From positions 310,001 through 374,000 of the forward strand of contig NZ_JACBJG010000005.1 in assembly GCF_015910535.1 (NCBI RefSeq): a stretch of DNA of 64,000 nucleotides, given 5' to 3'. Source of the stretch: Saccharomonospora sp. NB11 (lineage in GTDB: Bacteria; Actinomycetota; Actinomycetes; Mycobacteriales; Pseudonocardiaceae). A model generated the notes under the pieces. It made no database searches, was not told the origin of the DNA, and saw only the letters and a program-made list of their open reading frames with translations. Position numbers and translations under genes: made by a program. Of this stretch, positions 1 to 64,000 are shown in pieces (the stretch's first letter is position 1; the number at the start of each line of letters is the position of its first letter).

Positions 1-759
1 CTCACGGAACGGGAACACCGTCTCCATGCCGCCCGCGTCCAGGTCCTCCGGTCGCACGAGCGAGATCTCGTGCGGGTCGCCGGTGTTGCGACGCAGGTAG
101 ACGATCTCGCCCGGGTACTGCGGCATCCATCCGGTGTGGGCCAGCGAGTCGGGGCTGTTCGGGTTCTCCCACGGGTTCTTGATGAAACCCGCGACCGGCA
201 GCGCCACGGTGCCCAGACCGAGCACACCGGCGCCGAGCCCGGCGGTCCGCTTGATCATGGACCGGCGACCGATCGTGCTGCGCTCGCCCGCGTCAGCGAG
301 CTGCGCGACCAGCGTCTGCCGGTCGATCTCGGCCGAGCCCTTGCCCATGTTGTCGGTGCGCTCCTGCACGGCGAGCTCGTTCGGGATGAACCGCTTCGTG
401 TAGAGCAGGATGCCGATCGACAACGCGAGCACCGACACACCGAGCGAGATGCCCAGCACCGGCGTGTACAGGCTGTACCAGAAGTGACCGCTCTCGTCGT
501 CCGCCGGAACGTACTCCGACGGCCACCAGATCAACGCGCCGATGAAGCCGAGACCCGCCAGCGTGGCGATGAGGAACCACAACGCCACCACTCGCTGGGC
601 CCGGCGCTCGGCCTTGGTGCCCTTGACCGGCCAGGGGTCGGGGTAGTTGACGATCTCGACCCCGTCCAGCTTCGCACCGAGCCGGACGAGTTCGTCACGG
701 CTCATACCCGCGAGCTCCTCGTCGCTCGGCCGCTGCTCCGGCCCGTTACCGCTACTCAT
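1..759 (-). CDS. qcrA: QcrA, Rieske iron-sulfur subunit of cytochrome bc1 (3' end cut by window)
   Basis: Rieske Fe-S subunit of the menaquinol:cytochrome c reductase in the plasma membrane, which passes electrons from menaquinol to the diheme cytochrome c QcrC. About 253 residues are visible. The start ATG at 759 opens MSSGNGPEQR. Three hydrophobic segments (about 57-79, 99-120 and 170-191) match the three-helix N-terminus of actinobacterial Rieske subunits. The window ends before the C-x-H cluster-binding loops, so they cannot be inspected. It lies directly downstream of ctaE and qcrC on the same strand, the usual actinobacterial order; qcrB should follow outside the window. Confidence 0.93.
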   Translation of the reverse strand, partial: MSSGNGPEQRPSDEELAGMSRDELVRLGAKLDGVEIVNYPDPWPVKGTKAERRAQRVVALWFLIATLAGLGFIGALIWWPSEYVPADDESGHFWYSLYTPVLGISLGVSVLALSIGILLYTKRFIPNELAVQERTDNMGKGSAEIDRQTLVAQLADAGERSTIGRRSMIKRTAGLGAGVLGLGTVALPVAGFIKNPWENPNSPDSLAHTGWMPQYPGEIVYLRRNTGDPHEISLVRPEDLDAGGMETVFPFRE

Positions 760-793
760 GCTGTCTGAACCTGCCTCGCTGTGCTCCGCGTGC

Positions 794-872
794 AGGGCGT
801 AAGCCCCTCACCCTTGGCCTTCCCGGCTGAACGCCGCCGTGGCTCGACTGGCGTGTGCATGCCTTACGCCCT
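794..872. repeat. 10-bp inverted repeat between qcrC and qcrA
   Basis: AGGGCGTAAG at 794-803 is the exact reverse complement of CTTACGCCCT at 863-872, and the right arm includes the qcrC stop codon. In the qcr transcript this would bring the qcrC stop and the qcrA leader together in a long-loop stem. It could tune translation or decay within the operon, or be chance. Confidence 0.4.
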
Positions 873-1700
873 CGATCCGATCCACAGAGTCGCGCCGATC
901 AGCGCACCGATGCCGACAATCCAGGCGATCACACCTTCCGACGCCGGGCCGAGGCCACCGAGCGGGTTACCGCCGGGGGCGTTGTTGGTGCCCGAGACCG
1001 ACTTCAGGTAGGCGATGATGTCCTGCTTCTCCTCGGGGGAGAGCTGACGGTCGGAGAACTTCGGCATGTTCTGCGGCCCGGTCAACATCGCGGTGTAGAT
1101 CTCTTCCTCGGTGGCGGGTTCGAGCGGCGGCGCGTACTTGCCCGCCGACAGGGCGCCACCCTGCCCGGTGAAGTTGTGGCACGACGCGCAGTTCAGGCGG
1201 AACAGCTCCGCGCCACGCGCGGGGTTCTCGCCACGCAGCTCCGCGCCCTTCTCGGCGGGACGCTGCGGCCCACCGCCGTTGGCCTGGATGTAGGCGCCGA
1301 CCGCGTCGATCTCCTCGGGGGAGAGCCTCGGCGGCTTGCGCGACGCCTGAGCCTCCTGCCGGACCATCGGCATACGACCGCTCGCGGTCTGGAAGTACAC
1401 CGACGCCTCGCCGACACCGATGAGGCTCGGGCCGCGGTCCTCGACACCCTGCAGGTTCTCGCCGTGGCAGCTGATGCAGCTGTTGTTGTAGACCTCCTCA
1501 CCCTTGCGGATGAGGGCCGGGTCCTCCTGCGCCTGCGCCGTCTGCGGCTCCGGCGCGAACACCGTGTACAGACCGCCCGCGCTCAACAACGCCACGCCGA
1601 GGGCCAGCGTGCTGGCCATGCGACGACGGAATTTCGTGCGACGAGCCGATCGCCTCTCCGCGGCGACGGGCTTCTTCTTGAAGAACATCTTCTGCGGCAA
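864..1700 (-). CDS. qcrC: QcrC, diheme cytochrome c subunit of bc1 complex
   Basis: Membrane-anchored diheme cytochrome c that carries electrons from the Rieske protein to cytochrome aa3 inside the actinobacterial III-IV supercomplex, so no soluble cytochrome c is needed. The 278 residues have an N-terminal membrane segment (about 29-49), two heme motifs CISCH (Cys75, Cys78, His79) and CASCH (Cys171, Cys174, His175), and a C-terminal membrane helix (about 257-276). The listed start is TTG at 1700; an ATG four codons in (1688) is a good alternative, with AAGGG 12 nt upstream. It sits between ctaE and qcrA on the same strand, as expected for a ctaE-qcrC-qcrA-qcrB operon. Confidence 0.95.
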
Positions 1701-1732
1701 CCCTTGCTGTCAGTTCGGCCGAATACTCGAGA

Positions 1733-2362
1733 TCAAGGAACGATGTAGATCACCGCGAACAGGCCGATCCACACGATGTCGACGAAGTGCCAGTAGTAGG
1801 ACACCACGATCGCCGAGGTCGCCTGAGCCGGTGTGAACTTGCTCAGCTTCGTCCGCGCCAACAGCAGGACGAACGCGATCAGACCACCGATGACGTGCAG
1901 ACCGTGGAAGCCCGTCGTAATGAAGAACACCGAACCCCAGGGACCTGACGGAATGGTCACGCCCTCGCTGATGAGCATGGCGTACTCGCCCGCCTGCCCC
2001 AGGGTGAAGACCGTCCCCATGAGCAGGGTGATGAGGTACCAGCGGCGCAGTCCGAAGACGTCGCCGCGCTCGGCCGCGAACACACCGAACTGGCACGTGA
2101 AGGACGATGCCACCAGGATGATCGTGAACGGCAGCGCGTACGCGATGTCCAGGTGGATCGGCTCACCCGTCGCCGGATTGAGCGGCGGCCAGATGCCGGA
2201 GTCGTTCTGCGCCTTGACCGTGAAGAACATGGCGAAGAGGCCAGCGAAGAACATGAGCTCGCTGGACAGCCACACGATCGTGCCGACACTCACCATGTTC
2301 GGCCGGTTCAGCGAGTGCACTCGCTGGCTGATGGAAGGAGCTGCCGTTGTCACGGCTCGCAT
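1733..2362 (-). CDS. ctaE: CtaE, cytochrome c oxidase subunit III
   Basis: Subunit III of the aa3-type cytochrome c oxidase, an integral membrane protein that stabilises the proton-pumping subunit I. The 209 residues form about five hydrophobic helices, the short actinobacterial type. The conserved glutamate of helix 1 appears as SSELMFF (Glu35). The ATG at 2362 is preceded by GGGGAG. It is the first gene of the ctaE-qcrC-qcrA unit, 32 bp from qcrC, and is divergent from the pseudo-receiver gene, so both promoters should lie in 2363-2521. Subunit I (ctaD) is not in this window. Confidence 0.95.
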
Positions 2363-2521
2363 TATGTCTCCCCTCGACCGAGCGCCGCAGATCGGGTCCT
2401 ACGGACGGTCGTGCACGGAGCGAAAACGCTACCGAAAGGACCTTGAACCCGCTGGGTAACGAGGGGGTACGCCCGTTAGCATGAGCCTCGTCACCATCGT
2501 CGAGGCGCAAAGGACGCGAGG

Positions 2522-2932
2522 ATGAGCGAGCCGGCCAAGAAGATCCTGGTTTTCAGCCACAAGCCGGAGGTGCGCGACTCCATCGTCAACGCAATCGGCC
2601 GTCGACCGGCCCCGGATCTGGGAAAGGTGTCCTACGTCGAGGCCGCGAGCGTGGCCGAGGTCATCACGGAGATGGACTCGGGTGAGATCGATCTCGCCAT
2701 TTTCGACGGTGAGGCACAACCCACCGGTGGCATCGGTCTCACCCGTCAGTTGAAGCACGAGCTGTCCGACTGTCCGCCTATCGTGGTGGCCGTCCGACGC
2801 AGGGACGACCGCTGGCTCGCCACCTGGTCGCAGGCCGACGCCGTGCTGGTCCACCCGCTCGACCCGCTCACCGCGGCGGAGACGGTCGCGGACGTGCTGC
2901 GGGCCCAGCGTGTGCCCGCAGTGAACGGCTGA
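2522..2932 (+). CDS. Receiver-like (pseudo-receiver) single-domain protein
   Basis: Small cytoplasmic protein of 136 residues with the alternating strand-helix pattern of a response-regulator receiver domain and no output domain. An aspartate (Asp62 in AIFDGE) falls where the phosphoacceptor should be. The acidic pair after strand 1 is missing (ILVFSHK instead of the usual V-D-D), and the conserved lysine near the end is replaced by His111-Pro112. This suggests a receiver fold that is not phosphorylated in the normal way. The start ATG follows AAAGGACGCGAGG. It is divergent from ctaE and upstream of trpD, with a hairpin after its stop. Function unknown; a scaffold or sensor role beside the respiratory genes is only a guess. 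Confidence 0.75.
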   Translation: MSEPAKKILVFSHKPEVRDSIVNAIGRRPAPDLGKVSYVEAASVAEVITEMDSGEIDLAIFDGEAQPTGGIGLTRQLKHELSDCPPIVVAVRRRDDRWLATWSQADAVLVHPLDPLTAAETVADVLRAQRVPAVNG

Positions 2933-2955
2933 CCGGGCCGATACCGTTCTCCTAC

Positions 2956-2981
2956 GGGGCGGCCGTCATATCGGTCGCCCC
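2956..2981 (+). terminator. Hairpin after pseudo-receiver gene
   Basis: A 10-bp stem (2956-2965 with 2972-2981, one G-U pair) and a 6-nt loop lie 24 nt after the stop codon. There is no U tract, as is common in high-GC actinobacteria. It probably ends the 2522-2932 transcript before trpD. Confidence 0.5.
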
Positions 2982-3105
2982 TGGTGAGGTTTCGGTCACC
3001 GTCGACCGGCTCCTGACCTGCCCCCGGCTCACCTCGCCGTCGGGAGATGAGCCTCGAATCACAGTGGCCGCACCTCGCGTGGTGTCGGCGTCTTCGGAGA
3101 TGAGC

Positions 3106-4131
3106 ATGTCTGAACACACCTGGCCGACCGTCCTCAACGAGCTCATCGAGCACGTCGACCTCTCCGAGGACGCCACGGCGTGGGCGATGGACCAGGTGAT
3201 GTCCGGCACGGCCACCCCTGCACAGATCGCCGGATTCGCCGTGGCGCTGCGGTCCAAGGGCGAGACTCCGGCCGAGATCGCCGGCATGGCGCAGGCCATG
3301 CTCGCGCACGCCAAGCGGATCGAACTGGACATTCCCACCGTGGACATCGTGGGCACGGGCGGCGACCGCAAGGGGTCTGTGAACATCTCCACGATGACCT
3401 CCCTGGTGGTCGCGGCCGCGGGCGCTCCCGTCGTCAAGCACGGCAACCGCGCCGCCTCGTCGAAGTCGGGGGCCGCCGACGTGCTGGAGGCGCTCGGCGT
3501 CACGATCGACTCCGAACCCGACGACGTCCGCCGCTGTGTCGAGGAACTCGGCATCGGCTTCTGCTTCGCGCCCGTGTTCCACCCCGCCTACCGCCACACC
3601 GGCCCTCCCCGGCGCGAGCTGGGCGTCTCCACGGCGTTCAACCTGCTCGGCCCGCTCACCAACCCCGCGCAGCCGACGTCGGGGCTCATCGGGTGCGCCT
3701 ACGAGGACAAGGCCCCCGTGCTCGCCGAGGTGTTCGCGCGCCGCGGCCACAGCGTGCTGCTCGTCCGGGGTGACGACGGGTTCGACGAGCTCACCACCAC
3801 GACCACCAGCACGGCGTGGGTGGTGTCGAACGGCGAGGTGCACCGGACGGCCGTCGACCCCACGGACCTCGACATCCCGCTCTCCGACGCCGACGCGCTC
3901 CGCGGTGGCGACGCCGCGGCGAACGCCGAGGTCGTGAAGGACCTCGTGGCGGGCACGAAGGGTCCCGTGCGCGACGCGGTCCTGCTCAACGCAGCCGGAG
4001 CGCTGGCCGCGTTCACCGGCTTCTCCGGCGACCTCACCGCCGACCTGCAGGCGGGACTGCAGCGAGCCACCGAGGCCCTGGACTCCGGCGCCGTCGCGGA
4101 CCTGCTGGACCGCTGGATCAAGCGCGGCTGA
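3106..4131 (+). CDS. trpD: TrpD, anthranilate phosphoribosyltransferase
   Basis: Transfers the phosphoribosyl group of PRPP to anthranilate, the second committed step of tryptophan synthesis, in the cytoplasm. From the ATG at 3106 it is 341 residues, the normal length. The PRPP-binding glycine loop GTGGDRKGSVNIST, the KHGNRAASSKSG loop and the metal-binding DGFDELT motif are all present. An in-frame GTG at 3064 and an ATG at 3100 exist, but GGAG at 3096-3099 is six bases before 3106, which favours that start. It is isolated from other trp genes, in a position next to ctaE that is conserved in actinobacteria, and converges on ctaF with a strong hairpin between. Confidence 0.95.
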   Translation: MSEHTWPTVLNELIEHVDLSEDATAWAMDQVMSGTATPAQIAGFAVALRSKGETPAEIAGMAQAMLAHAKRIELDIPTVDIVGTGGDRKGSVNISTMTSLVVAAAGAPVVKHGNRAASSKSGAADVLEALGVTIDSEPDDVRRCVEELGIGFCFAPVFHPAYRHTGPPRRELGVSTAFNLLGPLTNPAQPTSGLIGCAYEDKAPVLAEVFARRGHSVLLVRGDDGFDELTTTTTSTAWVVSNGEVHRTAVDPTDLDIPLSDADALRGGDAAANAEVVKDLVAGTKGPVRDAVLLNAAGALAAFTGFSGDLTADLQAGLQRATEALDSGAVADLLDRWIKRG

Positions 4132-4268
4132 GCACCTCACCGAACCTGACCTACGCCCGGCGTGCCGGCCGTCTCGGCCGCCGCCGGGCGAACGTGTGCG
4201 CTCCCCCGGTCGTCGTGACCGCAGCCGCCGGCTCGACGAGCAGCGCGGTCGGCCGCCCACAGCACGAA

Positions 4269-4303
4269 ACGAGGGGCCCCGGTCGCAGACCGGGGCCCCT
4301 CGT
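4269..4303. terminator. Bidirectional terminator between trpD and ctaF
   Basis: A perfect 16-bp GC-rich stem (4269-4284 with 4288-4303) has a 3-nt loop. It sits between the converging stops of trpD (4131) and ctaF (4318) and can act on both transcripts. On the plus strand it is followed shortly by GGAAAAATCA. Confidence 0.85.
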
Positions 4304-4317
4304 CAGGATCGGAAAAA

Positions 4318-4734
4318 TCAGTGGCTGGGGCCGGTGTGGTACTCGAAGACCAGACCCGCGACCGAGATGATGACCACCACGATGCCGACGATGATCAACC
4401 ACGGCTGCCAGAACGCCAGCGCCAGGCTGAGCAGAGCAGCCGCCGCGGCGACCCCGACGGGCCAGTAGCTACCCGGGCTGAAGAAGCCCAGCTCACCGGC
4501 GCCGTCGCTGATCTCGGCGTCCTCGTGGTCCTCGGGACGGGGCTCGATCCGGCGAGCGACGAACCGGAAGTAGCTCCCCACCAGCAGTGCCAGACCACCG
4601 GACAGCAGGAGCGCGATCGTGCCGATCGGCTCGATGCCGTCGTCCGTCATCTGCGCGGTCAGCACCCCGTAGACGATGGCGACGACGAAACCGAAGATCG
4701 CGACGATGTCGAAAACCCGAGCTTCGACCTTCAT
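4318..4734 (-). CDS. ctaF: CtaF, cytochrome c oxidase subunit IV (actinobacterial)
   Basis: Small integral membrane subunit of the actinobacterial aa3 oxidase. The 138 residues begin MKVEARVFDIVAIFGF and form about four membrane helices in two hairpins, separated by a charged loop (residues about 62-80, rich in E, D and R). It lies 50 bp downstream of ctaC on the same strand, the standard ctaC-ctaF arrangement. It has no catalytic metal ligands; in known oxidases of this group it is structural. Confidence 0.92.
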   Translation of the reverse strand: MKVEARVFDIVAIFGFVVAIVYGVLTAQMTDDGIEPIGTIALLLSGGLALLVGSYFRFVARRIEPRPEDHEDAEISDGAGELGFFSPGSYWPVGVAAAAALLSLALAFWQPWLIIVGIVVVIISVAGLVFEYHTGPSH

Positions 4735-4784
4735 GAGCGTGTGTCCTTCTTACTCGATCGCTGGGTCACTTCTCGAGGCCCGAC

Positions 4785-5732
4785 CTAGTTCGACGCGGTC
4801 CGCAGCGTGCGGTCGGTCGAGAACGGGCTCGTGGTCGTGGCGACCGGGCTGCACAGCTTCTCGTCGCAGCCTTCGCCCTGCATGATCGCCAGAGCCTCGG
4901 CGGCGGTGTTCGGCTGACCCGTGTCCGGGTTCATCTGCTTGCGCAGCTCGATGTACCGGTCGAACTTGTCCGGCGACAGAGCACGGACCTCGAAGTTCAT
5001 CATCGCGTGGTAGGTACCGCACAGCTCGGCGCACCGGCCGACGAAGGCACCTTCCTGGTCGATGGTGTTCTGGAACGAGTTGTCCTGGTTGTTCTTGTCC
5101 GGGTGCGGCATGACGTCCCGCTTGAAGTGGAACTCCGGCACCCAGAAGGAGTGGATGACGTCCGCGGACACCAGGTTGTACTGGATCGTCCGGTCGGTGG
5201 GGACGACCAGCAGCGGAATCTCGCTGGAGCTACCGACCGTGGTGACCGGCTGGCCGTTCTCGGCCTCCTCCTCCGGGTAGGTGAACTCCCAGTTCCACTG
5301 GAAACCGGTCACGTCCACGACCACGTCGGGGTCGTCCTCCTCGGCCAGCACCGACTGCTCGGTGACCGCCGTGAAGAAGAACAGGACACAGACCATGACG
5401 ACCGGGAGCACGACGACGAAGAGCTCCAACGGCACGTTGTACTGGAACTGCCTCGGCAGAGGCTCGTTCTTGCCCTTCTTCTTCCGGTGGAAGGCCATCG
5501 ACCAGAAGATGAGCCCCCACACGATCACACCGACGCCGAGCGCGGCCACGACCGACCAGGTCCAGAAGGTGCGCATCTTGTCGGCCTCCGGCGTGACACC
5601 TTCGGGCCACCCGAACCGCAGAATCTCCTCGCCCGAGCAACCGGTGACCGTCAAAGCGACGAGCGCGGCGAGCGCGGCTAGTTTGCCGGCCTTGCCTCGT
5701 CGTGTGCCCCGGGTGCGCTCAAGAACGCCCAC
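4785..5732 (-). CDS. ctaC: CtaC, cytochrome c oxidase subunit II (lipoprotein)
   Basis: Subunit II carries the CuA centre that accepts electrons from QcrC. From the GTG at 5732, preceded by GAGGAGG with a 9-nt spacer, it has 315 residues; the longer frame to 5768 lacks such a site. The lipoprotein signal ends in the lipobox TVTGC with Cys32. Two membrane helices follow (about 57-79 and 101-123), then the cupredoxin domain with CuA ligands His194, Cys234, Cys238 (C-A-E-L-C), His242 and Met245. It forms an operon with ctaF and is divergent from asnB, an arrangement also known in mycobacteria. Confidence 0.95.
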   Translation of the reverse strand: MGVLERTRGTRRGKAGKLAALAALVALTVTGCSGEEILRFGWPEGVTPEADKMRTFWTWSVVAALGVGVIVWGLIFWSMAFHRKKKGKNEPLPRQFQYNVPLELFVVVLPVVMVCVLFFFTAVTEQSVLAEEDDPDVVVDVTGFQWNWEFTYPEEEAENGQPVTTVGSSSEIPLLVVPTDRTIQYNLVSADVIHSFWVPEFHFKRDVMPHPDKNNQDNSFQNTIDQEGAFVGRCAELCGTYHAMMNFEVRALSPDKFDRYIELRKQMNPDTGQPNTAAEALAIMQGEGCDEKLCSPVATTTSPFSTDRTLRTASN

Positions 5733-5869
5733 TCCGTGATGCCTCCTCGCCCGATCCTTGCAACGCATGGGACTCTAGCCGAGACCCGGGACAGCGGCGT
5801 CACCGCCTTCCCCGGCATACTTGCGACTTACGACTCAGGCTTTGACTAACAAAGGGTGTGTGAAACGGC

Positions 5870-7798
5870 GTGTGCGGCCTGCTTGGACTGGTCTGTGGCA
5901 GTGAGGACGACGCGGCGAACGCGCGGGAGGCCGTCGGCCGCGCCCTGCGCTGCCAGCGGCATCGCGGCCCCGACGAGACCGACACCTGGGCCGATGGTCG
6001 GATCGTCTACGGCTTCAACCGCCTCGCGATCATCGACCTCGAACACTCTCACCAGCCGCTGACGTGGGGTCCCGAGGACAACCCGACCCGGTACACCATC
6101 AACTTCAACGGTGAGATCTACAACTACCTCGAACTGCGTGAGGAGTTGGCCACAGAACACGGTGCGAAGTTCGCCACAGAGGGCGACACCGAGGCCATCG
6201 TGGCCGCCTACCACTACCTCGGCACCGCCGCGGTGGGCCGACTCCGCGGCATGTTCGCGTTCCTCATCTGGGACTCCGAGCGCGAGGTCCTCTTCGGTGC
6301 ACGGGACCCGTTCGGCATCAAGCCGCTGTTCTACGCCTCCGGCCCCAACGGAGTGGCGTTCGCGAGCGAGAAGAAAAGCCTGCTGGAGCTCACCGACACC
6401 CTGGGCATCGCGCAGGAACTCGACCGCACGGCCCTGCAGCACTACCTGACGCTGCAGTACGTCCCCGAGCCGGAGTCGCTGCACCAGAACATCCGCCGTA
6501 TCGAGTCCGGCACCTCGTTCACGGTGTCGCCGGGCGGCGAGCCGCGGATCGAGCGCTACTTCTCCCCCGAGTTCCGCGCGCAGCCGGTGTCGGGTGCGGC
6601 TCAGGTGGCGGCGCTGCACGAAAGCATCGCCGAGGTCCTGCGCGACTCGGTGGCCAAGCACATGCGCGCGGACGTCACGGTGGGTTCGTTCCTGTCGGGC
6701 GGCATCGACTCCACGGCGATCGCCGCGCTGGCCAAGGAGCACAACCCGAACCTGATCACGTTCACCACCGGCTTCGAGCGTCAGGGCTACTCCGAAGTGG
6801 ACGTCGCAGCCGAGTCGGCCGCGGCCATCGGCGTGAAGCACGTCGTGCGCACGGTCTCCGCCGAGGAGATGATGGAGACCCTGCCGCTCATCGTGTGGTA
6901 CCTCGACGACCCGGTCGCCGACCCTGCGCTGGTGCCGCTGTGGTTCATCGCGCGCGAGGCTCGTAAGCACGTCAAGGTCGTGCTGTCGGGCGAGGGTTCG
7001 GACGAGCTGTTCGGCGGCTACACCATCTACCGCGAACCGCTGTCGCTCGCGCCGTTCGAGAAGGTCCCGGGCGGCGTCCGCAAGCTCATCGGCAAGGCGT
7101 CCACGCTGATCCCGGAGGGCACCCGGGGCAAGGACCTGCTGCGCCGCGGCGCGCTGTCGTTGGAGGAGCGCTACTACGGCAACGCGCGCCTCTTCCGCGA
7201 CGACCAGTTGAAGCCGATCCTGCGGACGTTCCGCGACGGCATCGGACACCGCGACGTCACCGCCCCGTGGTACGAGCTGTCGCGCGGGTGGGACCCGGTG
7301 GCGCGGATGCAGCACGTCGACCTGTTCACCTGGCTGCGCGGCGACATCCTCGTCAAGGCCGACAAGGTGACGATGGCCAACTCGCTGGAGCTGCGGGTGC
7401 CGTTCCTGGACGCCGAGGTGTTCCGGGTGGCCTCGACCATCCCGTTGGACCAGAAGATCACCAGGGAGACCACGAAGTACGCCCTGCGTCGGGCACTCGA
7501 CGGCATCGTGCCCGCGCACGTGCTCAACCGGCGCAAGCTGGGCTTCCCCGTGCCGATCCGGCACTGGCTGCGGTCCGAGATGTACGACTGGGCCCGCGGC
7601 ATCATCAACGACTCCAAGACCGACGAGCTGCTCGACAAGCGCGCCATCCTCGCGATGCTGGCCGAGCACAAGGCGGGCACCCTCGACCACAGCAGGCGGC
7701 TCTGGGCGCTGCTGGTCTTCATGTTGTGGCACGGCATCTTCGTCGAGCACCGCATCAAGCCCGAGGTGCCGGAGCCGCACTACCCGGTCAAGCTCTGA
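5870..7798 (+). CDS. asnB: AsnB, glutamine-hydrolysing asparagine synthetase
   Basis: Makes asparagine from aspartate, ATP and glutamine. The 642 residues begin with GTG so that Cys2 (MCGLLGL) becomes the N-terminal nucleophile of the class II glutaminase domain (about 1-215). The synthetase domain follows, with the ATP pyrophosphatase loop SFLSGGIDS near residue 275 and SGEGSDELFGGY near residue 380. It is divergent from ctaC across 137 bp. In mycobacteria the ctaC neighbour of this family has been linked to amidation of cell-envelope substrates, so a role beyond free asparagine is possible. Confidence 0.93.
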   Translation: MCGLLGLVCGSEDDAANAREAVGRALRCQRHRGPDETDTWADGRIVYGFNRLAIIDLEHSHQPLTWGPEDNPTRYTINFNGEIYNYLELREELATEHGAKFATEGDTEAIVAAYHYLGTAAVGRLRGMFAFLIWDSEREVLFGARDPFGIKPLFYASGPNGVAFASEKKSLLELTDTLGIAQELDRTALQHYLTLQYVPEPESLHQNIRRIESGTSFTVSPGGEPRIERYFSPEFRAQPVSGAAQVAALHESIAEVLRDSVAKHMRADVTVGSFLSGGIDSTAIAALAKEHNPNLITFTTGFERQGYSEVDVAAESAAAIGVKHVVRTVSAEEMMETLPLIVWYLDDPVADPALVPLWFIAREARKHVKVVLSGEGSDELFGGYTIYREPLSLAPFEKVPGGVRKLIGKASTLIPEGTRGKDLLRRGALSLEERYYGNARLFRDDQLKPILRTFRDGIGHRDVTAPWYELSRGWDPVARMQHVDLFTWLRGDILVKADKVTMANSLELRVPFLDAEVFRVASTIPLDQKITRETTKYALRRALDGIVPAHVLNRRKLGFPVPIRHWLRSEMYDWARGIINDSKTDELLDKRAILAMLAEHKAGTLDHSRRLWALLVFMLWHGIFVEHRIKPEVPEPHYPVKL

Positions 7799-7821
7799 CG
7801 CTCACCCGATGACGGCGGGCG

Positions 7822-9231
7822 TCAGTCGGCGCCCGCCATCGTCGGTCGGCTCGGCCGGATGTCGTGCCAGCGGTGGAAGACGTCGTCAGGGTCGTACTCG
7901 GCCTTGATCCGCGCGAGTCTCCGGTAGTGCCGTTCGCCGAATCCCGCCACGACGCGGTCGTGTCCTTCGTCACCGATGAAGTTGAGATACGCGTCACCGG
8001 TCCCCCACGGCCGGACGTCGGCGCACAGCCCACGTGACCACGCCCTCACGCGCGCGTCGTCAGCCGGGTCGAGGTACACGCCGAACGGGTGGACCGCCCA
8101 GGCCGCGCCACGGTCGAAGCCCGGCCACTCACGTCCCCGGGAGATCGCGCCGCCCCAGGGGAACAACAGTTGCTGGGAGGCCGAAGGCACCGGCATCTCC
8201 TGCGCGCGGTCGCAGAAGCGGTCGATCGCCGCGTCCGGAAGCTCCCGCAGGTTCTCGTCCGACCAGTAGTTGCGATGTCCGGGCGGGTCGTCGAGCATGC
8301 GCTGGAACTCGGCGTAGGGCACTTCGGCCACGAACTCGCCACGCGGTTGCGCGGCGCGGAGCGGTGCGACGAACTCGCGCAGCTCCCCGATCGGCCCGGT
8401 GTGGGTCACGAGCACGGCGCAGCACAACGTGTCCACCAGCTCAGGCGGAACGGGGTCGTCCTCCGCCGCCGTGTGGTAGATCACCCCACCGCCGACAGCC
8501 TCCGGCGCCGTGTCGATCAGGTCGCGGTAGAGCCGGGCAACGTCGCGGCCCTCGGACTCCGGCCACACCAGCAGCGCGATGCAGAACTCCGGCAGCGGGC
8601 GCAGCTCGAATGTCAGGGACGTCGCGACACCGAAGTTCCCACCACCACCGTGCACGGCCCAGAACAGGTCGGGTGTGCTCTCCTCGTCGACGTGCAGCCG
8701 CTGTCCGGCCGCCGTGACGAGATCCACCGCGAGCAGATTGTCGCAGGCCAACCCGAAGCGCCGCTCCAACCAGCCGGAGCCACCGCCGAGAGTCAGCCCC
8801 GCGACACCGGTGGTGGACACCCGCCCACCCGTCGTGGCCAGGTGGTGGGGTTGGGTCGCCGCATCCAAATCGGCCCACGTCGCTCCGCCTCCGACGGTGA
8901 CGGTGCGCCGGTCGACGTCGACGCTGACCTCGTTCATCGGCCGTAGGTCGATCACCAGCCCACCGTCGGCCAGACTGGCTCCGGAGACGCTGTGACCGCC
9001 CGCGCGCACCGCCACCTCCAGCCGGTGGTCGGCGGCGAACGCCAACGCCGTCGCCACGTCGTCGGGTGTGGCGCAGCGCGCGATCACCGCCGGGCGCGCA
9101 GTGATCATGGAGTTGAATACCTCGCGGACGTCCTCGTAGTGCGGATCGCCCGGGGTCACGACCGTGCCGGTGAGCGCCGTGTCCAGGCCGCGCACGGCGC
9201 GGTCGTCCGGTTCTCGTGACGTGGTGGACAT
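7822..9231 (-). CDS. FAD-linked oxidase, berberine-bridge-enzyme type with bicovalent flavin
   Basis: Oxidase of the vanillyl-alcohol-oxidase/berberine-bridge family, which oxidises sugars, alkaloid-like or secondary metabolites with O2. Of its 469 residues the N-terminal half is the FAD_binding_4 fold, with RAGGHSVSG carrying His80 and GLACDNLL carrying Cys163, the two residues that bind FAD covalently in this family. The C-terminal YLNFIGDEG matches the BBE motif. There is no signal peptide, so it should act in the cytoplasm. The ATG follows GGAAGGAGG. It converges on asnB (23-bp gap) and is not part of the conserved respiratory block, so it looks like an accessory insertion. Substrate unknown. 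Confidence 0.85.
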   Translation of the reverse strand: MSTTSREPDDRAVRGLDTALTGTVVTPGDPHYEDVREVFNSMITARPAVIARCATPDDVATALAFAADHRLEVAVRAGGHSVSGASLADGGLVIDLRPMNEVSVDVDRRTVTVGGGATWADLDAATQPHHLATTGGRVSTTGVAGLTLGGGSGWLERRFGLACDNLLAVDLVTAAGQRLHVDEESTPDLFWAVHGGGGNFGVATSLTFELRPLPEFCIALLVWPESEGRDVARLYRDLIDTAPEAVGGGVIYHTAAEDDPVPPELVDTLCCAVLVTHTGPIGELREFVAPLRAAQPRGEFVAEVPYAEFQRMLDDPPGHRNYWSDENLRELPDAAIDRFCDRAQEMPVPSASQQLLFPWGGAISRGREWPGFDRGAAWAVHPFGVYLDPADDARVRAWSRGLCADVRPWGTGDAYLNFIGDEGHDRVVAGFGERHYRRLARIKAEYDPDDVFHRWHDIRPSRPTMAGAD

Positions 9232-9368
9232 CGTGCCTCCTTCCCTCTGGCTTCGAGGGAAGTCGCAGGCACGGTGCCCGTGTTACGCCGGGCAGTCGTC
9301 ACGTCGAGCCCGGCTCTCCGGTCGTCTCGCTCGGCGGCATGCGACGGTGTCGCCGCCGCCACCCACTG

Positions 9369-9445
9369 TCACCGACCCACCTCACGACAACGCTCCCAGG
9401 GTCGGCGACGGGCGCGGCCCTGGGAGCGGTGAGGTCGGTCGGTGA
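9369..9445 (-). terminator. Long imperfect hairpin downstream of the Fe-S carrier gene
   Basis: An outer arm of 16 matches in 17 (9369-9385 with 9429-9445) encloses a perfect 11-bp inner stem (9391-9401 with 9418-9428); a 5-nt bulge on the left separates them. It starts 15 nt after the stop at 9461 on the minus strand and is unusually long for a plain terminator. Confidence 0.65.
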
Positions 9446-9460
9446 CCGGTCGAGCGGGAC

Positions 9461-9838
9461 TCAGTGGAAGGAGTCGCCGCAGGCGCAAGAGCCACCGGCG
9501 TTCGGGTTGTCGATCGTGAAGCCCTGCTTCTCGATGGTGTCGACGAAGTCGATCTCGGCGCCTTCGACGTACGGAGCGCTCATGCGGTCGACAGCCACCC
9601 GGAGCCCGTTGAACTCACGGAACAGGTCGCCGTCCAGCGTGCGCTCGTCGAAGAAGAGCTGGTAGCGCAAGCCGGCACAGCCACCGGGCTGCACGGCGAT
9701 GCGCAGGTGCATGTCGTCCCGACCCTCCTGGTCGAGCAGCGCCTTCGCCTTGGCAGCGGCGGCCTCGGTCAGCGTGACGCCGTGTGTCGCCTCGCCGGCG
9801 TCGGCGGCGGTGTTGCCGGTCTGCTCAGCGGTCGTCAT
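9461..9838 (-). CDS. erpA: A-type iron-sulfur cluster carrier (ErpA/HesB/IscA family)
   Basis: Delivers Fe-S clusters to apo-proteins in the cytoplasm. The 125 residues carry the three cluster cysteines of the family: Cys54 in PGGCAGLRY and Cys118 and Cys120 in SCACG near the C-terminus. The first 18 residues are a flexible extension. The ATG at 9838 follows GAGGGAGAG. The DUF3043 gene is divergent, as in mycobacteria. Clients nearby could include lipoyl synthase and the Rieske protein, but this is inference. The erpA symbol is by family and not proven. Confidence 0.9.
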   Translation of the reverse strand: MTTAEQTGNTAADAGEATHGVTLTEAAAAKAKALLDQEGRDDMHLRIAVQPGGCAGLRYQLFFDERTLDGDLFREFNGLRVAVDRMSAPYVEGAEIDFVDTIEKQGFTIDNPNAGGSCACGDSFH

Positions 9839-9976
9839 GACTCTCCCTCACGGTTCGTGGTTCAGGCGGGTACCCGGCTCCAACACGCCGACCACCCGTT
9901 CTGTTCCCGCGTTCCATGGTGTCACATTCGCCGCCCGGATGAACATGCCGACTGTGGGCTGCAATACCCTGGTGAG

Positions 9977-10648
9977 GTGAAGTTCCTGCGTCGATCGAGC
10001 ACCACAGAGGCCGACACCACCGACGGCACCGCCGAGTCCGGCACCACCGTCGAGGACGCCGCCTCCGCCGAGGCCCGTCGCAAGGGCTACACCCCGGGCA
10101 AGGGACGTCCCACGCCCAAGCGCCGCGAGGCCGAGGGCAAACGGCGCGGCCCGGTCGCTCCGCCTCCGCAGACCACCCGGGAAGCCATCCGCCGGAGCCG
10201 TGAGCTGCGGAAGAAGAACCCGGTCAGCAAGGAGGAGCGGCGCGCTGCGGCGCGCGAGCGGCGGGAACGCATGCTCGCGGGTGACGAGCGTTACCTGCTC
10301 CCCCGGGACCGTGGTCCGGTGAAGGCGTACGTCCGCGACCTCGTCGACTCGCGGCGCAACGTGCTCGGGCTGTTCATGCCCATGGCGATCGTGGTGTTCA
10401 TCACCCTGCTGATCCCGATCATGGTGGTCCAGCAGTACGCGACGCTGCTCACCACGGTGCTGCTGCTCGGCATGATCGTCGAGGGCTTCCTCAACGGCAG
10501 GCGGATCAGCAAGCAAGTGCGCGAGAAGTTCCCGAAGGAGACGATCCGCGGCTCGTCCATCGGGTGGTACGCCTTCGTGCGCGCGAGCCAGCTGCGCAAG
10601 CTCCGCGTGCCCAAGCCGCGCGTGAAGCCCGGCGACAAGGTCGACTGA
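9977..10648 (+). CDS. DUF3043 family membrane protein
   Basis: Conserved actinobacterial membrane protein of unknown function. From the GTG at 9977 it has 223 residues. The first ~110 are very basic and disordered (runs such as KEERRAAARERRERM), then comes the motif DRGPVKAYVRDLVDSRRN. Two adjacent membrane helices (about 134-155 and 159-178) follow, then a basic tail with FVRASQLRKLR. An in-frame stretch back to 9464 is only an open frame antisense to erpA. It is divergent from the Fe-S carrier gene, and the 21-bp repeat array begins 18 bp after its stop. Confidence 0.85.
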   Translation: MKFLRRSSTTEADTTDGTAESGTTVEDAASAEARRKGYTPGKGRPTPKRREAEGKRRGPVAPPPQTTREAIRRSRELRKKNPVSKEERRAAARERRERMLAGDERYLLPRDRGPVKAYVRDLVDSRRNVLGLFMPMAIVVFITLLIPIMVVQQYATLLTTVLLLGMIVEGFLNGRRISKQVREKFPKETIRGSSIGWYAFVRASQLRKLRVPKPRVKPGDKVD

Positions 10649-10666
10649 GGCACCTCCTCCCCCGGC

Positions 10667-10897
10667 GTGTCCGCGAGTTGCGCACGCGTGTCCCCAGTCC
10701 CCGTACGGATGTCCTGGGCTCGTGTACGGGTGTCCGCACCCCACGTACGGGTGTCTGCAGCTCACCTACGGGTGTCGGTGGCTCCCGCGCTGGTGTCCGC
10801 ACCCCACGCACGCATGCCCCCGCCTCCGGGCTTCGTGTCCGCACCCCACGCACGCGTGTCCCTGGCTCGTGGCCTCGTATCGGCACCTCTCGCAGTT
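10667..10897 (+). repeat. Tandem array of 21-bp units beginning GTGTCCGC (plus orientation)
   Basis: Eleven consecutive units start exactly 21 bp apart: 10667, 10688, 10709, 10730, 10751, 10772, 10793, 10814, 10835, 10856 and 10877. The best units read GTGTCCGC-ACCCCAC then GTACGG or GCACGC. The first six bases are most conserved (GTGTCC, with ATGTCC, ATGCCC, GTGTCT, GTGTCG and GTATCG variants) and the middle drifts. Because 21 is seven codons, several reading frames stay open and encode artificial 7-residue repeats; I see no gene. It occupies the 427-bp gap between the DUF3043 gene and the aldo/keto reductase together with the inverted array. Function unknown. Confidence 0.9.
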
Positions 10898-10939
10898 GTC
10901 AGCAACTCTGAACGCAAGTCCGTCGCTCGGAGGGGAGAC

Positions 10940-11023
10940 AAGGAGGGCAACTGCGGACACCCGTGCACAGACAGCGGACACGAGTTCACGAAGTGCGGAC
11001 ACGATGACGCAGGCGGCGGACAC
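10940..11023 (-). repeat. Four 21-bp units of the same repeat in inverted orientation
   Basis: GCGGACAC, the reverse complement of GTGTCCGC, occurs at 10953, 10974, 10995 and 11016, exactly 21 bp apart. Read on the minus strand each begins a 21-bp unit; the cores are perfect while the rest differs. It faces the plus-strand array across about 45 bp and ends 52 bp before the aldo/keto reductase start. The intervening bases 10898-10939 contain no recognisable unit. Confidence 0.88.
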
Positions 11024-11075
11024 GACCACGGCAGGTCGTTAGCTTTGCGAAACAACTGAACGTTACGCTTACGGC

Positions 11076-12071
11076 ATGGAGTTTCGTCGTCTCGGCCGTA
11101 GTGGCCTTTCCGTCAGTGAAATCGCCTACGGCAACTGGCTCACCCACGCCTCCCAGGTCGAGGAGGAGCAGGCCCACGCCTGCATCAAGGCCGCGCTCGA
11201 CGCCGGCATCACCACCTTCGACACCGCCGACGTCTACGCGAACACCGCGGCGGAAGCCGTGCTCGGCCGCGGGCTGGCCGGCCAGCGCCGGGAGAGCCTG
11301 GAGATCTTCACCAAGGTCTTCTGGCCCACCGGCCCCAAGGGCCCGAACGACAAGGGCCTCGGCCGCAAGCACATCATGGAGTCGGCCCACGCGTCGCTGA
11401 AGCGCCTCGGCACCGACTACATCGACCTCTACCAGGCACACCGCTTCGACCACACCGTGCCGCTCGAGGAGACCATGACCGCCTTCGCCGACCTGGTGCG
11501 GCAGGGCAAGGTCCTCTACATCGGCGTGTCCGAGTGGGACGCCGAGCAGATCGCGCGGGGCGCCGCGCTCGCCCGCGAGCTGAAGATCCCGTTCGTGTCC
11601 AACCAGCCGCAGTACAACATGCTGTGGCGGGTCATCGAGGACCAGGTCGTGCCCACCTGTGAGCGCGAGGGCCTCAGCCAGATCGTGTGGTCGCCCATCG
11701 CGCAGGGTGTGCTCACCGGCAAGTACAAGCCGGGTCAGCCGCCGCCCGCCGGTTCCCGCGCCACCGACGAGAAGGGCGGCGCGCAGATGGTCGGGCGTTA
11801 CCTGAACGACGACGTGCTGACGCGGGTGGAGCGGCTGCAGCCGCTCGCCGAGCAGGCCGGCCTCACCCTGGCTCAGCTTGCCGTGGCGTGGGTGCTGCAG
11901 AACAGCAACGTGGCCTCGGCCATCATCGGCGCCTCCCGCCCGGAGCAGGTGCAGGAGAACGTGAAGGCCTCGGGCGTGAAGCTCGACGACGACCTCATGA
12001 CGGCGATCGACGAGGTCCTCGACGGCGTCGTGGAGCGCGACCCGAGCCAGACGAAGAGCCCGATCCTCTGA
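11076..12071 (+). CDS. Aldo/keto reductase (Kv-beta/YghZ-like)
   Basis: NADPH-dependent reductase of the aldo/keto reductase superfamily, a cytoplasmic TIM barrel. The 331 residues contain the catalytic tetrad Asp49, Tyr54, Lys80 and His122 and, in the C-terminal half, the cofactor-binding region WSPIAQGVLTGKY followed by SAIIGASRPEQ. It is the subfamily related to potassium channel beta subunits, which commonly reduces aldehydes such as methylglyoxal; the actual substrate is unknown. ATG at 11076. It stands alone, flanked upstream by the inverted 21-bp array and downstream by a hairpin shared with ispD. Confidence 0.9.
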   Translation: MEFRRLGRSGLSVSEIAYGNWLTHASQVEEEQAHACIKAALDAGITTFDTADVYANTAAEAVLGRGLAGQRRESLEIFTKVFWPTGPKGPNDKGLGRKHIMESAHASLKRLGTDYIDLYQAHRFDHTVPLEETMTAFADLVRQGKVLYIGVSEWDAEQIARGAALARELKIPFVSNQPQYNMLWRVIEDQVVPTCEREGLSQIVWSPIAQGVLTGKYKPGQPPPAGSRATDEKGGAQMVGRYLNDDVLTRVERLQPLAEQAGLTLAQLAVAWVLQNSNVASAIIGASRPEQVQENVKASGVKLDDDLMTAIDEVLDGVVERDPSQTKSPIL

Positions 12072-12105
12072 CGCCTCGCTGACGCCCCACTGATGACACG
12101 AGAGC

Positions 12106-12140
12106 GGGCGTGATCGGACGGCAGCCGTCCGGTCACGCCC
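12106..12140. terminator. Convergent hairpin between aldo/keto reductase and ispD
   Basis: A 16-bp stem (12106-12121 with 12125-12140, one G-U or A-C pair depending on the strand) has a 3-nt loop. The right arm covers the last codons and stop of ispD (12133), so it can end both converging transcripts. Confidence 0.75.
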
Positions 12141-12855
12141 CTCCGGTGAGGACCTGCTCCGCGATCACGAGGTCGTGCGGGTAGGTCACCTTGATGTTGC
12201 TCTCCTCACCGTCGAGCCAGTGCACCGGCAGCTCGGAGAAGCGTTCCATGCACGACGCCGTGTCGGTGCCGACGAATCCCTCGGCCTCGGCGCGCTCGTA
12301 GGCGGCCAACAGCGGCGCCGCCCGGAACCCTTGCGGTGTCTGCGCCCGCACCAGCGTCGCCGCCTCGGACGCGGTGACCGACTCCCCCGTCGCGTCGAGA
12401 GCCACGATGTCGTCGGCGCGGAGACCGGGCAGAGCGCCACCGTGCTCCCGCGCCACCCGCAACACCCGTTCGACGAGCCCCGTGGTCACCAACGGACGCG
12501 CCCCGTCGTGCAGCAGCACCGTGTCGATCTCGCCGGAGGCGATCCGCGACCGCAGATGTCGCAGCGCGAACAGTTCGGACTCCTGCCGTGTCCGTCCACC
12601 GTGGACGACCTCGACGGAGACGTCGGGCACCTCGTCGCGACACACCCGCTCGACGAGTTCGGCGTCGACGGGCCTGGTCACGAGGACGAGGGCCGAGATG
12701 CCCTCGGCACGGGCGAACGCCTTCAGCGACCACGAGACGATGCTGCGCCCCGCGAGGGGCAGATACACCTTGTTCGTCGCGGCTCCGACTCGCGTGCCCG
12801 CGCCGCTGGCCAGCACGACTCCGGCTGCGCCCGGTGCTTTCCGCCCACCCACCAT
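12133..12855 (-). CDS. ispD: IspD, 2-C-methyl-D-erythritol 4-phosphate cytidylyltransferase
   Basis: Third step of the MEP isoprenoid pathway: couples MEP with CTP to give CDP-ME. From the ATG at 12855 it has 240 residues. The nucleotide-binding loop is VVLASGAGTRVGA, followed by the conserved lysine in NKVYLPLAG. HDGARP (metal/CTP site), QTPQGF and the C-terminal SNIKVTYPHDL are all intact. The open frame continues to 13932 only as antisense to cobT. It is separated from its usual partner ispF and divergent from cobT across 93 bp. Confidence 0.94.
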   Translation of the reverse strand: MVGGRKAPGAAGVVLASGAGTRVGAATNKVYLPLAGRSIVSWSLKAFARAEGISALVLVTRPVDAELVERVCRDEVPDVSVEVVHGGRTRQESELFALRHLRSRIASGEIDTVLLHDGARPLVTTGLVERVLRVAREHGGALPGLRADDIVALDATGESVTASEAATLVRAQTPQGFRAAPLLAAYERAEAEGFVGTDTASCMERFSELPVHWLDGEESNIKVTYPHDLVIAEQVLTGGA

Positions 12856-12948
12856 GGCGCCCGATCTTAGAGCCCGCTCGCAGTCCCCTGTGGTCGGACG
12901 CCGACGACGTCGGGCAGCCCTCGCGGTTCGCCCCGGTACGGTAGGCGC

Positions 12949-13917
12949 GTGCCTATCGAGTTCGCCGAGGTTCCCCGTCCCGACGACGTCCGGCGCCGGA
13001 CGAACCGTCCCCGGTTCGGCAGGCTCGACGCGTTCGGCGACTGGCTCGCCGCCCGTCAGGGGCGTCCCGAGCCCACCGCACCGCAGCGTCCCCGCGTCGT
13101 GGTCTTCGCCGCCGACCACGGTGTCGCGGCGCGAGGCGTGTCGGCTCGCTCGCCCGAGTACACACGCGAGGCGATCCGTGAGCTTCGCGCCGGTGGGACG
13201 CCTCTGGGCCTGCTGGCCGAGCGTGCCGGTGCCGGGCTGCGCATCGTGGACGTCGCGGTGGACAGCGACGAGGAGTCCGAGTTCCGCGTCCGCCGGCGCT
13301 CCGGGTCCATCGACGTCGAGGACGCCCTGACGGCCGAGGAGACCGAGGCCGCCGTGGAGATCGGACGGCGGATCGCCGACGCCGAGGTGGACGAGGGCGC
13401 GGACCTGCTCGTTCCCGCCGAACTGGGCACCGGTGCGAGCACGCCCGCAGCCACACTCGTCGCCGCGCTCACGGGCACCGAACCGGTCGCCGTGGTCGGA
13501 CGCGGATCGGGCATCGACGACAACGCGTGGATGCGCAAGGCCGCCGCCATCCGCGACGCCCTCCGCAGGGCCAAGCCGGTGGTGACGGAGCCGTTCGACC
13601 TGCTGCGCACCGCCGGTGGGGCGGACCTGGCCGCGCTGACGGGTTTCCTCGCGCAGGCCGCCGTGCGTCGCACCCCCGTGCTGCTCGACGGCCTGTCGGT
13701 GTGCGCCGCCGCCCTGCTGGCCGAGGAGATCGCTCCGGGCGCACGGGCGTGGTGGACGGCCGCGCACCGCAGCACCGAGCCCGCTCAGGTGCTCGCCCTG
13801 GAACACCTGGACCTGGAGCCGTTGCTGGACCTCGGCATCGCCGAGGGTTCCGGCACGGGCGCGGCCTTGGTCCTTCCGCTCGTCACGACGGCCGCGAGCC
13901 TCGGCCACACCCGCTGA
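12949..13917 (+). CDS. cobT: CobT, nicotinate-nucleotide-dimethylbenzimidazole phosphoribosyltransferase
   Basis: Activates the lower ligand of cobalamin by moving ribose phosphate from nicotinate mononucleotide to dimethylbenzimidazole. The 322 residues are a little shorter than the usual ~350. Family motifs include FAADHGVAARGVS, ELGTGASTPAATL, VLLDGLSVCAAAL and a glycine-rich C-terminal AEGSGTGAAL. The GTG at 12949 has no clear ribosome site and may be leaderless. No cobU, cobS or other cobalamin gene is nearby, and no cobalamin riboswitch fits upstream. Its stop codon is part of the following terminator stem. Confidence 0.9.
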   Translation: MPIEFAEVPRPDDVRRRTNRPRFGRLDAFGDWLAARQGRPEPTAPQRPRVVVFAADHGVAARGVSARSPEYTREAIRELRAGGTPLGLLAERAGAGLRIVDVAVDSDEESEFRVRRRSGSIDVEDALTAEETEAAVEIGRRIADAEVDEGADLLVPAELGTGASTPAATLVAALTGTEPVAVVGRGSGIDDNAWMRKAAAIRDALRRAKPVVTEPFDLLRTAGGADLAALTGFLAQAAVRRTPVLLDGLSVCAAALLAEEIAPGARAWWTAAHRSTEPAQVLALEHLDLEPLLDLGIAEGSGTGAALVLPLVTTAASLGHTR

Positions 13918-13950
13918 CGAGGAGCCGGGCATCGACCCGGCTCCTCGTCA
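13915..13950. terminator. Bidirectional terminator overlapping the cobT stop codon
   Basis: A perfect 15-bp stem (13915-13929 with 13936-13950) has a 6-nt loop. The first three bases of the left arm are the cobT TGA. The right arm lies ten bases before the ilvE stop, so one hairpin serves both genes. Confidence 0.85.
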
Positions 13951-13959
13951 CGAGCGTGA

Positions 13960-15063
13960 TCAACCGAGGGTGTGCATCCACCCGTGCGGGTCGGGCCGCG
14001 TGCCCTCCTGGATGCCGGTGAGTTCGTCGCGCAGCTTCATGGTGATCTCACCGGGAGTGCCGTCACCGATCGTGAACTCGCCCCCGGCGTGCTTGACGCG
14101 ACCGACAGGGGTGATCACGGCAGCGGTCCCGCACGCGAAGACCTCGGTGAGCTCGCCCGACGCCGCCGCCTTCTCCCACTCGTCGGTGGTGATCCGGCGT
14201 TCCTCGACCGCGTACCCGAAGTCGGAGGCCAGCCGCAGCAGCGAGTCGCGCGTGACACCGGGCAGCAGGGACCCGCTCAGCTCGGGCGTCACGACCCGAG
14301 CCTCCGAACCCGAGCCGAACACGAAGAACAGGTTCATGCCGCCCATCTCCTCGACGTAGCGGCGTTCGTTGGCGTCGAGCCACACCACCTGGTCGCAACC
14401 CTGCTCCACCGCCTGCGCCTGAGCCACGAAGGAGGCGGCGTAGTTGCCTGCGCACTTGGCCTCGCCCGTTCCGCCGGGCGCCGCGCGCACGTACTCGGTG
14501 GACAGCCACACGCTCACCGGCTTGACCCCACCCGAGAAGTAGGAACCCGCGGGCGAGGCGATGAGCAGGTAGAGGTAGCGCGACGACGGGCTGTTGACGC
14601 CGAGCCCGACCTCCGTGGCGATCAGGTACGGACGCAGGTACAGCGAGTCGCCCTGCCGGGTCGGCACCCAGCGCTCGTCGGCGGCGATCAGCTCCCGGAT
14701 CGAGCCGAGGAACAGCTCGTCGGGCAGTTCCGGCATCGCCAGGCGACGGGCCGAGCGGCGGAACCGGGCGGCGTTGACCTCCGGGCGGAACGCCTTCACG
14801 GTGCCGTCCGGCTGCCGGTACGCCTTCAGGCCCTCGAAGATGGCCTGGCCGTAGTGCAGCACGGCCGACGCGGGGTCCAGCGCGATCGGCTCGTAGGGCC
14901 GAAGCTGCGCGTCGTGCCAGCCCGTGCCTTGCGTCCACTCCACCGTCGCCATGTGGTCGGTGAAGTTCACCCCGAACCCCGGCTTCGCCAGTACCTCAGC
15001 TACCCGCTCCGCCGAAGCCGGACGGGTGCTGGGACGGTGGCTGAAGGGGATCGTGGTAGTCAT
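13960..15063 (-). CDS. ilvE: IlvE, branched-chain amino acid aminotransferase
   Basis: PLP enzyme that makes the last step to leucine, isoleucine and valine and also starts their breakdown to branched fatty-acid primers. From the ATG at 15063 it has 367 residues, the actinobacterial length. The fold type IV PLP site shows [15 protein letters not shown] with the catalytic lysine, and the substrate loop [15 protein letters not shown] is typical. A second ATG lies four codons upstream (15075); neither has a strong ribosome site. It is divergent from a small membrane protein gene. Branched keto acids would feed FabH, encoded elsewhere in this window. Confidence 0.94.
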
Positions 15064-15126
15064 GGGCGTCAGCATAACTCCGCCGACGACCACACCAGAG
15101 CCCCGCACGCCCCTAGGATGTGGCCC

Positions 15127-15429
15127 GTGACCTCGCAGCCTCAGCCCAGTTCCGTCCCCAACTCCGTCTCCGCCGGGCCCGCGTCGGACGCCAAGGCGTT
15201 CGGCGCCGCCGCGCTGCTGACCTTCGCGAGCGGCATGGTGGCCCTCATCGGTTTCGTGTTGGTCCACGTCTTCGGCGTCATCCTCGCCATCGCCGGCATC
15301 GTCTTCGGCCTCGTGTGGTGGAAGGAGCGGCACGGTCAAATGCTGCCCCGCGACCTGCCCGGCAAGTCGGTGGCAAGCCTGGCCGTGGTGTCGCTGCTGC
15401 TGTTCGGCCTCGTGCTGCTGATGGTCTGA
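15127..15429 (+). CDS. Small membrane protein, unknown function
   Basis: About 100 residues from the GTG at 15127; an ATG at 15118 in the same frame could make it three residues longer. AGG at 15115-15117 supports the GTG. A polar N-terminus (about 25 residues, rich in P, S and Q) is followed by a tight pair of membrane helices (about 27-65, ending WWKERHGQ) and a third helix at the C-terminus ([17 protein letters not shown]). No family recognised. It is divergent from ilvE, and its stop is three bases from the stop of the converging membrane protein gene. Confidence 0.7.
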
Positions 15430-15431
15430 GT

Positions 15432-16325
15432 TCAGGTATCCTCTCGCCCTCGGGTGACGAGCCGGTGGACGATTCCGGCGAGCGTCACCACACCGGCCAA
15501 CTGCGCGGCACCGGCCGGTCCGAGGGCGGCCGCCGCCACACCGGCCAGAGCCACGGCTCCCAGGGCTGCGGGGCTCCACCCCGTACGGCGTCCATCATGG
15601 CCGGACCGGGACGCGGCGCGTCTCACCGCGGCCGCGTACCGCAGGGCTCCGAGGAGCCCGGTGCCGACCGCCACCACCACGAGCAGCGACGTGAGCGCGG
15701 AGGCGTCGGCCGCCACGAGCACGTCGCGCATCGACGTCACCGACAACCCGAGTCGGAACGGGCCGAGCTGGTAGAGCACCGCCGCCGAGAGCACCGTCGC
15801 GACGCCGACCCCGACACCGAGCGCCACGCCGCGCAGCTCGGCGAAGAGCGGAGTGAGCACCACCACCGCCACGAGCAGGCCCACGGGTGTCGGGGGTTCG
15901 GTCGCCCCGATCGTCGGCCCCGCGGGATCGATCGCCACGCACACGGCCACGAACGCCGCCAGGACAAGCACGCCGAGCCCCGCGACCCACCGCGGCACCC
16001 GCGCCGGGAGACGGGCACCGGTGGCGTCGGCACCGGTGACGACGAGCACGACGACGAGGGCCACCACCACGTACGCCACCTGCGTCGAAGCTACCGAGCG
16101 CAGTTCGGGTGCGACGTACGCGGCCGGGACACTGGCGCACAACGCGAGCAGGCACCACGCACGGGCCGCGGCCAGCGCATGAGCCACCCGTCCCTCCGGC
16201 GCGTCTGCGCCCACTCCGCCGGCCCACGCGAGGGCGCCGGCCAACGGCAGCGCGGCGAGCAGCCACCAGCCTGCCGCCGACGCGGCGACGGCGAGAACGA
16301 CGAACAGTCCTGCGGCGAGTGCCAT
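15432..16325 (-). CDS. Polytopic membrane protein, unknown function
   Basis: A 297-residue protein of about eight to ten hydrophobic helices rich in Ala, Val and Leu, starting [16 protein letters not shown] at 16325. The longer open frame upstream is antisense to the pepA start. Its helices carry few charged residues; one loop contains [16 protein letters not shown] and another ELRGVALGV. No transporter motif or enzyme motif is visible and I do not recognise the family. It ends nose to nose with the preceding small membrane protein gene and is divergent from pepA across 127 bp. Confidence 0.7.
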
Positions 16326-16452
16326 CTGCCGACCTACCTCCGCGCGGGATGACGGGTGTCGCCAATAGCATGGCGGGTGAGATCGACGAGAGCGGCGCGT
16401 CACCCCGACCCGGGGTGCGCCGGCCGCACGTGCTGACACAGAGGAGCCTGAC

Positions 16453-17949
16453 GTGAGCGTGCCGAAGCTGACCCTGTCCGAGAACTCCGAGGGGGCGTTG
16501 GCCAAGTCCCGCGCCGAGGTGATCGTGGTGGGCACCCTCCAGGGAGCCGACGGGGTCGAACTGGCCGCGGGCGCGGAGGCCGTGGACGACGCCTTCGAGG
16601 GCACGCTCACCGAGGTACTCGCGACGCTCGGCGCGACGGGCAAGAGCGAGGAGATCGTGAAGGTCCCGACGCTCGGCCGCGTCCCGGCCGGACTCGTGCT
16701 CGCGGTGGGCCTCGGCAAGGCCGACGACGTCACGCCCGAGCGGGTCCGCCGCGCCGCGGGCGCCTCGGGACGCGCCCTGAGCGGCCACAAGCGAGTCCTC
16801 ACCACCCTGTCCGAACTGGACCTGCAGGCCACCGTCGAGGGCACCGTCCTCGGTACCTACTCGTTCACCGAGTACAAGTCCGAACCGGGTGAGGCCGCAC
16901 CGTCCACCATCGAGGTCGCTGCTCCCTCCGAGGGCACGACGCGGGCGCACAAGGCGACGGTGAAGGCGGCCACGGCCATCGCCGAGGCGGTCGGCGTCGC
17001 TCGCGACCTGGTCAACACGCCGCCCAACGACCTGTACCCCGGTTCCTTCGCCGAGCGCGCCAAGGACCTCGCCGACACCGCCGGACTGGAGTTCGAGGTG
17101 CTCGACGAGAAGGCGCTCAAGCGCAAGGGCTTCGGCGGCATCCTCGGCGTCGGCGGTGGTTCGTCGCGTCCGCCTCGGCTGCTGCGGGTCGCCTACCGCG
17201 GCGCGAAGGCGAAGAAGACGGTCGCGCTCGTCGGCAAGGGCATCACCTTCGACACCGGCGGCATCTCGCTCAAGCCCGCGGCGGGCATGGACAGCATGAC
17301 CTCCGACATGGCCGGCGCCGCCGCCGTGCTGGCCTCCGTGGTGCTGGCCGCGAAGCTGAAGTACCCGCTGGAGGTCGTCGCGCACATCCCGCTGGCGGAG
17401 AACATGCCCTCGGGCACCGCGTACCGCCCGGGCGACGTGCTGACCATGTACGGCGGCAAGACGGTCGAGGTGCTCAACACCGACGCCGAAGGTCGCCTGA
17501 TCCTCGCCGACGCGATCTCGCGGGCCTGCGAGGAGGAGCCCGACTACCTGATCGAGACCTCCACGCTGACGGGTGCGCAGATCGTGGCCCTCGGCGAGCG
17601 GACGGCGGGAATCATGGGCTCGGACGACTTCCGCGACCGGGTCGCCACGCTGGCCCAGGCCACGGGTGAGAACGGCTGGCCGATGCCGCTGCCGGAGGAA
17701 CTGCGGTCCGGGCTCGACTCCAAGATCGCCGACCTGGCCAACGTCACCGGTCAGCGCTGGGGCGGCATGCTCGCGGCGGGCATCTTCCTCCGTGAGTTCG
17801 TGAGCGGGGACCTGCCGTGGGCGCACATCGACATCGCGGGTCCGTCGTACAACAGCGGCTCGCCGTGGGGCTACACCGCCAAGGGCGGCACGGGTGTGCC
17901 GGTTCGCACCATCGCCGCGGTGTTGGCCGACATCGCCGACTACGGCTGA
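16453..17949 (+). CDS. pepA: PepA, leucyl aminopeptidase (M17)
   Basis: Two-metal cytosolic aminopeptidase that removes N-terminal residues from peptides. The 498 residues have the variable N-terminal domain (about 1-165) and the catalytic domain with [19 protein letters not shown] (metal-binding Lys and Asp) and the signature [14 protein letters not shown]. The GTG at 16453 follows GAGGAGCC with a short spacer. In actinobacteria this gene is regularly found upstream of the 2-oxoacid dehydrogenase E2 block, as here. The next gene starts 27 bp later and may be co-transcribed. Confidence 0.95.
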
Positions 17950-17976
17950 TCACCGTCCGGTGAGGAGAAGGGCAGC

Positions 17977-19017
17977 GTGCACACCGAGATGGACTCGCTG
18001 ACCGCTCCCCCGCCGGAGGACTTCGTCGAGGCCGCCGTGCGCACCGTGCTCACGGCGGCCGATGACGTCGTGGACGTCGAGATCGGACAGGCCGCGTTGC
18101 TGGCGTTCTGCGTCGGGGCAGCCGAGCACGGCGACCGGCTCGTCCGGCACTGGCGGCACACGACCGGTCGATCGGTCACCCGGCTGGTGCGTCGCCCGGT
18201 GGCGGCCAGGGCGTGGGCCATGCTCCTGTCGGGACGACGCGCCCCGGACTGGGCCGGTGAACTTCCCCCGCTCGATCTTGACGCGGAGGAACGCGCACAC
18301 CGCGCGCATCTCGCGCGGCTGCGTGCGACGTCGGGAGTGGACGCGGTGCTCGCCGACCTGGTCGACCGCGCCTGGACCCAGGCCGAGGCCGGTGCGATCG
18401 CCGACGCCCGCGCGACGATCGACACCTGGGCCGAGCACGCCAGAGCCATTCCCCGGCCCGATCTCGCGACCCTGGCGGGAGCTCGTCCGCTGGCCCGGCT
18501 GCTCGCCGACGGCGCGCTCACCGTCCCCGCCGGGTGGACGGACCACTACGTGACGGCGCTCGTGGCCGCGCTGACCACGCGGTATCGCACCGACACCACC
18601 CGATCGACCGATGGATCGTGGCGCGAACTGATCGACGACGTGTTGTGGCTGAGGGGCACTCCGGGCGCCGCGCCACCGCCCGCACCCGCCCGGGACATCG
18701 CCGAGGCGGAGCACCGCCTCGGCCGCGCTCTGCCCGACGGCTACCGGCGCTTCCTCGCCACCTGCGACGGACTGCCCGCCGACGTGGTCTTCCCCCGGCT
18801 GCTGTCGGCCTCGGAACTGACAACCCTCGTGGTCGGGCCGGACGGCACACCGGGCTGCCTCGTGATCTCCGAGCCCGCGACACTCGTCCTGCGTACCGGC
18901 ACCGGCGAGGTCGTGGAGGACGACCCCGTCTTCGGGATCAGCGTGCACCAGGACGTCGCGGCCCTGCTCGACCACCACCGCGAGTTGCTGCGGGCGGCCG
19001 GAACGTCGGACCTGTGA
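17977..19017 (+). CDS. SMI1/KNR4-like domain protein
   Basis: A 346-residue soluble protein. The C-terminal ~120 residues resemble the SMI1/KNR4 (SUKH) fold: DIAEAEHRLGRALPDGYRRF followed by LATCDGLP. The N-terminal ~220 residues are a helical Ala/Arg/Asp-rich region without a family I recognise. The GTG at 17977 follows GAGGAGAAGG. SUKH domains often act as immunity proteins against secreted toxins or as general protein-binding modules; no toxin gene lies beside it, so an immunity role is unproven. It is 27 bp downstream of pepA and converges on a small unknown gene. Confidence 0.7.
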   Translation: MHTEMDSLTAPPPEDFVEAAVRTVLTAADDVVDVEIGQAALLAFCVGAAEHGDRLVRHWRHTTGRSVTRLVRRPVAARAWAMLLSGRRAPDWAGELPPLDLDAEERAHRAHLARLRATSGVDAVLADLVDRAWTQAEAGAIADARATIDTWAEHARAIPRPDLATLAGARPLARLLADGALTVPAGWTDHYVTALVAALTTRYRTDTTRSTDGSWRELIDDVLWLRGTPGAAPPPAPARDIAEAEHRLGRALPDGYRRFLATCDGLPADVVFPRLLSASELTTLVVGPDGTPGCLVISEPATLVLRTGTGEVVEDDPVFGISVHQDVAALLDHHRELLRAAGTSDL

Positions 19018-19035
19018 CCGCGCTCGACGGCCGCA

Positions 19036-19413
19036 TCAGGTCGCGTCGCGTTCCTGTTGCGCCTTCTTCCGCAGCACCCGCTGCCGTTCCGTGTAATCCC
19101 GCATCCGCTTCGGATATCCCGTCTTGGCGACCTCGTACACGGGGATGGACCGCTTGCGTCCGAACCGCTGGGCGGCGTCCAGGCTCCCGATCCGCCGCCG
19201 GGTCCACTCGCCGTCGTGGGCCACGAGCACGACGGTGGTCTCCGTGACGGTCGTCCTCGGCTCCACGTACGCCTCGACGCCGCGATGGCTCGCGGCCCAC
19301 TGGTCGAGGTAGGCGGTGTCGGCCGGACTCGCACCGCGCAACGTGCCGGGTTTACCCTGCTTTCCCCTGCTCCTGCCACCTCGGCGACGACGAAATGCGT
19401 CGAACAGGCCCAC
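19036..19413 (-). CDS. Small basic actinobacterial protein of unknown function (MGLFDAF...)
   Basis: A 125-residue protein from the GTG at 19413, chosen because AAGGAG lies 10 nt upstream and the resulting N-terminus MGLFDAFRRRRGG looks natural; the frame is open to 19440. A basic linker (about 7-25) leads to a compact domain with TAYLDQWAASHRGVEAYVEP, a beta-rich stretch TTVVLVAHDGEWTRRRIGS and a C-terminal basic helix (YTERQRVLRKKAQQERD). No catalytic motif is evident. It is divergent from lpd across 215 bp, a place where actinobacteria often keep a small conserved gene. Confidence 0.65.
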   Translation of the reverse strand: MGLFDAFRRRRGGRSRGKQGKPGTLRGASPADTAYLDQWAASHRGVEAYVEPRTTVTETTVVLVAHDGEWTRRRIGSLDAAQRFGRKRSIPVYEVAKTGYPKRMRDYTERQRVLRKKAQQERDAT

Positions 19414-19628
19414 CGCGACCACACTCCTTCCCCTTCGCACTGTGCATTATCCCGATCACAGCGCGACGTCGAGCTCGTCACATCCGCACTAGGTCGCAGG
19501 CCGTTCGAGCGAAGTGACAAGATGAGGTGACATGAGCGCCGTCCGCGCCTGTGCACCCGACATGCGGGCCGTACGGACGACGACGACGTACGACACGACG
19601 TACGAGACTGCCTGCCGAGGAGTGAGAA

Positions 19629-21002
19629 GTGACCGACGCTGAAGCCGACCTGGTGATCCTTGGTGGCGGATCCGGTGGTTACGCCGCGGCGTTCCGCGCG
19701 GCCGAACTGGGCCTTTCCGTCACCCTCATCGAGAAGGACAAGCTGGGCGGCACCTGTCTGCATCGTGGCTGCATCCCGACCAAGGCGCTGCTGCATGCCG
19801 CCGAGGTCGCCGACTCGGCTCGGGACGGCGAGCAGTTCGGTGTGAAGACCGTGTTCGAAGGCGTCGACATCGCCGGCGTCCACAAGTACAAGGACTCCGT
19901 CATCTCGCGCCTCTACAAGGGGCTGCAGGGTCTGGCGAAGGCCAACAAGGTCAACCTCGTGCAGGGCGCGGGCACCTTCGTCGGCGGCACCACCGTGGAG
20001 GTCGAGGGCACCCGCTACACCGGCAAGAACCTGATCCTCGCCACGGGCTCGTACTCGCGGACGCTGCCCGACCTGGAGCTCGGCGGTCGGATCATCACCA
20101 GTGACGACGCCCTCACGCTCGACTTCGTGCCGAAGAAGGCCGTCGTGCTGGGTGGTGGCGTGATCGGCGTCGAGTTCGCCAGCGTGTGGGCGTCCTTCGG
20201 CACGGAGGTCACGATCGTCGAGGCGCTGCCCCGGCTCGTGCCCGCCGAGGACGAGTTCTCGTCGAAGCAGTTGGAGCGGGCCTTCCGCCGCCGCAAGATC
20301 GCGTTCAAGACGGGCGTGAAGTTCACGGGCGCGAAGCAGGACGAGAACGGCGTCACCGTGTCGTTGGAGTCCGGCGAGACGCTGGAGGCCGACGTCCTCC
20401 TCGTCGCCGTCGGCCGAGGCCCGAACACGGCCGGGCACGGCTACGACGAGGCCGGTGTCCGGATGGAGCGCGGTTTCGTGCTCACCGACGAGCGGCTGCG
20501 CACCAACCTGCCGAACGTCTACGCCGTCGGCGACATCGTGCCCGGCCTGCAGCTCGCCCACCGCGGCTTCCAGCAGGGCATCTTCGTGGCCGAGGAGATC
20601 GCGGGGCTCACCCCGACGCCGATCGACGAGTCGGGCATCCCGCGGGTCACCTACTCGCACCCCGAGGTCGCGTCGGTCGGTCTCACCGAGGCGCAGGCGC
20701 GTGAGAAGTACGGCTCGGACATCACGACCTTCACCTACGATCTGGCGGGTAACGGTAAGAGCCAGATCCTGAAGACATCCGGTGCGGTGAAGCTCATCAA
20801 GGCTCCCGACGGCCCCGTCGTCGGTCTGCACTTGGTCGGGGACCGCGTCGGCGAGCTGATCGGCGAGGCTCAGCTCATCTACAACTGGGAGGCCTTCCCC
20901 GAGGACGTGGCCCCGCTGATCCACGCCCACCCCACCCAGACCGAAGCTCTCGGCGAAGCGCACCTCGCCCTGGCGGGCAAGCCGCTGCACGTGCACGGCT
21001 GA
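19629..21002 (+). CDS. lpd: Lpd, dihydrolipoamide dehydrogenase (E3)
   Basis: FAD enzyme that reoxidises dihydrolipoyl groups on E2 and reduces NAD+; shared by pyruvate and 2-oxoglutarate dehydrogenases. The 457 residues show the FAD-binding [10 protein letters not shown], the redox disulfide [13 protein letters not shown] (Cys43, Cys48), the NAD-binding [10 protein letters not shown] and the C-terminal HPTQTE with catalytic pair His434 and Glu439. The GTG follows GAGGAGTGAGAA. The leader holds a 12-bp near-duplicate (ACGACGTACGA twice). It is 80 bp upstream of the E2 gene and probably co-transcribed. Confidence 0.96.
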
Positions 21003-21082
21003 GCTGTTTCGACAACAGCGCGGGCGGCACAGCCGACGCAGCAACTCGGACCACACCAGCACACACAAGGAGTCAGCAAACG

Positions 21083-22864
21083 ATGGCGTACTCCGTCACA
21101 CTGCCGGAGCTCGGTGAGAGCGTCACGGAGGGCACCGTCACCCGGTGGCTGAAGCAGGAGGGTGACAGGGTCGAGGTCGACGAGCCGTTGCTCGAGATCT
21201 CCACCGACAAGGTCGACACCGAGGTCCCCTCGCCGGTCGCGGGCACTCTGCACAAGATCGTGGCGCGTGAGGACGAGACCGTGGAGGTCGGCGGCGAGCT
21301 CGCCGTGATCGACGACGGTTCCGGCGGCACCGCCGAGCCCGCGCCGAGCGCGGAGGCGGCCCAGCCCGCGGAGCAGGCCCCGGCCCAGCAGGAAGCCCCC
21401 GCGGCCCCCGCCGCGCAGCAGGCGGCTCCGGCGGCACCGGCCCCCTCGGCCGGCGCGGCGTCGGGCACGCCGGTGACGCTCCCCGAGCTCGGTGAGAGCG
21501 TCACGGAGGGCACCGTCACCCGGTGGCTCAAGCAGGTCGGCGACACGGTCGAGGTCGACGAGCCGCTGCTTGAGATCTCCACCGACAAGGTCGACACCGA
21601 GGTCCCCTCGCCGGTCGCGGGCACGGTGCTGGAGATCAACGTCGCCGAGGACGAGACCGTGGAGGTCGGCGGGCAGCTCGCCGTCGTGGGTTCGGCCGAC
21701 GCCGCGCCCGCGCCGAAGGCCCCCGCGGAGCCCACGCCGCAGCCGCAGCAGCAGGCAGCGCCGGAGCCGACTCCGGAACCCGCCGCCCCGCAGCCGTCGG
21801 CTCCCGCCCCGGCGCCCCAGGCCCAGCAGCCCGCCGCGAAGCCCGCTCCCGAGCCCGCGAAGGCTCAGCCCGCCGCACCGGCCCCGGAGCGCGACGGTGC
21901 GGGAACGCCGTACGTCACGCCGCTGGTGCGCAAGCTCGCGGCCGAGCACGGCATCGACCTGAACACCGTGAAGGGCAGCGGCGTCGGCGGCCGTATCCGT
22001 AAGCAGGACGTGCTGGCCGCCGCCGAGGCGAAGCAGAAGCAGCAGGAGACCGCGGCCCCGGCTCAGCCCGCGGCTGCCGCGGCCTCCGCTCCGGCCAAGT
22101 CCAGCGGTCCGGCGCCGGTGTCGGACGCCGAGAAGGCCGCGCTGCGCGGGACCGTGCAGAAGGCCAACCGCATCCGCCAGATCACGGCGATCAAGACCAA
22201 GGAGTCGCTGCAGGTCTCGGCTCAGCTCACGCAGGTGCACGAGGTCGACGTCACCAAGGTCGCGCAGCTTCGGAAGCGGGCGAAGGCCGCGTTCCGCGAC
22301 CGCGAGGGCGTGAACCTGACGTTCCTGCCGTTCTTCGCCAAGGCCACGGTCGAGGCGCTGAAGCAGCACCCGAACGTCAACGCCTCGTACAACGAGGAGA
22401 CGAAGGAGATCACCTACCACGCCTCGATCAACCTCGGCGTGGCCGTGGACACCGAGCGTGGTCTGCTGTCCGTGGTGATCCACGACGCGGGTGAGCTGAG
22501 CCTGGCGGGCCTGGCCCACCGCATCGCCGACCTGGCCGACCGGGCTCGCAACAACAAGGTGACCCCGGACGAGCTCACCGGCGGCACGTTCACGATCACC
22601 AACCTGGGCAGCAACGGCGCGTTGTTCGACACGCCGATCATCGTGCAGCCGCAGTCCGGCATCCTCGGTGTCGGCGCGGTCGTGCGACGCCCGGTGGTCG
22701 CCAGCGACGCCGACGGCAACGACACCATCGCCGTCCGCTCGATGGCCTACCTCCCGCTGACCTACGACCACCGTCTCATCGACGGTGCCGACGCGGGCCG
22801 GTTCCTCACGACGATCAAGCAGCGTCTCGAGGAAGGCAACTTCGAGGACGAGCTGGGTCTCTGA
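21083..22864 (+). CDS. sucB: Dihydrolipoamide acyltransferase E2 with two lipoyl domains (SucB/DlaT)
   Basis: Core E2 of the pyruvate dehydrogenase complex; annotated sucB or dlaT in relatives. The 593 residues hold two lipoyl domains (about 1-76 and 129-204, each with the lipoylated lysine in STDKVDTE), long Ala/Pro-rich linkers, a peripheral-subunit binding domain (about 272-312, [18 protein letters not shown]) and the catalytic domain (about 350-593) with [13 protein letters not shown] (His563, Asp567). The ATG follows AAGGAG. It lies after lpd and before lipB. In mycobacteria the single E2 of this type serves PDH together with AceE, whose gene is at 40.7-43.5 kb here. Confidence 0.94.
21107..21624 (+). 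repeat. Near-identical 140-bp direct repeat encoding the two lipoyl domains
   Basis: Bases 21107-21246 and 21485-21624 are the same length and differ at about seven positions by eye, with an offset of 378 bp (126 codons). Most differences are silent or cluster in one codon pair (EG versus VG). The DNA-level identity exceeds what protein constraint needs and suggests recent duplication or gene conversion. Confidence 0.85.
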
Positions 22865-22882
22865 GCCGCCGCTTCACGCACG

Positions 22883-22915
22883 CGGGGGCGTCCGCCGACA
22901 CAGCGGGCGCCCCCG
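22883..22915 (+). terminator. Hairpin after the E2 gene
   Basis: A 13-bp GC stem (22883-22895 with 22903-22915, one G-U) and a 7-nt loop lie 18 nt after the stop. It likely ends the lpd-E2 transcript before the epimerase-lipB group. Confidence 0.7.
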
Positions 22916-22941
22916 TGGCGTGTGCGGCCTAAGGTGTGTCC

Positions 22942-23829
22942 ATGCGGGTTCTCGTGGCCGGTTCCAGCGGGCTGATCGGTTCCGCCCTTCGTTCCCGGTT
23001 GCGGGAACTGGGGCACGACGTGGTGCGGCTCGTCCGCCGTGCTCCCTCCGCACCGGACGAACGTGGTTGGGACCCGCCGTCCGGCCGGATCGACGACCAC
23101 GCCTTCGACGGCGTCGACGCCGTGGTCGACCTGTGCGGGGCCCCGCTGGCGTCCGGGCGATGGAGCGCCGCCCGCAAGCAGGTGCTGCACGACTCGCGTA
23201 TCGAACCCACCGAGGTCCTCGCCGAGGCCGTCGCCGACCACGGTGTTCCGGTCCTGATCAACGCCTCGGGCATCAACTACTACGGCGACACGGGCGACCG
23301 CGAGGTCGACGAGTCGGCTCCCGCCGGCCACGGCTTCCTGCCACGGCTGTGCGCGGAGTGGGAGGCCGCCTGTTCACCGGCCTCGCGCGCCGGGAGCCGG
23401 GTGGTGTTCCTGCGCACCGCCCCGGTCCTCACGTGGCAGGGAGGCATGCTTCACCTGCTCCGCCCCCTCTTCCTGCTCGGCCTGGGCGGCACGCTCGGCT
23501 CGGGGCGGCAGTACTTTCCGTGGATCAGCCTCACCGACATGGTGGAGGCGATCGTCTTCTGCCTCACCACCGCCGAGGTCTCCGGGCCGGTGAACGTCAC
23601 CGTCCCCCACCCGGTCACCAACGCCGAGTTCACCAAGGCGATGGGGCGCGCGTTGCGCAGGCCGACGCCGTGGCGCGTTCCGGGGCCGGTCCTTCGCGGC
23701 GTGCTCGGCGAGGCCGCCGACGAGATGGTGCTCACGGGGCCACGGGCCGTTCCCGGCGTGCTCACGCGACACGGCTTCCGCTACGCCGTCGAGGATCTCG
23801 ACCGGGCGCTGTCGACGTCGGCTCCGTAG
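22942..23829 (+). CDS. TIGR01777-type NAD-dependent epimerase/dehydratase-like protein
   Basis: Atypical short-chain dehydrogenase of the SulA/YfcH group. The 295 residues begin MRVLVAGSSGLIGSALRSRL, a Rossmann nucleotide-binding loop. NASGINYYGDTGD contains the family's conserved tyrosine, and FPWISLTDMVEAI is characteristic of TIGR01777; the C-terminal DUF1731 segment (RHGFRYAVEDLDRAL) is also present. The start ATG at 22942 follows AAGG by seven bases. The natural substrate of the family is not known. Its place between E2 and lipB is conserved in actinobacteria. Confidence 0.88.
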   Translation: MRVLVAGSSGLIGSALRSRLRELGHDVVRLVRRAPSAPDERGWDPPSGRIDDHAFDGVDAVVDLCGAPLASGRWSAARKQVLHDSRIEPTEVLAEAVADHGVPVLINASGINYYGDTGDREVDESAPAGHGFLPRLCAEWEAACSPASRAGSRVVFLRTAPVLTWQGGMLHLLRPLFLLGLGGTLGSGRQYFPWISLTDMVEAIVFCLTTAEVSGPVNVTVPHPVTNAEFTKAMGRALRRPTPWRVPGPVLRGVLGEAADEMVLTGPRAVPGVLTRHGFRYAVEDLDRALSTSAP

Positions 23830-23841
23830 GTCATCGCCGTC

Positions 23842-24513
23842 GTGATCCGCACCGGGACCCGGACACACCCGTACGTCCTGCTCGGCGTCCTGTGCTGTGC
23901 GGCGTTCGTCGGGCTGGGTCTCGTGGTGCGCCACGCCCCCGGCCCGCTCGACCGGCTGCTGCGCGACACCGTGGGCACGTTGTGGCAGGGCGAGTTCGGC
24001 ACGGTCGCGTGGCTGCTCAGCGCGGTGCTCGGGCCTGTGCTGCCGCTCCTGCTCGGGGCGGGGCTGCTGGTCGCCACCGTGCTGTGGCGTCTCCGAGGCG
24101 ACCCGCGTGCCGGGGTGACGCTGCGGGTGCTCGTGCTCCTGCTGCTCTGTCGCCTCACCTCGTGGGTGGCCAAGCCGCTGTTCGCACGGCAGCGGCCCCG
24201 CGAGTACGCCGACTTCTCGTACCCCAGCGGGCACGTCGTGTCGGTGGCCTGCACGGGTGTGGCCGTGGTGGTGCTGTGCGTGTGGCTCGCGCCCACCGTC
24301 ACGTCCCTCGCACGCACGGCGGCGGTGACGGCCACGCTGCTGGCCTGCGCCGCCCGCCTCACCTACGGGGTGCATTGGCTCACGGACGCCCTGGGCGCCG
24401 TGCTGGCCGTGTCCGGGGTCGCGCTGTTGGCGTGCCCGGCGTTGCGGTTGCTGCCCGCTCCCCGACCCGGCCCGACCACGGCGAAGGACGGCACCACCGG
24501 CGCCGAGCGGTAG
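23842..24513 (+). CDS. PAP2-family membrane phosphatase
   Basis: Integral membrane phosphatase of the type-2 phosphatidic acid phosphatase family, acting on lipid phosphates or polyprenyl diphosphates. The 223 residues form about six helices. The three catalytic motifs are present: [18 protein letters not shown] with the histidine, and [11 protein letters not shown] with the nucleophile histidine. The GTG start is 12 bp after the epimerase stop, and lipB follows 10 bp later, so the three are probably one operon. Confidence 0.88.
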
Positions 24514-24523
24514 CCTCGATGCC

Positions 24524-25273
24524 GTGAGCCAGAAAGCGACCCGTTCCTGCCGCGAATCCACCGACCCCGTGGACGTCCGCCCCATCGGCACCATCGACTA
24601 CCTCGAAGCCTGGGACCTCCAGCGCCGACTGGCCACCGCCCGCGCGGACGGCGAGGCTCCCGACACGATGCTGCTGCTCGAACACCCGTCGGTGTACACG
24701 GCGGGCAAGCGCACGCAGCCCGAGGACCGCCCCACCGACGGCACGCCGGTGATCGACGTCGACCGCGGTGGCCGCATCACGTGGCACGGGCCGGGCCAGC
24801 TCGTCGGGTACCCGCTCGTGAAGCTCGGCGATCCCATCGACGTCGTCCAGTACGTGCGGCGGATCGAGCAGGCCCTGATCTCGGTGTGCGACTCCTTCGG
24901 CCTGTACGCCGGACGGGTCGAGGGTCGCAGCGGCGTGTGGATTCCCGCCGACGACACCCGACCCGAGCGCAAGATCGCCGCCATCGGCATCCGCGTGCAG
25001 CGCGGTGTCACGATGCACGGCTTCGAACTGAACTGCGACGCCGACCTCAGCGCCTTCGACCGCATCGTGCCGTGCGGCATCTCCGACGCGGGCACGACGT
25101 CGCTGACGCAGGAGCTGGGCCGCACGGTGACCGTCGAGGAGGCCCTGCCCCTCGCCAGGGACGCGGTGCTGGCCGCGCTGGACGGCGACCTTCCGGTGAC
25201 CGACGATCGCTGGATTCCGCGACCGCAGCCACCGGAGGCCGCCGGGGTGACCTTCGCACTGCACCGGTCCTGA
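24524..25273 (+). CDS. lipB: LipB, octanoyl-[ACP]:protein octanoyltransferase
   Basis: Transfers octanoate from acyl carrier protein to the lipoyl lysine of E2 and related proteins, the first step of lipoate assembly. The 249 residues show [18 protein letters not shown], the catalytic lysine in [11 protein letters not shown] and the catalytic cysteine in VPCGISD. GTG start at 24524, 10 bp after the PAP2 gene. Normally lipA follows directly in actinobacteria; here a 3.3-kb group of genes on both strands intervenes. The octanoyl donor would be AcpP, encoded at 47 kb. Confidence 0.95.
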
Positions 25274-25291
25274 CGTCCGGCCGACCGCCGG

Positions 25292-26227
25292 TCAGGCGAC
25301 CTGCGGCATGATCTCCGAGGCGATCAGCTCCAAGTGGTCGAGGTCGCTCAGGTCGAGCACCTGCAGGTAGAGGCGGCTGATGCCGGTGGCCTCGCGCCAC
25401 CGGCCGATCGTGTCCACCGCCTCGGCCACGCTGCCCGCGACGCCGTTGGTCTTGAGTTCGTCGACCTCGCGACCGATGGCGTCGGCCCGGCGGGCCACCT
25501 CGGCGTCGTCACGTCCCACGGCCACCACGAGCGCCGCCGACCGCGTGATGTCACCACGCTGCCGCCCCAGCGCCTCGGCCGCCGCGTCGACCCGTTCGTA
25601 CTGCGCCTTGGCCGTCTCGATGTCGTTGAAGGGCACGTTGAACTCGTCGGCGTAGCGGGCGGCGAGTTCGGGGGTGCGCTTCTTGCCCGTGCCGCCCAGG
25701 ATCACCGGCGGGCGCGGACGCTGCGCAGGCTTGGGCAGACCGGGTGCGTTCTTGAGCGTGTAGTGCTCGCCGTCGAAGGAGAACGTCGTGTCCTCGGGCG
25801 TGTCCCACAGGCCGGTGATGATCGCGAGCTGCTCGCTGTAGCGGTCGAACAGCTCACGCGTCGGGGGCAGGTCGATGCCGTAGGCCGTGTGCTCGTCGGC
25901 GTACCAGCCGGACCCGAGCCCGAACTCGATGCGTCCGCCGGACATCTGGTCGACCTGGGCGACCGAGATGGCCAGCACGGACGGGTGCCGGAAGGTCGCC
26001 GCCGTCACCAACGTGCCCAGGCGGATGCGCGACGTCTCCCGCGCCAGCCCGGCGAGCGTGATCCAGGCGTCGGTGGGCCCGGGAAGGCCGCTCACCGATC
26101 CCATCTTGAGGTAGTGGTCCGATCGGAAGAATGCGCCGAATCCGGCGTCCTCGCTGGCTTTGGCCACGCGCAGCAGGTCGTCGTAGGACGCGCCCTGCTG
26201 GGGCTCGGTGAAGATCCTCAGTTCCAC
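25292..26227 (-). CDS. LLM-class flavin-dependent oxidoreductase (probably F420-dependent)
   Basis: Luciferase-like TIM-barrel oxidoreductase of 311 residues. Family features are the N-terminal LRIFTEPQQGASYDDLLRVAKASEDAGFG (in parts), SDHYLKMG, IRLGTLVTAATFRHP, RIEFGLGSGW and PVILGGTGKKRTPELAARYADEFN. This subgroup (TIGR03560-like) uses F420 or FMN. It is 19 bp downstream of the TetR gene on the same strand and is therefore probably co-transcribed and under its control. Substrate unknown. It converges on lipB with an 18-bp gap. Confidence 0.88.
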   Translation of the reverse strand: MELRIFTEPQQGASYDDLLRVAKASEDAGFGAFFRSDHYLKMGSVSGLPGPTDAWITLAGLARETSRIRLGTLVTAATFRHPSVLAISVAQVDQMSGGRIEFGLGSGWYADEHTAYGIDLPPTRELFDRYSEQLAIITGLWDTPEDTTFSFDGEHYTLKNAPGLPKPAQRPRPPVILGGTGKKRTPELAARYADEFNVPFNDIETAKAQYERVDAAAEALGRQRGDITRSAALVVAVGRDDAEVARRADAIGREVDELKTNGVAGSVAEAVDTIGRWREATGISRLYLQVLDLSDLDHLELIASEIMPQVA

Positions 26228-26246
26228 GTGGTCGAGCGTAACGGGG

Positions 26247-26882
26247 TCACTGCTGCCGCGAAGCCGCCCTCACCTGCTCGAGTAGCGCGACGACGACCTG
26301 CTCCACCTCGGCCCCGACCCGTTCCGGTTCGGCCGAGCTCGCGATCTCGGTGGCGGCGCTGGACAGCGCGCCGAACAACAGGCGCGTGGTGACGTCCACG
26401 GGCACGCTCACGAGGTCGCCCGCGTCGATGAGGTCGCAGAGTGCGTCCTTGATGAGTCCGAAGCTGTAGCGGTCCTCGGCCTCCCGCCACCGCGCCCACC
26501 CCATCACCACCGGCGCCTCGTGCAGCGCGATCCGCTGGTACGCGGGGTCGAGGCAACTGGAGATGAACTCCCTCAGCGCGAGCAGCGCCCGGTCCCACGG
26601 CGGCTGGTCGCCCTTGAGGATCTTCTCCAGCCGCCCTTTGACGTCGCTCTCCACCGCGTCGAGCGCGGCCTCGAAGATCGCTTGCTTGCCGTTGAAGTGG
26701 TGGTAGAGCGCGCCCTTCGTCACCCGCGCGCGGCGGGCGATCTCGTCGAGCGACGTCCCCGCGTAGCCACGGTCGGTGAACAGCGCCACCGCGCTGTCGA
26801 CCAACGCCTGTCGTGTCGACTCGGCGTAGCCGTCCCGTCGTGACCGGGCCGCGCCCGGCCCCGTTGCTCTCGTCGTCGCCAC
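26247..26882 (-). CDS. TetR-family transcriptional regulator
   Basis: A 211-residue repressor-type protein. The DNA-binding helix-turn-helix is at about 41-72 (TSLDEIARRARVTKGALYHHF), followed by an all-helical ligand domain with RIALHEAPVVMGWARWREAE. The first ~17 residues are a basic extension. It precedes the LLM oxidoreductase gene in one operon and is divergent from an unknown gene; the 141-bp region between them carries three copies of a 15-bp palindrome that it probably binds, controlling itself and both directions. Ligand unknown. Confidence 0.92.
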   Translation of the reverse strand: MATTRATGPGAARSRRDGYAESTRQALVDSAVALFTDRGYAGTSLDEIARRARVTKGALYHHFNGKQAIFEAALDAVESDVKGRLEKILKGDQPPWDRALLALREFISSCLDPAYQRIALHEAPVVMGWARWREAEDRYSFGLIKDALCDLIDAGDLVSVPVDVTTRLLFGALSSAATEIASSAEPERVGAEVEQVVVALLEQVRAASRQQ

Positions 26883-26924
26883 GATCCCGACCTTACGCGG
26901 CCCTGTTGTACTCCCAGGAGGTCA

Positions 26925-26939
26925 CATACCAATGGTATG
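26925..26939. promoter_or_regulatory. Operator-like palindrome 1 (CATACCA-A-TGGTATG)
   Basis: A perfect palindrome with 7-bp arms around a central A, 42 bp upstream of the TetR start. It is the strongest of three related 15-bp sites and the best candidate for the autoregulatory operator. Confidence 0.8.
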
Positions 26940-26952
26940 GTGATCACTGGGA

Positions 26953-26967
26953 CATACCGGCAGTATG
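26953..26967. promoter_or_regulatory. Operator-like palindrome 2 (CATACCGGCAGTATG)
   Basis: Same 15-bp frame with perfect outer arms CATAC and GTATG, centred 28 bp after site 1. Confidence 0.7.
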
Positions 26968-26970
26968 CAT

Positions 26971-26985
26971 CAGACCACCGGTATG
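26971..26985. promoter_or_regulatory. Operator-like palindrome 3 (CAGACCACCGGTATG)
   Basis: Third 15-bp site, one mismatch in the left arm, 18 bp after site 2 and 38 bp before the start of the divergent 181-aa gene. Confidence 0.65.
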
Positions 26986-27023
26986 GGGACGTCCCTGCAG
27001 GCACGCCGGAAGGGAACAGGCCG

Positions 27024-27569
27024 ATGGGTTGGAGCGACTTCCACCGCCGCCGCGCCGTCATGGATCGCGTGCTGGCCGAGGCCCGCCGCGAGGGCCGCAT
27101 TCCGTTCGACCTCCCTTCGGACCTCGTCGCCGAGGTCCGTGACGTCTTCGGCACCGAGGAACGACTGCTCCAGGCGTTGCACCACCGCTGGTCGCAGGTG
27201 CTCGCCGGACATCTCCGCGCCGAGGGCGTGGAACCCGAGCAGGCCGAGACCGCCGACGAACACGCCGACGGCGTCGACGCCGTGTCGCGCGCCTGGCGAG
27301 CCGCGGTGCGGCGGCACCCGACGTTGCACGCCGTGGTGACCGCCTCCGTCGCACGTCACCCGTCCCTGCGCCGGGCGCACGAGGAGCAGCTTCGACTGCT
27401 CGCCCTGTTGTCGGGCCTGGCCGAGCCCCACGAGCCGCACGACGAGCTGGTCGCGGTCGGTGCCACGGTCGTGGCCCTGTTCGGTCGCCGTGAGGCCGAA
27501 CGCTCCGAACGCCGCCCCGCCGCGTCCCCGCTGGGTCAACTGCTGCGCCGCCTCGCGCCGACGGCCTGA
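27024..27569 (+). CDS. Unknown helical protein beside the TetR operators
   Basis: 181 residues from the ATG at 27024, preceded by GGAAGGGAACAGG; the frame is open upstream to 26937 but that would run through the operator sites. It appears entirely alpha-helical and charged, with no signal peptide or membrane segment. A segment FGTEERLLQALHHRWSQVL resembles the helix after the helix-turn-helix in TetR proteins, while no HTH is present, so it may descend from a TetR ligand domain; this is weak. The C-terminus ends in a basic helix (SPLGQLLRRLAP). It is divergent from tetR and 19 bp upstream of the broken dehydrogenase gene. Confidence 0.6.
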   Translation: MGWSDFHRRRAVMDRVLAEARREGRIPFDLPSDLVAEVRDVFGTEERLLQALHHRWSQVLAGHLRAEGVEPEQAETADEHADGVDAVSRAWRAAVRRHPTLHAVVTASVARHPSLRRAHEEQLRLLALLSGLAEPHEPHDELVAVGATVVALFGRREAERSERRPAASPLGQLLRRLAPTA

Positions 27570-27588
27570 GCACCCGATCCTGAAGACG

Positions 27589-28520
27589 ATGCGCTCCTGG
27601 ACCGACGCCGACATCGGCGATCAGACCGGCCGCACGGTGCTTATCACCGGCGCCAACTCCGGCCTCGGGCAACGCACCGCCGAGGTGCTGGCCCGCCGCG
27701 GCGCCACCGTGCTGCTCGCCTGCCGTTCCGCCGACCGGGGCCGGCGCGCGCTCGCCGCCGTCGAGTCCGTCGCGACGGCACGTCCTCACCTGCTGTCCTG
27801 CAACCTTGCCGACCTGGCGTCCGTACGACGCGCCGCCGACCGGGCCAGGGAGCTGACCGGCGACCGCCTCGACGTCCTCGTCAACAACGCCGGGATCATG
27901 GCCCCGCCGCGCGCGACCACCGCCGACGGCTTCGAGCTGCAGTTCGGCGTCAACCACCTCGGTCACGCGGCCCTGACGTGGCTGCTGGCCCCCGCACTGC
28001 GCCGGGGCACCGACGCCAGGATCGTCACCGTCGCGAGTCTGGTCGGGCACCGAGGCAGGGTGCACCTCGCCGATCCGAACTTCCGCCGACGCCGCTACAA
28101 CCCGCTCGCGGCGTACGCCCAGTCGAAGCTGGCCAACCTGCTCTTCGCACGGGAGTTGCACCGCAGGCTCGCGGGCACGTCGGTCAGCAGCCTCGCCGCG
28201 CACCCCGGCTACTCCGCGACCGGCCTCGTCACCACCATGGCGCGGGCCTACCCGCCACCGCTGCGCCGGCTCGCGGTGCCGTTCGCCCGTGTGGCCGACC
28301 TCGTCGGCCACACGGGCGAACGGGGGCTCTGCCGCAGCTCCACGCCGCCACCTCACCCGAGGTGACCGGGGGCGACTACGTGGCCCCCGGCGGGCCGGGC
28401 GGCCTGCGAGGACGTCCCCGCCCGGTGCCGTGGCCACGCCGGGCCCTCGACCCGGCCCTCGGCGCCGCGCTGTGGGAGCTGACCGCCGAGTTGACGGGCA
28501 TCACCCCCGATCCCGTGTAG
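27589..28520 (+). pseudogene. Short-chain dehydrogenase split by a frameshift
   Basis: An SDR of the retinol-dehydrogenase-like group. The first frame (27589 to about 28326) has the NAD(P) loop TGANSGLG, NNAG and the catalytic YAQSK. After GHTGERG the frame fails and runs to a stop at 28365 with an unrelated tail. The family C-terminus (ALPQLHAATSPEVTGGDY ... [10 protein letters not shown]) continues in another frame to 28520. One missing G in the run of five at 28322-28326 would restore a ~310-residue protein. This is either a sequencing error in a homopolymer or a real inactivating mutation. It lies downstream of the 181-aa gene in the TetR-controlled module. Confidence 0.85.
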
Positions 28521-28557
28521 TCGAGTTGTCTCACCCCACGGGCGTAGGCTGGTCCGC

Positions 28558-29565
28558 GTGACTGTGGTGCCGGAAGGTCGGAAGCTGCTGCGGCTCGAGG
28601 TCCGCAACAGCCAGACACCGATCGAGAAGAAGCCGTCGTGGATCAAGACCCGCGCTCGCATGGGCCCCGAGTTCACCGAACTCAAGGGACTGGTTCGCAG
28701 CGAGGGCCTGCACACCGTCTGCGAGGAGGCAGGGTGTCCCAACATCTACGAATGCTGGGAGGACCGCGAAGCCACCTTCCTCATCGGCGGCGACCAATGC
28801 ACGCGGCGCTGCGACTTCTGCCAGATCGACACCGGTAAGCCCGCCGAACTCGACCGCGACGAGCCGCGGCGTGTCGCCGAGAGCGTCAGGGCCATGGGCC
28901 TGCGCTACTCGACGGTGACGGGCGTCGCCCGCGACGACCTGCCCGACGGCGGGGCCTGGCTGTACGCCGAGACGGTGCGGCAGATTCACGCGATGAACCC
29001 GGGAACGGGCGTGGAGCTGCTCATCCCGGACTTCAACGCCGACGACGAGCAGCTCGCCGAGGTGTTCTCGGCCGAGCCCGAGGTCCTCGCGCACAACGTC
29101 GAGACCGTCCCCCGCATCTTCCGCCGCATCCGGCCGGGCTTCCGCTACGAGCGGTCGCTCGAGGTGATCCGGCGGGCCCGTGAGGCCGGGCTGGTCACGA
29201 AGTCGAACCTGATCCTCGGCATGGGCGAGACGCCGGAGGAGGTCGAGCCCGCGATGCGCGACCTCGTGGAGGCGGGCTGCGAGATCCTCACCATCACGCA
29301 GTACCTCCGGCCGTCGGTCCGCCACCACCCGATCGATCGCTGGGTCAAGCCCGAGGAGTTCGTGGAGCACACGAAGACCGCCGAGGCGCTCGGCTTCGCC
29401 GGGGTCATGGCGGGCCCGCTGGTCCGTTCGTCGTACCGGGCGGGCAAGCTCTTCGCCCAGACCAAGGCCCACCGCGGTGAGCCGCTCCCCGAGAACCTGC
29501 AGCACCTCGCCGCAGCCGCCCCTGCCGCCCAGGAGGCCAGCAGCGTTCTCGCCCGACTGAGCTGA
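28558..29565 (+). CDS. lipA: LipA, lipoyl synthase
   Basis: Radical SAM enzyme that inserts two sulfurs into octanoyl-E2 to give lipoyl groups. The 335 residues hold the auxiliary cluster motif (Cys55, Cys60, Cys66 in [12 protein letters not shown]), the radical SAM motif CTRRCDFC (Cys81, Cys85, Cys88) and the C-terminal RSSY serine ligand. GTG start at 28558. It needs Fe-S supply, for which the A-type carrier at 9.5 kb is a candidate donor. It acts after LipB on the E2 encoded at 21-23 kb. Confidence 0.97.
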
Positions 29566-29704
29566 CCGTACGGTTCGACAACGAATCAGGGAATTCACCG
29601 GAGATGGGCGAACCGAACGGCCGCTACCGTCGTCGTAACTCATGGCCCCGCCCACTCGTCCGTCCGGGCGAGGGCATCAGTTCACGACACGCAGGGGGAC
29701 ACCG

Positions 29705-30358
29705 GTGGTAACTGAAGTGCTCAATTGGCTGCAGAGCCTGCCGCAGCCGGCACTGGTCGGAGCGACGGGACTGCTGGTCCTGCTTGAGTGCACGGTCGGT
29801 CTGGGGTTCATCGCGCCCGGTGAGTCCGGGCTGCTGATCGCCGCCACGACCGCCACGACGGTCCCCCGGTTCGCCGTCCTGGTTCTCGTCGTCACGGTGT
29901 GCGCCGGGATCGGCGACTCGATCGGCTACGCCATCGGTCGCCGGTTCGGCCCCCGGCTGCGCGAGACGAAACTGATTCAGCGCTACGGCACCGACGCCTG
30001 GGACAAGGCCACCGGAATCCTGCAACGTCGCGGCGCGTGGGCCGTGTTCTTCGCCCGCTTCCTGCCGGTGGTCCGCACGCTCACGCCCGCGGCCGCGGGC
30101 ACCTCGGGCCTGCCGTACCGGAAGTTCCTTCCCGCCGTGGTGAGCGGCGCGTTCTGCTGGTCATGCCTGCACGTCGGACTCGGTGCCGCGCTCGGAGAGG
30201 CCGCCCGCAGGGTGGAGGGAATGCTGAGCACCGGAGGCGCGATCGTGGTCGGCGTGCTGGCCGTCGTCGCCGTGTTCTTCCTCGTGCGGTTCAAGAAGAA
30301 GAAGGCCGCGGCGGCGCTCACCACTGCGGCGAACTCGCCCACGGACGACCGCGACTGA
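29705..30358 (+). CDS. DedA-family membrane protein
   Basis: A 217-residue DedA/VTT-domain protein, a family implicated in lipid flipping (such as undecaprenyl phosphate recycling) and membrane homeostasis. The glycine/proline motif IAPGESGLLIAA near the N-terminus and the signature FARFLPVVRTLTPAAAGTSG are present, with about four to five helices and a lysine-rich tail (RFKKKKAAA). The GTG at 29705 follows AGGGGG; an upstream in-frame ATG at 29642 is less likely. A strong hairpin follows 16 bp after the stop. It is not part of the lipoate pathway. Confidence 0.9.
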   Translation: MVTEVLNWLQSLPQPALVGATGLLVLLECTVGLGFIAPGESGLLIAATTATTVPRFAVLVLVVTVCAGIGDSIGYAIGRRFGPRLRETKLIQRYGTDAWDKATGILQRRGAWAVFFARFLPVVRTLTPAAAGTSGLPYRKFLPAVVSGAFCWSCLHVGLGAALGEAARRVEGMLSTGGAIVVGVLAVVAVFFLVRFKKKKAAAALTTAANSPTDDRD

Positions 30359-30374
30359 GCGCGAGAGAACAGAG

Positions 30375-30416
30375 TTCGGGTGGGTCCCGTCCCCTTCCAG
30401 CCGGGGCCCACCCGAA
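30375..30416 (+). terminator. Hairpin after dedA
   Basis: A 14-bp stem (30375-30388 with 30403-30416, one G-U) with a 14-nt loop starts 16 nt after the dedA stop. Confidence 0.75.
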
Positions 30417-30562
30417 ACAGCAACCTCCGAAGCGGTCCCGGTCGATCCCCCGCGGTCGCCGAGTGCCGTCACTGCGAGTTACCACGACCTGAGTCGAGCG
30501 TCCCTCCCCAACCCGGAAATCGGTGGGGTCTCGCCGAAGGTTGACTCAAGGGTCACCCAACC

Positions 30563-30603
30563 GTTCGGGCTACGCCAGTTGAGATGAACGGCCTAGCCCG
30601 AGC
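30563..30603 (-). terminator. Possible terminator after the MFS gene
   Basis: Arms of about 10 bp (30563-30572 with 30594-30603, one G-U) and a 21-nt loop lie immediately after the MFS stop at 30605 on the minus strand. The long loop makes it weaker than the other hairpins. Confidence 0.4.
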
Positions 30604-30604
30604 A

Positions 30605-32077
30605 TCACTCCAACGGAGTAGTGGCGCGGGCGGTTCGCTGTCGCCGCTGCGGATCGACGCCCGGGCGTCGACGGAGGTCGACGACCGCGAGCGCCAACGC
30701 GAGCGCGACCAGCGCCACGGCGCTGAGCATCGCCCATCGGAGCCCGTCGTCGTAGCCGCCGTCCGACTCGATACCGATGTGGAAGACGGACGCCAGCACG
30801 GCCACGCCGATCGCGGTGCCGATGCGCTGCCCCGTCTGCAACGCTCCCCCGGCGACTCCCGCCATTCGTGTCGGGACGGCCTCCAGGGTGAGCGTGGTGT
30901 TCGGAGAGATCACCATGCCGCCACCGAACCCGGCGACCACCAGCGGCAACGCGACCGCGAACCCGGTGATCGACGCGTCGACCATCGGGCCGACGACACC
31001 GACGGCACCCAGTCCCAACAGCACGAGACACAGCCCGACGAGGGTCAGCACCCGCCCGAGGCGCGCCACCAACCGACCGGCCAGCGTCGCCGACACCGCG
31101 GCCCCGATGGCGAACGGCGTCACAACCAGGCCCGACTCCAGCGGCGTGTACCCGAGACCCTGCTGGAAGTAGAGCGCGAAGACCAACCAGATACCGGCGA
31201 ACCCGGCGAAGTACACCGTGCCGATCGCGGCGCCCGTCGCATACCCCGGCGTCTCGGTGAACAACCGCACGTCCAGCAGCGGCGCTCCCCCACGCCGGAC
31301 CACGCGCCGCTCCCACCACACGAAGGCGACCACACACGCCACCGCGACCAGCGGCATCCACCACAGCGTGCTCCACCCGCCCTGCTCCGACCGCACGAGC
31401 GGGAACAACACCCCGAGCACCGCGAAGCCCAACAGCACCACCCCGACGAAGTCGAGCTGCGAACGCAGGGGCGTCGTCCGTCTCGGTGCCTTGGGCAGCC
31501 ACCGCAGGGCGAGCACGAACGCCAATGCGCCGATCGGGATGTTGACGAGGAACACCCAGCGCCACCCGTTCTCGGCGCCGAACAACCCGATGATCGCCCC
31601 GCCGAGGACCGGCCCCACGGCCGTCGACAGCGACACGGTCGTCCCGAACGCCCCGAACGCCCGGCCGCGTTCCGCCCCGCTGAACATCTCCTGGATGAGC
31701 CCGCTGTTCTGGGGCGTGAGCATGCCCGCCGCCATGCCCTGGAGCAGCCGCGCCGTCACCAGCATCGTCTCGTTCATCGCCGCGCCCGCCACTGCGCTCG
31801 TCAGCACGAACGCCGACAGCGCGATCAGGAACATGCGGCGTCGGCCCAGGGCGTCCCCGAGTCGTCCGCCCGACACGAGGACGAGGCCGAACGTCAACGC
31901 ATAGCCCGACACGACCCACTGCACGCCGGCGGTGGACGCGCCGAGGCCCTCCTGGATGGAGGGCAACGCCACGTTCACGATGCTGACGTCGAGCAGCGAC
32001 ATGAACCCCGCAGTCAACGTGACGGCGAGTGCCCGCCACCGACGCGGATCGGGTTCGGCGGTCTGCGAGGTCACCAC
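30605..32077 (-). CDS. MFS drug:H+ antiporter, DHA2 family (14 TM)
   Basis: Proton-driven multidrug exporter of the EmrB/QacA type in the plasma membrane. The 490 residues predict about fourteen helices. Motif D1 appears as LDVSIVNVALPSIQ in helix 1, motif A as GRLGDALGRRRMF between helices 2 and 3, and the antiporter motif C as GPVLGGAIIG in helix 5. Two adjacent GTG codons (32077 and 32074) could start it. It lies 22 bp downstream of dnaE on the same strand and might be read from the dnaE transcript, but there is no functional link. No adjacent regulator. Confidence 0.92.
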   Translation of the reverse strand: MVTSQTAEPDPRRWRALAVTLTAGFMSLLDVSIVNVALPSIQEGLGASTAGVQWVVSGYALTFGLVLVSGGRLGDALGRRRMFLIALSAFVLTSAVAGAAMNETMLVTARLLQGMAAGMLTPQNSGLIQEMFSGAERGRAFGAFGTTVSLSTAVGPVLGGAIIGLFGAENGWRWVFLVNIPIGALAFVLALRWLPKAPRRTTPLRSQLDFVGVVLLGFAVLGVLFPLVRSEQGGWSTLWWMPLVAVACVVAFVWWERRVVRRGGAPLLDVRLFTETPGYATGAAIGTVYFAGFAGIWLVFALYFQQGLGYTPLESGLVVTPFAIGAAVSATLAGRLVARLGRVLTLVGLCLVLLGLGAVGVVGPMVDASITGFAVALPLVVAGFGGGMVISPNTTLTLEAVPTRMAGVAGGALQTGQRIGTAIGVAVLASVFHIGIESDGGYDDGLRWAMLSAVALVALALALAVVDLRRRPGVDPQRRQRTARATTPLE

Positions 32078-32099
32078 CTCACAGTAGAAAGAGCCGGCA

Positions 32100-35000
32100 T
32101 CACGCGCTCGCCGCGATCCCGGGGATGCCCTTGAGCTCTCCCATCAGCATCGAGCTGACCGTCACCGAGTAGTCGTAGAGCGCGAACGTCGTCTCCGACG
32201 AGGCCCCGACCAGCTTCAACCGCACCGGGGTGTCACCGCGATGCGCCTGCAGGGTCTGCTTCAGCTCCGTCACCACGCTGTGCGTGATCTTCTCCGCCGA
32301 CGCGACCAGCATCAGCGGCGGCTCCCCCTCACCGAGCGCGACGTCGCTCAAGTCGAGTGGCACCAGACCGGCGGCGAAGACCGACATCTTGTCCTCCCGC
32401 CAGTTCACGCGGCCCTTGACCACCACCGCGTTGTCCTCGACGAGATCGGCGGCGAACAGGGCGTAGGACTTCGGGAAGAACAGCACCTCCAGCGAGGCGT
32501 CCATGTCCTCGACCGTGCAGATGGCCCAGGGCTCACCCTTCTTGTTCACCCGTCGTTCGAGGGCGGTGATGAGACCCGCGATCTCGATCTCGCCTTCCTT
32601 CGGCGGGTCCGCCAGGATGGCCGCGATCGGTCGCTTGGCGTGCTTGCGCAGGATGCGTTCGGCACCGTCGAGCGGGTGCGCTGACACGTACAGGCCCAGC
32701 ATCTCGCGCTCGTAGCCGAGCTTCTGCTTGCGCGGGTACTCCTCGTCGTCGAACTTCAGGTGTGCGAGCGGGGACGACGCCGTGCTCGGTGGCTCGCCGT
32801 CCTCACCACCGGTGCCGAAGAGGTCGAACTGCCCCATGGCTTCCTGGCGCTTGAGCGGCACCACCGCGTCGACGGCGTCCTCGTGCACCCGCATCATCGA
32901 CAGCCGGGTGGCTCCGAGCGAGTCGAACGCACCCGCCTTGATCAGCGACTCGATGACCCGCTTGTTGCACGCCACCAGCTCCGACTTGTCCAGGAAGTCG
33001 GTGAACGAGGTGTACTTCCCCTTCTTCTCCCGCGTGGAGATGATCGACTCGACGACGTTGGCACCCACGTTGCGGATCGCGCCGAGCCCGAAACGGATGT
33101 CGTTGCCGACGGCCGCGAACCGGCGGTCGGACTCGTTGACGTCCGGAGGCAACACCCGGACCCCGAGCCTGCGGCACTCGGAGAGGTAGACCGCCGACTT
33201 GTCCTTGTTGTCGCCCACCGACGTGAGCAGCGCCGCCATGTACTCGGCGGTGTAGTTGGCCTTGAGGTAGGCCGTCCAGTACCCGACGAGCGCGTAGCCC
33301 GCCGCGTGCGACTTGTTGAACGCGTAACCGGCGAACGGAAGAATCGTGTCCCACAGGGCCTGGATGGCTTCCTTGGAGAACCCGTTCTCCTTCATCCCGG
33401 CCTCGAAGCCCTCGAACTCCTTTTCGAGAACCTCCTTCTTCTTCTTGCCCATCGCGCGACGCAGCACGTCGGCTCGACCCATCGAGTAGCCGGCGACCTT
33501 CTGCGCGATCTGCATGATCTGCTCTTGGTAGACGATCAGACCGTAGGTCTCGGAGAGGATGTCCGCGAGCGGCTCCTCCAGCTCCGGGTGGATCGGCGCG
33601 ACCTTCTGCCGCCCGTTCTTGCGGTCGGCGTAGTTGTTGTGCGTGTTCATCGCCATCGGGCCCGGCCGGTACAGCGCGTTGACCGCGGCGATGTCGGCGA
33701 ACTCGGTGGGCTGCATCCGGCGCAGCAGGTCCCGCATGGCGCCACCGTCGAGCTGGAACACACCCAGCGTGTCACCGCGACCGAGGAGCTTGTACGTCTC
33801 CGGGTCGTCCACGTCGAGCGTGTCGAGGTCGATCTCGATGCCGCGGTTGACCTTGATGTTGTCGATCGCGTCACCGATGACGGTGAGGTTGCGCAGCCCG
33901 AGGAAGTCCATCTTCAACAGACCGATGGCTTCACACGAGGGGTAATCCCAGCCGGTGATGATGGCGCCGTCGTCACGCTGCCACAGCGGAATGGCGTCCA
34001 TCAGCGGCTCGCTGGACATGATGACCGCGCACGCGTGCACACCCGCGTTGCGGATCAGCCCTTCGAGCCCACGGGCCGTCTCGAAGATCGTCTTGACCTC
34101 GGGGTCGGTCTCGACGAGCGTGCGCACCTCGGCGGCCTCGGCGTAGCGCTCGTGCTCCGGGTCGACGATGCCCGACAGCGGAATGTCCTTCGCCATGATC
34201 GGCGGCGGCAACGCCTTGGAGATCTTGTCGGCGATCGCGTAGCCCGGCTGGCCGAAGTGCACGCGGGCCGCGTCCTTGATGGCGGCCTTGGTCTTGATGG
34301 TGCCGAAGGTGATGACCTGGGCGACCTTGTCGGCGCCGTACTTCTCCGTGGCGTAGCGAATCATCTCGCCGCGCCGGCGGTCGTCGAAGTCGATGTCGAT
34401 GTCGGGCATCGACATGCGTTCCGGGTTGAGGAACCGCTCGAACAGCAGACCCAGCGGAATCGGGTCGAGGTTCGTGATACCCAGCGCGTACGCGACGAGC
34501 GCCCCCGCGGCCGAACCACGACCGGGACCGACCCGGATACCCACGCTGCGCGCGTAGTTGCAGAGGTCGGCGACGACGAGGAAGTACGCCGGGAACCCCT
34601 TCTGCGCGATGACGTTGAGCTCCATCTCGGCCCGCTCGACGTACCCGTCCGGGATGCCGTCGGGGAACCGCCATTCGAGGCCCTTCATGACCTCGTGGTG
34701 CAGCCACGACTCCTGCGTGTGGCCCTCGGGGACCTCGAAGACCGGCATCCGGTCCTTGTGGGCGTAGACGTCGGCATAGGACTCGACGCGTTCGGCGATG
34801 AGCAGAGTGGAATCGGTCGCCCCGGGAACCTCCTTGTCCCAGAACGCGCGCATCTCCTCCGCGGACTTCAGGTAGTAGCCGTCGCCGTCGAACTTGAAGC
34901 GGGTCGGGTCGGAGAGCGTCTTGCCCGACTGGACACACAGCAGCGCGGCGTGCGACTCGGCCTGGTCCTTGGTGACGTAGTGCGAGTCGTTGGTCGCCAA

Positions 35001-35669
35001 CGGCCGCAGCTTCAACTTGTCGGCGATGTCGAGCAGTCCTTCGCGGACGGACCGCTCGATCGGCAGGCCGTGGTCCATCAGCTCCAGGAAGAAGTTCTCC
35101 TGGCCGAAGATGTCGCGGTAGTCGGACGCCGCCTGCAACGCCTCCTGCCGCTGTCCCAACCGCAGGCGCGTCTGCACCTCACCGGACGGACAGCCGGTGG
35201 TGGCGATGATGCCGTCGGCGTGTTCCGCGATCAGCTCGCGGTCCATTCGGGGCTTGCGGTAGTAGCCCTCCATGCTCGCCAACGAGGACAGCTTGAAGAG
35301 GTTGCGCAGCCCGGTAGCGTTGGCCGCGAGCATCGTCATGTGCGTGTAGGCACCGCCGCCGGAGACGTCGCCGCCCTCACCGAACTCGTCGGTGCCACGC
35401 TGCCCCTGGTGTCCCCAGAACACGGGCTTCTTGTGGAAGCGGCTCTCCGGCGCGACGTAGGCCTCGATACCGATGATCGGTTTGATGCCGGCCTTCGTCG
35501 CCTGCTGGTAGAACTCGTCGGCACCGTACATGTTGCCGTGGTCCGTCATCCCCACGGCCGGCATTCCCAACCGAGTCGCCTCGGCGACCAGCGGGGCCAC
35601 CTTGGCCGCGCCGTCGAGCATCGAGTACTCGGTGTGGACGTGCAGGTGGACGAAGGAATCGTTCGACAC
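32100..35669 (-). CDS. dnaE: DnaE, DNA polymerase III alpha subunit
   Basis: Main replicative DNA polymerase (class C), 1189 residues. The N-terminal PHP domain starts with [14 protein letters not shown]; in mycobacteria this domain is the proofreading exonuclease. The palm carries the catalytic aspartates in [13 protein letters not shown] (about residues 410-420) and later [10 protein letters not shown] and [16 protein letters not shown]. The C-terminal part includes the OB-fold domain (about 1000-1085, [19 protein letters not shown]). The full length shows it is DnaE1 rather than the shorter error-prone DnaE2. The GTG start follows GGAGG. It is divergent from the PP2C gene. Confidence 0.97.
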
Positions 35670-35882
35670 CGCGGGAAAACCTCCGCAAACACCCAGGGAC
35701 GGCCAAGACGTGGCGCCAGCTTAGCCCCGGCGACCGTCCGTCCCGGGACGGCATGCCGGGCGTGGCGCACGCCATCGCGAAGCCGCTCCCGGGGGTGCCC
35801 GAAGTGTGCCGGTTCGGCAAATCGAAACCAGTTGGCGTACTGTTATGCCTCGCCGCTCACCGCGCAATGGTTCACTGCACTC

Positions 35883-36647
35883 ATGACACACGACCAGGCC
35901 CTCATCCTCCGCTACGCCGCCGGCTCCGACGTGGGGCAACACCGCGGCGGGAACGAGGATGCCTCCTACGCGACCGCGCGGCTGCTCGCCGTCGCCGACG
36001 GAATGGGTGGACACGCCGCGGGTGAGGTCGCCAGCGCCGAGGCGGTCGCCGCGCTCGAAGAACTCGACACGCGACTCGCTGACGCGAACCTGGACGAGGT
36101 CGATCTCGGCGCGGACCTGGCCGACGCGATCCGGGCCGCCGCCACCCGCCTCGAAGACCGTGTCGCGGACGATCCGGAACTCACCGGCATGGGCACCACG
36201 GTCACCGCGATGCTGTGGAACACGCCGCAGTTCGCGTTGGGTCACATCGGGGACTCGCGGTGCTACCGGCTCCGCGGCGACGAGCTGACACAGCTCACCC
36301 ACGACCACACCATGGTGCAGACCCTCGTCGACCAGGGTCGTCTCACGCCCGAGCTCGCCGAACGCCACCCCAGTCGGTCGGTGCTCGTACGCGCGCTGCT
36401 CGCGGGCGTGTCCGCCGAGCCGGACATCACGCTGGACACCGCCGAGGCCGACGACGTGTACCTGTTGTGCTCCGACGGGCTCACCGACGTGGTCAAGGCC
36501 GACGGCATCAAGCAGGTGCTCCTGGAGGTCACGAGCAAGGGAACCTCGCTGGAGGACGCCGTCCAGGCCCTCATCGACGTCGCCAACGCGGGCGGTGGGC
36601 CGGACAACATCACCTGCGTGCTCGCGCACGTCGTCCCCGCCGAGTAG
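35883..36647 (+). CDS. PP2C-type serine/threonine protein phosphatase
   Basis: Metal-dependent (PPM) phosphatase of 254 residues that reverses Ser/Thr kinase signalling. Conserved motifs are VGQHRGGNEDA, VADGMGGHAAGE (metal Asp), HIGDSRCYRL, LLCSDGLTD and GGGPDNIT (metal Asp). There is no membrane segment, so unlike the mycobacterial PstP it is soluble. No kinase or forkhead-domain gene is adjacent. The ATG at 35883 has no strong ribosome site; the frame is open further upstream across the dnaE promoter region but without homology. A convergent hairpin follows. Confidence 0.92.
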   Translation: MTHDQALILRYAAGSDVGQHRGGNEDASYATARLLAVADGMGGHAAGEVASAEAVAALEELDTRLADANLDEVDLGADLADAIRAAATRLEDRVADDPELTGMGTTVTAMLWNTPQFALGHIGDSRCYRLRGDELTQLTHDHTMVQTLVDQGRLTPELAERHPSRSVLVRALLAGVSAEPDITLDTAEADDVYLLCSDGLTDVVKADGIKQVLLEVTSKGTSLEDAVQALIDVANAGGGPDNITCVLAHVVPAE

Positions 36648-36683
36648 CGAGTCCCGTCGCCCTACGCTCGACACCCCGACACC

Positions 36684-36719
36684 CGGGTGGGCCCGAGGCC
36701 GCCGCCCCGGGTCCACCCG
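36684..36719. terminator. Convergent hairpin between PP2C gene and DUF4383 gene
   Basis: A 12-bp stem (36684-36695 with 36708-36719, one wobble) with a 12-nt loop is placed between the two converging stops. Confidence 0.7.
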
Positions 36720-36738
36720 AAATCCCGCCTTCCGGCGG

Positions 36739-37326
36739 TCAGTGCGCCGCGCCGCGCCGCCAGATCCGCCGTCCCGGCGCGTGGCGGGTGCGGGTCGCGT
36801 CCGACCGCTCGGCACGGTCGTCCATCGACCCTCGCATCGAGCCCTCCGTCGGTTCCCGGTCCGCCCTGGGCATGCCGGTCACCTTCTTGCGGGCCGGCAT
36901 GACCGCGAGCACGAGGCCGAGCACCGCCGTTCCGAGGTGCAACCAGTTGTCCGCCGTGTTGAGCGCCAACGGGTTGCCCAGGCCTCTCACCGGGTTCTCG
37001 GCGAACACACCCGTGATCGCGAGCCCCCACAGCAGCAGGACACCGAAGACGCCGAGCAACAGCCAGCCGTAGGTCCGAGCCGCACCCGAGTTCAACGCCA
37101 TGAGCACGCCGAGCGCTCCGACGACGATGTTGACGACGTTGTGGAACGGGTTGATCGAGAACAACCAGAGCGTGCTGTGGGTGGCGTCCCCGAACCCGCC
37201 GAAACCGGTGATGATCAGTCCGATGATGCCGAGCGCAAGATAGATCAACCCGATCAGCCCGGCCAGCACCTGCACGGGCTGCAGCCCTCGCCGACGAGAA
37301 CGGACTCGGGTGTCGGGACGGGTCAT
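36739..37326 (-). CDS. DUF4383 family four-helix membrane protein
   Basis: A 195-residue membrane protein from the ATG at 37326, which has GAGGAGG upstream; the frame extends to 37431 without support. Four hydrophobic helices (about 17-40, 52-80, 85-108 and 122-143) contain the family pattern LIGLIYLALGIIGL and FSINPFHNVVNIVVG. A charged tail of about 45 residues rich in Arg and Asp is probably cytoplasmic. The function of DUF4383 is unknown; members are often stress-regulated. It is divergent from the 2H phosphoesterase gene. Confidence 0.85.
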   Translation of the reverse strand: MTRPDTRVRSRRRGLQPVQVLAGLIGLIYLALGIIGLIITGFGGFGDATHSTLWLFSINPFHNVVNIVVGALGVLMALNSGAARTYGWLLLGVFGVLLLWGLAITGVFAENPVRGLGNPLALNTADNWLHLGTAVLGLVLAVMPARKKVTGMPRADREPTEGSMRGSMDDRAERSDATRTRHAPGRRIWRRGAAH

Positions 37327-37446
37327 GACGGCCTCCTCCTCGGTGTGTGACATGCCTCGGTGTGACGGGCGCCGCTCACCTCGCGAATACCCGAGTGGGG
37401 GACACCGAAACGGCGAGTCAGGAGGCGGCACCCTAGGGTCGTCGAC

Positions 37447-37971
37447 GTGGCACTGGGCGTCTGCCTGCTGTTCGACTCACGGTCGGCACGCGCGCTGCGC
37501 GGTCTGTGGTCGCGGCTGGAGGCGGCGGGCGTGTCGACCCTCCAGACGCACACCCACGGCAGACACCATCCGCACCTGTCGTATGTGGTGTTGCTGGACT
37601 GGGACGTCGACGCGGTGCACGACGCCGTCGCCACGTTGCCCGACGGCGGCCCCTTCGAACTCACCTTCGACGCGATGGCGGCGTTCCGACGCGGCCGGGT
37701 GTCCCTCGTGCCCGCCCCCGCCACCGACCTGCTCACCCGGCAGCAGGCTGTGGTCCGGGCGGTCAGCGCCACGGGAGCCACCGTCCACCATCACTACGCG
37801 CTCGACCGCTGGCTGCCGCATGCCTCCGTCGCCACCCGCTCGACCACGCAAGAGCTGCCCGTGGTCGCAGCCGCCGTGTACGAGGTACTGCCTCTCACGG
37901 TGCGAGTCACGAGCGCGGCGCTCATCGACAGCGCCACGGGGCGGACCTGGCCGCTGCCCGTGGTGCCGTGA
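37447..37971 (+). CDS. 2H phosphoesterase (2'-5' RNA ligase-like)
   Basis: 174 residues with the two histidine motifs of the 2H family: His43-Leu-Ser45 in HHPHLSYVV and His125-Ala-Ser127 in LPHASVAT. These catalyse cyclic-phosphate or 2'-5' linkages in RNA or small nucleotides. GTG start at 37447 without a clear ribosome site. Its stop is three bases from that of the convergent metallopeptidase gene. Substrate unknown. Confidence 0.85.
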   Translation: MALGVCLLFDSRSARALRGLWSRLEAAGVSTLQTHTHGRHHPHLSYVVLLDWDVDAVHDAVATLPDGGPFELTFDAMAAFRRGRVSLVPAPATDLLTRQQAVVRAVSATGATVHHHYALDRWLPHASVATRSTTQELPVVAAAVYEVLPLTVRVTSAALIDSATGRTWPLPVVP

Positions 37972-37974
37972 TCG

Positions 37975-39003
37975 TCAGGCCACGTCCTGGCTCGCGGCGT
38001 GCCAGGTGTTGCAGTGCCCCACGTCCGCATGCCGGAACCCGCGCGCCGCCCACGTCCACTGGGTGTCGCTCGTGCCGTGGGTCTCGCTGTCGACCCAGTT
38101 GCGGAAGTCGTCCACGGCCGCGTCGCCCAGCTCCTCCGTGATCGACCCCCGACCGACCGCACTCGCCAGGAACACCCCGGCGAAGCAGTTGGCCTGCAGT
38201 TCGACCCGCCTGCCCAGTTCCCGGTCTGCTGCGCTCCCGGCCGGATAGTGCTGCAGTTGCTCGTTGGCGTCGGCGAGGATGCCACTGAGGTGCTGCACGT
38301 GATGGCCGTACTCGTGGGCGAGCGTCGCGAGGTGGGCCTGTTCGGTGAGACCGAACGCCTCCAGGGTGCGCTTGCGCGGCAGGTAGATGGTGGCGTCCTC
38401 CGCGCAGTACAGACCGGTGGCCTCGTCGGAGGGCGGCAGCGCACCACACGCGGTGGTCGGGTCGTCGGTGATGCTCACGTTCACCGGGGCGAACGCGATC
38501 CCCGCCTCGTCCAACGCGGGTTCCCAGGCACGGTCGAGACAGTGCAGCTCGGCGGTGTAGAAGGCCTCCAGTCGCTCCGGCGCGCTGCCGAGCGCGGGCA
38601 ACTCGCACCGCACGTCGGCGAGCACGGCCCCGGACTGCAGCAGTCGGTTGTCGCCGATCGAGGCAAGCGAGGGCACCGCGTCCGAGGGTGCCTGCGCGCT
38701 GCCGCTTCGGACGTGGCCTCCGTCCAGCGACGGCACGACCGCCACCAGCACGCCCACGAGCACCACTGCGAGGGCGACCGGCAACGCCGCACGCCACCAC
38801 GATCTGCGCCGGGAACGCGGTCTGGACTCAGTCGTCGCGTCCGAGTCCCACAGCTCCAGCGGAAGATCGTCAAGGTACGGCCGAACGGGCCCGCGTTCAT
38901 CTGCGGGTTCGTCTGCCGCGTCGCCGACAGTGTGCACAGCAGCCTTCACGGTTGACGTCACATCTCGGCGACGAGGATAGAGCCTCAGGTCTCGTTCGCA
39001 CAT
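37975..39003 (-). CDS. Membrane-anchored neutral zinc metallopeptidase (YpfJ family)
   Basis: A 342-residue type II membrane protein. A charged cytoplasmic N-terminus (1-69) precedes a single helix (about 70-91), then an extracytoplasmic domain with the zinc motif HEYGH (His230, Glu231, His234) in LATLAHEYGHHVQHLSG. Family features STITDDPTTACG-like and ATIYLPRKRTLEAFG are nearby. Four cysteines (133, 155, 186 and 200) may form disulfides. The ATG at 39003 is used; an in-frame GTG about 14 codons in is possible. Substrate and role unknown. Confidence 0.87.
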   Translation of the reverse strand: MCERDLRLYPRRRDVTSTVKAAVHTVGDAADEPADERGPVRPYLDDLPLELWDSDATTESRPRSRRRSWWRAALPVALAVVLVGVLVAVVPSLDGGHVRSGSAQAPSDAVPSLASIGDNRLLQSGAVLADVRCELPALGSAPERLEAFYTAELHCLDRAWEPALDEAGIAFAPVNVSITDDPTTACGALPPSDEATGLYCAEDATIYLPRKRTLEAFGLTEQAHLATLAHEYGHHVQHLSGILADANEQLQHYPAGSAADRELGRRVELQANCFAGVFLASAVGRGSITEELGDAAVDDFRNWVDSETHGTSDTQWTWAARGFRHADVGHCNTWHAASQDVA

Positions 39004-39099
39004 ACCGCCATGTCACGAAGCTGACACGGCCGGTGTCCCGCCCCTGCGACAACGCGACGGACGTGCGTCGTCGGCCGCGGCTTTCGAGAGGTCGGGGGA

Positions 39100-39141
39100 A
39101 CGGACCGGAAATGCGGACACGTGTGCGTAGGACGCGGACAC
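39100..39141 (-). repeat. Two 21-bp GTGTCCGC units next to tRNA-Val
   Basis: GCGGACAC at 39113-39120 and 39134-39141, exactly 21 bp apart, are the same core and spacing as the arrays at 10.7-11.0 kb. Read on the minus strand the units follow the 3' end of the tRNA by nine bases, so they point in the direction of tRNA transcription. This shows that the repeat is dispersed and not a local duplication. Confidence 0.85.
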
Positions 39142-39150
39142 GCGCGTTCG

Positions 39151-39225
39151 TGGTGGGCGCAGCAGGGTTCGAACCTGCGACCCCCTGCTTGTAAGGCAGG
39201 TGCTCTCCCGCTGAGCTATGCGCCC
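39151..39225 (-). tRNA. tRNA-Val (anticodon TAC)
   Basis: The minus strand folds as a complete cloverleaf: acceptor GGGCGCA with TGCGCCC, D arm AGCTCAGCGGGAGAGC, anticodon loop CTTACAA (anticodon TAC, reading GUA) and T arm with GGTTCGAACC. Discriminator A is at 39154 and the CCA end is encoded (39151-39153). It lies downstream of ahpE behind a hairpin. Confidence 0.97.
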
Positions 39226-39230
39226 CGAAC

Positions 39231-39251
39231 GGCTCCCGGCGACCGGGAGCC
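39231..39251 (-). terminator. Hairpin between ahpE and tRNA-Val
   Basis: A perfect 9-bp stem (39231-39239 with 39243-39251) with a 3-nt loop lies 20 nt after the ahpE stop and 6 nt before the tRNA. It ends ahpE transcripts or marks a processing site if the tRNA is read from upstream. Confidence 0.6.
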
Positions 39252-39270
39252 TTCGCACAGGAGCCGACTC

Positions 39271-39726
39271 TCAGCCGAGGTCGGCGATCGCCTTCTTCCA
39301 CGCCTCCTGGTCGCGCGCCTCGCCCGGCTGGTTCACCTCGGCGAACCGCACGACACCCTCGGTGTCGATCAGGAAGGTACCGCGCAGTGCCAGACCGGCC
39401 TGCTCGTTGAACACACCGTACGCCTTGGCCACCTCACCGTGCGGCCAGAAGTCCGACAGCAGCGGGAACTGGTACTTCTGCTGCTCGGCCCACGCCTTCA
39501 GCGCGAACGGCGTGTCCACGGAGACACCGAGCACCTGCACGCCGGGGTACTGGTCGTACTCGTCCCGCAGCTGGCACAGCTCGCCCTGGCAGACACCGCT
39601 GAAGGCGAACGGGTAGAACACGAGCAGCACCGGCTTGTCGCCGCGGAACGACGACAGCGTCACCGGCTGCTTGTTGTAGTCGTTGAGCGTGAAGTCCGGA
39701 GCCTGGGAACCGACCTCGACGGCCAT
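39271..39726 (-). CDS. ahpE: AhpE, one-cysteine-type peroxiredoxin
   Basis: Cytoplasmic peroxiredoxin that reduces peroxides and peroxynitrite. From the ATG at 39726 (AAAGG nine bases upstream) it has 151 residues; a TTG three codons earlier is weaker. The thioredoxin-like fold shows the peroxidatic cysteine Cys46 in YPFAFSGVC and a nearby Cys51 (GELC). Mycobacterial AhpE has its peroxidatic Cys at the same place. DUF3052 and aceE lie upstream in the conserved actinobacterial order. Confidence 0.94.
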   Translation of the reverse strand: MAVEVGSQAPDFTLNDYNKQPVTLSSFRGDKPVLLVFYPFAFSGVCQGELCQLRDEYDQYPGVQVLGVSVDTPFALKAWAEQQKYQFPLLSDFWPHGEVAKAYGVFNEQAGLALRGTFLIDTEGVVRFAEVNQPGEARDQEAWKKAIADLG

Positions 39727-39837
39727 GGGCGACAACCTTTCGCTGGTCCGACATTACGGCGCGCAATCGTCGACTCCGCCGACGCGAGTGCCGCAGCAAA
39801 CCCTATCGCGGGATCGACCCGGAAGAACCGACCGGGC

Positions 39838-40263
39838 TCAGCGCCGTGACGTGGACCTCGGAACCAGACGGGTGGCAGTCCACCCGGAGCCGAGACTCAG
39901 GTTGGAGGTCTGCGACATCCCGACCGTGGGCACCGCTTCGGCGATCTCACTGGGCTCGACGTGACCGGGCTGACCGGTCTTCGGGGTCAACACCCACACG
40001 ACGCCGTTCTCGTCGAGCGGTGCCCGAGCGTCCACGAGCGCGTCCCCGAGGTCGCCGTCGCCGTCGCGCCACCAGAGCAGCACCACGTCGATGACCTCGT
40101 CGGCGTCCTCGTCGAGCAACTCGCCACCGATGTGAGCCTCGACGGCGGCGCGGACCTCCTCATCGACGTCCTCGTCCCAGCCCAGCTCCTGGACCACCAT
40201 GTCCGGCTTGATCCCGAGCTTGTCGGCGACGCTGTTCTGGTCAGCGTCTCCCGCGGCGACCAC
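39838..40263 (-). CDS. DUF3052 family protein
   Basis: A 141-residue acidic soluble protein found across actinobacteria, of unknown function. Typical segments are VADKLGIKPDMVVQELGWDEDVD, DVVLLWWRDGDGDL and the C-terminal VWVLTPKTG ... GHVEPSEIAEAVPTVGMSQT, each seen in part. The GTG at 40263 follows GGAGGAGTGAG. It is divergent from aceE across 405 bp and upstream of ahpE, a conserved placement that may hint at a link with pyruvate or redox metabolism, though none is shown. Confidence 0.88.
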   Translation of the reverse strand: MVAAGDADQNSVADKLGIKPDMVVQELGWDEDVDEEVRAAVEAHIGGELLDEDADEVIDVVLLWWRDGDGDLGDALVDARAPLDENGVVWVLTPKTGQPGHVEPSEIAEAVPTVGMSQTSNLSLGSGWTATRLVPRSTSRR

Positions 40264-40668
40264 GACTTCTCACTCCTCCAACAGGATGTGTGCGGCCTGT
40301 AGACGATCGCTCACCTTGTGCGATCGACCGCACTGCGTACACGGATGGGCATAGCGAACACCGCAACGGCCCGGAGCGCAACCGTCCACACCGGAGGCCA
40401 CACGTGTCGAGCCGGGGGCGCAACGATATGTCACGACACGACAAGGAACGAGGGCACGGTCTTCTGAATCCAGACAGTTCCGATCCCGAGCGCCTCAACT
40501 AGGGTGGGAGGCGCGGTCCATACGGTGTTTCCGCGCAGGATCGCCGCAACACGACACGGTGTTACGAACAGCTCAATGTTACCGAACAGTAGTAGCTGAC
40601 GCGCGCCGTGTCCACAGTCACGATGACAACAAGAGAACGAGCAACCCGAATTTCGGCGAGGAGATCCC
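40264..40668. other. 405-bp divergent regulatory region upstream of aceE
   Basis: No convincing gene. It is less GC-rich toward aceE and should hold the promoters of aceE and of the DUF3052 gene. A 24-codon frame starting ATG at 40428 (MSRHDKERGHGLL...) ends at the TAG near 40502, but I could not support it as a gene. Two similar 12-13 bp elements at 40560-40589 are listed separately. A short GATCGC/GCGATC inverted pair lies near 40307-40327. Confidence 0.6.
40560..40589. promoter_or_regulatory. Tandem TGTTAC-GAACAG elements upstream of aceE
   Basis: TGTTACGAACAG (40560-40571) and TGTTACCGAACAG (40577-40589) are near-identical and 17 bp apart. Each is itself a partial inverted repeat (TGTT...AACA). 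They lie about 80-110 bp before the aceE start and are a candidate operator for a regulator of pyruvate dehydrogenase. Confidence 0.4.
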
Positions 40669-43482
40669 TTGGCCCCCCAGAACGACGAGGCCGGGCGCGG
40701 CGCCACAGGCGCCTCCGGCCAGGGAGCACCGGCGCGTGTCCGCGTCATCCGCGACGGACTGGCGGCGCACTTGCCCGACATCGACCCGGAGGAGACGGCC
40801 GAGTGGCTGGACTCCTTCGACGCCGCAATGGCGAGGGGCGGTCAACAGCGCGCGAGGTACCTGATGCTCAGGATGCTGGAGCGTGCCCGTGAGCGCAACG
40901 TGGGCGTGCCTCCGCTGACGACCACGGACTACGTCAACACCATCCCGACGGAGAACGAGCCGTGGTTCCCCGGCGACGAGGAACTCGAACGCCGTTACCG
41001 CGCCTTCATCCGCTGGAACGCCGCCATCATGGTGCACCGCGCGCAGCGCCCGGGAGTCGGCGTCGGTGGTCACATCTCCACCTACGCGTCGTCGGCGGCG
41101 CTCTACGAGGTGGGCTTCAACCACTTCTTCCGCGGCAAGGACCACTCCGGCGGCGGCGACCAGATCTTCATCCAGGGGCACGCCTCCCCCGGCATCTACG
41201 CCAGGGCGTTCCTGGAGGGCAGGCTGACCGCCGAGCAGCTCGACGGCTTCCGCCAGGAGTACTCCCACGCCGGTGAGGGCGGCGGGCTTCCGTCCTACCC
41301 TCACCCTCGGCTGATGCCGGACTTCTGGGAGTACCCCACCGTGTCCATGGGTCTCGGCCCGATGAACGCGATCTACCAGGCACGGTTCAACCGCTACCTG
41401 CACTCGCGCGGCATCAAGGACACGAGCAACCAGCACGTCTGGGCGTTCCTCGGCGACGGTGAGATGGACGAGCCGGAGTCCCGGGGCCTCATCCACGTGG
41501 CCGCCGGTGAAGGCCTGGACAACCTCACGTTCGTCATCAACTGCAACCTGCAGCGCCTCGACGGCCCGGTCCGCGGCAACGGCAAGATCATCCAGGAGCT
41601 GGAGGCCTACTTCCGCGGCGCGGGTTGGAACGTCATCAAGGTGATCTGGGGTCGTGAGTGGGACGCCCTGCTGCACGCCGACCGCGACGGCGCGCTCGTG
41701 AACCTGATGAACCAGACGCCGGACGGCGACTTCCAGACGTACAAGGCCAACGACGGCGCGTACGTGCGGGAACACTTCTTCGGTCGCGACCCGCGGACGA
41801 AGGCCCTCGTCGAGAACCTCACCGACGAGCAGATCTGGAACCTCAAGCGCGGAGGGCACGACTACCGCAAGGTGTACGCGGCGTACAAGGCCGCGATGGA
41901 GCACCACGGCCAGCCGACCGTGATCCTCGCGCACACCATCAAGGGCTACGGCCTCGGTCCGGCGTTCGAGGGCCGCAACGCCACCCACCAGATGAAGAAG
42001 CTGACGCTCGACGACCTCAAGCTGTTCCGGGACGCGCAGCGCATCCCGATCAGCGACGAGGAGCTGGAGCGCGACCCGAAGCTGCCGCCGTACTACCACC
42101 CGGGCGAGGACTCGCCGGAAATCCAGTACATGAAGGGTCGTCGGCAGGCCCTCGGCGGCTACTTGCCGGAGCGCCGGTCCACCGCCAAGCCGCTCGTGCT
42201 GCCCGGCGACAAGGTGTACGAAGCCATCCGCAAGGGCTCGGGCAAGCAGGACGTCGCCACCACGATGGCGTTCGTGCGGCTCGTGCGTGAGCTGGCGAAG
42301 GACCCGGAGATCGGGCACCGGATCGTGCCGATCATCCCGGACGAGGCGCGGACCTTCGGTCTCGACTCGATGTTCCCGACAGCGAAGATCTACAACCCGC
42401 AGGGCCAGAACTACACGTCCGTCGACGCCCAGCTGATGCTCGCCTACAAGGAATCCGAGCAGGGCCAGCTCCTGCACGAGGGCATCAACGAGGCGGGCTC
42501 CACCGCGTCGTTCACGGCCGTGGGCACCTCGTACGCCACGCACGGCGAGCCGATGATCCCGATCTACATCTTCTACTCGATGTTCGGGTTCCAGCGCACC
42601 GGCGACGGGCTGTACGCGGCGGCCGACCAGATGACGCGCGGGTTCGTCCTGGGCGCCACCGCAGGCCGCACGACGCTGACCGGCGAGGGCCTCCAGCACG
42701 CCGACGGGCACTCGCAGCTACTGGCCGCGACGAACCCGGCCGTGGTGGCCTACGACCCGGCGTGGTCGTTCGAGATCGCCCACATCGTGCGTGACGGGCT
42801 GCGCCGCATGTACGGCGAGACGGGGCCGGATGGCAACGGTGAGAACGTCATGTACTACCTCACCGTCTACAACGAGCCGTACCAGCAGCCCGCCGAGCCG
42901 GAGAACCTCGACGTGGAGGGCCTGCTCAAGGGTCTCTACCACTACCGGTCGGCGTCGGAGGGCGACGGCCCCAAGGCGCAGATCCTGGTCTCGGGCGTGC
43001 TGATGCCGGAGGCGTTGCGCGCTCAGGACATGCTCGCCGAGGAGTGGGGCGTGCGGGCCGACGTGTGGTCGGCGACCTCCTGGTCGGAGTTGCGTCGGGA
43101 GGCCGTGGAGGTCGACCGCGACAACTTCCTGCACCCGGCCGACACGCCGCGCGTGCCGTACGTCACCGAGGTGTTGTCGAACGTCGAGGGTCCGGTCGTG
43201 GCCGTGTCGGACTGGATGCGCGCCGTGCCGGACCTCATCCGGCCGTGGGTGCCCACCGACATGCTCACGCTCGGCACCGACGGGTTCGGGTTCTCCGACA
43301 CCCGTCCCGCGGCTCGCCGGCACTTCCTCGTCGACGCCGAGTCGGTCGTCGTCGGGGTGCTGGCGATGCTCGCCCGCCGGGGCGAGGTCGCGCAGGAGAA
43401 GGTCGTCGAGGCCGCCCGCCGATACCAGATCCACGACGTCACGGCGGCCGGTCCGCAGACGTCCGACTCCGGCGTGGCCTGA
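40669..43482 (+). CDS. aceE: AceE, pyruvate dehydrogenase E1 (homodimeric)
   Basis: Thiamine diphosphate enzyme that decarboxylates pyruvate and acetylates the lipoyl groups of E2. The 937 residues are the single-chain E1 type. The ThDP/Mg motif runs from [11 protein letters not shown] to [10 protein letters not shown]. Other marks are [16 protein letters not shown], the HPGEDSPEI loop and the C-terminal [17 protein letters not shown]. The start TTG at 40669 follows GAGGAG. Partners E2 and E3 are encoded at 19.6-22.9 kb and lipoate enzymes at 24.5-29.6 kb. Upstream are possible operators; a perfect hairpin follows. It is directly upstream of fasR and the fatty-acid genes. Confidence 0.97.
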
Positions 43483-43609
43483 GCAGTTCGCACGGTGTCC
43501 TCAGTGGACCGAGGCACGGCTCGCCGCCGGCGCTCACGATCGGGTGAGTCCGGTGGCGGGTCGTGATCTCGCACTTCATAGTGGGGACACCGGTGGGGAC
43601 CGGGGAAGT

Positions 43610-43650
43610 GAGATCGCCCGACGCAGCCGACAGGCGCGTCGGGCGATCTC
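43610..43650 (+). terminator. Strong terminator after aceE
   Basis: A perfect 15-bp stem (43610-43624 with 43636-43650) with an 11-nt loop is followed by GTTTCG. It separates aceE from fasR. Confidence 0.85.
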
Positions 43651-43731
43651 GTTTCGACCCCCCGTCACGGGCGAGGCCGCACCGTGCGACCCCCGGCGTC
43701 CGAGACGTCCCGCGTAGGATTCGGCACCAGC

Positions 43732-44961
43732 ATGTCCACTGAACCGTTTCCGGCCTTGTCCGACCACGAATCCGCACTCCCTCGGCACGGCTTGTCCGAG
43801 GCCACGCTGCGAGCGCTCGAACGGGCCTCCGGACGGCTCGCCAAGGCCAGCGTCAGCGCGATCGAGGAACGGCTGCCGTGGTTCGGTCGGCTTCCCGCCG
43901 ACCAGCGAGCCAGCGTCATGCTGATCACCCAGGCGGGCGCCGCCGGATTCGTGCGCTGGATGCGTGACTCGCAGGAGGCGCTGAAGCTCACCACCGAGGC
44001 GTTCCGGTCGGCGCCGAGGGAGTTGTCCCGGTGGGTGAGTCTGCGCCAGACGGTGGAACTCGTCCGCCTCGCGCTCGACGTCTTCGAGGAACAACTCCCC
44101 CGCTTCGCAGCGGACGCGGCGGAGCGCGCCGTGTTGACCGAGGGCATCCTCCGGTACGGGCGGGAGATCGCGTTCGCCGCCGCCAACTCCTACGCCGCCG
44201 CGGCCGAGGCGCGAGGCGCGTGGGACGCCCGACTCGAAGCGCTCGTGGTCGACGGTGTGGTGCGTGGTGACGCCGAGGAGTCGGTGCTGTCGCGGGCCGC
44301 CGCGTTGGGCTGGGACCCGGCGGCCGACGCCACGGTCCTGGTCGGCAACCCGCCGTCGGACGACCCGCCGTCGGTCGTCTTCGAGGTCCGCAGCCGGGCC
44401 GCGCGGGTGGGCAGGCCCGTCCTCCTCGGAGTGCAGGGTTCCCGACTGGTCGTGGTGGTCGCGGGCCCGACGACCGGCTCCGAGAAGGCCGAGGACGTCC
44501 TCCCCGTGCTCTCCACCGCGTTCGCCGAAGGACCGGTTGTCGCGGGTCCCACGGTCAGCAGTCTCGCCGAGGCCCACCGCAGCGCCGCCGAAGCGCTGTC
44601 CGGATTGCGCGCCGTGGTCGGCTGGCCGTCGGCTCCCCGCCCCGCCCGATCGATCGACCTGCTCCCCGAGCGCGCGCTCGCGGGGGACGCCGAGGCCGAA
44701 CGCGTGCTGGTCGAGGAGATCGCCCGCCCGCTGGAGGAGGCCGGGCCCGCACTGCTGGAGACCATCGAGACCTACCTGGAGACCGGCGGTGTGCTGGAGA
44801 CGTGTGCTCGCCAGCTCTTCGTCCACCCGAACACCGTGCGGTACCGCCTGAAGAAGGCCACCGAGCTCACCGGCCGCAATGCCGCCGACCCTCGGGACGC
44901 GCTCGTGCTGCGGACGGCTCTCACCGTCGGGCGGCTCGCCCGCTCGCGCGGGATCTGGTGA
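43732..44961 (+). CDS. fasR: FasR-like PucR-family regulator of fatty-acid synthesis
   Basis: A 409-residue regulator. The N-terminal ~170 residues are helical (RsbRD/PucR-type sensory part), the middle is a GGDEF-like PucR domain and the C-terminal ~60 residues are the PucR helix-turn-helix (CARQLFVHPNTVRYRLKKATELTG, in parts). The ATG at 43732 is chosen over an upstream frame start at 43684; no strong ribosome site is seen for either. In Streptomyces coelicolor a homologous gene immediately upstream of fabD encodes FasR, an activator of the fab genes. The same order here supports the name; activation itself is inferred. Confidence 0.85.
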   Translation: MSTEPFPALSDHESALPRHGLSEATLRALERASGRLAKASVSAIEERLPWFGRLPADQRASVMLITQAGAAGFVRWMRDSQEALKLTTEAFRSAPRELSRWVSLRQTVELVRLALDVFEEQLPRFAADAAERAVLTEGILRYGREIAFAAANSYAAAAEARGAWDARLEALVVDGVVRGDAEESVLSRAAALGWDPAADATVLVGNPPSDDPPSVVFEVRSRAARVGRPVLLGVQGSRLVVVVAGPTTGSEKAEDVLPVLSTAFAEGPVVAGPTVSSLAEAHRSAAEALSGLRAVVGWPSAPRPARSIDLLPERALAGDAEAERVLVEEIARPLEEAGPALLETIETYLETGGVLETCARQLFVHPNTVRYRLKKATELTGRNAADPRDALVLRTALTVGRLARSRGIW

Positions 44962-45016
44962 CATCCCGTGACCAGCGACACAACGTCACAGTGGTCACAC
45001 GTTCTCTCGTCGCTGT

Positions 45017-45033
45017 TTGTAGGGAGTCCACAA
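45017..45033. promoter_or_regulatory. Imperfect palindrome in the fabD leader
   Basis: TTGTAGGGAGTCCACAA lies 24 bp before the fabD start, with a direct repeat GTCAC-AGTG-GTCAC at 44985-44998 further upstream. The fasR-fabD gap is the expected site of FasR action; which element matters is unknown. Confidence 0.35.
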
Positions 45034-45056
45034 CGCGATTCGAAGGACTTGGTGAC

Positions 45057-46004
45057 ATGGAGGCATGCCCGCGAGGGCCACGTCCCGTGTTCCCTACACA
45101 TGTGACCTCCGCTCTCCTCTGCCCCGGACAGGGTTCTCAGGCCCCCGGCATGCTCACCCCCTGGCTCGAACTCGACGGAGCTCGCGACCGCCTCGAACAG
45201 TGGTCGCAGCAGTGCGACCTCGACCTCGTGAGACTCGGCACCGAAGGGTCCGCCGAGGAGATCCAGGACACGGCGGTCGCCCAGCCGCTGATCGTCGCCA
45301 CGTCGTTGCTCGCGTTCGAGTACCTTCCGTCCTCCGTCCCGGCCGACGCGCCGGTCGCGGGCCACTCCGTGGGCGAGCTGGCCGCCGCCGCCATCGCGGG
45401 GGTTCTCCCGGCGGGCGACGCCGTCGCACTCGCCGCCGTCCGCGGCGCCGAGATGGCCGCCGCGTGCGCCGCCGAACCCACGAGCATGGCCGCCGTCATG
45501 CTCGGCGACCCCGACGAGGTCGTGGCCTGGCTGCACGAGCACGGACTGGAAGCCGCCAACCGCAACGGGGCCGGACAGATCGTCGCCTCGGGCGCGCGCG
45601 ACGCGATCGAGCGAATCGTGGCGGAACCGCTGGCAGGCACGAAGGTGCGGGCCCTCAAGGTGGCCGGGGCGTTCCACACGAAGTACATGGCCTCGGCCGA
45701 GGAGGCCCTGCGCGTGCACGCCGGCAAGCTCGCGCCGTCCGACCCGACGCGTCCGCTGCTGTCGAACGCCGACGGCAAGGTCGTGTCGAGCGGGGCGGAG
45801 TATCTCGATCGCCTCGTCTCCCAGGTGACCCGCCCGGTGCGGTGGGACCTCACGATGCGCGAGCTGGCCGAGCTCGGCGTCGACCGGACCGTCGAGCTGC
45901 CGCCCGCGGGCACGTTGACCGGCTTGGTCAAGCGTGAACTCAAGGGCACCGTCACCACGCCGGTGGCCGTGAAGACTCCCGCGCAGTTGGAGGAGCTGGC
46001 ATGA
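45057..46004 (+). CDS. fabD: FabD, malonyl-CoA:ACP transacylase
   Basis: Loads malonyl groups from CoA onto AcpP for fatty-acid elongation. From the ATG at 45057 (AAGGA nine bases upstream) it has 315 residues. The first ~15 are non-conserved, and a GTG at 45102 giving VTSALLCPGQGSQ would match most homologs, so the true start may be there. The catalytic serine is Ser104 in AGHSVGELAA; the catalytic histidine is in AGAFHTKYM. First gene of fabD-fabH-acpP-fabF; its stop overlaps the fabH start (ATGA). Confidence 0.94.
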   Translation: MEACPRGPRPVFPTHVTSALLCPGQGSQAPGMLTPWLELDGARDRLEQWSQQCDLDLVRLGTEGSAEEIQDTAVAQPLIVATSLLAFEYLPSSVPADAPVAGHSVGELAAAAIAGVLPAGDAVALAAVRGAEMAAACAAEPTSMAAVMLGDPDEVVAWLHEHGLEAANRNGAGQIVASGARDAIERIVAEPLAGTKVRALKVAGAFHTKYMASAEEALRVHAGKLAPSDPTRPLLSNADGKVVSSGAEYLDRLVSQVTRPVRWDLTMRELAELGVDRTVELPPAGTLTGLVKRELKGTVTTPVAVKTPAQLEELA

Positions 46005-46981
46005 CCCGCCCGACGCTCTCCCTCGCGCAGGGCGCGAAGGCCAGCCGCGTGCTGGGTGTCGGCAGCACACAGCCCGACCGCGTCGTCACGAACGACGAGC
46101 TGTCGCAGTACATGGACACCAGCGACCAGTGGATCCGCGACCGCGTCGGCATCATCGAACGCCGATTCGCCGCCGAGGACGAACGACTGGTCGACATGGC
46201 CGTCACCGCGGGCGCGAAGGCACTCGCCGACGCCGGTGTCGCACCGTCCGAGGTGGACACGGTGATCGTGCCCAACTGCACGTTGCCCGCGCCGATCCCG
46301 AACGCCGCCGCCCAGGTGGCCGACCGCATCGGCATCAAGGCCGCGGGAGCCTTCGACCTCAACGCCGCGTGTGCCGGGTTCTGCTACGGCCTCGGCGTGG
46401 CGTCGGATCTCATCCGCGCCGGGTCGGCGAAGAAGGTGCTGGTCATCGGCGCGGAGAAGCTCACCGACGTCGTGGACCCGACCGACCGCTCGACGGCGAT
46501 CATCTTCGCCGACGGCGCCGGTGCGGCCCTGGTGGGCCCGTCCGACGAGCCGGGCATCGGCCCCGTCGCCTGGGGCAGCGCGGGCGACATGGTGGACGTC
46601 ATCTACATGCGGGACAACCGCTATCTGCACCAGGAAGGCCAGCCGGTGTTCCGGTGGGCCACGACGCAGATCGCGCCCGTGGCCAAGCGGGCCGTCGACC
46701 TGGCGGGCCTGCAACTGTCCGACATCGACGTCCTGATCCCCCACCAGGCGAACCTGCGCATCGTCGAGGCCATCGCCAAGCGCCTGCGCGCCCAGGGTGC
46801 CCGCGACGACATGGTGGTGGCCGACGACATCCGGTACTCGGGCAACACGTCGTCCGCCTCCATCCCGATGGCCCTCGACCACATGCGGGCCGCAGGCACC
46901 GTGAAGCCCGGCGACATCGTCCTGACCGTCGGGTTCGGCGCGGGCCTGTCCTACGCCGGACAGGTGCTCATCTGCCCCTGA
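46001..46981 (+). CDS. fabH: FabH, beta-ketoacyl-ACP synthase III
   Basis: Starts each fatty acid by condensing an acyl-CoA primer with malonyl-ACP. The 326 residues hold the catalytic triad: Cys124 in NAACAGFCYG, His in LIPHQANLRI and Asn in RYSGNTSSAS. In actinobacteria FabH often prefers branched primers derived from valine, leucine or isoleucine, linking it to IlvE. Translationally coupled to fabD by a 4-bp overlap. Confidence 0.95.
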   Translation: MTRPTLSLAQGAKASRVLGVGSTQPDRVVTNDELSQYMDTSDQWIRDRVGIIERRFAAEDERLVDMAVTAGAKALADAGVAPSEVDTVIVPNCTLPAPIPNAAAQVADRIGIKAAGAFDLNAACAGFCYGLGVASDLIRAGSAKKVLVIGAEKLTDVVDPTDRSTAIIFADGAGAALVGPSDEPGIGPVAWGSAGDMVDVIYMRDNRYLHQEGQPVFRWATTQIAPVAKRAVDLAGLQLSDIDVLIPHQANLRIVEAIAKRLRAQGARDDMVVADDIRYSGNTSSASIPMALDHMRAAGTVKPGDIVLTVGFGAGLSYAGQVLICP

Positions 46982-47054
46982 CCTTCGCCCGACCACAGAC
47001 GCCGACGGCACAACACCCGTCGCGACCCGAATAGCACACCAGAAAGGAAGCCCA

Positions 47055-47300
47055 GTGGCAGACAAGAACGAGATCCTGGCCGGCCTCGGTGAGATCGTGG
47101 AGGAGGTCGCCGGTGTGTCCGCCGACGACGTCACCGCCGAGAAGTCCTTCGTCGACGACCTCGACATCGACTCGCTGTCCATGGTGGAGATCGCGGTCCA
47201 GGCCGAGGACAAGTTCGGTGTGAAGATTCCGGACGACGAGCTGGCCAACCTGAAGACGGTCGGCGACGCCGTGGACTACGTCGCGGCCAACGCGAAGTAG
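47055..47300 (+). CDS. acpP: AcpP, acyl carrier protein
   Basis: An 81-residue acidic carrier that holds growing acyl chains on a 4'-phosphopantetheine arm at Ser40 (DLDIDSLSMVE). GTG start after AGAAAGGAAG. It also supplies octanoyl-ACP to LipB. It lies between fabH and fabF as in Streptomyces; compared with mycobacterial AcpM it lacks the long C-terminal extension. Confidence 0.96.
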   Translation: MADKNEILAGLGEIVEEVAGVSADDVTAEKSFVDDLDIDSLSMVEIAVQAEDKFGVKIPDDELANLKTVGDAVDYVAANAK

Positions 47301-47332
47301 AGCTTCTCGCAACACACCTCGGGGAGACACCA

Positions 47333-48580
47333 ATGAGCAATATCGACGTCGTGATCACCGGACTCGGTGCCACCACACCGCTGGGCGCGGACGTCCCTTC
47401 CACCTGGGACGGACTGCTGGCGGGCCGGAGTGGCGTTCGCGCGCTCGACGCCGACTGGCTCGAGAAGAGCGACCTTCCGGTGAAGATCGGCGCCGTGCTC
47501 GCCGAGGAGCCGACGGAGAAGATCCCGCGTGTGCAGGCCCGGAGGCTGGACCGCTGCGAGCAGGTCGCTCTGCTCGCGGCGCGCGAGGCGTGGGCCGACG
47601 CCGGTTTCGAACCCCCGACCGACGAGTCGCAGGACGTCGAACCGGAACGTCTCGGTGTCTCGATCGGCACGGGGATCGGTGGCCCGGTCACGCTGCTCAA
47701 CCAGGACGACCTGCTGGAGCAGCACGGTATCCGCAAGGTGTCGCCGTTGACGGTGCCGATGCTGATGCCCAACGGTCCGGCGGCACACGTGGGCATCGAC
47801 CTGAAGGCCCGGGCGGGGGTGCACTCCCCGGCCTCGGCGTGCGCGTCGGGCGCCGAGGGCATCGCCAACGGGGTCCAGATGATCCAGTCGGGCCGGGCCG
47901 ACGTCGTGATCGCCGGTGGTGCGGAGGCGTGCATCGCCCCGATCACCATCGCGGGGTTCGCTCAGGCCCGGACCGTGTCCACCCGCAACGACGAACCCGA
48001 GCGGGCGTCGCGGCCGTTCGACGTCGACCGGGACGGCTTCGTCCTCGGTGAGGGCGCGGGTGTGGTGGTGCTGGAACGCGCCGACCGGGCCGCCGCGCGA
48101 GGCGCCCGCGTCTACGCGCGCGTGGGGGGTTACGGCATCACCGCGGACGCCTACCACATCACCGGGAACCACCCGGACGGCATCGGCCAGATCGCCGCGA
48201 TGCAGCAGGCCATCCGCATGGCGGGGCTGACGGCCACGGACGTGGGCCACGTCAACGCGCACGCGACGTCCACCGTCGTGGGCGACGTCGGTGAGGCCGC
48301 GGCGATCCGCAAGGCCATCGGCGAACACGCCGTGGTGACCGCCCCGAAGGGCGCGCTCGGCCACCTGGTCGGCGGCGCGGGAGCCGTGGAGGGCATCACG
48401 ACGATCCTGTCGATCTACCACGGCATCGTTCCGGCGACGTTGAACCTGGAGAACCAGGACCCGAAGGTCGAGCTCGACGTGGTGTCCGGTGAACCACGCA
48501 AGATCGACCTCGCCGCCGCCATCAGCAACTCCTTCGGCTTCGGCGGTCACAACACCGCCTTGCTGTTCACGAAGGCGTAG
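47333..48580 (+). CDS. fabF: FabF, beta-ketoacyl-ACP synthase II
   Basis: Elongating condensing enzyme of type II fatty-acid synthesis. The 415 residues contain the nucleophile Cys170 in SPASACASGAEG, and catalytic histidines in HVNAHATSTVVGD and GALGHLVGGAGAVE. ATG at 47333 after GGGGAGACACC. Only one elongating KAS is present, unlike the kasA-kasB pair of mycobacteria, and no accD6 follows. A very strong hairpin closes the cluster. Confidence 0.96.
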   Translation: MSNIDVVITGLGATTPLGADVPSTWDGLLAGRSGVRALDADWLEKSDLPVKIGAVLAEEPTEKIPRVQARRLDRCEQVALLAAREAWADAGFEPPTDESQDVEPERLGVSIGTGIGGPVTLLNQDDLLEQHGIRKVSPLTVPMLMPNGPAAHVGIDLKARAGVHSPASACASGAEGIANGVQMIQSGRADVVIAGGAEACIAPITIAGFAQARTVSTRNDEPERASRPFDVDRDGFVLGEGAGVVVLERADRAAARGARVYARVGGYGITADAYHITGNHPDGIGQIAAMQQAIRMAGLTATDVGHVNAHATSTVVGDVGEAAAIRKAIGEHAVVTAPKGALGHLVGGAGAVEGITTILSIYHGIVPATLNLENQDPKVELDVVSGEPRKIDLAAAISNSFGFGGHNTALLFTKA

Positions 48581-48592
48581 CACTCAGCGCGA

Positions 48593-48635
48593 ACGACGAA
48601 GGCCACCTCGATCCGTTCGAGGTGGCCTTCGTCGT
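48593..48635. terminator. 19-bp perfect terminator stem after fabF
   Basis: A perfect 19-bp stem (48593-48611 with 48617-48635) with a 5-nt loop starts 13 nt after the fabF stop. It serves fabF and the convergent DUF3145 gene (stop 48653). Confidence 0.9.
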
Positions 48636-48652
48636 CTCTGTCGTCGACCCGC

Positions 48653-49144
48653 TCAGCCGACCTGGTGGAGCCAGGTCACCGGTGCGCCGTCGCCCGCGTG
48701 CCGGAATGGTTCGAGTGCCTCGTCCCAACTCGCGCCGAGCATCTGGTCCAGTTCGTGGGCGAGCTGCTCACCGGCCCGGTTCTTAGACACGAGCGTCCGC
48801 AGCCGGTCCTCGCCCACCACGATGTCGCCGTTGGCGCTCGTGCGGGCGTGCCACAGTCCCAGTCCGGGGGCGTAACAGAACCGCTGCCCGTCCACACCGG
48901 GACTCGGTTCCTCCGTGATCTCGAAACGCACCATGGGCCACGCCTTGAGGGCGGTGGCGAGCTTGCCACCCGTACCGGCGGGCGCGCGCCATTCACATTC
49001 CGCACGCAGTTGCCCGGGTGCGGCGGGCTGTGCCGTCCACCGCAAATCCACCCGGCTTCCCAACGCACCGGAAATCGCCCACTCGACGTGCGGGCAAACC
49101 GCAGACGGCGACGAGTGGACGTACACCACGCCACGAGTGCTCAC
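48653..49144 (-). CDS. DUF3145 family protein
   Basis: A 163-residue soluble actinobacterial protein of unknown function. It begins MSTRGVVYVHSSPSAVCPHVEWA, a segment typical of the family, and ends with ELDQMLGASWDEALEPFRHAGDG. The GTG at 49144 follows GGAGGTAAG. Homologs sit next to fabF in several actinobacteria, so an accessory role in fatty-acid or envelope synthesis is plausible but unproven. Confidence 0.9.
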   Translation of the reverse strand: MSTRGVVYVHSSPSAVCPHVEWAISGALGSRVDLRWTAQPAAPGQLRAECEWRAPAGTGGKLATALKAWPMVRFEITEEPSPGVDGQRFCYAPGLGLWHARTSANGDIVVGEDRLRTLVSKNRAGEQLAHELDQMLGASWDEALEPFRHAGDGAPVTWLHQVG

Positions 49145-49511
49145 TGCTTACCTCCGCTACTCGACGAGGGGCGTCTTCCCCTACGACCTCGTCGGTGAAG
49201 CGGATTAATCAACCCGCGGCGACTCCCTCGTTATTCTGCACGCGACTCACCCATTTGGCCACACAAGCCCTGGAAATCACACCACTGCGCCGAAGCGCTG
49301 AGCCACTGCTCGTTCCAGGACTTTTCGGCTCTACCGACAGCAGAGACGACAGGTGTCCACACCAAGCAATAGCCGTCGTGGAAACGCGGGGGTAGCCGCC
49401 ATATCGGTGATGACGAGGACGGCGATTGTCACCTTCCGCGCACACCGCCCAGCGGCAGCGTGAGGGGTCGGCTATAAAAACGTAGCGAGCGAGGCGTCAG
49501 GGAGGGGTCAC
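49145..49511. other. 367-bp intergenic region, lower GC, no gene seen
   Basis: It lies between the divergent starts of DUF3145 and the 431-aa membrane protein gene. It is noticeably less GC-rich than its surroundings and includes GGCTATAAAAACG near 49473. Short frames exist without ribosome sites. It should carry both promoters; no clear operator or hairpin was found. Confidence 0.6.
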
Positions 49512-50807
49512 GTGCGAGTCGTCCGGTTCCCGACGAGACCCACCCGCGTCGCCGACGACGTCCGCGCGGCACTCACGTCGTTGGGTCGGGGCCAATCCGT
49601 CGTGGGCGGGGTCGCGGTGCTCGGTGTGACTCCCCCGGACTCGGATCTACGCCTCGACGCGGTGCTCGTGCTCCCCCGAGGAGTGTTCGTCGTGGTCGGC
49701 GTCGACCTGCCCGACCCCGCCATGGTCCTGTCCGCACCGCTGCACGCGGAGTGGAAAGCCGACGGGTGGCCACTGGTGCGACCCGACCGCGAGGACGCCA
49801 CCGAGGTCAACCCGGGGCTTCCCGCACTCGCCCTCGCCGGACGACTCGCCGACCGCGTCCACGCCGTGGACCCGACCATCGCGGTCGGAGTCGTGATCGC
49901 GGTCGGCCCTTACGTCAAGACCGTCGAACAACCTCCCGAGGACGCCGCGGGCCCGGTTCGCGTGGTCTATCCGACGGCGGCGTCGATCCTGGACGCCCTC
50001 GACGCCCTTCCCGTCACCCCGCGCCGCCTCACGACCCAGCAGCTCCGGGCGGTGCTCGCCGACCTCGCTCCCGACGCACCGGAGTTCGAGGACGCCGTCC
50101 TGATCGCCGAGGGCTTCAGCACGGCCACCCCGCCGGCCGACCCGGCACCCGCCGTCCCGCCGTCCCGCGTGTCACCGGCCGGGCCGCCGGACACGCCACC
50201 GATGTCGTCGCAGGACACGTTCCGCAGCTCCCCTCGCCGCCGCGTCGCGCTCGCCGCCGCCGCGTTGTTCGTCGTGACGCTGATCGCCGTCACCGTCCTC
50301 ACCGTCAGCTCCCGCGAGGCTCCACCACCCGCCGCGGCAGGCCCCGGGTCCGGACAGGAGGCACCGGTGACCGTCGCGGGCGTGGCGTTCACCCCGGTCG
50401 CCCGGGACGCCGCGTCTCGGTGCGGACCCCACCACGCGGTGGGCGACGTCCAGTCCTTCCTGCTCGAACACGGGTGTGTCGAGCTGCTGCGCGGGAGCTT
50501 CACGACGACGGTGGACGGCCGGAGCGTGTCGGTGTCGGTCGGCGCGGTGACGTTCGCGGACGACACTGTGGCGGGTCGGTTCGAGGAACTCGCCACCACA
50601 CCCGGGACGGGCATCCTCACCGACGTCGCGACCGAAGCGGGCCGTTGGGCACACACCGCACCGACGTTCGAGGGCGCCGCCTACACCACCCGGCGCGACG
50701 GTGCCACGGTGAGGACGGTCCTCGCCCAGGTGGACGACCCGGCCGGAAAAGAGGAAAAGCTGACCTCCCGGGTGGCCCAGACCGCGCTCGATTTGCCGCT
50801 GCGCTGA
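49512..50807 (+). CDS. Single-pass membrane protein with degenerate NERD-like N-terminal domain
   Basis: 431 residues from the GTG at 49512 (GGGAGGGG upstream). The N-terminal ~130 residues follow the pattern of the nuclease-related NERD fold: LRLDAVLVLPRGVFVVVGVD then a tryptophan and glycine (AEWKADGW). The catalytic E-x-K after the GVFVV strand is replaced by G-V-D, so nuclease activity is unlikely. A proline-rich linker, one membrane helix (about 245-266) and an extracytoplasmic domain with two cysteines (near 310 and 328) follow. No family assigned with certainty. It ends six bases from the stop of the convergent flavoprotein gene. Confidence 0.7.
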   Translation: MRVVRFPTRPTRVADDVRAALTSLGRGQSVVGGVAVLGVTPPDSDLRLDAVLVLPRGVFVVVGVDLPDPAMVLSAPLHAEWKADGWPLVRPDREDATEVNPGLPALALAGRLADRVHAVDPTIAVGVVIAVGPYVKTVEQPPEDAAGPVRVVYPTAASILDALDALPVTPRRLTTQQLRAVLADLAPDAPEFEDAVLIAEGFSTATPPADPAPAVPPSRVSPAGPPDTPPMSSQDTFRSSPRRRVALAAAALFVVTLIAVTVLTVSSREAPPPAAAGPGSGQEAPVTVAGVAFTPVARDAASRCGPHHAVGDVQSFLLEHGCVELLRGSFTTTVDGRSVSVSVGAVTFADDTVAGRFEELATTPGTGILTDVATEAGRWAHTAPTFEGAAYTTRRDGATVRTVLAQVDDPAGKEEKLTSRVAQTALDLPLR

Positions 50808-50813
50808 GTCGCG

Positions 50814-52226
50814 TCAGAGCCCGTACTCCTCCAACCACCGCAGCCACACCTCGCTGACGGTGGGAAATGCGGGGACGGCATGCCAGAGGCGACGCAGCGG
50901 TACCTCGCCGACGACGGCGACGGTGGCCGCGTGCAGGAGTTCGGCGACGTCCTGACCGACGAACGTCGCGCCGAGCACCACCTCGCGTTCGGTGTCCACG
51001 ACCAGGCGCGCCCGCCCCGCGTAGCCGTCGGCGTGCAGTGCCGCTCCCGCCACGTCGATGTCGAGGTCCAGGACCCGCTGGGAGGGTTCGGTGGCCTCGA
51101 CCGCCCCGACCGACGCGACCTCGGGATCGGTGAACACGACCTGGGTGACCGCGTGGTGGTCGGCGGTCGCCGCGTACCGGCTCCAGGGCTCTGCCCGCAC
51201 CTGCTCGCCTCGACTCCGCGCGGCCAGGACGTCTCCGACGATCCGCGCCGCGTACTTGCCCTGGTGCGTCAGGAGAGCCCGGCCCGTGACGTCTCCCGCG
51301 GCGTAGAGCCATTCTCCGGCGACTCCGGACACCAGGCCGGTGTCGTCGACGGCGAGCGGACGCCCCGGCGTGAGCCCGACGGTGTCGAGCCCCAGGTCGT
51401 CGGTCGCGGGTCGGCGTCCCGTGGCCACCAGCAACCGCTCGGCGGTGATCGAGTCGCCGTCGGCGAGGTCGAGCCGCACCCGCTCGCCCTCACGACGGAC
51501 CCGCCGCACCTCGGCACCGAGCCGCACCCGCACCCCGTCCGCGCGCAGGGCCTCCGCCACCGCCTCCCCCGCGAACGCGGGCATCCTCGGCAGGACGCGG
51601 TCCCCCCGGGCGACGACGTCCACGCTCGCGCCGAGGCGCGCCCACGCCTGCGCCATCTCCACCCCGACGACTCCGCCGCCCAGCACGGCCAGCGACTCGG
51701 GAACGCTCGACGCGGACGTCGCGTCCCGGGAGGTCCACACCGGCACGTCGGCAAGACCCTCCACGTCGGGGACGACCGGGACACTGCCGGTGCACACCAC
51801 CACCGCGTGGGCCGCGCGCAACACCAGCCGGTCGTCCACGGTGACCTCACGGTCCCCGGACAGCCGCGCCCGGCCCCGGACGACGGTGATCCCGGCTCCC
51901 TCGGCCCAGTCGACCTGTCCGCCGTCGTCCCACTGGGAGACTCGCTTGTCCCGCCACGCGAACACGGCATTCGGGTCGATGCGGCCGTCGCTCGGCACGC
52001 CCGGAACCCGTCGTGCCGCCGCCCACGCGTTGCCGGGCCGCAGCAGCGCTTTGCTCGGAACGCAGGCCCAGTACGAACACTCCCCGCCGAGCCGCTCGTG
52101 CTCCACCAGAGCGGTGCGCAGCCCACCGCGCACCGCTCTGGCAGCGACGTTCTCGCCCACCGGACCGGCGCCGATCACCACGACGTCGAGGTCCTCACGC
52201 AGTTCGTCCACAGTGCTCCTCGCCAT
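50814..52226 (-). CDS. Pyridine nucleotide-disulfide oxidoreductase (Lpd/MerA-like)
   Basis: FAD flavoprotein of 470 residues from the ATG at 52226. FAD loop VVVIGAGPVGENVAAR, redox disulfide GGECSYWACVPSK (Cys50, Cys55), NAD(P) loop AVLGGGVVGVEMAQ and the C-terminal pair His449 and Glu459 in HAVPAFPTVSE mark a class I disulfide oxidoreductase. It is not the PDH E3, which is encoded at 19.6 kb; it lacks the typical HAHPT ending and has no MerA metal-binding extension. Relatives act on quinones, mycothione or unknown disulfides. Divergent from the Lsr2-like gene across 109 bp. Confidence 0.85.
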   Translation of the reverse strand: MARSTVDELREDLDVVVIGAGPVGENVAARAVRGGLRTALVEHERLGGECSYWACVPSKALLRPGNAWAAARRVPGVPSDGRIDPNAVFAWRDKRVSQWDDGGQVDWAEGAGITVVRGRARLSGDREVTVDDRLVLRAAHAVVVCTGSVPVVPDVEGLADVPVWTSRDATSASSVPESLAVLGGGVVGVEMAQAWARLGASVDVVARGDRVLPRMPAFAGEAVAEALRADGVRVRLGAEVRRVRREGERVRLDLADGDSITAERLLVATGRRPATDDLGLDTVGLTPGRPLAVDDTGLVSGVAGEWLYAAGDVTGRALLTHQGKYAARIVGDVLAARSRGEQVRAEPWSRYAATADHHAVTQVVFTDPEVASVGAVEATEPSQRVLDLDIDVAGAALHADGYAGRARLVVDTEREVVLGATFVGQDVAELLHAATVAVVGEVPLRRLWHAVPAFPTVSEVWLRWLEEYGL

Positions 52227-52335
52227 ATCTTCTGAAGCGCACCGCACCGGCGCTCACTCCGCAACCGGAGCAGTTGGGGGGCCAGCTATCCTTGCCGCGC
52301 ACGAGTGTCCGAATCGGCTGGCGGTGGAGGTTTGC

Positions 52336-52764
52336 TTGGCCAGGAGCACAGCGATCTACACGGTGGACGACATCACGGGCGAACCCGCCCACGAGACCGT
52401 GTCGTTCGCTTTCGACGGTGTCGCCTACGAGATCGACCTCACCGCCGAGCACGCGGACCAGCTTCGTGATCTCCTCGACCGCTACATCCGGCACGGACGA
52501 CGCACGGGAGGCCGCAGGCTCCGGCCTCGGCTGGTGACCAATCCGGTGCGCGTGCTCGCCGAGCCCGCGCCGCGCTCCTCACGTGCGACCAAGCGTCCGC
52601 GTCGCGGCAGCGCCGAGCCGGTCGCCGCCCCGACGACGCAACCGACGGCACGCAAGGCTCCCCGCCCGACGCGACGCCGGACGAAGCGTGCCTCGACGAC
52701 CGCCCCGACGAAGACGCGCTCGGCGAGCGTGCCCGAGGTACGGTTCTCCGCGCCGGAGGCATGA
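52336..52764 (+). CDS. Lsr2-like protein lacking the C-terminal DNA-binding domain
   Basis: 142 residues from a TTG at 52336 with GGAGG five bases upstream; in-frame sequence further up is antisense to the flavoprotein. Residues 1-61 match the Lsr2 N-terminal dimerisation domain (YTVDDITGEPAHETVSFAFD, then YEIDL and HGRRTGGRR). True Lsr2 continues to an IREWARxNG helix and an RGR minor-groove hook; here that part is absent and residues 62-142 form a basic, Pro/Thr/Ala-rich low-complexity tail with TKRPRRG and TRRRTKR clusters. It could still oligomerise or bind DNA through the tail. It converges on pntB with one base between. Confidence 0.8.
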   Translation: MARSTAIYTVDDITGEPAHETVSFAFDGVAYEIDLTAEHADQLRDLLDRYIRHGRRTGGRRLRPRLVTNPVRVLAEPAPRSSRATKRPRRGSAEPVAAPTTQPTARKAPRPTRRRTKRASTTAPTKTRSASVPEVRFSAPEA

Positions 52765-52765
52765 C

Positions 52766-54145
52766 TCAGAGGTTCTTCAGCTCGTCGACCACCTCGGACA
52801 CCGACGACTTCGCGTCGCCGAAGAGCATCGTGGTCTTCGGGTCCGTGAACAGCTCGTTGTCGACCCCGGCGAACCCGGTGCCCAGCGACCGCTTCACCAC
52901 GATCACCGACCGACTCGACACCACGTCGAGCACGGGCATGCCGTAGATCGGTGAGGCGGGATCGGTGCGGGCGGCGGGGTTGACGACGTCGTTGGCGCCG
53001 ATCACGAGAGCCACGTCGGCCTGCGGCAGCAGCGCGTTGCTCTCGTCGAGGTCCTTGAGCGACTCGTACGGCACGTCGGCCTCGGCGAGCAGCACGTTCA
53101 TGTGGCCGGGCATCCGACCCGCGACGGGATGCACCGCGTAGCTCACCTCGACGCCCTTGCCCTGCAACAGGTCCGCCATCTCCCGCACGGCGTGCTGGGC
53201 CTGGGCCACGGCGAGTCCGTACCCGGGGACCACGACGACCCGGTTGGCGTAGGCGAGCTGGATGGCGGCATCCGAGGCGGTCGTGGACCTGACGGGCCTG
53301 TCGTCCCTCGGGCCCGCGGCGGCTCCCCCGACCGCGCCGAAACCGCCCGCGAGGATCGACAGCAGTGACCGGTTCATCGCCTTGGCCATGAGGTTGGTCA
53401 GGATCGAACCGGACGCGCCCACGAGCATGCCCGCGACGATCAGCGCGGTGTTGTCGAGCGCCAGCCCCATCGCCGCCGCGGACAGCCCGGTGGCGGCGTT
53501 GAGCAGGGAGATCACGACGGGCATGTCGGCACCACCGATGGGCAGCACCATGAGCACGCCGAAGAACGCCGAGGCCACCAGCAGACCGATGACCAGCCAC
53601 TCCGACGTGAAACCCACCATCACGACGATCGCGTACGCGCCCGCGGCCGCGAGTGCCACGGCGGTGGCGGGGCGATGCAGTGTCCCGACCGTGATCGGGC
53701 GGGTGGGCAACCACTCCTGGAGCTTGCCGAACGCGATCAGCGAGCCCCAGAACGACACGGAGCCGATGAGCGCGGCGAACAGCGAGGCCACGACGACGTA
53801 CAGCGGCAGTCCGAGATAGCCGAAGGTGTCGCGGAACTCCACCCACGCGATGAGCGCCACCGCACCACCGCCGACGCCGTTGAACAACGCCACCATCTGC
53901 GGCATCGCCGTCATCTTCACGCGTCGGGCCGCCGGGACCCCCACAGCCGTCCCCAGCAAGAGCCCCAGCACGATCAGCCACCAGTCGCCCATGCCGGGCA
54001 GCAGCAGTGTCGAGACGATGGCGACCACCATTCCCGCTGCCGCCGTCCAGTTGCCACGCACCGCCGTCCTCGGGCTCGTGAGCCCCATGAGACCGACGAT
54101 GAACAGCGAGAACGCGATGATGTAGCCGACAGCGGAGACGGTCAT
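52766..54145 (-). CDS. pntB: PntB, NAD(P) transhydrogenase beta subunit
   Basis: Membrane subunit plus NADP-binding domain III of the proton-translocating transhydrogenase, which makes NADPH from NADH using the proton gradient. The 459 residues have about eight to nine helices (to about 270) and then the NADP(H) domain with VVVPGYGLAVAQAQHAV, GRMPGHMNVLLAEADVPY and GANDVVNPAARTDPASPIYGMP. The start overlaps the pntAB stop by four bases. Last gene of the pnt operon. Confidence 0.96.
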   Translation of the reverse strand: MTVSAVGYIIAFSLFIVGLMGLTSPRTAVRGNWTAAAGMVVAIVSTLLLPGMGDWWLIVLGLLLGTAVGVPAARRVKMTAMPQMVALFNGVGGGAVALIAWVEFRDTFGYLGLPLYVVVASLFAALIGSVSFWGSLIAFGKLQEWLPTRPITVGTLHRPATAVALAAAGAYAIVVMVGFTSEWLVIGLLVASAFFGVLMVLPIGGADMPVVISLLNAATGLSAAAMGLALDNTALIVAGMLVGASGSILTNLMAKAMNRSLLSILAGGFGAVGGAAAGPRDDRPVRSTTASDAAIQLAYANRVVVVPGYGLAVAQAQHAVREMADLLQGKGVEVSYAVHPVAGRMPGHMNVLLAEADVPYESLKDLDESNALLPQADVALVIGANDVVNPAARTDPASPIYGMPVLDVVSSRSVIVVKRSLGTGFAGVDNELFTDPKTTMLFGDAKSSVSEVVDELKNL

Positions 54146-54453
54146 GAGCGGCCTCCCCGAGGCGAGTCGGAGTCACTCGGTCTGCGCTTGAACATTCCGA
54201 GCATCCGATCGGTGACGAGGAACCCGCCGACGACGTTGATGGTGCCGAACGCGATCGCGATCACGATCAGGAACTTGTTGAGCACCCCCTCGGTGCCCAG
54301 GCCCAACACCATGAGCGCACCAAGCAGCACGATGCCGTGGATGGCGTTGGTGCCGGACATCAACGGCGTGTGCAACGTGGTGGGCACCCGCGAGATCACC
54401 ACGAAGCCGAGGAAGCCCGCGAGCACGAGCACGGCCAGGTTCTGGACCAACAT
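54142..54453 (-). CDS. pntAB: PntAB, transhydrogenase alpha subunit part 2
   Basis: 103-residue membrane piece of the alpha subunit, about three helices (LVQNLAVLVLAGFLGFVVIS, then two more) with the conserved TTLHTPLMSGTNAIHGIV. In many actinobacteria and alphaproteobacteria the alpha chain is split into PntAA and PntAB as here. Its ATG directly follows the pntAA stop, and its stop overlaps pntB. Confidence 0.95.
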   Translation of the reverse strand: MLVQNLAVLVLAGFLGFVVISRVPTTLHTPLMSGTNAIHGIVLLGALMVLGLGTEGVLNKFLIVIAIAFGTINVVGGFLVTDRMLGMFKRRPSDSDSPRGGRS

Positions 54454-55569
54454 TCAGTCCTCCTCGTCTCTCGCGGTGGCCGGCGCGGTGACCCGAGCGC
54501 GCGTGAGGATCTCGTCGTCGCTGTCGAGGGCGAGCCGACCCTCGTCGTCGAGCAGCAGGCCGAGCAGCTCGACGAGGTTGCGGGAGTAGAGGTCGCTGGC
54601 GTGCACCGCGCATTCCGACGGCAGATTGAGCGGCGCGCAGATCGTCACGTCGTGCACCACCGTCTCCCGGCCCGGCACGGTGAGTTCGCAGTTGCCTCCG
54701 GACTCGCCCGCCAGGTCCACCACCACGCTGCCCGGCCGCATGCTCCGCACGGCCTCGGCGGTCACCAGGGTCGGCGCCCGACCGCCCGGCACCTGCGCGG
54801 TGGTGATCACGACGTCGAAGCGCGAGATCGCCTCGGCGAGCCGTCGTTGCTGCGTGATCCGCTCGTCGTCGGTCAGCTCGCGCGCGTAACCGCCCTCGCC
54901 CTCCGCCGTCACCCCGAGGTCGAGCCAGGTGGCCCCCACCGACCGCACCTGGTCGGCCACCTCGGGACGGACGTCGTAGCCCGTGGTCCTGGCTCCGAGC
55001 CGCTTGGCGGTGGCCAGCGCCTGCAGGCCCGCGACGCCCGCGCCGAGCACGAGCACCGAAGCCGGGGGCACGGTGCCCGCCGCCGTGGTCATCATCGGCA
55101 GGAACCGGGGCAGTTTCTCGGCCGCGAGCAACGCCGCCCGATACCCTGCGACGCCGGCCTGTGACGACAGCGCGTCCATGCTCTGGGCCCGCGAGATACG
55201 CGGCACGGCCTCCATCGCGAACGCGTGGACACCGGCTTCCCGCAGCGCCGCGATCTCGTCCTGGCGGGTCGCGGGCGCGAGAAACCCGATCAGCACCGTG
55301 CCCGGGGCCAGCTTCCGCACCACCGACGCGCTCGGCGGGGTGACCGTGAGCACGACGTCGGCGGACCAGGGGTCGCCCAGCTCTGCGCCCGCCGCACGGT
55401 AGTCGTCGTCGCCGTACCACGCCCCCGCGCCCGCCCCGGGCTCGCAGACCACCCGCAGTCCTCGGCGCACGAGCTGCTCGACGTGGGTGGGCACCAGCGC
55501 CACCCGGCGTTCTCCCGGAGCGGTCTCGGCGGGTATCCCGACCCGGACCGGCGTCGGTGTGTCGGCCAC
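54454..55569 (-). CDS. pntAA: PntAA, transhydrogenase alpha subunit part 1
   Basis: NAD(H)-binding domain I of transhydrogenase, cytoplasmic, 371 residues. It shows the alanine-dehydrogenase/PNT fold: VGIPAETAPGERRVALVP at the N-terminus, the Rossmann loop VLVLGAGVAGLQALATAKRLGA (in parts) and the mobile-loop region ITTAQVPGGRAP. GTG start after GAGGAGG. First gene of pntAA-pntAB-pntB. Divergent from yjbQ across 122 bp. Confidence 0.95.
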   Translation of the reverse strand: MADTPTPVRVGIPAETAPGERRVALVPTHVEQLVRRGLRVVCEPGAGAGAWYGDDDYRAAGAELGDPWSADVVLTVTPPSASVVRKLAPGTVLIGFLAPATRQDEIAALREAGVHAFAMEAVPRISRAQSMDALSSQAGVAGYRAALLAAEKLPRFLPMMTTAAGTVPPASVLVLGAGVAGLQALATAKRLGARTTGYDVRPEVADQVRSVGATWLDLGVTAEGEGGYARELTDDERITQQRRLAEAISRFDVVITTAQVPGGRAPTLVTAEAVRSMRPGSVVVDLAGESGGNCELTVPGRETVVHDVTICAPLNLPSECAVHASDLYSRNLVELLGLLLDDEGRLALDSDDEILTRARVTAPATARDEED

Positions 55570-55691
55570 TGGCGACCTCCTCGCAGCGGGGACGGCGGCG
55601 GACCCGCTCTCCCGTTACGGTATGACCTCGCGTGACCCACGCCATAGCGCAGCCGGTGGACAACCACCGGGACGGACTACCGTCTTGAAGC

Positions 55692-56102
55692 ATGTACTCG
55701 ACCGAGATCGACGTCAGGACCGGCTCGACGGCAGTGGTGCACGACCTCACCGACGACGCCCGCCGTTTCCTCGCCGAGGCCGGGGCGACGGACGGCCTGC
55801 TACACGTCTGGGTGCCGCACGCGACCGCGGGCCTCGCCGTGATCGAGACCGGAGCGGGCAGTGACGACGACCTGCTCGCCGCGCTCGACGATCTGCTCCC
55901 GAGGGACGGCCGGTGGCGTCACCGGCACGGCAGTCCCGGTCACGGCCGCGACCACGTCCTGCCCGCGTTCCTCCCTCCGTACGCCACGGTGCCCGTGCTG
56001 AACGGCGCGCCGACGCTGGGAACCTGGCAGTCGATCTGCCTCGTCGACACCAACGTCGACAACCCCGTTCGTCGCGTGCGGCTGTCGTACCTGGCGGGCT
56101 GA
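55692..56102 (+). CDS. YjbQ/UPF0047 family protein
   Basis: 136-residue cytoplasmic protein. The family signature appears as HATAGLAVIETGAG in the first half and HGSPGHGRDHVLPAFLPP with conserved histidines in the second, ending in a short strand ICLVDTNVDNPVRRVRLS. Family members show weak thiamine phosphate synthase activity, and the true role is unsettled. ATG at 55692. Converges on the next gene with 13 bp between stops. Confidence 0.9.
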   Translation: MYSTEIDVRTGSTAVVHDLTDDARRFLAEAGATDGLLHVWVPHATAGLAVIETGAGSDDDLLAALDDLLPRDGRWRHRHGSPGHGRDHVLPAFLPPYATVPVLNGAPTLGTWQSICLVDTNVDNPVRRVRLSYLAG

Positions 56103-56115
56103 CCTCCGCGAGAAG

Positions 56116-57135
56116 TCAGCGAGTGGGCGTGACGACCGTCGTCTCCCGATCGTCCTCGGGCACCGTGCGCAGACTCGTCAGGAGCGTGACCAACTCCTCC
56201 TTCGAGGTGCTGCCCGAGTCGTCCTGACCGTCGTGGGCGAGCAGGACGACCGACTGTCCGGCGGTGCCGAACGCGAGTGCCCCCACGAGCGCCCGCTCGG
56301 GGAGGCACTCGCCCCCGTCGGACACGGTCACCTCGACGAGCACCAGCTCCGCCTCCGTGCCCGACTCCCCCACCGCCACCTCGACCGGGTGCTGCTCGAT
56401 CACCTCGACGTCGGGCCGTCGGCCACCCTCGGGCGTGTAGGCGAGGCGGGCGAGCTGCTGCGCCCTCTCGGACGCCTCGGCGGCGGGAGGGGCCTCGCCC
56501 ATCGTGACTCCGCTGCTGCCTCGCTCGGCGAGCCCCTCCGCGTCACAGGCCCCGATTCCGACGAACGCGCTCGTGGCGAGTGTGAGGGGATCGTCGCCTT
56601 CCCAGCCGTGCACCACGGTGGGCCGCGGCTCCCACTCCGGAGGCACGTCGTAGGCGTAGACGCCGTCGCGCTGGACGACGGGCTGCCAGCCCTCGATCAG
56701 CTCGGGCACCAGAACCCGGGTCTCGGGTGGCGACGCATCAGGCGTCGGCGCGACGGACGCGGAAACCGCCTCGTCGCTCGACGTGCTCTCGCGGGACTGT
56801 CGTGACAGCACGCCACCGGCGACGATCAGCATGATCACCAAGACCAGGCAGCCGCATCCGAACACCTGGGGGCGACGCGACGGCGGGGCGGTCCGCTGCC
56901 TGCCCAGCCGCACGTCCGGTGCCTTGGGCAGGCTGGACGGGCGGCCCGGGTCGAGCCCGTGCGTCACGGACCGGGTCGGTGAGGTCGGTGTCACCGAGGG
57001 CCGTGGTGGCTCGGGCACCCCGAACGTCGGTGTGGGTTCGACGGGTTCATACCCGCCGAACCCCTTCAGGGCAGCCTTGTCCTCGTAGCCCGAGAAACCG
57101 CTCTGCCGATCACTGCGCCTGCGACGACGTCCCAC
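56116..57135 (-). CDS. Membrane-anchored protein with unknown extracytoplasmic domain
   Basis: 339 residues. A proline-rich cytoplasmic N-terminus (1-90) leads to one membrane helix (about 91-111, GCGCLVLVIMLIVAGGVL), then a Ser/Thr/Pro linker and a folded domain of about 200 residues with ELIEGWQPVVQRDGVYAYDVPPEW in parts, two cysteines (CDAEGLAERG and GGECLPERAL) and a C-terminal helix. The arrangement resembles actinobacterial DUF8017-type proteins, but I do not assign it firmly. It is 12 bp downstream of proS on the same strand and probably co-transcribed. Confidence 0.75.
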   Translation of the reverse strand: MGRRRRRSDRQSGFSGYEDKAALKGFGGYEPVEPTPTFGVPEPPRPSVTPTSPTRSVTHGLDPGRPSSLPKAPDVRLGRQRTAPPSRRPQVFGCGCLVLVIMLIVAGGVLSRQSRESTSSDEAVSASVAPTPDASPPETRVLVPELIEGWQPVVQRDGVYAYDVPPEWEPRPTVVHGWEGDDPLTLATSAFVGIGACDAEGLAERGSSGVTMGEAPPAAEASERAQQLARLAYTPEGGRRPDVEVIEQHPVEVAVGESGTEAELVLVEVTVSDGGECLPERALVGALAFGTAGQSVVLLAHDGQDDSGSTSKEELVTLLTSLRTVPEDDRETTVVTPTR

Positions 57136-57147
57136 GAAGGCGGGACC

Positions 57148-58896
57148 TTACCCGCGAACGAGCTCCACCAGGTGGTCGACGACCGAATCGACGGCGACCT
57201 CGGTGCGCTCGCCCGTCGCGCGGTCCTTCACCTCGACGACGCCCTTGGCCAGTCCCCGGCCGACCACCACGATCGTCGGGACGCCGATCAGCTCCGCGTC
57301 GGCGAACTTGACGCCGGGCGTGGCCTTGCGGTCGTCGAACAGCACGCGGATCCCGCGCTCCGAGAGCTGGGCCACCAGCCGCTCGCCGCCCTCGAAGATG
57401 CTCTCGTCCTTGCCCGCGACGACCACATGCACGTCCGCGGGTGCCACGGAACGCGGCCACACGAGACCGAGGTCGTCGTGGTGCTGCTCGGCGATCGCGG
57501 CCACCAAGCGGGAGACGCCGATGCCGTACGAGCCCATGGTGATCCGGACCGGCTTCGAGTCGGGGCCCAACGCGTCGACCCCGAACACGTCGGTGTACTT
57601 GCGGCCCAGTTGGAAGATGTGGCCGATCTCGATGCCGCGCGCCGTCACGAGGGTGCCCTGACCGTCGGGCGAGGCGTCGCCCTCCCGCACCTCGGCGGCC
57701 TCGACCGTGCCGTCGGGCGTGAAGTCGCGCCCGCACACCAGGTCGACGACGTGGTGGTCCGGCTTGTCCGCGCCGGTCACCCAGGCCGTGCCCCGCACGA
57801 CGCGCGGGTCGACCAGGTAACGCACGCCGTTGGCCTGCAACGCGCCCGGGCCGATGTAGCCCTTGACGAGGAACGGGTTCGCGGCGAAGTCGGCGTCCTC
57901 CAGCAGCTCCACCTCGGCGGGCGAGAGCGACGCCTCCAGGCGCTTCATGTCGACCTCGCGGTCGCCCGGAATGCCGACGCCGAGCAGCTTCCACTCCTTC
58001 TCGCCGGGCATCCGGGTCTTCACCAGCACGTTCTTGAGCGTGTCCGCCGCGGTGAAGGTCCGCCCCAGGTCGGCGTTGTTGAGGAAGTCCACCAACGTCT
58101 CGATGGTCGGCGTGCCCGGCGTGTGGTGCACCTGCGCGGCGGGCTTGTCCTCCACCGACTGCTCCGGCGGCGCGGGGGTGACCACGGCCTCGACGTTGGC
58201 CGCGTAGTCGGAGTCGGTGCTCCGCACGTAGGTGTCCTCACCGGTGGCGGAGACGGCGAGGAACTCCTCCGACGCCGAACCGCCCATCGCACCGGAGGTG
58301 GCCGCGACGACGACGTACTCCAGGCCCAGCCGGTCGAAGATCTTGAGGTAGGCGTCGCGGTGCAGTTGGTAGGACCGCGACAGGCCCTCGTCGTCCAGGT
58401 CGAAGGAGTACGAGTCCTTCATGACGAACTCGCGGCCACGCAGGATGCCAGCGCGGGGACGCGCCTCGTCGCGGTACTTCGTCTGCACCTGGTAGAGGAT
58501 GACCGGGAAGTCCTTGTACGAGGAGTACTCACCCTTCACGGTGAGCGCGAACAGCTCCTCGTGTGTCGGGCCGAGCAGGTAGTCGGCGCCCTTGCGGTCG
58601 ACGAGGCGGAACAAGGTGGGGCCGTACTCCTCCCACCGTCCCGACTTCTCGTAGGGCTCCTTCGGCAGCAGCGCGGGGAACTGGATCTCCTGCGCGCCGA
58701 TCGCGTTCATCTCCTCGCGGACGATCGCCTCGATGTTGCGCAGCACCGTGAGCCCGAGCGGCAACCAGGTGAACCCGCCCGGAGCGACCCGCCGAACGTA
58801 TCCGGCCCTGACCAGCAGCTTGTGGCTCGGCACCTCGGCGTCGGCCGGGTCCTCGCGCAGGGTGCGCAGGAACAGCGACGACATCCTGGTGATCAC
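57148..58896 (-). CDS. proS: ProS, prolyl-tRNA synthetase
   Basis: Class II aminoacyl-tRNA synthetase that charges tRNA-Pro. From the GTG at 58896 (AAGGAG eight bases upstream) it has 582 residues, the bacterial type with an editing domain inserted between motifs 2 and 3. Motif 1 region [16 protein letters not shown], motif 2 [28 protein letters not shown] (in parts) and motif 3 [16 protein letters not shown] are present. The insertion (about 225-405) resembles YbaK and removes mischarged Ala-tRNA-Pro. The C-terminal anticodon-binding domain ends in [10 protein letters not shown]. Confidence 0.97.
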
Positions 58897-59056
58897 GGTG
58901 TTCTCCTTGGCGTATCGACACGGGACGGCCCGCGAGAGGCGTGCATCGAAGACTAGTCGGCACCGCGTCGGACGCGGCAACCGGGATTTGTCGGCGGACC
59001 CGACCGCGCCGACCGCCCGCCGTCGCGGTCACGTCGTCGTGATTAGGCTGCCCGGC

Positions 59057-59800
59057 GTGCTCGTGTTGCTTCCTCCCTCCGAGACCAAGGCCGACGGCGG
59101 CGAGGGCCGGTGCCTCGACCTCGACGCGTTGTCGTTCCCGACTCTGACCCCGGTGCGCCGCAAGCTCGTCGACGCCGTCGTGGAGCTGGCGAAGGACGTT
59201 CCCGCGAGTCTGTCGGCGTTGGGCCTGTCGTCGCGGCAGGTCGGTGAGGTGGAGCGCAACGCCCGGCTGTGGTCGTCGCCGACGACTCCGGCGCTCCTGC
59301 GCTACACCGGTGTCCTCTACGACGCCCTCGACGCGCGGTCGCTGACCGCGGCCCAACGTGAGCGCGCCCACGACAGGCTCGTCGTCGCCTCTGCCCTCTT
59401 CGGCCTGGTGCGGGCGGGCGACGAGATCCCGGCCTACCGGTTGTCGGGCGGCTCCACCGTGCCGGGCCTCGGCTCGTTGCGCTCGGTGTGGCGGCCCGTG
59501 CTCGAACCGGTCCTCGCCGAGGTGGACGACCTCGTGGTGGATCTGCGTTCGGGCGCGTACGCCGCCCTCGCCCGGGTGCCCGCCGCGATCACCGTGCGCG
59601 TCGTCACCGAGGACGCCGAGGGGAAACGGAAGACGGTCAGCCACCACAACAAGGCGTACAAGGGCAGGCTCGCCGCCGCACTCGCCACCACCGACACCGA
59701 CCCGACCGACGCGGACGACGTCGTCGCCGTGGCCGTCGCGGCGGGCCTGCGGTGCGAGCGGACGGGACCGACCGCCCTGGAGCTCGTCACCGGCGGCTGA
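59057..59800 (+). CDS. yaaA: YaaA family peroxide stress protein
   Basis: 247-residue DUF328/UPF0246 protein. It starts VLVLLPPSETK, the invariant N-terminal motif, and contains RYTGVLYDAL, ASALFGLVRAGDEIPAYRLS and the helix-hairpin-helix-like region SHHNKAYKGRLA. In E. coli YaaA lowers free iron during peroxide stress and binds DNA. GTG at 59057, possibly leaderless. Its 3' end overlaps the convergent oxidase gene by 14 bp. Confidence 0.92.
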   Translation: MLVLLPPSETKADGGEGRCLDLDALSFPTLTPVRRKLVDAVVELAKDVPASLSALGLSSRQVGEVERNARLWSSPTTPALLRYTGVLYDALDARSLTAAQRERAHDRLVVASALFGLVRAGDEIPAYRLSGGSTVPGLGSLRSVWRPVLEPVLAEVDDLVVDLRSGAYAALARVPAAITVRVVTEDAEGKRKTVSHHNKAYKGRLAAALATTDTDPTDADDVVAVAVAAGLRCERTGPTALELVTGG

Positions 59801-60899
59801 AGCGCCCCGGCGCGACCTCGTCGAGGGCGACCTCCGGTTCCTCCCCCAGCACGAGCTGCGCGGCGAGTCGCCCCGCGAAAGGGGCCACGGTGAGGCCCGC
59901 GGGCCCGAAGCCGGTGGTCAGAACCACCTCGGGGTGGCCGTCGAGCGAGCCGACGATCGGTGCGCCGTCCGGCGTGGCGGGCCGGAACCCCACACGCGTC
60001 TCGGTCAGGGTCGCCGCGCCCAGTCCGGGCGCGACACGCAACGCGTGCTCCAGCACCTCCCGTTGTCCCTCCGCCGTGACGCGGTGGTCGAATCCGGACC
60101 CGGTTTCGCGCGTGGCTCCCGCCACGACGTGGGAGCCGGGGAAGGCCAGCAGGTAGTGCCCCGTCGGCGGCAGCACCACCGGCCACGCCGTCGTGTCGGC
60201 GCCGGGCACGGCGAAGTGGCTGATCTGCCCGCGCTGCGGCTCGATCGGCAGCCGCACCCCCAGTGGGGCGAGGACCTCCGGCGTCCAGGCCCCTGCCGAC
60301 ACGACCACGGCGTCGGCCTCGACCCGTTCGCCGTCGACGACGACACCTCGCACCCGCTCCCCCTCGACGAGCAGCCCGGCCCGTCCGGTCAGACAGCGCA
60401 ACCCCCGACGCTGTGCCGCACGCAACAACGCCTCCCGCAGCACTCGGCCGTCCACCCGCCCCGCTCCCGAAACGTGGACGGCCCCGAGCTCGTCCGACAA
60501 CGGCGGGAACAACTGCCGTGCCTGTGCCGCGTCGAGTCGGCGGATCTCCCCCAGTTCGGGCCACTGCCGGGCCCGCTCCGTCAGCCGTTCCACGACACCG
60601 GCCAGGTCGGCGTCGCTGTCCGAGACCGCGAGTGCCCCGACGATCTCGAACGACACGTCCTGCTCACCGTCCTCGCCGAGCAGCTCGACGAGCGTCGGGT
60701 AGTACGCGCCCGCCCGTGCCGCCAGCCCGAAACCCGGGCCGACCTGCCGCGCCGTCCACGGGGAGACGATGCCCGCCCCCGCCGACGTGGCCGCGCCGAC
60801 GACCTGGTCGTCGACCACGACGACCTCGACCCCACGGCGCACCAGGTGGTAGGCGCACGACGCGCCCCCGATTCCCGCCCCGATCACGATCACGCGCAT
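59787..60899 (-). CDS. FAD-dependent amine/D-amino-acid oxidase (DAO family)
   Basis: 370-residue flavoprotein from the ATG at 60899. The FAD loop VIVIGAGIGGASCAYHLVRRG is followed by SAGAGIVSPW, the substrate half with PQRGQISHFAVPG and GHYLLAFPGSHVVAGATRE, and the C-terminal FAD contact GFGPAGLTVAPFAGRL. This is the DAO fold of glycine oxidase, sarcosine oxidase and DadA; substrate not predictable. The frame extends to 61016 without support. Divergent from the helicase gene; convergent overlap with yaaA. Confidence 0.88.
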   Translation of the reverse strand: MRVIVIGAGIGGASCAYHLVRRGVEVVVVDDQVVGAATSAGAGIVSPWTARQVGPGFGLAARAGAYYPTLVELLGEDGEQDVSFEIVGALAVSDSDADLAGVVERLTERARQWPELGEIRRLDAAQARQLFPPLSDELGAVHVSGAGRVDGRVLREALLRAAQRRGLRCLTGRAGLLVEGERVRGVVVDGERVEADAVVVSAGAWTPEVLAPLGVRLPIEPQRGQISHFAVPGADTTAWPVVLPPTGHYLLAFPGSHVVAGATRETGSGFDHRVTAEGQREVLEHALRVAPGLGAATLTETRVGFRPATPDGAPIVGSLDGHPEVVLTTGFGPAGLTVAPFAGRLAAQLVLGEEPEVALDEVAPGRFSRR

Positions 60900-61173
60900 G
60901 GTGGTCAGCGTCGCGCCCCGACACGGACGGGCGCAACCGGATCCGCCGCGTGTGCGGTACCGGGACACGCCGCCCGCGGGCGGCGTACGCCGATTCGGGT
61001 AGACTCGGGGACGCACCGCCGCCCACAGGGCCCGTTCGCGGTGCGATTCATCCCATCAACGGCGCGTCCGTGCGCCGGGTTCGTCCTTGGTCACGCCCAC
61101 CGCAACCGTGTCGCGGCTGCCCGATTCCGGGTGGAAGGGCCTCCTTGTGACGCGCCACGTCCGAGAGGCATCA

Positions 61174-62502
61174 GTGACACAAACCCTAGCGACAGCAGAA
61201 CCGACGGCCCCGGTGATCACCTTCGCCGAGCTGAACCTTCCCCAGCCGCTCCACCGCGCCCTGAGCAGGGCCGGGATGGAGACCCCGTTCCCCATCCAGG
61301 CGGCCACGCTGCCCGACGCGCTCGCGGGTCGCGACGTGCTCGGTCGAGCCCAGACCGGGTCGGGCAAGACGCTCGCCTTCGGCCTCGCTCTGCTGTCCCG
61401 CTTGCACGGTGGCAAGGCCACCGCGCGCCGGCCGAGGGCTCTCGTCCTCGTTCCCACCCGTGAGTTGGCCATGCAGGTCGCCGACGCCCTGATCCCGCTG
61501 GCCAAGGCCGCGGGACTGTGGTGCCGCACCGCCGTGGGCGGCATGTCGATGCAGCGGCAGGTGGACGCGCTCGCGCGCGGGGTCGACCTGCTCATCGCCA
61601 CGCCGGGCCGCCTGTCCGACCACGTGCGCCAGGGCACCTGCGTGCTCGACGCCATCGAGATGGTGGCGTTGGACGAGGCCGACCAGATGGCCGACATGGG
61701 CTTCCTCCCGCAGGTGCGGGAGATCCTCGACCTGACCCCGCGGGACGGTCAGCGCCTGCTGTTCTCCGCCACGCTCGACGGCGCGGTCGAGAACCTCGTC
61801 CGCGCCTACCTCACCGACCCGGTGACCCACTCGGTGGCACCCGCCACGGCCAGCGTCGACACGATGGACCACTACCTGCTGCAGGTCGACCACCGTGACA
61901 AGCAGGCCATCGTCACCGAGATCGCCGCACGGGAAGGCCGCACGATCCTGTTCGTGCGCACCAAGCACCACGTCGACCGGCTGACCACCCGACTGCGTGC
62001 CAGCGGCGTCCACGCGGGCGCGCTGCACGGCGGCAAGACGCAGGGCCAGCGCAACCGTGTGCTCGACGACTTCCGCAGCGGTCGGGTCCCGGTGCTCGTG
62101 GCCACCGACGTCGCCGCGCGCGGCATCCACGTCGACGACGTGAGCCTCGTGCTCCACGTCGACCCGGCCGCCGACCACAAGGACTATCTGCACCGTGCCG
62201 GACGGACCGCGCGAGCGGGCGCGTCGGGCACCGTGGTGACGCTCGTGACGCGGGAGCAGCGTCGCACCGTGCGTCGGATGACCGACCAGGCCGGGGTGCG
62301 GCCGCGCTCGGCCACCGTGCGTCCGGGCGACCCGGAACTCCAGCGCATCACCGGTGCGCGCACGCCCAGCGGGATTCCCGTGGTGGAGCGCGCTCGTCCC
62401 GCCAGGCCCGCGCGCTCGAACGGTCCCGGCCGTCGCTTCCAGCCGCAGCGGGGACGTGGCCCGCGCCGCGGTTCCGGCGGTCGCCGCAACGCCGCCGCCT
62501 GA
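61174..62502 (+). CDS. DEAD-box RNA helicase
   Basis: 442-residue ATP-dependent RNA helicase from the GTG at 61174 (GAGAGG upstream). It shows the Q motif (Phe37 to Gln42), Walker A RAQTGSGKT (about 59-66), DEAD box as LDEADQMADMGF, SAT in LLFSATLDG, and in domain 2 RGIHVDDVSLVLHVD and HRAGRTARAG. The C-terminal tail is a basic RGG-like region (RRFQPQRGRGPRRGSGGRR) typical of RNA-binding. A 274-bp upstream gap contains GGTAGACTCG near 60990, a plausible -10, which would give a long 5' leader as in cold-inducible helicase genes. Confidence 0.93.
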   Translation: MTQTLATAEPTAPVITFAELNLPQPLHRALSRAGMETPFPIQAATLPDALAGRDVLGRAQTGSGKTLAFGLALLSRLHGGKATARRPRALVLVPTRELAMQVADALIPLAKAAGLWCRTAVGGMSMQRQVDALARGVDLLIATPGRLSDHVRQGTCVLDAIEMVALDEADQMADMGFLPQVREILDLTPRDGQRLLFSATLDGAVENLVRAYLTDPVTHSVAPATASVDTMDHYLLQVDHRDKQAIVTEIAAREGRTILFVRTKHHVDRLTTRLRASGVHAGALHGGKTQGQRNRVLDDFRSGRVPVLVATDVAARGIHVDDVSLVLHVDPAADHKDYLHRAGRTARAGASGTVVTLVTREQRRTVRRMTDQAGVRPRSATVRPGDPELQRITGARTPSGIPVVERARPARPARSNGPGRRFQPQRGRGPRRGSGGRRNAAA

Positions 62503-62511
62503 TGCCGAGCG

Positions 62512-63246
62512 TCACAGGGAGACGAGTTCGAACTCCGTGGCGAGCGCGCCGCCGAACCGACGGCCGCTCGCCACGGCGATCTCCCGGAGGAACCGGCGCG
62601 CGTCGTCCTCCGACTGCCCCAGCCCCTCCAGGTACGCGCGGTGGCGCAGGAGCGACTCCACCGCGCGGTCGAACGTCGCGGTGATGTCCACGGCGTGCGT
62701 GGCCTTCGGCGACGCCGCCACCGCGGCGTACCGCACGCCCGACCACGGCAGTAGGCCCTCCATGAGCAGGTCGCGGAAGACCCACCGGTTCGCCGCGTCC
62801 CGCACCGCATCCAGCGCGGCCTGCCCCACGACGCGGTGGTCGGCCATGTTGAGCGCTCCGCCCGCCCAGGTGTCGTGGTGGTTGATCAGCAACACGAGCT
62901 CCGGCTGGTGGCGTCGGATCGCCGCGGCGATGTCCCTGCGCAGATCGAGACCGTATTCGAGCACGCCGTCGGGGTGGTCGAGGAACTCCACCCGCTCGAC
63001 CCCCACTGCGGCGGCACTCGCGAGCTGTTCCCGCTCCCGCACTGCCGCGGCCTCGTCGGGTGGCATGTCGTCGATGCCTGCCTCCCCTCGCGTGGCCAGC
63101 AGATACCCGACCTCCCGCCCGGCGGCGGTCCACGCGGCCACCGCCCCTGCGGCGCCGTACTCCATGTCGTCGGGATGGGCCACCACGGCCAATGCCCGAC
63201 TCCAGTCCTCGGGCATCGGCAGCAACTCGCGCACGTCCTCGCTCAC
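62512..63246 (-). CDS. PIG-L family deacetylase (LmbE-like)
   Basis: Zinc deacetylase of 244 residues. The metal motif is AVVAHPDDMEYGAAG (His24, Asp26, Asp27), with ATRGEAGID, and the third ligand in LNMADHRVVGQAALDAV. The GTG at 63246 follows GGAGGAGGAACAGG. Family members act on N-acetyl sugars in mycothiol (MshB, Mca), glycolipid or antibiotic synthesis; it is shorter than MshB and not clearly one of these. Divergent from bioF and convergent with the helicase gene (9-bp gap). Confidence 0.9.
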   Translation of the reverse strand: MSEDVRELLPMPEDWSRALAVVAHPDDMEYGAAGAVAAWTAAGREVGYLLATRGEAGIDDMPPDEAAAVREREQLASAAAVGVERVEFLDHPDGVLEYGLDLRRDIAAAIRRHQPELVLLINHHDTWAGGALNMADHRVVGQAALDAVRDAANRWVFRDLLMEGLLPWSGVRYAAVAASPKATHAVDITATFDRAVESLLRHRAYLEGLGQSEDDARRFLREIAVASGRRFGGALATEFELVSL

Positions 63247-63288
63247 CCTGTTCCTCCTCCCCGCGCCCACCGGTGCGAGACTGCCAGC

Positions 63289-64000
63289 GTGAGCGCATCC
63301 GGTTCCACGCCCAGGGCAGCCCTTTCCCCTGAGCACGTGTTCGACTGGCTCGACGACACCGCCGCGCAGCGCGCCGAGGCGGGCCTGGTCCGGACACTGC
63401 TCCCGCGCCCTGCGATGACGACGCAGCTCGACCTCGCGGGTAATGACTACCTCGGGCTGGCCAGGGACAAGCGCGTCGCCGGGGCCTCGGCGGCGGCAGC
63501 CCTGAAGTGGGGCGCGGGTGCCACGGGGTCTCGCCTGGTCACCGGGTCCACGGAGGTCCACGCCGAGCTGGAGTACGAGCTCGCGCGGTTCTGCGGCGCG
63601 CAGGCCGCCCTGGTGTTCTCGTCCGGGTTCGCCGCCAACCTCGGCGCCGTGACGGCGTTGAGCGGTCGGGACGCCGCGATCGTCACCGACAAGTACATCC
63701 ACGCCTCGCTGATCGAGGGCTGTCGGCTGTCCCGCGCCGACGTCGCCGCCGTGGCCCACAACGATCCCGCTGCCGTCGAGCACGCGCTCGCGACGCGCCG
63801 CAAGGCTCGCGCGCTGGTCGTCACCGACTCCGTGTTCTCCGTGGACGGCGACCTGGCCCCGCTGCCCGAGTTGTCGGCCGTGTGCCGACGGCAGTCGGCG
63901 GCGCTGCTCGTCGACGACGCCCACGGGCTGGGTGTGCTCGGCGAGGGCGGCCGAGGCGCCGTGCACGCGGCGGGCCTCGCGGGCGCGCCCGACGTCGTCA
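63289..64000 (+). CDS. bioF: BioF, 8-amino-7-oxononanoate synthase (5' part, cut by window)
   Basis: PLP enzyme of biotin synthesis that joins pimeloyl-ACP/CoA and alanine. About 237 residues are visible from the GTG at 63289. Features are LDLAGNDYLGLARD, GAGATGSRLVTGSTEVH, VFSSGFAANLGAVTAL, DKYIHASLIEGCRLS and the PLP aspartate in LLVDDAHGLGVLGEGG. The PLP lysine lies beyond the window. Related alpha-oxoamine synthases (Kbl, HemA-like) are alternatives, but the motifs fit BioF best. Other bio genes would be expected downstream. Confidence 0.88.
   Translation, partial: MSASGSTPRAALSPEHVFDWLDDTAAQRAEAGLVRTLLPRPAMTTQLDLAGNDYLGLARDKRVAGASAAAALKWGAGATGSRLVTGSTEVHAELEYELARFCGAQAALVFSSGFAANLGAVTALSGRDAAIVTDKYIHASLIEGCRLSRADVAAVAHNDPAAVEHALATRRKARALVVTDSVFSVDGDLAPLPELSAVCRRQSAALLVDDAHGLGVLGEGGRGAVHAAGLAGAPDVV

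Follow-up and report, generated by a model that had tools for sequence, protein, structure and literature searches.

Direct repeats of about 20 bp that lie in helical phase, on which cooperative protein binding is expected, are characteristic of the iterons of plasmid origins. REP sequences and BIMEs are extragenic, lie mostly in convergent or codirectional gaps near gene ends, occur as pairs in opposite orientation and bind proteins such as gyrase or IHF, and their units are stable palindromes tagged with GTAG or CGTC (PMC2817692; PMC3733652). Pol I is a further protein bound by elements of this kind. REPINs are also extragenic and dispersed, and consist of inverted pairs with a species-specific sequence, mobilised by RAYT transposases (PMC3116915). 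Searching the open-access literature, we found no account of the array family described below, an absence that is no proof that none exists.

The window, which is the whole 64,000-nucleotide stretch of Saccharomonospora sp. NB11 DNA that was analyzed, contains rows of 21-bp repeats behind a DUF3043 gene and behind a tRNA gene. The features are as follows.

9977 to 10648, plus strand: DUF3043 gene (Pfam PF11241, E 1.9e-60) with a presumed GTG start codon and an array at its 3′ end
10667 to 10897, plus strand: forward array, 11 steps of 21 bp, core GTGTCC(GC)
10898 to 10939, no strand: spacer between the two facing arrays, its centre degenerate here (sequence read directly)
10940 to 11023, minus strand: facing array, 4 GTGTCCGC units of 21 bp
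11076 to 12071, plus strand: aldo/keto reductase gene, downstream of the element
39100 to 39141, minus strand: second array of the same 21-bp family, 2 units, 9 bp past the 3′ end of tRNA-Val
39151 to 39225, minus strand: tRNA-Val (anticodon TAC), followed by the second array

An earlier note on this DNA had described eleven units with a 21-bp period at 10667–10897, placed 18 bp past the stop of the DUF3043 gene and containing no gene, and each of these points was borne out. Unit starts fall at 10667 + 21k (k = 0 to 10), with 10897 as the last base, and when cores were counted in a single phase, 9 of the 11 lay within one mismatch of GTGTCC, compared with a maximum of 4 among 20,000 shuffles. 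Self-identity of the forward array was 0.57 at a lag of 21 and 0.68 at a lag of 42, against a median of 0.28 for lags 5–59 and a shuffle maximum of 0.43. The DUF3043 stop codon occupies 10646–10648, leaving the 18-bp gap to the first unit; a Pfam search with the translated array matched no family, and an Rfam search gave no match across the array. The core is kept more loosely than had been claimed: the exact GTGTCC is present in 6 of the 11 units and the full GTGTCCGC in 4, and the title of the note therefore overstates it. The unit at 10814 is highly degenerate (0.6 bits by profile). The element is also larger than had been stated, since the forward array is real, but the minus-strand array that faces it (10940–11023), with GCGGACAC at 10953, 10974, 10995 and 11016, had been overlooked. 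A sister array behind tRNA-Val (39100–39141), within the same window, had been missed as well.

When the genome of the window (4.3 Mb, 29 contigs) was searched for GTGTCC-N15-GTGTCC, 99 forward and 96 reverse pairs were found, 195 in all, and the reversed pattern, used as a control in the same genome, gave 0 and 2 pairs. The arrays are scattered over about 100 loci of this genome, and in the complete genome of a relative, G128, they are distributed along the chromosome. All sampled genomes of the window's genus were rich in pairs (51–187 per strand), as were the sampled members of genera g4, g10 and g21 and, more weakly, g28; presence in genus g33 was patchy, with G133 alone being rich. These five genera belong to the window's family; elsewhere in the family and in the phylum, counts were mostly 0–10 pairs per genus, near background. 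Carriers with names include Saccharomonospora piscinae, Prauserella shujinwangii, Amycolatopsis arida, Qaidamihabitans albus and one metagenome-assembled actinomycete. The array in the window is a member of an extragenic repeat family that is specific to this lineage. A plain microsatellite or minisatellite does not fit the conserved core, the drifting remainder and the many loci, yet some arrays do have identical units. The search of the genome and its relatives had been suggested in the earlier note, whose binding-site idea survives it: the array is not unique to this locus, and it is no plain microsatellite.

The spacing of units was surveyed in 1.2 Mb of the window's genome, which included 1.07 Mb of contiguous, unselected sequence. 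The step between adjacent units on the same strand was 21 bp in 206 cases, 42 bp in 12 and 63 bp in 2, ten other distances up to 100 bp occurred once each, and there was no case of a 20- or 22-bp distance in this survey. The unit consensus is GTGTCCGC-R-nn-YY-n-YG followed by five linker bases, and takes the form CGTGTCCGC...YACKC in the window's genome. The core is common to all Saccharomonospora-type species and the linker is species-specific, being of the YACKC type in the window's species and TAGCC in S. piscinae. Genera g4 and g33 have a different interior, GTGTCC-TGC-RYTC..., in which the core is kept and the step is still 21 bp. The claim that the spacing is constrained was thus supported, as 21 bp is kept across the surveyed sequence and in genera with other interiors, while adjoining spacers change in length.

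The order of units within arrays was non-random in the window's genome and in G128, the unit at the gene end often having TGCG at positions 13–16 and the next one CCCG. In G003 (g4) and G133 (g33) the variant unit reads GTGTCCTGCRYTC..., with its interior moved by one base and the period of 21 unchanged. The DnaA box is TTGTCCACA; GTGTCCGCA shares 7 of its 9 bases, yet A is hardly ever found at position 7, and identity with a DnaA box was rejected.

The arrays are located in gaps between genes. With gene calls from a simple codon-usage caller, which places stops more reliably than starts, the share of gaps with an array was 11.2% where the flanking genes converge, 6.4% where they run in the same direction and 2.0% where they diverge (p = 0.016, gaps containing a 3′ end versus divergent gaps). 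Among 64 arrays with at least two units each, the nearest upstream feature was the 3′ end of a co-oriented gene in 42, and the distance from the gene end to the array was mostly 4–40 bp; arrays are also placed behind tRNA genes. For single arrays in codirectional gaps, co-orientation was unclear (about 12 to 6). The genes that precede arrays are diverse, including some that we take, from their sequences, to encode GroEL-like, serine hydroxymethyltransferase-like and transporter-like proteins, and in view of this diversity host-gene function was rejected as the selector of array sites. Where two arrays shared a gap in the window's genome, they faced inward in 13 of 15 cases and outward in 2, and because inward facing was also seen between codirectional genes, it is a property of the element itself and not of the neighboring genes. 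In S. piscinae and A. arida, the two halves join in a 26-bp palindrome, GTGTCCGCRNCGYRCGNYGCGGACAC, and the facing cores have start-to-end distances of 26 + 21k, so that both rows are in one register; in the window's genome this register is lost in most facing pairs, and the centre has mostly decayed.

The arrays are similar to REP sequences and BIMEs in being extragenic, present at about 100 loci per genome, near gene ends and paired in opposite orientation, and they share with them a high copy number and an enrichment outside divergent gaps. In contrast to REP/BIMEs, they are head-to-tail rows with an exact 21-bp step that face inward rather than alternating, and their unit has no stable palindrome of 20–40 bp, a palindrome being present only where facing arrays meet, and that in some of the species. 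Units in the window's genome also lack the GTAG or CGTC tag, with GTAG appearing only in the S. piscinae linker, and the hosts are high-GC actinobacteria rather than enterobacteria or the other REP-rich genomes. As with REPINs, the arrays occur in inverted pairs and are species-specific, extragenic and dispersed, but they have neither the constant Y1 transposase partner nor the fixed-spacing doublet of the REPIN-RAYT system, and they form tandem rows of variable length at sites mostly shared between species. They resemble iterons as direct repeats near 20 bp in helical phase, but occupy about 100 chromosomal loci with no link to an origin or a Rep protein. The earlier suggestion of protein binding along one helix face is consistent with the constrained spacing; its iteron-like form is unsupported, as the arrays lie behind many ordinary genes. 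A CRISPR array was ruled out, since the 21-bp units are contiguous and without spacers.

The features that are retained (core, period, inward pairing and gene-end position) are features of double-stranded DNA, and a reading at the DNA level is therefore best supported. We give about an even chance to the arrays being BIME-like extragenic repeats that serve as putative DNA-level protein-binding arrays at the ends of transcription units. The arrays would then act as double-stranded DNA, with a sequence-specific protein binding each core, and the 21-bp step, equal to two helix turns, would place the bound copies on one helix face, where they might contact each other. The family, its spacing and placement, the inward pairing, and the conserved sites with their changing copy number and sequence are observed; we infer the binding, its cooperativity and an effect on transcription-unit boundaries alike. 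Proteins arrayed where a transcription unit ends could bound that unit, for example by blocking read-through, or could alternatively fix a topological or nucleoid contact, as has been proposed for enterobacterial BIMEs. A bolder proposal would give the Saccharomonospora group an undescribed DNA-binding protein, dedicated to these sites, that assembles on helically phased GTGTCC rows facing inward behind about a hundred genes, marking transcription-unit ends as a roadblock or chromosome-contact point, in an array-type boundary element whose site and protein co-evolve into species dialects; taken as a whole, we regard this as speculative and rather doubtful. If the arrays do bind protein in phase, they would represent a naturally replicated experiment, with about a hundred boundary sites per genome that vary in copy number, sequence and orientation and whose non-core bases form species dialects, and they could be used to examine what sets the limits of bacterial transcription units in high-GC genomes and how sites spread over a whole genome change jointly.

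The main rival is a minisatellite, selfish or neutral and with no host function, that was seeded in the distant past at gene ends, the places where an insertion does least harm, and was kept by slippage and by conversion between copies. We consider this possible, if on the unlikely side. Copy number varies across orthologous sites, as at the DUF3043 locus, where the window's species and three relatives have 11+4, 3+1, 0+1 and 3+4 units and several other relatives have none, and some arrays have perfectly identical units (C21:78842-78989 and C14:353579-353726 in the window's genome; G128:C1:418538-418711). The latter are recent tandem expansions, so slippage does act. The patchy occurrence inside genus g33 also fits a minisatellite, as does a non-core consensus that is species-specific across loci, which concerted evolution would yield. 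A minisatellite with concerted evolution accounts in this way for the variable copy number, the identical units and the dialects, but not for the rigid step and the core. Between the window's genome and G128 (median protein identity 91%), 19 of 25 array sites were shared, and the spacer from the stop to the first unit had changed in length at 11 of 14 shared sites, so that small indels are common beside the arrays; the period of 21, however, never slips to 20 or 22. The core, moreover, is nearly invariant across several genera while the remainder changes. In the first two units of orthologous arrays, picked by a core-weighted profile, there were 0.028 changes per site in the core and 0.292 elsewhere, and a stricter comparison with units chosen by non-core identity gave a much weaker contrast (0.097 versus 0.146). 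Because of this choice of units and the weaker stricter contrast, the core is only likely to be under selection, the comparison of orthologous units being no proof by itself. A mobile partner was not apparent either: a search of 23 genomes found the Y1 transposase (PF01797) in 6, and array-rich G062, G003, G009, G020 and G133 were among those that lacked it, a plasmid search with the consensus array gave no match, and a search of viral contigs gave a single match in one contig.

The DNA-level protein-binding reading must also be weighed against an element that acts in the RNA, in which the transcribed array would be a Rho loading site, a chain of hairpins or a processing site at transcript ends. 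We judge this improbable. The arrays do have the position of a 3′ UTR, 4–40 bp past stops, their sense strand has a mild excess of C over G (38.5% versus 31.9%), and the 26-bp palindromic centre found in relatives could fold. However, the RNA fold of the whole element showed no excess stability (z 0.06), folds of single units gave z of about 0, and column covariation was strong only between neighbors, with no compensatory covariation or covarying stem. Hairpins with a U tract were not enriched, being present at 7% and 6% of array ends compared with 12% and 10% of other ends, and the GC-rich hairpin and U tract of an intrinsic terminator were not found as a feature of array ends. The orientation of arrays relative to the gene is not strict, the facing halves would be read antisense, and an RNA site would not need an exact spacing of 21 bp. 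Replacement of terminator hairpins by the array was rejected as well, as the genome-wide exclusion vanishes once array positions are masked; with hairpins counted outside the array, array ends are not short of them (8 of 69, against 27 of 700). At the DUF3043 end, two relatives, G114 and G027 (genus g27), have a hairpin of 12–13 bp.

In Streptomyces venezuelae, WhiA recognises the motif GACAC and binds it as a monomer, whichever way the motif is oriented (PMC3781837). Arrays and WhiA sites both contain this motif, which (as GTGTC) falls within the invariant core GTGTCC/GGACAC and may offer a mere lead toward a candidate binder. That the arrays serve as a WhiA sink or as regulatory sites seems very improbable to us: the five-base match is weak, WhiA sites are single and its targets in that study are promoters, whereas the arrays are rows at 3′ ends and are rare in divergent gaps, and WhiA homologues reportedly occur throughout Gram-positive bacteria, whereas the arrays are restricted.

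A translated repeat, with a seven-residue repeat peptide whose frame the 21-bp step would maintain, is hardly credible, for although the period is divisible by three and stops are few in any sense frame, they are equally rare in all three (6, 9 and 8), TAG recurs in each unit of the S. piscinae consensus in one frame, the 12 bases ahead of the first unit are C-rich with no Shine-Dalgarno sequence, the translation matches no Pfam family, and arrays lie behind tRNA genes and in both orientations.

In several congeners (L182, L183, L186–L189) the DUF3043 locus has a downstream gene order different from that in the window, and no array lies directly behind the gene. Within the aldo/keto reductase gene, at 11846–11945 on the minus strand, the only Rfam hit is to the c-di-GMP-II-GCG riboswitch; its score of 28.5 bits falls below the cut-off of 47.9, and it is probably due to chance. 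The arrangement of tRNA-Val (TAC) followed by an array is also found in G128.
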